DNA of 25,498 nucleotides from a virus, in the IMG/VR virus record IMGVR_UViG_3300048839_000285, positions 1 to 25,498 of that record, one strand, 5' to 3'. Under the pieces are notes generated by a model, which was not told where the DNA came from, made no database searches, and was given only the letters and a program-made list of their open reading frames with translations. Made by a program: the position numbers and the translations under genes. The stretch's first letter is position 1; each line of letters opens with the position of its first letter. This document shows, piece after piece, positions 1-25,498 of this stretch.

Positions 1-11
1 ACGCCCCATAT

Positions 12-31
12 GCACTATATACGTATAGTGC
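12..31. promoter_or_regulatory. 20-bp near-perfect palindrome, possible operator
   Basis: The arms GCACTATA and TATAGTGC are exact reverse complements around a 4-nt TACG centre. It lies in the non-coding left end, beyond the last leftward gene, and is much more AT-rich than the surrounding sequence. There is no T-run beside it, so an operator or another protein-binding site is more likely than an intrinsic terminator. Its function is unknown. Confidence 0.4.
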
Positions 32-105
32 GCCGTCATGTCAGAAAAAAGCGTCACTAAGGTCACGACAGGGCCTAAGTCTATACCCCGTGCGGGATTA
101 GCCTG

Positions 106-140
106 TGACCTATTGAAAAAAGAAAGGTCACAATAGGTCA
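106..140. promoter_or_regulatory. 10-bp inverted repeat in a cluster of GGTCA half sites
   Basis: TGACCTATTG (106-115) and CAATAGGTCA (131-140) are exact reverse complements separated by a 15-nt A-rich loop. The loop ends with a further GGTCA copy (126-130). Other copies of the half site lie at 61-66 (GGTCAC) and 52-57 (CGTCAC). GAAACGTCA is repeated directly at 152-160 and 172-180, 20 bp apart. Read leftward, the loop has a T-run, so a weak terminator for the leftward operon is possible. An array of binding sites for a phage regulator or replication protein is the alternative. Confidence 0.4.
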
Positions 141-177
141 TTATGGGGTCCGAAACGTCACTTTGCAGATTGAAACG

Positions 178-396
178 TCAATACCCTCCCCGCCACGGCT
201 CCGCCCATTCGATCCGGTAGCCGTGGCGGTCGGCGTAGCGTTGGAGCGGCCCCCGCTCGACAGCGGAGAAGAGGAGGAGGGGGTCGCCCCTGCCGTCGAG
301 TCGGGCCGCCGTGACCCGGTAGGTACGGGATTGGACGCCGCGCCGCTCCGCGATCGGGAGGTCGCTATGGGGCGCGAGGGACTTCGGGGCGATCAC
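178..396 (-). CDS. hypothetical protein, last gene of the leftward operon
   Basis: This is a 72-residue protein that I do not recognise. It starts at a GTG (396-394) only 6 nt after the stop of the preceding leftward reading frame, which fits a translationally coupled operon. It is basic and rich in Arg and Gly, with a central LLLFSAVERGPLQRYADRHG segment and a Trp-containing end (EWAEPWRGG). No signal peptide or membrane segment is seen. The TGA stop overlaps one copy of the direct repeat GAAACGTCA. The call rests on strand, tight spacing and matching codon use; a chance frame cannot be excluded. Confidence 0.5.
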   Translation of the reverse strand: MIAPKSLAPHSDLPIAERRGVQSRTYRVTAARLDGRGDPLLLFSAVERGPLQRYADRHGYRIEWAEPWRGGY

Positions 397-402
397 GGGC
401 GG

Positions 403-594
403 TTACTCCGGGTAGAGGGAAAGGGAGGAGCGGGACGCCTTGAAGTAGTCCAAGGCGAGGCAGGTCGCCGCTTCCTCGGTCGGGGCCGTAAAGGTGGCGC
501 GGCGACCGTGGAAGGTGGCGACGTAGCGTGTCACCACCTCCTGCCGCTACCCCTTGTGGTCGCGCATGGTCCGGGTATAGGTCGCGGGCGTCAT
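403..594 (-). pseudogene. small early gene interrupted by an in-frame amber codon
   Basis: The ATG at 594 overlaps the stop of the upstream gene (ATGA), exactly as at the neighbouring junction, so it is probably the true start. After 15 codons the frame meets TAG at 547-549. The same frame then stays open for 47 more codons to a TAA at 403-405. The segment after the stop looks like normal protein (VTRYVATFHGRRATF, then TEEAATCLALDYF) and faintly recalls the strand-strand-helix pattern of AP2-type DNA-binding domains. GTG codons at 537 and 534 could restart translation, but the AGGAGG before them leaves only 2 nt to the second GTG. It may be a nonsense pseudogene, a stop-restart pair or a readthrough gene. 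Confidence 0.5.
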
Positions 595-620
595 CCCTCG
601 CGCCCCCCGGTCAAGGTGGC
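591..620 (-). repeat. junction repeat, type A, copy 1
   Basis: This 30-nt block matches the block at 800-829 at 28 of 30 positions. It encodes the end of one protein (ATLTGGREG), carries the G-rich ribosome-binding region and contains the ATGA stop/start overlap with the next gene. Confidence 0.8.
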
Positions 621-803
621 CCGGCGGTCTGGGATATGATACCCCCCGTCGCGCACGGTCATGCCTTTTGTGCAGGGCCAAGTCAGGGCACCGTCTGGCC
701 AGCGGACCCCGACGGCCTCGCCCCCACATTCCGGTAGTTGGCAGGGGCGGTACCCGACGATGCGCCCGGTTTCGCCAGTGGCGGATACTACGGTGGTAAT
801 CAT
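591..803 (-). CDS. hypothetical small protein with three Cys residues
   Basis: This is a 70-residue protein that I do not recognise. The start at 803 is chosen because its ATG overlaps the TGA of the upstream gene (ATGA), and because the region before it repeats the start region of the next gene. The middle has Cys21, Cys26 and Cys44 around a GVRWPDG turn, which could bind a metal as an incomplete zinc ribbon. The C-terminus ATLTGGREG is almost identical to the end of the upstream protein (ATLTGGRDG). That identity probably reflects a shared junction sequence at the DNA level rather than shared function. It is a cytoplasmic accessory protein of unknown role. Confidence 0.65.
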   Translation of the reverse strand: MITTVVSATGETGRIVGYRPCQLPECGGEAVGVRWPDGALTWPCTKGMTVRDGGYHIPDRRATLTGGREG

Positions 804-829
804 CCGTCGCGCCCCCCGGTCAGGGTGGC
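800..829 (-). repeat. junction repeat, type A, copy 2
   Basis: It matches the block at 591-620 at 28 of 30 positions and has the same architecture: the final codons of one gene (ATLTGGRDG), a run of Gs as ribosome-binding region, and an ATGA overlap. Confidence 0.8.
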
Positions 830-1045
830 ATAGCGGCGGGAGAGCAGCGTCGCCACGTCGGCGTAGAACGTGAACGTTTCCGGGCTGGCGCCGGCAGTCC
901 AATCGGTCGCCCGTTCGAGGGCTTTCAGGTAGTCATCTTCGTAGAGCCGCAGGAGGGTCAGGGCGACCACGTGGACGCTGTTGCGGTGCTGGGTGGTCGC
1001 CTTGCGGCGCTCGTCGCCGACCCGGACGCATTCGATAGACGGCAT
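800..1045 (-). CDS. hypothetical small early protein
   Basis: This is an 81-residue protein of unknown family. The start at 1045 (reading MPSIECVRVGD) is preferred over one 39 nt further upstream because a clear AGGAGT lies 7 nt before it. The protein is predicted to be largely helical, with the stretch VHVVALTLLRLYEDDYLKAL and a second helix near FTFYADVATLLSRRY. No catalytic motif or membrane segment is seen. It overlaps the next leftward gene by ATGA. The 87-nt gap to its upstream neighbour is the second-largest in this operon. Confidence 0.65.
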   Translation of the reverse strand: MPSIECVRVGDERRKATTQHRNSVHVVALTLLRLYEDDYLKALERATDWTAGASPETFTFYADVATLLSRRYATLTGGRDG

Positions 1046-1091
1046 GATTAACACTCCTGCTAGGGTGAAAAGGGGTACTGCCATGCCCCGC

Positions 1092-1108
1092 GCCGGACTT
1101 GCACCGGC
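1092..1108 (-). other. hairpin resembling a tRNA T-arm, in an intergenic gap
   Basis: Read leftward, the stem GCCGG/CCGGC encloses a 7-nt loop TGCAAGT, the size and partial sequence of a tRNA T-arm. No cloverleaf could be built around it. It lies between two leftward genes (1046-1132) and may be a processing or attenuation hairpin. Confidence 0.3.
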
Positions 1109-1132
1109 CCGCTAGTCGGGGGGTTGGGCGGG

Positions 1133-1810
1133 TTAGTCGTGTCGTTCCGTGTAGTCTCCCGCGTCATACAGGGCACGGGCGCGGGCGGGCAATTCGTCGG
1201 CCAAGGTGTCGAGGCCATAGAAACCCCCGCACGAATCGACAACCTCGCCCCCTTGCTCGAACGTGTAGCCGTAAATGTCTCCCCGGTACCATTGGGCGAG
1301 GGTTTCGATTTCCCCCGCCAGTACCCCCCGCGCCAGTTCCCGGTGCTCCGGCGTATCGGTGCCATACTCCCGCACCACGTCGGCCACGGTGCAATAGATG
1401 GCGCCAACCTGCCCGGAATCCCACGGGCAGCCATAGGCGCCCGTCGAAAGCGCCACCCCGCCGTGGACGTAGGCAAAAACGGGAAGCATGACGGCGATTT
1501 CGTCCGGGTCAAGGTCGGCGGGGTCGTCGGCGCCGTCGTCACCCATGACGTAGCGGTTTCCGGCAGGGACGTAGAACGTGCCGAATACGTCCCAATCGGT
1601 CCGGGGACGGGGCGGGTCATCATCGCGCCAGATCGTCAACTTGTCGGCAGGGACGATAACGGCGAGGCATCGGTCGCACGTCACCCCGTCCGGGCCGCTT
1701 TCGTCGTGGTCATACACGGCAGCGGCGTCAAGGGCGCGGGGATAGACGCACCGAGGGCAAAGGATGTCCCCGTCAAGGGCGAAAGCGATGGGCGGGCGGG
1801 TCGTGGTCAT
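1133..1810 (-). CDS. conserved phage protein with N-terminal zinc ribbon
   Basis: This 225-residue protein resembles a widespread phage family of unknown function whose hallmark is a segment like VFAYVHGGVALS followed by PWDSGQVGAIYCT. Both are visible here at mid-length, as are a following REYG motif and an ETLAQWYRGDIYGYT segment near the C-terminus. The N-terminus has CPRC (Cys18, Cys21) and CDRC (Cys45, Cys48), a plausible four-Cys zinc ribbon. The ATG at 1810 lies 3 nt after the stop of the upstream gene, behind an AGGCTTGAG ribosome-binding region encoded in that gene's last codons. The protein is acidic and probably cytoplasmic. Its role is unknown; family members are typically accessory genes in early or middle regions. 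Confidence 0.8.
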   Translation of the reverse strand: MTTTRPPIAFALDGDILCPRCVYPRALDAAAVYDHDESGPDGVTCDRCLAVIVPADKLTIWRDDDPPRPRTDWDVFGTFYVPAGNRYVMGDDGADDPADLDPDEIAVMLPVFAYVHGGVALSTGAYGCPWDSGQVGAIYCTVADVVREYGTDTPEHRELARGVLAGEIETLAQWYRGDIYGYTFEQGGEVVDSCGGFYGLDTLADELPARARALYDAGDYTERHD

Positions 1811-1822
1811 GGCTCAAGCCTC
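1805..1822 (-). repeat. junction repeat, type B, copy 1
   Basis: The 18 nt are identical to 2117-2134. Read leftward they are GAGGCTTGAGCCATGACC: the last codons and TGA of one gene, the ribosome-binding region, and the ATG of the next. Confidence 0.8.
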
Positions 1823-2122
1823 GCGATTACAGAACCCGCACCCGCGGCAGGCGGCACCGGGGCAGGGGTTGGACGGGTGATTGTATCGACGATCCACGGT
1901 GAAACGATGTTCCCCCGTATTGTCGTCCCACATCACGAACCCCGCCCACCGTCGCCCGTCAAGGTAAGCTACCGCCGGGATAGTCCATGCGGTATCGGGC
2001 ACCCCTAGGCGGACGCGACCGATATGGCCGGAAGGGAAGCGGACCCTCCCCTTTCGGGGAGAGCGCCAGAGCGGGACGTTGTAGGCCAATTCTTCGCGAT
2101 CGATGGACGTAGGGGGGGTCAT
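1814..2122 (-). CDS. hypothetical protein with C-terminal Cys cluster
   Basis: This is a 102-residue protein without a recognised family. The start at 2122 follows a GGAGGCTTGAG ribosome-binding sequence. The body is beta-rich (GRVRFPSGHIGRVRLG, then AVAYLDGRRWAGFVMWDD). The last 16 residues hold four cysteines (Cys87, 92, 95 and 98) in a CxxxxCxxCxxC pattern, a likely zinc knuckle. It is followed after 3 nt by another gene encoding a putative zinc ribbon, so metal-binding small proteins are clustered here. A nucleic-acid-binding or host-interaction role is possible but not shown. Confidence 0.7.
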   Translation of the reverse strand: MTPPTSIDREELAYNVPLWRSPRKGRVRFPSGHIGRVRLGVPDTAWTIPAVAYLDGRRWAGFVMWDDNTGEHRFTVDRRYNHPSNPCPGAACRGCGFCNREA

Positions 2123-2134
2123 GGCTCAAGCCTC
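2117..2134 (-). repeat. junction repeat, type B, copy 2
   Basis: It is identical over 18 nt to 1805-1822 and has the same stop, ribosome-binding region and start arrangement. Looser relatives (TCAAGCGAGG, TCAAACGAGG) precede the genes starting at 2413 and 2645. Confidence 0.8.
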
Positions 2135-2413
2135 CGAGGCGTAGAGAAGGGTGAACGACGCGGGGACGATCGTCAGGGCGGCGCACGTTTCGCCGTGGTC
2201 CTTGCACCACTGGCGAGCGAAGGTGGCGAGGGTGACGGGGACGAAACCGTCCGGGCCGTCAGTCGTGGAGACGAGGACCGTCACCCCCGTTTCGTTGGGC
2301 CACGGCGCCGCGACGCCCAGCGAGCCAAGGATGGTCGCGGCGATCCCTGCCGCTTCAAGGGCGGGCGCGATGGCGTCGGGGGTCGTGTTGGCGATCGAAA
2401 GGATGTAGAGCAT
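2126..2413 (-). CDS. hypothetical small early protein
   Basis: This is a 95-residue protein, not recognised. The N-terminal half (ILSIANTTPDAIAPALEAAG, ATILGSLGVAAPW) is hydrophobic and alternates strand and helix. A central acidic turn (TTDGPDG) leads to an amphipathic segment with two cysteines (WCKDHGETC). The ATG at 2413 is preceded by GAGGCACC. The protein ends in ASEA with TGA, and those last codons form the ribosome-binding region of the next gene 3 nt on. No signal peptide is convincing. Function unknown. Confidence 0.65.
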   Translation of the reverse strand: MLYILSIANTTPDAIAPALEAAGIAATILGSLGVAAPWPNETGVTVLVSTTDGPDGFVPVTLATFARQWCKDHGETCAALTIVPASFTLLYASEA

Positions 2414-2437
2414 CGTCGGTGCCTCGCTTGAGTGGTG

Positions 2438-2458
2438 CCGGGGACGTTGTGTCCCCGG
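2438..2458 (-). other. 8-bp GC-rich hairpin in the leftward operon
   Basis: CCGGGGAC and GTCCCCGG pair perfectly around a 5-nt loop, between the genes that start at 2645 and 2413. Read leftward, the next bases are CACCACTCAAG with no T-run, so this is not a classical terminator. An RNA-processing or mRNA-stability hairpin, or an attenuator separating the first gene from the rest, is possible. Confidence 0.45.
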
Positions 2459-2471
2459 TCGGGTTGTTGGT

Positions 2472-2645
2472 TTAGCTGTTGAAGTGACGGTAATGATTCA
2501 GCCATTCCACCGCTTGCGCCGCCATCCGTTCGGACTCCGGTCCCGCCGGGCCAATCAGTACCCGCTCCCCCACCCCGTTGCCGATGGAGAGCCACGCCAG
2601 CGCCGGGAAGATCTTCCAAAGGGGACCGCGCGTCGTCTTAGCCAT
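2472..2645 (-). CDS. small basic early protein, first gene of the leftward operon
   Basis: This is a 57-residue protein, read MAKTTRGPLWKIFPALAW at the N-terminus and ending HYRHFNS. The ATG at 2645 is chosen over one at 2651 in the same frame because CGAGGG lies about 7 nt before it, but only 1 nt before the other. The first part is basic then hydrophobic (LWKIFPALAWLSIG), and the rest contains an amphipathic helix (ESERMAAQAVEWLNHY). It is promoter-proximal in the leftward unit. First-transcribed small phage proteins often act on the host, but nothing here shows a function. Confidence 0.6.
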   Translation of the reverse strand: MAKTTRGPLWKIFPALAWLSIGNGVGERVLIGPAGPESERMAAQAVEWLNHYRHFNS

Positions 2646-2736
2646 TGTCATGCCCTCGTTTGAGTGAGTGACCTACTGTGTTGCTTCCTTCCCCTACAAG
2701 CTAGCGCACCCCCTTCACCCCGCGCAAGCGTGGAAG

Positions 2737-2765
2737 ATTACAATATGATGACAAACGCATTACAG
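2737..2765 (-). promoter_or_regulatory. candidate leftward (early) promoter
   Basis: Read leftward, TGTAAT (2742-2737) matches the sigma-70 -10 box at five of six positions. CTGTAA lies 17 nt upstream (2765-2760), a poor -35 match. TGTAAT itself occurs twice, 22 bp apart (about two helical turns), which could also be a repeated activator site. Transcription would start near 2730 and give an untranslated leader of about 85 nt. Confidence 0.3.
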
Positions 2766-2820
2766 TTTAGCGGCGCTCCACTGCTCCACCGCCCCGCGCC
2801 CACCCAGCCGCGCGAATCTA

Positions 2821-2839
2821 GATGAGAACCATTCTCATC
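2821..2839. promoter_or_regulatory. 19-bp perfect dyad resembling a Fur box
   Basis: GATGAGAA and TTCTCATC are exact reverse complements around CCA. The central 15 bp (TGAGAAC-C-ATTCTCA) match the 7-1-7 Fur model TGATAAT-n-ATTATCA at 11 of 14 defined positions, and TGAGAAT-n-ATTCTCA at 13 of 14. It sits in the divergent region upstream of both operons. It could bind host Fur or a phage repressor of similar preference, or form an RNA hairpin. Resemblance alone cannot decide. Confidence 0.4.
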
Positions 2840-2913
2840 CGCTCCTCAGCTCCAGCAATTCCCATGCCATGACGTATAACGTGGGTTATGTTAAGCTGGC
2901 GCCCTGCAAGCCG

Positions 2914-2934
2914 CGTGCCATGTCAAGTGGCACG
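2914..2934 (+). other. 7-bp hairpin in the late leader region
   Basis: CGTGCCA and TGGCACG pair exactly around a 7-nt loop (TGTCAAG). It is followed by GGTCCTTGC rather than a T-run. It may shape the leader of the rightward transcript or be a protein-binding dyad. Confidence 0.4.
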
Positions 2935-3121
2935 GTCCTTGCATCGGAGGAGCAGAGCGTGTCAGTTCGACACAGCCCCCCCCCTCTTAGGGTCCCATAG
3001 GCCCGGCGTTTCCGTAGCAGGCCCCCAGAGCGCTCCCAGAACCTCCCCTCCAAAAAATCCCCACACCCGGACCCCTCGAAATAACTCGTTCCTAGCGCAC
3101 CCCCCTATGGTTCGCACGCAA

Positions 3122-3466
3122 ATGACAACGCCCGCTGACCCGACCGCCGAGTGGCCCCCGCTCCCCCGCACCGTGCAGGGGCTGGCCGGCCGTATCGCCG
3201 TGCGGCAACCGTGGCGCGTCGACCCCGAGATCCCCGACATCGTCGGCTACTGGCACAGCCGGGAGCGGCGGATCGACGTCGACCGGCGCCTCAGCCGGGG
3301 CGTGAAGTGGCAGGTCGGCTTCCACGAGTTCGTCCACAGCGCCATCGCGGACGCCGGCATCCCCTTGGACCATGAACTCGAGGAGCGGGTGTGCGACGCG
3401 GTCGGCTCGGCGCTCTGCGCCGCCCTCGAGCATTACCTCCTGCACCGACGCCCGGACCTCCAATGA
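3122..3466 (+). CDS. putative zinc metallopeptidase-like protein (HExxH)
   Basis: This is a 114-residue protein with the zinc-peptidase motif HEFVH at residues 68-72, preceded by the hydrophobic strand WQVGF. The downstream acidic segment LDHELEERVCDAVG can supply the third ligand (Glu87 or Glu88). The order fits small phage ImmA/IrrE-like or SprT-like peptidases: GYWHSRERRIDVDRRLS, then HExxH, then a Glu-containing helix. There is no signal peptide, so it would act in the cytoplasm. The start is uncertain: an in-frame ATG at 3107 would add five residues, and neither ATG has a clear ribosome-binding site. It is the first gene of the late operon and overlaps the next by ATGA. Its substrate is unknown. 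Confidence 0.65.
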   Translation: MTTPADPTAEWPPLPRTVQGLAGRIAVRQPWRVDPEIPDIVGYWHSRERRIDVDRRLSRGVKWQVGFHEFVHSAIADAGIPLDHELEERVCDAVGSALCAALEHYLLHRRPDLQ

Positions 3467-3780
3467 TCCGCCTGCTGATCCTGACCCTGCTCCTCGGCCC
3501 CGTCGCGTGCGCGATCGTGAGTCCCCCGCCCCCGGCGCACTTCCGGGACTCGTCGATCTACGTGACGACGGGCGACCCGGGGACCGCCCTGCTGCTCCTG
3601 AGCCCCCGGCCGGAGTCGACGTCCAAGGGCGCCCTCTTCGGGGCGACCCTCCTCGCCCCCGTGCCCGACTCGGGCTGGCTCTACCCCGGTGCGCCGTACA
3701 CCGCGACAGTCCACTCCGCGGCGCGCCCCAAGCCCAGCTACGCGCCCCTCAACGGCGTCACGGCCCGGGTGGGCCACTAA
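3463..3780 (+). CDS. small exported or lipoprotein-like protein
   Basis: This is a 105-residue protein beginning with a strongly hydrophobic segment (MIRLLILTLLLGPVACAIVS) that looks like a signal peptide. PVAC is a partial lipobox, with Pro instead of the usual Leu at -3. The mature part starts with a proline run (PPPPAHF) and is beta-rich, with many Pro, Gly and Thr. Its start overlaps the metallopeptidase stop (ATGA) and its TAA overlaps the TerS start. A Pro-rich lipoprotein recalls outer-membrane spanins, but the lysis genes lie 14 kb away, so that reading is weak. Envelope-located protein of unknown role. Confidence 0.6.
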   Translation: MIRLLILTLLLGPVACAIVSPPPPAHFRDSSIYVTTGDPGTALLLLSPRPESTSKGALFGATLLAPVPDSGWLYPGAPYTATVHSAARPKPSYAPLNGVTARVGH

Positions 3781-4388
3781 TGGCCGGCCGCAACCCGAAG
3801 AACAAGACAGGCGGCAAGCCGGCCAAGGACGGCATCCCGATCCTCGACGCCATCGGCGAGGAAGCCATCTTCGAGGACCGCGCCGGTGGCGCCAGCACGC
3901 GCGACCTCCAGAAGAAGTACGGCGTGACCGTGAATCAGTTCTACTTCTGGCTGGGCTACGCGCAGGGCTCCCGCATCCGGGCGGTCGACGCGGAGGGTCT
4001 CTCCCGCCGCGACCGCTGGGACGTCCTGACGGCCCATGCCGCCGAGTCCCGCGCCGCTCGAGCAACGGAGCGGCTGGAAGCCCTCGTGGAGAAGGAGGGC
4101 GAGCGCGAGGGCCGGATGAAGACGGACGTCTCCCGGGAGGAGATCGCGCTGGTCAAGGCGCTGGTCGAGCAGGACCGGTGGGAGGCGGGCAACATGGACC
4201 CCGGTACCTTCCGCCAGAATACCGCCCAGCCGGCCCCACAGGTCAACATCTCCGTCGGGGACCTCTATCTGGCCGCGGTGCGTGCTGAAGGGGGCGGAGC
4301 GGCCCTTGGCGGCGCGTGGAAGACCCCTGTGACCTTGGCTGACCCGGATACCGTGGACGCCGAGCTGGTTGACGAGGCGGACGCGTAG
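3780..4388 (+). CDS. terminase small subunit (putative)
   Basis: This 202-residue protein lies directly before the large terminase and overlaps it by one base (TAGTG). Residues about 37-60 (GASTRDLQKKYGVT and onward) form a helix-turn-helix of the type small terminases use to bind packaging-site DNA. The middle is a long charged helical region (RAARATERLEALVEKEGERE, then EEIALVKALVEQDRW), suited to oligomerisation. The acidic C-terminus (DPDTVDAELVDEADA) may contact the large subunit. The start at 3780 shares the final A of the upstream TAA. The identification rests on position, the HTH and size rather than on a conserved signature, so a different small DNA-binding protein is possible. Confidence 0.75.
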   Translation: MAGRNPKNKTGGKPAKDGIPILDAIGEEAIFEDRAGGASTRDLQKKYGVTVNQFYFWLGYAQGSRIRAVDAEGLSRRDRWDVLTAHAAESRAARATERLEALVEKEGEREGRMKTDVSREEIALVKALVEQDRWEAGNMDPGTFRQNTAQPAPQVNISVGDLYLAAVRAEGGGAALGGAWKTPVTLADPDTVDAELVDEADA

Positions 4389-5926
4389 TGGCCGGCCACA
4401 CCCTGCCGGGAGCCCTCAAGGCGGAAGCCCGGGCGATTGCGTCGGTCAAGGCCAGAGAAGAGCGCGTCAGCGCGACCCCCGCCGTCAACCCCTTCGTCGA
4501 GTTCATCCGGCGGTACAAGAATGATCCCGTGTCCTTCGTCCGCGAGGTCTTGGGCGCCGAGCCCGACGAGTGGCAGGCCGAGTTCCTGATGGCGGTCGCC
4601 CGGGGCGATCGACGCATCACGGTCAAGTCGGGGCACGGGGTGGGGAAGTCGACGGCAGCCTCGTGGGCCGCCCTCTGGTACTTCCTGACCCGGAATCCGG
4701 TCAAGGTGGTCATCACGGCGCCGACGAAGGCGCAGCTCTTCGACGCCCTCTTCAACGAACTCAAGTCGTGGGTGGGGCGCCTGCCGTCGGGCGTGCGGGA
4801 CCTGCTCGAGGTCAAGTCGGACCGCATCGAACTGATCGCCGCCCCGGCCGACGCCTTCATCTCAGCGCGGACGTCCCGGGCCGAGACCCCGGAAGCCCTC
4901 GCCGGCATCCACTCGGCCAACGTCATGCTGATCGGGGACGAGGCGTCAGGCATCCCGGAGACCGTCTTCGAGGCGGCGGCCGGCTCCATGTCCGGCTCGT
5001 CGGCCGTCACGCTGCTCCTCGGCAACCCCGTGCGGTCGTCTGGCTACTTCTTCGACACGCACACCAAGCTCCGAAGTCAGTGGACGTGCTTCAACGTCTC
5101 CTGCCTCACCTCGCCGCGCGTCGACTCCGAGTGGGTCAGCGAAATGGCGACCCGCTACGGCGAGGCGTCGAACGCCTACCGCGTGCGCGTGCTGGGCGAG
5201 TTCCCCTTGGCGGACGACGACACCGTCATCCCCTATGAGTGGGTCGCAGCGGCCGCAGGGCGCGACATCGTGGTCGACCCAATGACACCCGTGGTCTGGG
5301 GACTGGACGTGGCGCGCTTCGGCACGGACGCGTCGGCCCTCGTCAAGCGCAAGGGCCGGCACCTCCTCGAGCCGCCCAAGCTGTACCGCGGCTATGACCT
5401 GATGCAGCTCTGCGGCGTGATTGCGGCGGAGTTCGAGTCGGCGGCGGAGAAGTACAAGCCGGTCGAGATCATGGTCGACGTCATCGGCATCGGCGCCGGC
5501 GCCTTCGACCGCCTCCGCGAGATGGGGCTTCCCGTTCGTGGCATCAACGTGTCAGAGTCCCCCGCGTTGAAGGCGTCGTACATGAACCTGCGCGCCGAGC
5601 TGATGTACAAGCTGCGCGGCTGGTTCGAGGCTCGCGACGTCACCCTGCCCGATCGGTCGGACAGTTCCTTCTCCCCCGATCAGCAGGAAGCCATGCTCCG
5701 CCTCGTCGAAGACCTCACGTCGATCAAGTACAAGTTCGCCGAGGGGTCGGGCAAGATCCAGATTGAGTCGAAGAAGGACATGCGGAAGCGAACCGGCCGA
5801 AGCCCTGACGCGGGTGACGCCCTCATGCTGACGTTTGCGTCCAACGCGATTGCGGCCCTCAAGGGGCGGCGCGGCGGGACGTCATGGAACCAACCCATCC
5901 GGCGCAACATCCGGGGGATCGTGTAG
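4388..5926 (+). CDS. terL: terminase large subunit
   Basis: This 512-residue protein is the packaging motor ATPase and nuclease that pumps DNA into the prohead and cuts the concatemer. Walker A is SGHGVGKS at residues 81-88. Walker B with catalytic carboxylate is LIGDEAS (Asp184, Glu185). A coupling motif is plausible at LLLGNPVR. The RNase H-like nuclease domain supplies Asp307 (WGLDVARFGTD), Asp364 (IMVDVIGIGAG) and Asp474/Asp477 (SPDAGDALML), the usual metal-binding set. The length is typical. The GTG start at 4388 overlaps the TerS TAG. The first codons of TerS and TerL share the DNA TGGCCGGCC, which gives MAGR and MAGH N-termini. An intact, functional gene is expected. Confidence 0.96.
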   Translation: MAGHTLPGALKAEARAIASVKAREERVSATPAVNPFVEFIRRYKNDPVSFVREVLGAEPDEWQAEFLMAVARGDRRITVKSGHGVGKSTAASWAALWYFLTRNPVKVVITAPTKAQLFDALFNELKSWVGRLPSGVRDLLEVKSDRIELIAAPADAFISARTSRAETPEALAGIHSANVMLIGDEASGIPETVFEAAAGSMSGSSAVTLLLGNPVRSSGYFFDTHTKLRSQWTCFNVSCLTSPRVDSEWVSEMATRYGEASNAYRVRVLGEFPLADDDTVIPYEWVAAAAGRDIVVDPMTPVVWGLDVARFGTDASALVKRKGRHLLEPPKLYRGYDLMQLCGVIAAEFESAAEKYKPVEIMVDVIGIGAGAFDRLREMGLPVRGINVSESPALKASYMNLRAELMYKLRGWFEARDVTLPDRSDSSFSPDQQEAMLRLVEDLTSIKYKFAEGSGKIQIESKKDMRKRTGRSPDAGDALMLTFASNAIAALKGRRGGTSWNQPIRRNIRGIV

Positions 5927-5930
5927 TGAC

Positions 5931-6007
5931 GTGGTGCAGTGGAAAGCGCGGTGAAACCCTTGCGGACTTGGTCCCCATCTTACGCCGGCTCGGCTACCCT
6001 GCACCAC
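5931..6007 (+). ncRNA. 77-nt potentially structured element between terL and portal genes
   Basis: GTGGTGCAG (5931-5939) and CTGCACCAC (5999-6007) form a perfect 9-bp closing stem around 59 nt. Inside, three small hairpins can form: GGT/ACC around GAA near 5950-5958, GGAC/GTCC around TTG (5964-5974), and GCCG/CGGC around GCT (5984-5994). The whole is 77 nt, tRNA-sized and four-way in outline. It lacks the T-loop GTTCRA, a normal anticodon arm and a CCA end on either strand, so it is not a standard tRNA. A pyrimidine-rich TTCTTGTTCTTCTCC tract follows. It could be a processed RNA, a leader structure controlling portal translation, or a DNA site. No function is proven. Confidence 0.4.
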
Positions 6008-6041
6008 TTCTTGTTCTTCTCCTCTACCGTGAGTACCGCTG

Positions 6042-8159
6042 ATGGCCGCTGCTGAATCGAAGGAGGACGTGAAGGCTCGCTTGGCCGAGATCGTCGAGGC
6101 CGAGCTGGCCGACGCCAAGGACTTCATCGACAACGACATCGGCGAGCTGCGCGCCAAGAACACCGAGTATTACAACGGCGAGCTGTTCGGCAACGAAGAG
6201 CCCGGCCGCTCGCAGGTCGTGAGCCGCGACGTCCGCGACACCGTGCAGGCGATGATGCCGTCGGTGATGCGCGTGATGCACGGCGGGGACCGCGTGGTCG
6301 AGTTCAAGCCGAAGCGCGCCGATGCGGTCAAGCAGGCCGAGCAGGCGACGGACTACATCAACGAGGTCGTGCTCGGGCAGGACAACGAGAGCTTCCTCGA
6401 GTTCCATTCCGGCTACAAGGACGCCCTCGTGCGGAAGGTGGGCATCTGGAAGTGGTATTGGGACAAGCGGGAGCGCCTCGAATCGACGCAGCACTCGGGC
6501 CTGAGCCGCGACGACCTGCTGGCGTTTGCGGACGATGAGACCATCGAGACGATCGAGACGGAGCGGACGTCCGCCGAGGGCATCATGCCCGAGGTCTTCG
6601 ACGTCACGGTCCACCGGCGCATCACCGACGGCCGCGCGCGCTTCAAGGCCGTGCCGGGCGAGCAGTTCCTGATCGACCGCCGGGCGACCTCGATCGACGA
6701 TGCCGCGCTGGTGGCCCACCGGGAGCTGGTGTCCATTTCCGACCTCGTGGCGATGGGCTACGACGAGGACGAGCTGGACGAGGTGGGTGGCGCGATCGAC
6801 TCCTCCAACGAGTTCGACGGCAACACCGAGTACAACGCGCGGATGCCGCTGGCCTCGGTCGGTGGCAACCGGAACGAGCGCGATCCGCTCCTCCGCAAGG
6901 TCCTCTACGTCGAAGCGTACGTCCGCGCCAAGGTGTCGCCGAAGAAGGGCGACCCGGCGCAGCTCGTCAAGGTGTGCGGCATCGGCGCGTCGCCCTTCAA
7001 GGTCCTGCATTGGGAGCCGGCCGACGACGGCGAGGCGCCCTTCGCGTCCATCTGCCCCGACCCGGAGCCGCACGCGTTCTTCGGGACGTGCCCGGCCGAT
7101 CAGGTCGTCGACCTCCAGCTCATCAAGTCCAACGTCCTCCGCGGCACCCTCGATTCCCTGACGCTGTCCCTGTTCCCCCGCACCCAGATTGTGGACGGGC
7201 AAGTGAACATGGACGACCTCCTGAACACGGAGCTGGGCGGCGTCATCCGGTCGGACACGCTCGAGTCGATGCGCGAGATCAAGGCGACCTTCGTGGGCGC
7301 CGATTCGCTGCCGATGCTCGAGTATCTGGACAAGATCCGCGAGGATCGCACCAAGCAGTCGCAGGCGTCGCAGGGATTGGATGCGGATGCGCTCCAGTCG
7401 TCGACCAAGGCGGCCGTCGCGGCCACCATTTCCGGCGCGCAGGCCAATATCGAGCTGACCTGCCGGATCTTTGCCGAAACGGGCGTCAAGCGCCTCATGC
7501 GCGGGCTCCTCAAGCTCGTGCAGCGCCATCAGGACCGTCCGCGGACCGTGCGTTTGCGTGGCGAGTGGGTCGAGGTGGACCCGAAGGCGTGGGACGCGGA
7601 GATGGACGTGACGGTCAACGTCGCGCTGGGCTCGGGTGGCCCCGAAGAGAAGCTCGCGACGCTCGGGATGGTCAAGGAGACGCAGGAAGGCATCCTCCAG
7701 ATGCTCGGGCCGTCGAATCCGCTCGTCTCGCTGGCCAATTACCGCAACACCTTGGCGGAAATGCTCAAGCTGACCGGCTACAAGGACGCCGATCGCTTCT
7801 TCAAGCAGGTCTCGGAAGAGGACGGGGCCAATCCGGCCGCGCCCCCGACTGACGACCCCGCGCAGAAGCTCGCCGACGCCCAGAAGGCGGAGACCGAGGC
7901 CAAGATGCAGGTGGAAATGGCGAAACTCGCCTTGGAGCGGGAGAAGATGGAGCGGGAAGACGCGCGCAAGTTGTACGAAATCAACCTCGACGCGCAGGTT
8001 CGGATCGCGATTGCCGAGGCGCAGACGAAGGTCGACATCAACAACGCCGCGGTCAACGCCGAAGTGGAAGCGATGCGGGTGCAGCATGATACCGCGGCGC
8101 GTGCCCACGAGGCCGAGACGGCGGCCAAGGCACAGGCCACGACCGGAGCGGCCGAATGA
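6042..8159 (+). CDS. portal protein
   Basis: This 705-residue protein has the size and layout of podovirus portals, the dodecameric ring at the head vertex through which DNA enters and leaves. The N-terminus carries the typical helix (RAKNTEYYNGELFGNEE) followed by GRSQVVSRDVRDTVQAMMPSV and an EQATDYINEVVL segment. The core runs to about residue 570. The last 100 residues are a long charged coiled coil (KLADAQKAETEAKMQVEMAK and onward), the probable barrel or internal extension. The ATG at 6042 has no strong ribosome-binding site, only GTGAG about 8 nt upstream, so its expression may depend on the structured leader or on coupling. It overlaps the next gene by ATGA. The call is supported by its position right after terL. 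Confidence 0.92.
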   Translation: MAAAESKEDVKARLAEIVEAELADAKDFIDNDIGELRAKNTEYYNGELFGNEEPGRSQVVSRDVRDTVQAMMPSVMRVMHGGDRVVEFKPKRADAVKQAEQATDYINEVVLGQDNESFLEFHSGYKDALVRKVGIWKWYWDKRERLESTQHSGLSRDDLLAFADDETIETIETERTSAEGIMPEVFDVTVHRRITDGRARFKAVPGEQFLIDRRATSIDDAALVAHRELVSISDLVAMGYDEDELDEVGGAIDSSNEFDGNTEYNARMPLASVGGNRNERDPLLRKVLYVEAYVRAKVSPKKGDPAQLVKVCGIGASPFKVLHWEPADDGEAPFASICPDPEPHAFFGTCPADQVVDLQLIKSNVLRGTLDSLTLSLFPRTQIVDGQVNMDDLLNTELGGVIRSDTLESMREIKATFVGADSLPMLEYLDKIREDRTKQSQASQGLDADALQSSTKAAVAATISGAQANIELTCRIFAETGVKRLMRGLLKLVQRHQDRPRTVRLRGEWVEVDPKAWDAEMDVTVNVALGSGGPEEKLATLGMVKETQEGILQMLGPSNPLVSLANYRNTLAEMLKLTGYKDADRFFKQVSEEDGANPAAPPTDDPAQKLADAQKAETEAKMQVEMAKLALEREKMEREDARKLYEINLDAQVRIAIAEAQTKVDINNAAVNAEVEAMRVQHDTAARAHEAETAAKAQATTGAAE

Positions 8160-8416
8160 TCGACGTCGCCGCGATTTTCCGCCGCAAGCAGGCCGCGCAG
8201 CATACCCTTGACGACCCGGGGATGCAGGCGGCGATGGCGGAGGTCCACCGGGCCGCCATGCTGGTCATTGTCAACTCGCAGCCGGGCGATGCTGCCCTCC
8301 GCGAGCAGGCGTACCAGACGATCCGCACCCTCAAGTTGCTGGAACAGGCGCTCGCCGCGATGGTGGCCGCCCACACGTTGGTCCAAGAACGGGAGCGCAA
8401 GGCTACCCGTTCGTAG
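8156..8416 (+). CDS. hypothetical small helical protein, head region
   Basis: This is an 86-residue protein that overlaps the portal stop by ATGA and lies before the scaffold. It is almost entirely helical (IFRRKQAAQHTL, QAAMAEVHRAAMLVIV, LREQAYQTIRTLKLLEQALA), with a charged C-terminus (QERERKATRS). There is no signal peptide or metal motif. Small helical proteins between portal and scaffold genes recur in podoviruses, but their role is generally unknown. An assembly cofactor is plausible. Confidence 0.75.
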   Translation: MIDVAAIFRRKQAAQHTLDDPGMQAAMAEVHRAAMLVIVNSQPGDAALREQAYQTIRTLKLLEQALAAMVAAHTLVQERERKATRS

Positions 8417-8446
8417 CGCAGGTTTCTACCATACCCCCGAGGATGT

Positions 8447-9478
8447 ATGCCAGACAATTCCGGCACCGCTGGTGAAGCGACCGGGCCGCTGACGCAGGAT
8501 GCAGCCGCCGCGGAGTTCGAGAAGCTGATCGGCGACCAGTTCGACGATGAGGTGGAGGACACGACCGAGGGCTCCGTGCCCGAGGACGCGGCGGACGAGG
8601 AGGAGAAGGAAGCGGAGGAGGGAGACGACGAGTCGACCGACGACGCGCAGGACGAGCAAGACGATGACAGCGACGAAGACGCCGCTGGGGGAGACGACGA
8701 CGCACTCATCCCCGTCAAGGTCGACGGCAAGATCGAGAAGGTCACACTCGACGAACTCAAGAAGGGCTATTCGCGCACCAAGGACTACACCCAGAAGACG
8801 ATGGATCTGGCCGAAAAGCGCAAGGGGGCGGAAGCGGCGGAAGCTGCGATCGTCGCCGAGCGGGCCAAGCTGGCGGATCTTGCCAAGACGCTGACGGAGA
8901 AGTTGACCGCCGGCGGCGACCCGGAACCCGATTGGGACGCGCTGCGTCGCGACGACCCGGTGGAATGGACGATCCAGAAGCAGGTCTGGGCCGAGAAGCG
9001 CGAGGAAGCGCAGCGGTTGACGGGGCTCCAGCAGGCGCTGGCGGCCAAGAATGCCGAGGCGGAGCAGAAGGCGCTCGCTGCCACGCTCGAGACCGAGCAG
9101 GGCAAGCTCCTCGACAAGATGCCGGCGTGGAAGAAGGACGCCACGCGGATGCAGAAGGACATGACGGCGATTCAGGAGTTTGCGGCGACCGAGCTGGGCT
9201 TTACGCCTGACGAGATCGCCAACATCTACGATCACCGCGCGGTCCTCGCCCTGCACGACGCCATGCGCTTCCGCCAGATGGTCAAGAAGCAGGCCGAACT
9301 GGAAACCTCTGGGAAGGTCAGGACGGTAGCGAAGTCGCCGAAGCCGTTGGTCCCATCGGGCGTGAGTGTCAAGCCCAGCAAGACCGCCGCACGGCGCGAT
9401 GCCATTGAACGAGTGAGCAAGTCGGGCAGGGTTGATGACGCGGCCAACGCGTTCGCCAAGCTCGGACTTTTCGACTAA
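8447..9478 (+). CDS. capsid scaffolding protein (putative)
   Basis: This 343-residue protein lies immediately before the major capsid gene, the usual scaffold position. Residues about 25-90 are extremely acidic (runs such as DEEEKEAEEGDDESTDD). A short conserved-looking segment follows (IPVKVDGKIEKVTLDELKKG), then long coiled coils rich in Ala, Glu and Lys to about residue 240, and a basic C-terminus (VKPSKTAARRDAIERVSKSG). This layout of acidic N-terminus, helical middle and basic capsid-binding C-terminus is typical of scaffolds. The start at 8447 follows GAGGATGT. It would nucleate prohead assembly and leave before DNA packaging. Confidence 0.85.
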   Translation: MPDNSGTAGEATGPLTQDAAAAEFEKLIGDQFDDEVEDTTEGSVPEDAADEEEKEAEEGDDESTDDAQDEQDDDSDEDAAGGDDDALIPVKVDGKIEKVTLDELKKGYSRTKDYTQKTMDLAEKRKGAEAAEAAIVAERAKLADLAKTLTEKLTAGGDPEPDWDALRRDDPVEWTIQKQVWAEKREEAQRLTGLQQALAAKNAEAEQKALAATLETEQGKLLDKMPAWKKDATRMQKDMTAIQEFAATELGFTPDEIANIYDHRAVLALHDAMRFRQMVKKQAELETSGKVRTVAKSPKPLVPSGVSVKPSKTAARRDAIERVSKSGRVDDAANAFAKLGLFD

Positions 9479-9496
9479 CCCCAGCAGGAGAAGGTC

Positions 9497-10471
9497 ATGG
9501 CTGCAATTGCGAACACCTACACCCGATACGACGCGATTGGTATTCGCGAGGCGCTGTCGGATGTGATCTACAACATCTCGCCGGAGGATACCCCGGTGGT
9601 GTCCAACGGCGGCCGTGAGACCGTCAAGAACACGTTCTTCGAGTGGCAGACGGACTCGCTCGCGACGGCGTCGTCCACCAACGCGCAGATCGACGGTGAT
9701 GACATCACCTCGTTCACCGCCGTCACCCCGACCGTGCGTCTGGGCAACTACACCCAGATCAGCCGCAAGGACCTCATCATCTCGGGTACGCTCGAGGCGA
9801 CGGACCGCGCCGGCCGCAAGTCGGAGCTGTCGTACCAGATGGCGAAGCGGTCGGCGGAGTTGAAGCGTGACATGGAAGCCAACATCACGGCGAACATCGC
9901 CGCGGCGGCCGGCTCCACCTCGGTCTCGCGGAAGACGGGCACTCTGCTCGGTTTCATCAAGACCAACACGTCGAAGGCGACGGTCGGCACCGCGGGTGTC
10001 GATCCGGTCTACACCACGATCCCGACGGGCACCCGGACCGACGGCACCCAGCGTCAGCTCACCGAGACGCTCATCAAGACCGTGGCGCAGTCGCTGTGGA
10101 CCAACGGTGGGTCGCTCAAGATGGCCGTGATGGGCGGGCTCATCAAGCAGAAGTTCTCGACGCTGGCGGGTATCGCGACCAACCGCTTCGACGTCAAGGG
10201 CAACAAGCCGGTGTCCATCATCGGCGCCGCGGACCTGTACGTCTCGGACTTCGGCAACCTGTCGATCGTCCCGGACCGCTTCTGCCGGGTGCGCGACATC
10301 CTGTTCCTTGACCCGGAGATGTACTCGATCTGCTACCTCCGTCCTTTCCAGACGGTTGAGCTGGCGAAGACGGGTGACGCGGAGAAGCGTATGCTCCTCG
10401 TCGAGTGGGGCCTCAAGGTGAAGAACGAGCAGGGCCTTGGCGGCGTCTTCGACATCGACGGCGCGCTGTAA
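9497..10471 (+). CDS. major capsid protein, SU10/DUF5309-like
   Basis: This 324-residue protein has the N-terminal signature of the DUF5309/SU10-type HK97-fold capsid family: YDAIGIREALSDVIYNISPE, then a DTPVVSNGGRETVKNTFFEW segment. Later come VRLGNYTQISRKDLIISGT and the helix SELSYQMAKRSAELKRDMEA, a long P-domain-like spine helix. The C-terminus (LDPEMYSICYLRPFQTVELA, then MLLVEWGLKVKNEQGLG) matches the family ending. There is no obvious N-terminal delta domain, consistent with the separate scaffold gene upstream. It has a strong ribosome-binding site (AGGAGAAGG, 3 nt before ATG) and is followed by a strong hairpin, as expected for the most highly expressed virion gene. Confidence 0.93.
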   Translation: MAAIANTYTRYDAIGIREALSDVIYNISPEDTPVVSNGGRETVKNTFFEWQTDSLATASSTNAQIDGDDITSFTAVTPTVRLGNYTQISRKDLIISGTLEATDRAGRKSELSYQMAKRSAELKRDMEANITANIAAAAGSTSVSRKTGTLLGFIKTNTSKATVGTAGVDPVYTTIPTGTRTDGTQRQLTETLIKTVAQSLWTNGGSLKMAVMGGLIKQKFSTLAGIATNRFDVKGNKPVSIIGAADLYVSDFGNLSIVPDRFCRVRDILFLDPEMYSICYLRPFQTVELAKTGDAEKRMLLVEWGLKVKNEQGLGGVFDIDGAL

Positions 10472-10480
10472 GTAACACCG

Positions 10481-10510
10481 CCGGGGTAGGGGGTCGAACC
10501 TCTACCCCGG
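10481..10510 (+). terminator. strong hairpin after the major capsid gene
   Basis: CCGGGGTAG and CTACCCCGG pair exactly. Three further inner pairs (one of them G-T) extend the stem to 12 bp with a 6-nt loop, GTCGAA. It starts 9 nt after the capsid stop. The following bases, TATCGCAGG, are not a T-run, so it may be a partial terminator or a 3'-end stabiliser that sets capsid mRNA level relative to downstream genes. Confidence 0.6.
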
Positions 10511-10552
10511 TATCGCAGGACCGCAGGATGACTTCCGACCTTCGAGGCGCCC

Positions 10553-10864
10553 GTGTTGCAGACCCGTCCCTTCGCGCATGACGAGCTGGGCAATGTCACC
10601 AAATGGTGGCACTACGACGATGTCACCGATGAGGCCCATATCGAGGACGTGGTCGATCTCCAGTCCGTTGGCGAGTTCAACAAGGAACGGGCGAAGGAAA
10701 ACACCGGGCGTTTCGCGGACGGGATGCACTGGATTGGCTCGATCCCCATGCCGATCTACTGGAGACTACAAGCGCAGGGCGTCCTCGACGACGGCCCGCG
10801 CCTTCGTCGTTGGTGGTTGTCGGATGAGGCCGCCCCGTTTCGGGGCCGGAACATGAGGCTCTAA
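10553..10864 (+). CDS. hypothetical virion-region protein
   Basis: This is a 103-residue protein between the capsid and adaptor genes. It is read from a GTG at 10553 behind CGAGGCGCCC. An ATG at 10528 is in another frame. It has many aromatic residues (VTKWWHYDDVTDEAHIEDVV, HWIGSIPMPIYWRLQAQG, RRWWLSDEAAPF) and no signal peptide. The stop is directly followed by the adaptor ATG. The position suggests a head decoration or connector role, but I do not recognise the family. Confidence 0.75.
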   Translation: MLQTRPFAHDELGNVTKWWHYDDVTDEAHIEDVVDLQSVGEFNKERAKENTGRFADGMHWIGSIPMPIYWRLQAQGVLDDGPRLRRWWLSDEAAPFRGRNMRL

Positions 10865-11494
10865 ATGGCGCTTGGCACGTACGCAGAACTCCAGACGTCC
10901 CTCGCCTCGTGGCTCAACCGCGACGACTTGGACGCGTACCTTCCCGACTGGATCGCTCTCGTGGAGGCCGACATCGAGCGGGACCTCCGGGTGCGCGCCA
11001 TGCTGGTGCGCGCGATCACGGTGCCGGAGGCGGATGAGCCGCGGGAGAACTTGCCCGGCGACTTCCTCCAGCTCAAGGCGATCCAGTTCAACTCGAACCC
11101 GATCCGCGTGCCCGACTACTGCACCCCCGCGTTCATGCGGGTGCGCCGCGGCATGACGGCGTCGCAGACGGGCGTCCCCGCGTTCTACACGATCGAGGCC
11201 GGCGAGCTGCTGTTCGACGTGACGCCGTCCGACGTCGAACTCGAGATCCTCTACTACCAGAAGATCCCGCGGCTCTCGGACACCAACACGACCAACTGGC
11301 TCCTGACCGCCTACCCGGACATCTACTTGTATGGTGCCCTGATTCACTCCGCGCCCTTCCTCAAGGACGACGAGCGGATCGCGGTGTGGGACGGTATGTT
11401 TCAGCGCGCCAAGGCGGCGCTCAAGAAGCAGGATAGCCGGGGCGAGGCCAACGCGGCGCCCGTGGCCATCCGCTCGCGCCGGGGGTCCGTCTAA
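10865..11494 (+). CDS. adaptor (head-tail connector) protein
   Basis: This 209-residue protein resembles the adaptor that binds below the portal in podoviruses (P22 gp4 and SU10 types). Features are an N-terminal helical part (YAELQTSLASWLNRDDLDAY, then WIALVEADIERDLRVRAML) and a beta-rich middle (ETLP-like ENLPGDFLQLKAIQFN). A C-terminal helical segment typical of the family follows (YLYGALIHSAPFLKDDERIA, then WDGMFQRAKAALKKQD). It would seal the portal and provide the tail attachment ring. It follows the small unknown gene with no spacing and has no strong ribosome-binding site, so it is probably coupled. Confidence 0.85.
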   Translation: MALGTYAELQTSLASWLNRDDLDAYLPDWIALVEADIERDLRVRAMLVRAITVPEADEPRENLPGDFLQLKAIQFNSNPIRVPDYCTPAFMRVRRGMTASQTGVPAFYTIEAGELLFDVTPSDVELEILYYQKIPRLSDTNTTNWLLTAYPDIYLYGALIHSAPFLKDDERIAVWDGMFQRAKAALKKQDSRGEANAAPVAIRSRRGSV

Positions 11495-13518
11495 TGGCCA
11501 CGACGACGTGGATCAGCCAGACGCCGGGCGCGGTCGTCACCGAATCGCTGCTGACGCAGGTCCAGAACGAAGCGGCCGCGGCCGAACTGTCGGCGGTTGC
11601 GTCGGCTGCTTCCGCGTCCGCGTCCGATGTCTCGGCCGATGCGGCGGCGGCCAGTGCGATTGCCGCCGCGGCCTCCGCCTCTGCTGCATCCAACTCGGCG
11701 GCCAACGCGCTCACGTACGCCAATCAGGCCCTGACGGCGGCCGGGTCCTTGACCCCTATTCCGACGGGGGGGACGACCGGGCAGTCGCTGGTCAAGAACT
11801 CGGCGACGAACTACGACTACGCGTGGGCCACAGTGTCCGGCGGCGGGGGATCGCTCGCGTTTCAGGACGAGGGCAGCCTCGTGCTCGCTTCGCCGTCGAA
11901 CGTCAACTTCGTCGGATCGGGCGTCACCGTGACCGACGTGGCGGGCGTGGCGACCGTGACGATCCCGGGGGCCTCGGGCGCCGTCTCGAGCGTCTTCGGC
12001 CGGACGGGCGCGGTCGTGGCCGCCACGAACGACTACACGTTCGCCCAGATCGGCTCGAAGCCGACCACGCTGGCCGGCTATGGGATCACCGACGCCGCGG
12101 CAGGTTCGGGAGGCGTAGCGACCTCAGCGACCGTCCTCGCGACCGCGCGCACCATCAATGGCGTGTCGTTCAACGGCTCGGCGAACATCACGGTTACGGC
12201 AGCGGCGGATACCCTCACGGGGTCCACCCTGCCGGCGCTCTCCGGTGTCAACCTGACGGCGCTCAACGCGTCGAATCTGGCGTCAGGGACGGTGGCGACC
12301 GCGCGCCTCGGCTCCGGGACGGCGAACAGCACGACGTTCCTCCGGGGCGACAATACATGGCAGGCGATCGGTGGCGGGGGTGATGCACTCACGTCGGGCA
12401 CGCTCGCGCAGTTCGCCGCGACGACCTCGGCGCAGTTGGCGGGCGTCATCTCGGATGAGACGGGGACGGGCGCGCTCGTCTTCGCGACGAGCCCGACCCT
12501 CGTCACCCCCGTGCTGGGTACGCCCGCCTCGGGCAACCTGTCAAACTGCACCGCGATCAACGCCTCCCAGCTCGCAACGGGCACCGTGCCCGCGGCGCGT
12601 CTCGGCTCCGGGACGGCGAATAGTACGACCTTTCTCCGGGGCGACAATACGTGGCAGACGATTGGCGGAGGCGGCGATGCGCTGACCTCCGGCAACCTGT
12701 CGCAGTTCGCGGCGACGACCTCCGCGCAGCTCGCGGGCGTCATCAGCGACGAGACGGGAACCGGCGCGCTGGTCTTTGCCACGTCGCCGACGCTCGTTAC
12801 CCCCGTGCTCGGCACGCCCGCCTCGGGCAACCTGTCGAACTGTACGGCGCTGAACGCGACGCAGCTCACGTCGGGCACGGTGCCTGACGCGCGCTTCCCG
12901 GCCACCCTGCCGGCGGCATCTGGCGTCAACCTGACGGCCCTGAACGCGACGAACATCTCGAGCGGGACGCTCAATGCAGCGCGGCTCCCCGCCACAGCGG
13001 CCCTGACCTCAGGCAACCTGAGCCAGTTCGCGGCCACCACCTCAGCACAACTGCGGGGGGTCCTGTCCGACGAAACGGGGACGGGAGTCGCGGTCTTCGG
13101 CACCAACCCGACGCTGACGGGCGTGACGCTCGCGGGCGCGGTGGTCGGCGCCGCGCAGGAAGTCCGCGACGTCGTGCATCGCGACACGGCGTACTACCGC
13201 TCGGCCCCGACTATCTCGGCCGGCGCGATCACGTTTGACTACACCGCGGGCCCGTTCTTCTCGGTGGCGCTCAACGCGGCGATCACCTCGATCACCCTGA
13301 GCAATCCCCCGGCGTCAGGTACGGTCGGCGTCATCACGATCCGCTTCACCGCGGACGGCACCGTGCGGGCCATTACGTGGCCGGCTTCGGTGCGGTGGGG
13401 CACCGCCGGGGCGCCGAGCGCGATGACCGGTACAAGCGGCAAGGTGGACTACGTGCAGTTGATTACGGTGGACGGCGGAACGACGTGGGACGCCTTCCTC
13501 AACGGCCAGAACTTCTAA
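11494..13518 (+). CDS. repeat-rich tail fibre protein
   Basis: This is a 674-residue protein. Residues about 25-80 are an Ala/Ser-rich coiled coil (SAVASAASASASDVSAD and so on) typical of trimeric fibres. A segment IPTGGTTGQSLVKNS follows, with a VSSVFGRTGAVVAATNDYTF module common in fibre shafts. Residues about 270-470 hold two near-identical 98-residue repeats (GTANSTTFLRGDNTWQ, QFAATTSAQLAGVISDETGT, SPTLVTPVLGTPASGNLSNC), with a third diverged partial copy after about residue 500. The C-terminal 100 residues end in a domain (ITWPASVRW, VDGGTTWDAFLNGQNF) shared with the gene at 15345. It is likely a receptor-binding fibre. The start overlaps the adaptor TAA. Confidence 0.88.
   Translation: MATTTWISQTPGAVVTESLLTQVQNEAAAAELSAVASAASASASDVSADAAAASAIAAAASASAASNSAANALTYANQALTAAGSLTPIPTGGTTGQSLVKNSATNYDYAWATVSGGGGSLAFQDEGSLVLASPSNVNFVGSGVTVTDVAGVATVTIPGASGAVSSVFGRTGAVVAATNDYTFAQIGSKPTTLAGYGITDAAAGSGGVATSATVLATARTINGVSFNGSANITVTAAADTLTGSTLPALSGVNLTALNASNLASGTVATARLGSGTANSTTFLRGDNTWQAIGGGGDALTSGTLAQFAATTSAQLAGVISDETGTGALVFATSPTLVTPVLGTPASGNLSNCTAINASQLATGTVPAARLGSGTANSTTFLRGDNTWQTIGGGGDALTSGNLSQFAATTSAQLAGVISDETGTGALVFATSPTLVTPVLGTPASGNLSNCTALNATQLTSGTVPDARFPATLPAASGVNLTALNATNISSGTLNAARLPATAALTSGNLSQFAATTSAQLRGVLSDETGTGVAVFGTNPTLTGVTLAGAVVGAAQEVRDVVHRDTAYYRSAPTISAGAITFDYTAGPFFSVALNAAITSITLSNPPASGTVGVITIRFTADGTVRAITWPASVRWGTAGAPSAMTGTSGKVDYVQLITVDGGTTWDAFLNGQNF
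12307..12600 (+). repeat. 294-bp tandem repeat in the fibre gene, copy 1
   Basis: It begins CTCGGCTCCGGGACGGCGAA and is followed head to tail by a second copy starting with the same bases at 12601. The unit is 98 codons, so copy number changes would keep the frame. Confidence 0.8.
12601..12893 (+). repeat. 294-bp tandem repeat in the fibre gene, copy 2
   Basis: It is nearly identical to copy 1 at the protein level, with mostly synonymous DNA changes. Its last codons (GTVPDAR) diverge into a different module. A partial third copy lies at about 13001-13128 (LTSGNLSQFAATTSAQLRGV). Confidence 0.8.
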
Positions 13519-13527
13519 GAGGACCTT

Positions 13528-13848
13528 ATGCCACTCATCACACACCCGCAGGCCATCCGATTCGCTAACGAGGAAGTCCGCGCCATCGCGGACAAGTACG
13601 CCCAGCTCTACTACGCGCTGGACGCCTTCCTCAACGAGTGGAACTCGCAGGGCATCGGCGCCCTCATTCCGAACACCGCGGACATCCTCGAGGATGGGTC
13701 GGCGGTCGACGGCCGCGCCGTCATCACGGGCGCCAAGGTCAACGGGCTGGTCAACAACCTGACCACGCTCCGCGCCGACCTTGAGGCGTCGAGCAATCAG
13801 AAGCTCAACGTGCTCCTCCAGATCGCCGTCAACCCGACGCGCGGGTAA
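13528..13848 (+). CDS. hypothetical virion-associated protein
   Basis: This is a 106-residue protein with a good ribosome-binding site (AGAGGACC) before the ATG. It is helical at the N-terminus (ITHPQAIRFANEEVRAIADK, YAQLYYALDAFLNEWNSQG), has an acidic middle (NTADILEDGSAVDGR) and a helical C-terminus (KVNGLVNNLTTLRADLEASS). It lies between a fibre gene and the beta-helix gene. Small proteins of this type occur beside phage fibres and may be fibre chaperones or structural cofactors, but I do not recognise this one. Confidence 0.75.
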   Translation: MPLITHPQAIRFANEEVRAIADKYAQLYYALDAFLNEWNSQGIGALIPNTADILEDGSAVDGRAVITGAKVNGLVNNLTTLRADLEASSNQKLNVLLQIAVNPTRG

Positions 13849-13851
13849 GGT

Positions 13852-15147
13852 ATGGCTCTCGCCGCCGCTATCGTGTGGGAAATCCGCACCACGGGGGCCG
13901 CGACCAATGGTGGCGGCTTCAAGAAGGACGCGTCCGGTACGGATTGGACCCAGCAGGACACCGCCCAGTACGCCGTGACCGATGGCGTGACGAACGGTTC
14001 GACGACGATCACGAGCGCGACCGCCAGTTTCGGGACCGACGTGGTGGGCAACCTGATCTATGTATCTGGTGGCACGGGGTCGGTAGCGGCGGGTTGGTAC
14101 GAGATCACGAGCCGCACCAACGCGACCACCATCGTCGTGGATCGCTCCACGGGTCTGACGGCGGGTACTGGGGTCACGCTCAACATCGGCGGGGCCATCG
14201 ACTCCATCGAGACGCTGCCCGACATCGGCGTGGCCGACAATACCTACTGGATCAAGAGCGGCACCTACACCATCGGGTCGGCGGTCAACATCAAGGGCGG
14301 GTCGGTGGGCACCAAGACTCGCATTTACGGTTACACCACCACCCGTGGCGACGAGTCTACGCGGCCCATCCTCCGCACCTCGGGAGCGACGGCTTGCTTG
14401 ACCACCCGCACGACGAGCACGGGTGAGCGCGAGTTCATCTTCTGCAACATCGACTTCGACGGCAACAGCGCGGGGACCACGGCGATTGGCAACAGCACGA
14501 CCTCCGGCGGGGCGCTGTGGTACTTCCGGCGATGCACGGTTCGCAACTTCACCGGGACGGCGGGCCTCGTTGCCCCCTTTGGGGCGATCCTCGATGAGTG
14601 CACGGTTGTCGGCAACGCGGGGATCGGGGTCAGCGCCACGACGATCGGACTCGACGTGCGGAACTCGCTGGTGGCGGACAACACCGGCAACGGCTTGTCC
14701 TTCACGGCCTCGGCCTCGTCGATTGTCGCCCGTGGGTCGGTCTTCGCCCGCAACAACCACGGCATTGCGTGTCGCTCCATCTCGGCGGGCAACTGCGCCT
14801 TCGTGGACAACGCGGGTGACGGGATCAATCCTAGCACGAACGCGGCGGTGACGGGGCAGTTCCCCCATCTGGTGAACAACATCTTCTATGGGAACGGCGG
14901 GTACGGGATCGGGATGCAGTCCTCGCAGGCGAACCTGCTCAGCAACATCGGCACCGTGCGGAACAACGCCTTTGGGTCGAACACCAGCGGTAACTACAAC
15001 GCGACGATCACCAGTTATGGGGATGTCACCCTGACCGCCGATCCGTTCACCGCCAAGGCGTCGGACGATTACTCGCTCAACAGCACGGCGGGTGGTGGGG
15101 CAGCGTGTAAGGAGCTGGGCTATCCCTCGGCCTTCCCGGTGCCCTGA
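13852..15147 (+). CDS. right-handed beta-helix tail protein, apparently missing its last rung
   Basis: This is a 431-residue protein. The N-terminus (IVWEIRTTGAATNGGGFKKD, SGTDWTQQDTAQYAVTDG) is characteristic of a phage and environmental beta-helix family. Residues about 130-420 are parallel beta-helix rungs rich in Asn, Gly and Ser (NSLVADNTGNGLSF, GSVFARNNHGIACR, NCAFVDNAGDGINP, NNIFYGNGGYGIG). Such proteins act as tailspikes or fibre parts that bind or cut host polysaccharide; no catalytic residues can be assigned. It ends at ACKELGYPSAFPVP. The family's usual closing motif (IGAFE type) is absent here but encoded in the overlapping next frame, so the gene looks split. The start is 4 nt after the previous stop. 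Confidence 0.85.
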   Translation: MALAAAIVWEIRTTGAATNGGGFKKDASGTDWTQQDTAQYAVTDGVTNGSTTITSATASFGTDVVGNLIYVSGGTGSVAAGWYEITSRTNATTIVVDRSTGLTAGTGVTLNIGGAIDSIETLPDIGVADNTYWIKSGTYTIGSAVNIKGGSVGTKTRIYGYTTTRGDESTRPILRTSGATACLTTRTTSTGEREFIFCNIDFDGNSAGTTAIGNSTTSGGALWYFRRCTVRNFTGTAGLVAPFGAILDECTVVGNAGIGVSATTIGLDVRNSLVADNTGNGLSFTASASSIVARGSVFARNNHGIACRSISAGNCAFVDNAGDGINPSTNAAVTGQFPHLVNNIFYGNGGYGIGMQSSQANLLSNIGTVRNNAFGSNTSGNYNATITSYGDVTLTADPFTAKASDDYSLNSTAGGGAACKELGYPSAFPVP

Positions 15148-15335
15148 TGGCGGCGAACTACAAGGACATCGGGCGGCAGTTTGCCCCGAGCATCGGGGCG
15201 TTCGAGCCCGCGTCAAGTACGCCGCCGGCGTTTACCCCGCGGGGGTTGTGGTTTTCTCGAGTGATTTGGTGGCCGGTTGTGATGGCCGGTGGAAGCACGT
15301 TCCTCGCGGGGTGTACCGCCCTGCTCACGCGATAG
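15147..15335 (+). CDS. beta-helix C-terminal fragment with a hydrophobic segment
   Basis: This is a 62-residue frame starting at an ATG that overlaps the upstream TGA (TGATG), in the -1 frame relative to it. Its first 20 residues (ANYKDIGRQFAPSIGAFEPA) look like the conserved end of beta-helix proteins, where an IGAFE or DIGAFE motif closes the domain. It therefore probably derives from the same ancestral gene. The remainder is a Pro-rich linker and a hydrophobic stretch (LWFSRVIWWPVVMAGGSTFL). It may be made by stop-restart coupling or by -1 frameshifting. A sequence error at the junction would also explain the split. Confidence 0.6.
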   Translation: MAANYKDIGRQFAPSIGAFEPASSTPPAFTPRGLWFSRVIWWPVVMAGGSTFLAGCTALLTR

Positions 15336-15344
15336 GAGTCTCTG

Positions 15345-16109
15345 ATGGCGGATACCAGCACCACCAACCTCGCGCTCGTCAAGCCGGAAGTCGGCGCGTC
15401 GAACAATACGTGGGGCACCAAGCTCAACACGGACCTCGACACGCTCGACGCGCTCTTCGGCGCCGCGTCCGGTCACGACCACACGGGCGCGGCGGGCGAA
15501 GGCCCGAAGCTGACGCCGCCGGCGCTGGATGGGCTCTCGTCCAACGGCTTCGCGGCGCGTATCAGCTCGGCGCTGTTCGCGGCCCGATCGGTCGCCGCCG
15601 GTGCCGGGGTGGCCGTGACGAACGGGGATGGCGTCTCCGGCAACCCAACCGTCGCGCTCAACGTGGACGGCCTGACCGCGGAGACGGCGATCGTCGACGC
15701 GGACACGATCCCGCTGTACGACGTCTCCGCGACGGCCGGCCGCAAGGCCACCCGGGAGAATCTCCTCAAGGGCGCCAAGCACACGTCGCCGGTGATGGCC
15801 TACACGGCCCTCGGCTCCGTCAGCTCGACCCAGACGATCACGCTCTCCGGCGCGTCGTACTTTTCGGCCACCGCCGCGGCGGGCTGTACGTGGACCTTCG
15901 GTTCGGCCCCGGCGTCCGGCGTTGGCTTCGGCTTCGTGCTGGAGCTGACCAACGGCGGTGTCGGCACCCAGACGTGGCCCGCGTCGGTCAAGTGGCCGAA
16001 CGGTGTCGCACCGTCGCTCACCGCATCCGGTGTCGACGTGCTGGCCTTCATCACCCGCGACGGTGGCACCACATGGCGCGGCGTGCTTTCGATGGCGGAT
16101 AGCCGGTAA
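15345..16109 (+). CDS. tail fibre protein
   Basis: This is a 254-residue protein with a strong ribosome-binding site (TAGGAGT). The N-terminus ([35 protein letters not shown]) is a very common phage fibre N-terminal motif. It is followed by [13 protein letters not shown] and a shaft with [14 protein letters not shown]. The C-terminus ([17 protein letters not shown], then [19 protein letters not shown]) is homologous to the end of the larger fibre at 11494. Two fibres carrying one type of tip domain may form a mixed complex or alternative receptor-binding proteins. Confidence 0.85.
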
Positions 16110-17245
16110 TGCTGTCCCTCCTCGAGGTGCTGGCGCGGTCTGGCTCCGTACAGCTCAATCCACCGACGACGTTTAACGCGGTGCCGGGGGGCGCGTCCCA
16201 AGTCAACTTGACGTGGGTGCGCGCCTCCGCCGGCTACGTGACCGAAGTCTATCGCGACGGCGCGCTCTACTTCACGACCGCGGCGGGCGCGCAGTCGTAC
16301 AACGACACGGGCGCGGCGTCCGGGTCCGCGTTCACGTATCGCATCCGCCACAAGTCGGGGTCGAGCTATTCGTCGTTCACGGCGGAAGAGATCGAGTCCG
16401 GCACGCCGCCCGCGCCGTCGATCGCGGCGTCCGTGACCACCGACGACGTGAACATCGTCTGGTCGGCCGTGCCGTCGGCGACGGGCTACGAAGTCTACCG
16501 GGACGGGTCGTCCATCGGCACGACGTCCGGCCTGACCTATGACGACCTCAACCTCGCCAACGGCACCTACGACTACACGGTGAAGGCGACCAACGGGACG
16601 AACCAGTCGGTTGCCTCGAACGTCCAGACGGAGACGGTCAGCTACGCCGCGCCACTGACGGACCCCTCCGGCTTGACGTTGGTCAGCTCCTTCGCGGATC
16701 GCGTCGGGATCAGTTGGACCAACGGGGACGTCACCGCCTCGACCGAAATCTACCGGGGCACGTCGCCCAATCCGACGTCGCTCCTGACGACGGTGGCCGC
16801 GGCTGGCACGTCGTACAACGACAGCTCCGTGCTGGCGGGTACGCTGTACTACTACCGCATCCGCCACGTCAAGGGCGCGCAGGTATCGAGCTACGTGGAA
16901 GACGACATCACCCAGCCGACGCCGGCCTTCACCAGCCTGTCGCTGTCCGATGTCGGCGGGGGCGTCATTCAACTGGCGTGGTCGATCAGCAATCCGCCGA
17001 TTTCCCCGCAGGTCTCCTTCGGCGGGTGGTCGGACACGGAGGGGTACGCCGCCGCGGCGTCCCTCGGGGGCGCGGAGAGCGTGCTCTTCTCCCCCAAGAC
17101 CCTCGCGACCTACGAGAACATCGGCACTGGTCCGTCCCTCGAGGTCCAAGTCTCGAACCTGCGCCTCTTCAACGCGACCACGCTGGCCGTCTACGACACG
17201 GTTAGCCCGACCCTCTCCTTCCGGTCCACCGGAGTCATCGTCTAA
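16109..17245 (+). CDS. virion protein with tandem fibronectin type III-like domains
   Basis: This 378-residue protein has three successive FnIII-like beta sandwiches at about residues 15-95, 98-180 and 185-270. Each has a conserved core Trp (VNLTWVRA, VNIVWSAV, VGISWTNG) and the Tyr-corner pattern (YRIRHKSG, YDYTVKAT, YYYRIRHV). VYRDG recurs in the first two. The last 110 residues form a different domain (ISPQVSFGGWSDTEGYAAAA and onward). FnIII-like domains are common on phage surfaces and bind carbohydrates or proteins weakly. The ATG overlaps the previous TAA and the TAA overlaps the next ATG. Its place in the adhesin block suggests a tail or capsid surface protein. Confidence 0.85.
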   Translation: MLSLLEVLARSGSVQLNPPTTFNAVPGGASQVNLTWVRASAGYVTEVYRDGALYFTTAAGAQSYNDTGAASGSAFTYRIRHKSGSSYSSFTAEEIESGTPPAPSIAASVTTDDVNIVWSAVPSATGYEVYRDGSSIGTTSGLTYDDLNLANGTYDYTVKATNGTNQSVASNVQTETVSYAAPLTDPSGLTLVSSFADRVGISWTNGDVTASTEIYRGTSPNPTSLLTTVAAAGTSYNDSSVLAGTLYYYRIRHVKGAQVSSYVEDDITQPTPAFTSLSLSDVGGGVIQLAWSISNPPISPQVSFGGWSDTEGYAAAASLGGAESVLFSPKTLATYENIGTGPSLEVQVSNLRLFNATTLAVYDTVSPTLSFRSTGVIV

Positions 17246-17475
17246 TGGTCGAAGACCTGCTCAAGATCATTCTGCTCGCGCTGGGCGGCTGGGCGCTCCG
17301 CACCCTCCACAAGATCCAGATGGACCAGCGCGCGATGAAGGTGACGCTGGTCGGGGAGGACGGCACCAACGGCCTCAACAGCCGCGTGAGGGGCATGGCG
17401 CTCGTGCTGGACCGGCACGACGATCACTTGGCCCGCCACGACACCCAGATCGCCTTGCTGCGGGGGAGGGAGTAG
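17245..17475 (+). CDS. small membrane-anchored protein at the head of the lysis block
   Basis: This is a 76-residue protein with an N-terminal hydrophobic helix (LLKIILLALGGWALRTLHKI), then a charged, mostly helical C-terminus (LNSRVRGMALVLDRHDDHLA, RHDTQIALLRG). One membrane span and a soluble tail preceding a holin-like gene suggest a holin partner, an antiholin or a spanin-like protein. It overlaps both neighbours (TAATG, TAGTG). No family is recognised with certainty. Confidence 0.7.
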   Translation: MVEDLLKIILLALGGWALRTLHKIQMDQRAMKVTLVGEDGTNGLNSRVRGMALVLDRHDDHLARHDTQIALLRGRE

Positions 17476-17786
17476 TGAAGCTCAAGACGTTCGTCTACCG
17501 GCTCTTCTTCACCCGTGACGACGATCTGGACATCCTCCAGCTCTTGTTCATCGCCTCGACGCTCTTCTTCGGCGTGGCCTTCGCGCTCGCCGGTCTCGGC
17601 TGGTGGTCGGTGTCCAACGCCGCGTGGGCGGCCTTCGGGGGCGTTTTCGCCACCTTGGCGATCGCGGGGACCCCGAAGTGGGTCGCCCAGCTCTTGGCCA
17701 CCTCCCCGACGCCGGCGGCCCTTGCCAAGGCGATCGGCGAGGCCAAGGAGTACGGCGGCCCGACCCCGGACGGTCTCGAGCCATGA
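17475..17786 (+). CDS. holin candidate
   Basis: This is a 103-residue protein from a GTG that overlaps the preceding TAG. The basic N-terminus (KLKTFVYRLFFTRDDD) is followed by two hydrophobic segments at about residues 22-46 (ILQLLFIASTLFFGVAFALA, GLGWW) and 49-70 (AAWAAFGGVFATLAIAG). A mostly helical cytoplasmic tail follows (AALAKAIGEAKEYGG). Two close spans and direct overlap (ATGA) with the endolysin gene fit a holin, which forms inner-membrane holes at lysis time. The sequence does not match a named class that I can recognise. Confidence 0.75.
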   Translation: MKLKTFVYRLFFTRDDDLDILQLLFIASTLFFGVAFALAGLGWWSVSNAAWAAFGGVFATLAIAGTPKWVAQLLATSPTPAALAKAIGEAKEYGGPTPDGLEP

Positions 17787-18238
17787 CCGATGCCTTCCTC
17801 CGGGCGATGGCATGGCTCTGGCCGGTCGAGGGGGGCTGGTGGCCGGGGGGCAAGTCCGATCCGAACCCGACGATGTACGGGATCACGAAGCGGACCTATG
17901 ACGCCGCGCGCGCACGATACGGATGGTATCCCAAGCGGATACAGGATATTACCAAAGAGGAAGCCCAGACGATCTACTGGATCGAATATTGGACAGCCGG
18001 CCGCTGCGGCGCGCACAAGTGGCCGCTGTCGCTCGTTCACTTCGATGCCTGTGTCAATCATGGAGTTGGCAACGCGGCACGGCTGTTGCGTCGGGCCAAC
18101 GGCTCGTGGGTCGACTATATTAGCGCGCGCAGAACCTTTTACGCCGACATCATCGCCGCCAATCCCGACCTCGCTCCGAACGCCAAGGGGTGGGAAAACC
18201 GCATGAAGCGACTGGAGAAGACCTGTGCCCAATCGTAA
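17783..18238 (+). CDS. endolysin, glycoside hydrolase family 108-like muramidase
   Basis: This is a 151-residue protein. The N-terminal motif WPVEGGWWPGGKSDPNPTMYG then ITKRTYDAAR matches the GH108 lysozyme pattern, with Glu16 of EGG as the catalytic acid. The C-terminal part (VHFDACVNHGVGNAARLL, then YISARRTFYADI and KGWENRMKRLEK) matches the peptidoglycan-binding domain that accompanies it. The length is slightly shorter than the typical 160-180 residues. There is no signal peptide, so export depends on the holin. From about 17900 to 18150 the base composition and codons (ATA, AAA, AGA, ATT, GGA) differ from neighbouring genes, suggesting acquisition from another source. It overlaps the spanin-like gene by 14 nt. 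Confidence 0.92.
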   Translation: MTDAFLRAMAWLWPVEGGWWPGGKSDPNPTMYGITKRTYDAARARYGWYPKRIQDITKEEAQTIYWIEYWTAGRCGAHKWPLSLVHFDACVNHGVGNAARLLRRANGSWVDYISARRTFYADIIAANPDLAPNAKGWENRMKRLEKTCAQS

Positions 18239-18818
18239 CACCCTGATCGCCGCTGGCGCCCTGTTCGCCTTCGTGGTCGTCGCCATCGGCGGCTACTCGA
18301 TCGGGCGGGGAAGCGCCAGCGCGGACGCCCTCGCCGCCAACCGCCGGGCCGACTCACTCGCCGTCGTCATCGCCGAGCGCCTGCCCCAGACGGACGCCGT
18401 CCTCGCGGGCAACACGATCGTCGTCGACTCAGCGGCGCGCCTCGTGGCCAAGGGGAACGCTCCCAAGCGCCGGGTCCAGACTGTCAACGTGGCCGCCCTG
18501 CCGGATACCTGCCAGCCGATCGTCCAGACCATCCTCGCCGACGCGGAGACCGTCTTCGTGACCGACAGCGCGGCGCTGGCCCTGCACGAGGCGCAGAACG
18601 TCCGCCTGACGAACGAGCTGACCGAGACGGCCGCCCTGCTCGAAGCGTCTCGAGCGGAGCTGCGTGCCCAATCGACACGCATACAGGCGCCGCCCCCGAA
18701 GAAGCTCCTCGGCCTCGTGCCCATGCCCAGCCTGACCGCCGGCTACGGCGCCACCCTCGTGGGTGGCCGCGTACAGACCGGCCCGCAGGTGGGTGTCTCC
18801 TTCAAGGTGGTCCTGTGA
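18225..18818 (+). CDS. spanin-like (Rz-type) inner-membrane protein
   Basis: This is a 197-residue protein from a GTG inside the end of the endolysin gene. A single N-terminal membrane helix (TLIAAGALFAFVVVAIGGYS) is followed by an Ala-rich periplasmic region and a coiled coil at about residues 120-150 (LHEAQNVRLTNELTETAALL). A PPPKK linker leads to a Gly/Val beta-type tail (PSLTAGYGATLVGG, VQTGPQVGVSFKVVL). The order holin, endolysin, then membrane plus coiled-coil protein is the standard lysis cassette of phages of diderm bacteria. The beta-type tail could contact the outer membrane, making a unimolecular design possible. No separate Rz1 lipoprotein of usual size was seen inside it. Confidence 0.7.
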   Translation: MPNRNTLIAAGALFAFVVVAIGGYSIGRGSASADALAANRRADSLAVVIAERLPQTDAVLAGNTIVVDSAARLVAKGNAPKRRVQTVNVAALPDTCQPIVQTILADAETVFVTDSAALALHEAQNVRLTNELTETAALLEASRAELRAQSTRIQAPPPKKLLGLVPMPSLTAGYGATLVGGRVQTGPQVGVSFKVVL

Positions 18819-19654
18819 GCCGGCTCACGATCGCGGTTGTCTCGGACCTCCACTGCGGCTCCACGGTCGGTCTCCACCCCCATGAGGCCACCCCCCTCGA
18901 CAACGGCGCCTTCTACGTCCCCTCGCAAGCCCAGCTCTGGCTCGCGCAGGGGTGGAAGACGTTCTGGGACAGGGTGGCCACCAAGTCGTGGGACACGCCG
19001 CTCCACGTCATCGTCAACGGCGATCTGGTCGATGGCGACCACCACGGGACGACCGAAATCGTCTCCCGGCACCCGAACGCCCAGATGGACATTGCCAAGG
19101 CGTGCTTCGCCCCCGTGCTGGCCCTCAAGCCGGATTCGGTGGCGGTCGTCCGCGGCACCGAGGTCCATGTCGGCAAGTCGGGCTCGGCTGAGGAGTCCTT
19201 CGCGAAGTGGTTGGTGGCGCAGGGGATTACCGTACCGCATTGCCCGGAGACGGGGAACGCCTCCCATTGGCACTACCGCGGCCTGTATGGGGGCGTCTTG
19301 ATCGACGCGGCGCATCACGGCCGCATTGGTGCCCGTCCGTGGACCAAGGTCAACGCCACGATGGGGCTCGCCGCGCAGGTCGTGATGGAGCACGCGATGA
19401 AGGGCGAACGCGCCCCGGACCTCGCGATCCGCTCCCACTACCACCAGTGGGTCGACACCTACGACGCGTACCCGACGCGGGTGATCCAGACGCTGGCATG
19501 GCAGCTCAAGACGGCGTACGTCCACAAGGTCGCTGCCGAGTCGCTGGCCGAAGTTGGCGGCGCGATCGTCACCATCCGGGACGGCGTGATCGAGCACATC
19601 GAGAAGGTGATGTTCCCGGTCAAGCGGCCTGACCCGGTCGTGGTCGCCGAATGA
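18815..19654 (+). CDS. calcineurin-like metallophosphoesterase
   Basis: This is a 279-residue protein from a GTG overlapping the preceding stop. Metal-ligand motifs are in family order: SDLHCG (Asp11, His13), NGDLVDGDHH (Asp70), GTEVH (residues 114-118, where most relatives have GNHE), AAHHGR (His167, His168) and SHYHQW (His208, His210). The fold should bind two metals and hydrolyse phosphoester or phosphodiester bonds. The Asn of GNH is replaced by Thr-Glu, so metal coordination or substrate may differ. It sits between lysis and tail genes and overlaps the following winged-helix gene. Substrate (nucleic acid, nucleotide or other) is unknown. Confidence 0.88.
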   Translation: MSRLTIAVVSDLHCGSTVGLHPHEATPLDNGAFYVPSQAQLWLAQGWKTFWDRVATKSWDTPLHVIVNGDLVDGDHHGTTEIVSRHPNAQMDIAKACFAPVLALKPDSVAVVRGTEVHVGKSGSAEESFAKWLVAQGITVPHCPETGNASHWHYRGLYGGVLIDAAHHGRIGARPWTKVNATMGLAAQVVMEHAMKGERAPDLAIRSHYHQWVDTYDAYPTRVIQTLAWQLKTAYVHKVAAESLAEVGGAIVTIRDGVIEHIEKVMFPVKRPDPVVVAE

Positions 19655-19899
19655 TTGAGATGACGGGTGAGGCCCTGCTCAACGCGATCCGGGAGGCGCA
19701 GCAGGCCACCACGGCCGCTGATGAAGTGGGCGGCCTGACGGCGGAGGAGTTGCGCGACGCGCTGGGGTTGTCGAAGGACAAGCTCCGCGCCGTGCTCCAG
19801 CAGTTCGCCAAGGACGGGCGCCTCAAAGTCGGCTGGCGCCTGATGCCGGACCTGACGGGCCGCCCGAACCGCCGCCCCACGTACCTGCTCACGGAGTAG
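19651..19899 (+). CDS. small winged-helix DNA-binding protein
   Basis: This is an 82-residue protein overlapping the phosphoesterase stop (ATGA). After an N-terminal helix, GLTAEELRDALGLSKDKLRA followed by VLQQFAKDGRLKVGWRLMP gives the helix-turn-helix plus beta-wing pattern of winged-helix domains. RPNRRPTYLLTE completes the wing. It is plausibly a transcriptional regulator of late genes or a partner of the phosphoesterase. A regulator embedded in the structural operon is unusual. The call rests on the fold pattern only. Confidence 0.7.
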   Translation: MIEMTGEALLNAIREAQQATTAADEVGGLTAEELRDALGLSKDKLRAVLQQFAKDGRLKVGWRLMPDLTGRPNRRPTYLLTE

Positions 19900-19901
19900 C
19901 G

Positions 19902-21380
19902 ATGCCGCTGGTCGAACTCAAGCTCCCCCCGGGGATGTACCGCTCTGGCACCGACTACCAGTCCAAGGGTCGGTGGCGGAGCGGCAACCTCGTGCGGTTC
20001 CTCGAGGGGCGCATCGAGCCGGTCGGCGGGTGGGTCAACCCGCAGAGCATCCAGCTCGACGGTCCCGGCCGCGGCATCCACGCATGGCGCGCGAACACGG
20101 CCGGTCGCTTCTGCGCGATCGGCACAATCGACAAGCTCTGGGTCTATGACGGCGACGCCGACTATGACATTACCCCCGTGTCCTTCCCGGCGGGCAATGC
20201 CAACTCGGCTGCGGTGATCGGCTACGGTTCGGGACTCTACAACGCCGGCAACTACGGCTCCTCTGCCTCGGGTGGACGCTCCGAAGCCACCACATGGTCC
20301 CTCGACAACTTCGGGGAACATCTGGTCGCCTGCGCGTCGCACGATGGCGATATGTATATCTGGACGCTGGCGACGGGCACGCCGGCCGCGCTCATCAGCG
20401 GGGCGCCCACCGCGCGCTCGCTCTTCGTGACCGCGGAACGGTTCCTCGTGGCGCTCGGTGCCGATGGCGACCCGCGCAAGGTGCAGTGGGCCGATCAGGA
20501 GTCCACGACGACGTGGACGCCCTCCTCGACCAATCAGGCGGGCGACATCCTGATCCAGACGGAAGGGCAGCTCCTGACTGGCCTGCGGACCCGCGGCCAG
20601 TCGTTGCTCCTGACGACCACCGACGCCCACACCATGCGCTACGTCGGACCGGACGCCGTGTACTCCTTCCAGCGTGCCGGAGAAGCCTGCGGGGCCGTGG
20701 GATCGAACGCCGCGACCGTCTTCAACGGCGGCGCGGTATGGATGGGGCAGCAGTCGTTCTTCCTCTTTCAGGGCACGTCCGTCGTGCCGCTCCCGTGCGA
20801 GGTGGCGGACTACGTCTTCACCTCGATCAACCGGGACGAGCTGGCGCTGGTCTCCTGCTCCCACCGGGCGCAGTTCGGTGAGGTCTGGTGGCACTACCCG
20901 AGCGAGGGGTCGTTGGTCAACGATCGCTACGTCGTGTGGAACTACCGGGAGAATCACTGGACGCTCGGCGTGCTGGAGCGGTCCTGCATGACCGACGCTG
21001 GCGTCTTCGACTACCCGCTCGGCACCGACGAGGACGGCTACCTGCTCGAGCACGAGAACGGCTGGACGGATGCGGGCGTGGCCCGCGCGTCAGACGTCTT
21101 CCTCGAGTCGGGGCCGGTGGAAATCGGATCGGGCGACCGGGTCATGTCGGTGGTCCAGCTCGTGCCGGATGAAGTCACGGCGGGCGCCTTCCGGGTTCGG
21201 CTGGCGACCAAGTTCACCCCCGAGGGCGCGACGTTCGCCTACGGGCCGTACACGCTGACGCCGTACACCGACGTGCGCGTCACCGGTCGGCAGGTCGCCA
21301 TTCAGATCGAAGGCGTGCGCGATGAGGATGCTCGGATCGGCACCTTCCGCGCCGACGTCCGCGAAGGAGGCCGGCGATGA
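19902..21380 (+). CDS. tail nozzle / hub protein (P22 gp10-like beta-propeller)
   Basis: This is a 492-residue protein resembling the short-tail nozzle and DNA-stabilisation proteins of podoviruses. The N-terminus has LPPGMYRSGTDYQSKGRW then NLVRFLEGRIEPVGGW, a characteristic opening of this family. Successive propeller-blade motifs follow (GRFCAIGTIDKLWVYD, GEHLVACASHDGDMYIW, ERFLVALGADGDPRKVQWAD, GQSLLLTTTDAHTMRYVG, GGAVWMGQQSFFLFQG, YVVWNYRENHWTLGV). The C-terminal 100 residues form a beta-sandwich-like region. It would assemble below the adaptor and close the tail channel. The start at 19902 follows a weak ribosome-binding site, 2 nt after the previous stop. Confidence 0.87.
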   Translation: MPLVELKLPPGMYRSGTDYQSKGRWRSGNLVRFLEGRIEPVGGWVNPQSIQLDGPGRGIHAWRANTAGRFCAIGTIDKLWVYDGDADYDITPVSFPAGNANSAAVIGYGSGLYNAGNYGSSASGGRSEATTWSLDNFGEHLVACASHDGDMYIWTLATGTPAALISGAPTARSLFVTAERFLVALGADGDPRKVQWADQESTTTWTPSSTNQAGDILIQTEGQLLTGLRTRGQSLLLTTTDAHTMRYVGPDAVYSFQRAGEACGAVGSNAATVFNGGAVWMGQQSFFLFQGTSVVPLPCEVADYVFTSINRDELALVSCSHRAQFGEVWWHYPSEGSLVNDRYVVWNYRENHWTLGVLERSCMTDAGVFDYPLGTDEDGYLLEHENGWTDAGVARASDVFLESGPVEIGSGDRVMSVVQLVPDEVTAGAFRVRLATKFTPEGATFAYGPYTLTPYTDVRVTGRQVAIQIEGVRDEDARIGTFRADVREGGRR

Positions 21381-21592
21381 TTCTTCCCTCAATCCCACAG
21401 GTTGGGGCGGTCCTGAGCCGCTTCTTTCTGGACCTCTTCGCGGAGCTGGTGCGGGAGGACGAGCGCAACCGGAAGATCGGCAAGGACATCGTGCTCGCGC
21501 AGGGCGAGCGCGTCATCATCAAGGATTCGACGGGCGCGAAGTGGGCCGTGGTGGTGGACACGTCGGGCAACCTGAGCACGGTGGCCGCGTGA
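21377..21592 (+). CDS. small virion-region protein
   Basis: This is a 71-residue protein overlapping the nozzle stop (ATGA). A hydrophobic and amphipathic N-terminal helix (QVGAVLSRFFLDLFAELV) is followed by a charged stretch (REDERNRKIGKDIVLAQG) and a small beta domain (ERVIIKDSTGAKWAVVVDTS). Its position between nozzle and ejection genes suggests a tail accessory role. The family is not recognised. Confidence 0.7.
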   Translation: MILPSIPQVGAVLSRFFLDLFAELVREDERNRKIGKDIVLAQGERVIIKDSTGAKWAVVVDTSGNLSTVAA

Positions 21593-21969
21593 CGCTGGAT
21601 GACGTGTGGGGCCTGTGGTCGGACACGCTACAAGAGGCGTTGGATCGGGGGCATGACCCGACGCCGCTTGCCAGCATCCTCGAGATGGTGAAGGAGGGTC
21701 ACGCGCAGTTCTGGACGTGGCCGACGGCGGTGATGGTGACGACGGTACGCGATGACCTGCTCTCTGGACGTCGCGTCTGTCATATCTGGCTCGCCGGTGG
21801 ATCGCTGGAAGGGTTGGAGCAGCATCTCCCGGAGGTGGAAACCTTCGCTCGGGAGAGCGGCGCCAACGACATGACGGTGTGCGGGCGCTTCGGCTGGATG
21901 CGCTCATTTCTGACCAAGACGGCGGGCTTTCGAGCGGTCGCTGTCGAGTACCACAAGGAGCTGACGTGA
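21589..21969 (+). CDS. GNAT-fold-like phage protein
   Basis: This is a 126-residue protein from a GTG overlapping the previous stop. The order is GNAT-like and recalls small acetyltransferase-like proteins found next to ejection proteins in podoviruses (compare T7 gp13). It runs helix (LASILEMVKEGHAQFWTW), strand (AVMVTTV), strand (RRVCHIWLAGG), helix (LEGLEQHLPEVETFARESGA), strand with GRFGWMRSFL, then TAGFRAVAVEYHKEL. The usual acetyl-CoA loop (Q/RxxGxG/A) is not clear, so it may have a structural or degenerate role rather than enzymatic activity. Confidence 0.75.
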   Translation: MTLDDVWGLWSDTLQEALDRGHDPTPLASILEMVKEGHAQFWTWPTAVMVTTVRDDLLSGRRVCHIWLAGGSLEGLEQHLPEVETFARESGANDMTVCGRFGWMRSFLTKTAGFRAVAVEYHKELT

Positions 21970-23243
21970 GCAAGAACTCGAAGAGCACTTCGGCCGTGAC
22001 CGCGGACCCGACGACCCTCGCCCGCGAGCGCCAGATGTGGAACACGGCGCAGGGGCTCGCGGCGCAGCCCTATCAGGCGTACGGCGGCGAACAGGTCGCG
22101 GGCTTCACGGGCGATCAGCAGGCCGGCTTTGATGCAGTCCGTAATGCAGCGGGCATGGGTGCCGGCGCGGTCAACGCCGGGCTTGGCCTTGCCGGGACCG
22201 CGGGCGCCTACAACCCGTCGATGGTCTCGGCACCGACGCTCGACCCGGCCGCGCAGGCGAATGGCGCCGGGCTCGATGCCATGTACGCGGCCTACGCCCG
22301 CACGGGGCCGCAGGCGGGCGCGCGCGATGCCGCATCGCTCGATGCCGCCGCCAAGATGGGCCAGTACCAGAACCCGTACGAAGATCAGGTCGTGCAGTCG
22401 GCGCTCGCGGATCAGGAGATCCAGCGCCAGCGCGCGATCATGCAGGGGCAGGCGCAGGCGACGGCGGGGGGCGCCTTCGGCGGCTCGCGCCACGGGGTCA
22501 TGGACTCGCTGACCAACGAGGCGGCCATCCGCGCGGCGGGGGCCACGGCCGGCAATCTTCGTTCGCAGGGCTTCCAGTTTGCCGGCCAGATGGGCGCGGC
22601 GGATGCCAACCGCGACTTGCAGGCCCAGCAGGGGAACCAGCAGGCGGATGTGGCGACGTCGTCCACCAACGCGGGGCTGGGGGCGAACCTCTTCGGCCAG
22701 CGGATGGGCGCGGCGGCGAACGTCGGGATGTTCAACGCCGGACAGATCAACAGCCAGAACCAGTTCGGCGCGGGCCTCGACCTGACCGCCCAGCAGGCGA
22801 ATCAGGGCGCGGGCCTGACGGCGAATAGCCAGAGGCTTGCAGCGGCTGGTACTATGGGCCAGCTCGGATCGACGCAGCAGCAGATGGGGCTGGCGGGTGC
22901 CGACGCCCTGCTCAAGTCGGGTGGGATGCAACAGGGCCTCGAGCAGGCCAACCTCGACACCGACTACAACAACTGGCTCATGCGCCAGCAGGACCCGTAC
23001 GCGAAGCTCCAGTACCTACAGGGCTTCAAGGGCACGCCCGGCCGGACCCAGACGGACACGAAGCAGGGGTCGGCGCTGGGCGGGCTGCTCGGGGCCGTCG
23101 GCACCATTGCTGGCGGGCCGCTCGGCGGGGTGATCGGCAAGGCGGCCGGCGGGCTCTTCGGCGGGGGCGGCTACAACGGGCTCAGTGACGCGGCGAAGAC
23201 GATGGTGAACAATCCGATGCTCACGCCCACGGTGAGGGGCTAA
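21966..23243 (+). CDS. putative ejection (internal virion) protein
   Basis: This is a 425-residue protein from a GTG overlapping the previous stop. It is Ala, Gly and Gln-rich and mostly helical. It contains the family-like segment NPYEDQVVQSALADQEIQRQ then QATAGGAFGGSRHGV, common in podovirus virion proteins. This is followed by Gln/Asn-rich helical repeats (NAGQINSQNQFGAGLDLTAQ). The C-terminus is Gly-rich and hydrophobic (GSALGGLLGAVGTIAGGPLG, GVIGKAAGGLFGGGG), which could insert into the host membrane when the protein is injected ahead of DNA. Position after the nozzle and before two similar proteins supports the role. Confidence 0.75.
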   Translation: MSKNSKSTSAVTADPTTLARERQMWNTAQGLAAQPYQAYGGEQVAGFTGDQQAGFDAVRNAAGMGAGAVNAGLGLAGTAGAYNPSMVSAPTLDPAAQANGAGLDAMYAAYARTGPQAGARDAASLDAAAKMGQYQNPYEDQVVQSALADQEIQRQRAIMQGQAQATAGGAFGGSRHGVMDSLTNEAAIRAAGATAGNLRSQGFQFAGQMGAADANRDLQAQQGNQQADVATSSTNAGLGANLFGQRMGAAANVGMFNAGQINSQNQFGAGLDLTAQQANQGAGLTANSQRLAAAGTMGQLGSTQQQMGLAGADALLKSGGMQQGLEQANLDTDYNNWLMRQQDPYAKLQYLQGFKGTPGRTQTDTKQGSALGGLLGAVGTIAGGPLGGVIGKAAGGLFGGGGYNGLSDAAKTMVNNPMLTPTVRG

Positions 23244-23246
23244 GAC

Positions 23247-24683
23247 ATGGCACAGATGCCGAACTACATGGGCGGGCTCCTCGGGGCTGGCCAGACGCCG
23301 TTCAACCCCACCCTGCCGCAGGGGCTCTTGGCACGCATGGCGATGCCGGGTCAGCCGGCGGCTGGGATGGCGGGGAACCTGATGGCAATGGGTCAGCCTG
23401 CCGCGGGTCCTGCCGCGCCTACGCCCGCTCCTACGCCTGCCCCCGCCGCTCCGGTCGCGCCACAGCCCGCAGCTTCGCCCACCCAGCTCGGGTTGATGAG
23501 TGGTGGCATGGCCGCGATGGAGGCCGCGCGCCCGGGGAATGGGGGCGGTTCCTTGGGCGCAGCCCTCGGGGCGGGATTGGCCGCTGGGTCCGCGACCTTT
23601 ACGGCCGCCAAGAACCAGAAGGCCGACCTCGAAGCGAGCCGCGCCAAGCAGGAGGCGTTCGCCTCCGCGGTCTCCCGGCTCGATCTCCCTGCGCACGTCA
23701 AGACGGGCGTCATCAACCTCGGGCCGGAGGCGGGCGGCAAGCTGCTCGCTGACTACAAGATCCCCCTGCCGGAGTTCACGACCAACGTCGTCGAGACGGG
23801 CGGCAAGAAGGCGGTCGTGACGACCAACAAGGCGACGGGCGCATCGCAGGAATCGTACGTGGGTGAGGCGGCACCGGACGAGGGGTATGAGCCGGATGCG
23901 AACCTCCAGACGATTATGACGGCCCTGCACCCCGGAAAGAAGCTCAAGGACCTCGACGGAGACGAGCGCCGGCGCGTGCTGGCCGATGCGGCGGAGTATC
24001 GTCGCTCGGGCGCGACCAACGTGTCCACGACGAATAACATGGGCACGGAGAAGCTGGTCGACACGCTCATGGCCAACCGCGCCAACCGCCTCGATGCCGA
24101 CAAGGCCATCGTCCGGCAGGCGGTGGAGGCCAATCTGTTCGTCGATGAGGCGCTCAAGGCGCTGGAAGGTCCGACGTACGCCGGTGCGGGGGCGGAGGTC
24201 AAGCTCATTGGGAATAAGCTGGTCAAGGATTGGCTCGGTGTCGAGCTGGGTCAGGACAAGCGCGCCAACACGGAAATCCTGATGGCGGCGCTCGACAACG
24301 TGGTCATCCCGCAGGTCAAGCAGCTCGGTACGAACCCGTCGACGGCGGACCTCGAGGCGATCCGTCGCTCCGTGGGTAACGCCAAGACGTCGACCGAGGC
24401 ACTCAAGATCATCGCACGGTGGCAGCGGTCGAAGAACGATGGCCGAATCAATACGTACAACCACGACGTCCGCAACATCCGCAAGGATCTCGAGGCGCGC
24501 GGTCAGACGCCCGGGTCGGATCTCGAGGAGTTCCCCGTGCCCGGGAATACCGAAACGGGTCCAGCGAATGGGGCAACCCGGATGCACCGGCTTCCGAATG
24601 GCCGGACCGAGAAGCAGGTCTATGACGGCGGCGAGTGGGGCCGCATTGTGGACGGGAAGTTCCAGCCCTACCGAGGTCAGTAA
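23247..24683 (+). CDS. putative ejection / internal virion protein
   Basis: This is a 478-residue protein. Residues 1-85 are Met, Pro, Gly and Ala-rich, with a PTPAPTPAPAAP linker. A Gly/Ala segment follows (GGSLGAALGAGLAAGSATFT). The middle has a predicted soluble domain (HVKTGVINLGPEAGGKLLAD, then VETGGKKAVVTTNKATG). The helical C-terminal half contains NRANRLDADKAIVRQAVEAN and ARWQRSKNDGRINTYNHDV. It ends with a beta segment (GRTEKQVYDGGEWGRIVDGK). I do not recognise an enzymatic motif. Composition and position between two similar proteins suggest an internal virion protein ejected with the DNA. Its TAA overlaps the next start. Confidence 0.7.
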   Translation: MAQMPNYMGGLLGAGQTPFNPTLPQGLLARMAMPGQPAAGMAGNLMAMGQPAAGPAAPTPAPTPAPAAPVAPQPAASPTQLGLMSGGMAAMEAARPGNGGGSLGAALGAGLAAGSATFTAAKNQKADLEASRAKQEAFASAVSRLDLPAHVKTGVINLGPEAGGKLLADYKIPLPEFTTNVVETGGKKAVVTTNKATGASQESYVGEAAPDEGYEPDANLQTIMTALHPGKKLKDLDGDERRRVLADAAEYRRSGATNVSTTNNMGTEKLVDTLMANRANRLDADKAIVRQAVEANLFVDEALKALEGPTYAGAGAEVKLIGNKLVKDWLGVELGQDKRANTEILMAALDNVVIPQVKQLGTNPSTADLEAIRRSVGNAKTSTEALKIIARWQRSKNDGRINTYNHDVRNIRKDLEARGQTPGSDLEEFPVPGNTETGPANGATRMHRLPNGRTEKQVYDGGEWGRIVDGKFQPYRGQ

Positions 24684-25498
24684 TGACGACTCCAATCCGA
24701 CCGGATACCGCGCTCTACGGGCCGGCGCGTCCCTTGTCCCAGCCGGATACCGCGCTCTACGGACCGCCTCGCGCGATCTCGTCCGACGCCTCGCGCATGT
24801 CGGGCTCGTCCGGCACGGGGAAGATGACGTGGGAACAGGCGACCCGCGCGGCGGCGGCCGGTATCCTCCCCGGCATCTCGGACAACCTGATCGCGTTCTT
24901 CAAGGCGGCCCGGAACAAGGGCAAGCCGTTCGCGGAGATGTACGCCGAGGCGCACGCAGACGAACGCCGCCTACTCGACGAAGCCCGGACGATGGCGGGC
25001 TCGGGCGCGCTCGAGAACCTGTCCGCGGTGGTGAGCGGGGCGGGGTTGGCCAAGCTCGCAACGAGGGGCGTGCCGGTCGTGTCCAAGATCGCGGACTTCC
25101 TCGTGGGTGGGGTAGGCAAGAGTGGGGCACCCTCCTCCATCCTCGGTGGCGTCGGGCAGGGGGCCAAGGCGGGCGCGCGAGTCGGCGCGATTGCTGGGGC
25201 GGGCAATGCCGACGATGGGTCCGCGCTGGATCGGGTCTTCGGCGGAGCGATCGGGGCGTTGGCGGGAGGTACGGTCGGCGGGCTGGCGGGAGGGACATTG
25301 ACCGCCGCGGCGAACCGGGTTGCTCCGGCACAACTCAACGCGGCCGATGCCGCGCAGGTCTTCGCTCCCGGCACGCCAGTCAAGGCCCAGCGGCAGGCGA
25401 TCGGCGCGCTGTCGGATGCCCAGCGTGACGCGGGGGTCTCGGAAGAGGCCGCGCGCCGCGCCGCGGCGGCGCTCGGGCCGGAGGGCGTGTACGCCGAC
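24683..25498 (+). CDS. putative ejection protein, truncated by the window end
   Basis: The frame is open for 272 codons from the ATG at 24683 (overlapping the upstream TAA) to the last base of the window, so the C-terminus is missing. The N-terminus holds two copies of PDTALYGP, 14 residues apart. Next are GKMTWEQATRAAAAGILPG and a charged helix (KPFAEMYAEAHADERRLLDE). Then come long Gly/Ala hydrophobic stretches (GVGQGAKAGARVGAIAGAG, GGAIGALAGGTVGGLAGGT) of the kind seen in membrane-interacting internal virion proteins. A lytic transglycosylase or other domain could follow outside the window. No catalytic motif is visible in the part shown. Confidence 0.75.
   Translation, partial: MTTPIRPDTALYGPARPLSQPDTALYGPPRAISSDASRMSGSSGTGKMTWEQATRAAAAGILPGISDNLIAFFKAARNKGKPFAEMYAEAHADERRLLDEARTMAGSGALENLSAVVSGAGLAKLATRGVPVVSKIADFLVGGVGKSGAPSSILGGVGQGAKAGARVGAIAGAGNADDGSALDRVFGGAIGALAGGTVGGLAGGTLTAAANRVAPAQLNAADAAQVFAPGTPVKAQRQAIGALSDAQRDAGVSEEAARRAAAALGPEGVYAD
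24701..24762 (+). repeat. pair of 20-bp direct repeats in an ejection-protein gene
   Basis: CCGGATACCGCGCTCTACGG occurs at 24701-24720 and again at 24743-24762, exactly 42 bp apart. It encodes PDTALYGP twice near the N-terminus. The repeat is perfect at the DNA level, indicating a recent in-frame duplication. Confidence 0.85.

Follow-up and report, generated by a model that had tools for sequence, protein, structure and literature searches.

Near-identical start-site sequences enclosing single small genes in a leftward phage operon

How a phage gains a single gene without breaking an operon whose genes overlap and are co-translated is an open question. It is raised by a locus in the 25,498-base IMG/VR virus contig IMGVR_UViG_3300048839_000285, where two unrelated sequences each recur at the junctions between small genes. 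The whole contig was analysed and is called the window below; the record consists of this contig only, not of a whole genome. Rightward from position 3122, the window carries a terminase gene (4388-5926), a portal gene (6042-8159) and virion genes, and the relatives of the terminase include Sinorhizobium phage phiM5 (52%) and Manatee Spring phages (up to 59%). Leftward from about 2650 runs a minus-strand operon of small genes, g1 to g9, listed here with reference to the two recurring junctions, type A and type B.

2472-2645, minus strand: g1, first listed gene of the operon
2126-2413, minus strand: g2, 95 aa, upstream of the type B cassette, without a family match
1814-2122, minus strand: g3, 102 aa, between the two type B copies, poorest codon log-odds among the credible genes
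1133-1810, minus strand: g4, 225 aa, downstream of the type B cassette, phrog_6186 (unknown function)
800-1045, minus strand: g5, 81 aa, last 11 residues matching those of g6
591-803, minus strand: g6, 70 aa, between the two type A copies, second-poorest codon log-odds among the credible genes
547-594, minus strand: g7, a 15-codon ORF after the second type A copy
403-534, minus strand: g8, 43 aa, phrog_19202, holding a partial in-phase type A-like stretch at 486-504
178-396, minus strand: g9, an operon gene

The phrog_6186 family, which matches the C-terminal half of g4, is found in phages of Rhodobacterales, sphingomonads and others, and the match may point to an alphaproteobacterial host. 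Outside the operon, tandem repeats of about 294 nt occupy positions 12256-13115 inside a putative tail-fibre-like gene of 674 aa (11494-13518).

Type A has the consensus GCCACC[T/C]TGACCGGGGGGCGCGA[G/C]GGATGA, with 28 of 30 positions identical between its two copies and a weaker similarity that continues to about 37 nt. Type B, GAGGCTTGAGCCATGACC, is identical at all 18 positions, 8 nt of which precede the end of the stop codon; its upstream frames read SEA-stop and REA-stop, followed by GCC-ATG-ACC. The copies, together with those of a weak third pair, are located as follows.

800-829, minus strand: type A copy 1, comprising the last codons of g5 (ATLTGGRDG-stop), a G-rich ribosome-binding stretch and an ATGA overlap with the start of g6
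591-620, minus strand: type A copy 2, comprising the last codons of g6 (ATLTGGREG-stop) and an ATGA overlap with the start of the 15-codon ORF
2117-2134, minus strand: type B copy 1, comprising the end of g2 (EA-stop), the SD GGAGG and the start of g3 (ATGACC)
1805-1822, minus strand: type B copy 2, comprising the end of g3 (EA-stop), the SD GAGG and the start of g4 (ATGACC)
2421-2434, minus strand: weak third pair, copy before g2, CACTCAAGCGAGGC
2653-2666, minus strand: weak third pair, copy before g1, CACTCAAACGAGGG

The positions, identities and reading frames of both pairs had been given in a preliminary description of this DNA, and all of them were confirmed at a level far above chance. 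Type A gave 2 matches in the window versus 0 in 100 shuffles, type B gave 2 versus a shuffle mean of 0.01, and neither had a third copy even when 3 mismatches were allowed. The repeats are real and not a product of chance. Both are good translation-coupling junctions; type B, moreover, is short and consists mostly of functional signals, which counts against a recombination reading. Within g8, on the minus strand at 486-504, lies a partial type A-like stretch, CGCCGCGCCACCTTTACGG, that agrees with copy 2 at 16 of 19 positions in the same codon phase (RRATFT versus RRATLT), a match expected by chance on one strand of the window at about 0.02.

The geometry of the copies is simple. The type A copies stand on consecutive starts and enclose g6 only, and the type B copies likewise enclose only g3. 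Among the 36 start-site pairs in the operon, those that stand out are g3/g4 (a run of 18), g6/g7 (28/30) and, weakly, g1/g2, and all of them are consecutive. The last is a marginal case (19/30), in which CACTCAA[A/G]CGAGG stands before g1 and before g2 in the same register.

Homology between the flanking proteins, together with an absence of the motifs elsewhere in the genome, would, according to the preliminary description, reduce the case to simple gene duplication. The only part common to g5 and g6 is their last 11 residues (BLASTP E=0.002). With these removed, their similarity was no higher than that of shuffled sequences (p=0.79), and g2 and g3 without their common tail were also at the shuffle level (p=0.73). 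Since both pairs of proteins are dissimilar outside the tail, plain tandem duplication is not supported. Codon usage was then ranked for genes of which the two enclosed ones are both short and had already been singled out by the repeats; with that reservation, g3 (-0.10) and g6 (-0.08) were the sole genes with negative codon log-odds, every other tabulated gene scoring at least +0.13. Their GC3 (0.72 and 0.74, respectively) was the lowest among the tabulated genes, as were, with two doubtful gap-filling ORFs disregarded, their synonymous-codon scores. Such a poor codon fit suits a recent foreign origin of g3 and g6. That bracketed genes generally have a poor codon fit was rejected, given the mixed ranks seen in the other genomes surveyed. 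Both proteins contain cysteine, and g3 ends in CPGAACRGCGFC, possibly a metal-binding knuckle.

A comparable arrangement is known from the cluster I mycobacteriophage Island3. Its gp68 is an orphan that matches gp67 in its 18 C-terminal residues, and the gene is absent from Brujita (Pope et al. 2011, PMC3029335), which carries one recombinant copy of the 60 bp shared in Island3 (PMC3029335). Recombination between repeats of about 50 bp, leading to deletion or insertion, was proposed for the two phages and likened to boundary sequences (PMC3029335). When the ends of Island3 gp67 and gp68 were re-read, they proved identical at 29 of 30 positions, within a block of about 46 nt that ends at ATGA. 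In Island3 as in the window, a bracketed small orphan ends, in nucleotide and protein alike, with a repeat of the upstream gene's 3' end, and stop and start overlap. The 3' ends of g6 and g3 repeat those of g5 and g2, and the enclosed genes are unlike their neighbours. The repeat in Island3 is longer, about 46-60 bp versus 18-30 nt here, and a gene-free relative is known for Island3, whereas none was found for this operon. On this comparison, the junction repeats around g3 and g6 appear best read as a further case of the already known Island3/Brujita kind.

Other systems resemble the locus in part. Boundary sequences at mosaic junctions, as summarized in PMC3029335 from its refs 21 and 22, are also short conserved gene-border sequences where homologous recombination can alter gene content; in that summary they are defined by comparing related phages at module borders, whereas here two copies lie inside one genome. 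The mosaic borders of phages are mostly without homology (PMC3029335). The PeSL cassettes of T4-type phages, made up of promoter and stem-loop elements according to the account in PMC4503421 (citing Arbiol 2010 and Comeau 2014), are likewise repeated intergenic elements proposed to mediate the shuffling of small early genes. Unlike the elements outlined in that account, the present junctions have no promoter-like match or unusual hairpin.

Relatives of the operon itself were sought widely. Neither g3 nor g6 had a detectable relative, and g6 gave no significant family match. No sequence carrying the operon was returned by PHROGs, Pfam, tblastn and blastn against INPHARED, blastn against PLSDB, or IMG/VR scans with g4 and g5, and scans with the terminase and portal yielded many distant relatives, in none of which tblastn detected the operon. 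An empty site for g3 or g6 was accordingly not seen in IMG/VR, INPHARED or PLSDB, where no operon-bearing relative was present. One contig (L002) is 100% identical but begins inside the terminase gene. A candidate relative of g5 (L344) was rejected, the match being of 22 residues inside a tail protein.

Empty and filled states were observed at another site, in distant relatives. This site, built from contig L123 (4033-4780), consists of two conserved small genes, U and D, with or without a gene X between them, and was traced in 78 contigs with both neighbours, including the homologous sites in L262-L341. It is empty in 25 contigs, U and D overlapping directly by ATGA, and holds one or more genes in 37, with at least two unrelated insert families represented. 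The insert of the KYRKKP family (L123/L262, L156/L298 and L291) is flanked on either side by a repeat that matches each genome's own junction variant (GTGGT, GTGGC or GCGGC), and the right junction in L156, GAGGAGGTGGCGACATGA, is the empty-site junction of L284, L286 and L276. Judged by their sequences, the KYRKKP-insert junctions are what a crossover inside a short shared stretch would be expected to leave behind. The other common insert, ending in ALADAMLKARQA, accounts for most of the U-D insertions and sits exactly at the same ATGA and lacks such a repeat; gene gain may thus leave repeats but does not depend on them. Elsewhere, a gene of 97-98 aa (AWQRKEGKSP...) varies in position among phages: it can be flanked by two conserved genes, be missing from that place or stand two genes further on (L106, L108, L119 and L107 versus L127, L179 and L147); C-termini reading KAKK-stop are shared at junctions.

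The placement of start-site repeats was surveyed in 209 contigs, in which start contexts of 4546 genes, called with a codon-based script rather than a published gene finder, were compared within each contig; pairs with 50% or more similarity in the 60 nt downstream were excluded. Identical runs of at least 14 nt occurred in 16 of 3759 adjacent pairs versus 14 of 36296 non-adjacent pairs (Fisher p 1.4e-9). Repeats were therefore about 11 times commoner at adjacent starts, in contigs that had been gathered as relatives of this phage or via the type B motif, not at random, and of which the related ones are not fully independent. Runs of at least 16 nt were found in 11 adjacent and 6 non-adjacent pairs (p 3.5e-8), and counting related contigs once, by hand, left about 13 adjacent versus 5 non-adjacent families. 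Most of the bracketed genes in the survey had no BLAST similarity to their neighbour.

The two pairs are probably, though by no means securely, explained by recombination at short start-site sequences through which single genes are gained or lost, g3 and g6 each having been inserted between pre-existing neighbours. Each pair would represent a start-site boundary sequence (gene end, ribosome-binding region and next start) that now flanks one small gene, g6 having been inserted between g5 and g7/g8 and g3 between g2 and g4. The crossover would have fallen in a short stretch common to the recipient junction and the 3' end of the incoming gene. Its product would read gene U, junction, inserted X, the same junction and gene D, with X carrying the C-terminal residues of U, and the same repeats would permit the precise removal of X. 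Because such a junction leaves both X and D immediately translatable, the shared block would end at the start codon and be kept. Insertion as the route, its direction and the recombinase are what we infer for this contig. The idea of the preliminary description that small genes are swapped by recombination while stop, ribosome-binding region and start are kept is supported through evidence that is all indirect: the bracketing, the enrichment at adjacent starts, the empty and filled sites in distant relatives, and Island3/Brujita.

Similar junctions could also be generated by convergence under translational constraint, with stop, SD and start packed within about 20 nt and the common C-terminal residues being what the SD encodes. 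A wider motif search, proposed in the preliminary description, bears on this reading: the 25.5-kb contig holds only the two copies of each motif, and the type B 18-mer was found in 15 other IMG/VR contigs, in all of which the upstream frame ends in EA-stop and the downstream ORF starts with MT. No IMG/VR match was found for a type A 24-mer, and 21 nt of type A occurred once in GTDB genomes, in an operon of Erythrobacter sp. AP23 (L342 6571-7236). There the gene ends in ITGGREG-stop, with the in-frame stop overlapping the start of the next gene in ATGA; by our own reading of the sequence, its product is probably a cytochrome b561-like membrane protein. As both motifs always occur as in-frame stop and start, the shared C-terminal residues are partly what such a junction encodes. 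As a full account, convergence is nevertheless unlikely, since 15 contigs of 2.9 million are too rare for two chance copies in one operon, the identity of type A reaches beyond what ribosome binding needs, and chance convergence would not favour adjacent starts. Tandem gene duplication, followed by divergence of everything but a selected junction, is less probable again. It does occur: in L161 (3316-3883), a 28/30 junction repeat encloses a gene that arose as a copy of the adjacent one and has since diverged from it to 37% identity over 49 aa, so tandem duplication sometimes yields the same mark. In the window, by contrast, neither pair retains any similarity beyond the tail, and an identity of 28/30 would have had to survive while the rest was randomised.

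Still lower in probability is the copying of one junction onto the next by gene conversion or template switching, with no gene gained or lost. Such local copying would also produce an enrichment at adjacent starts, but it leaves unexplained both the outlier codon usage of the enclosed genes and the empty and filled site elsewhere. Very improbable, finally, is a role of the repeats as sites to which a regulator binds, or as a start-associated element controlling translation of a common gene set. Their position at start sites and their conservation beyond the SD core agree with this, and they share with the SAS/ESAS of cluster K, to which the preliminary description had compared them, a link to starts, an SD-like core and a place before unrelated small non-structural genes. 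The comparison did not hold further. SAS is one 13-mer that occurs 11-19 times per genome, in some copies together with 17-bp inverted repeats (PMC3203893), whereas here two unrelated sequences have two copies each in 25.5 kb, a contig that is part of a genome in which further copies are possible; the SAS 13-mer, GGGATAGGAGCCC, gave 0 matches in the contig at up to 2 mismatches. Folding energies of the junction RNA equalled those of shuffles (z 0.14 to 0.69), no Rfam match was found at the junctions, and a search of positions 1-3200 for sigma-70-type promoters, the only type covered, gave no match. The regulator site suggested in the preliminary description is disfavoured by these results.

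Altogether, a gene gained recently would be recognizable, from one genome by itself, by the junction repeats that enclose it; here the mark points to g3 and g6. That near-identical junctions preferentially enclose exactly one gene (about 11- to 18-fold relative to non-adjacent starts) may be a general footprint of single-gene acquisition at translation-coupled junctions, with Island3 as one instance of a widespread process, a possibility that we regard as tentative and on balance doubtful; if true, the footprint could be read from one genome with no relative needed. The enrichment at adjacent starts would be the more interesting result, if confirmed in a proper survey. Such repeats would provide candidate recently acquired accessory genes, together with a footprint for testing short-homology recombination.
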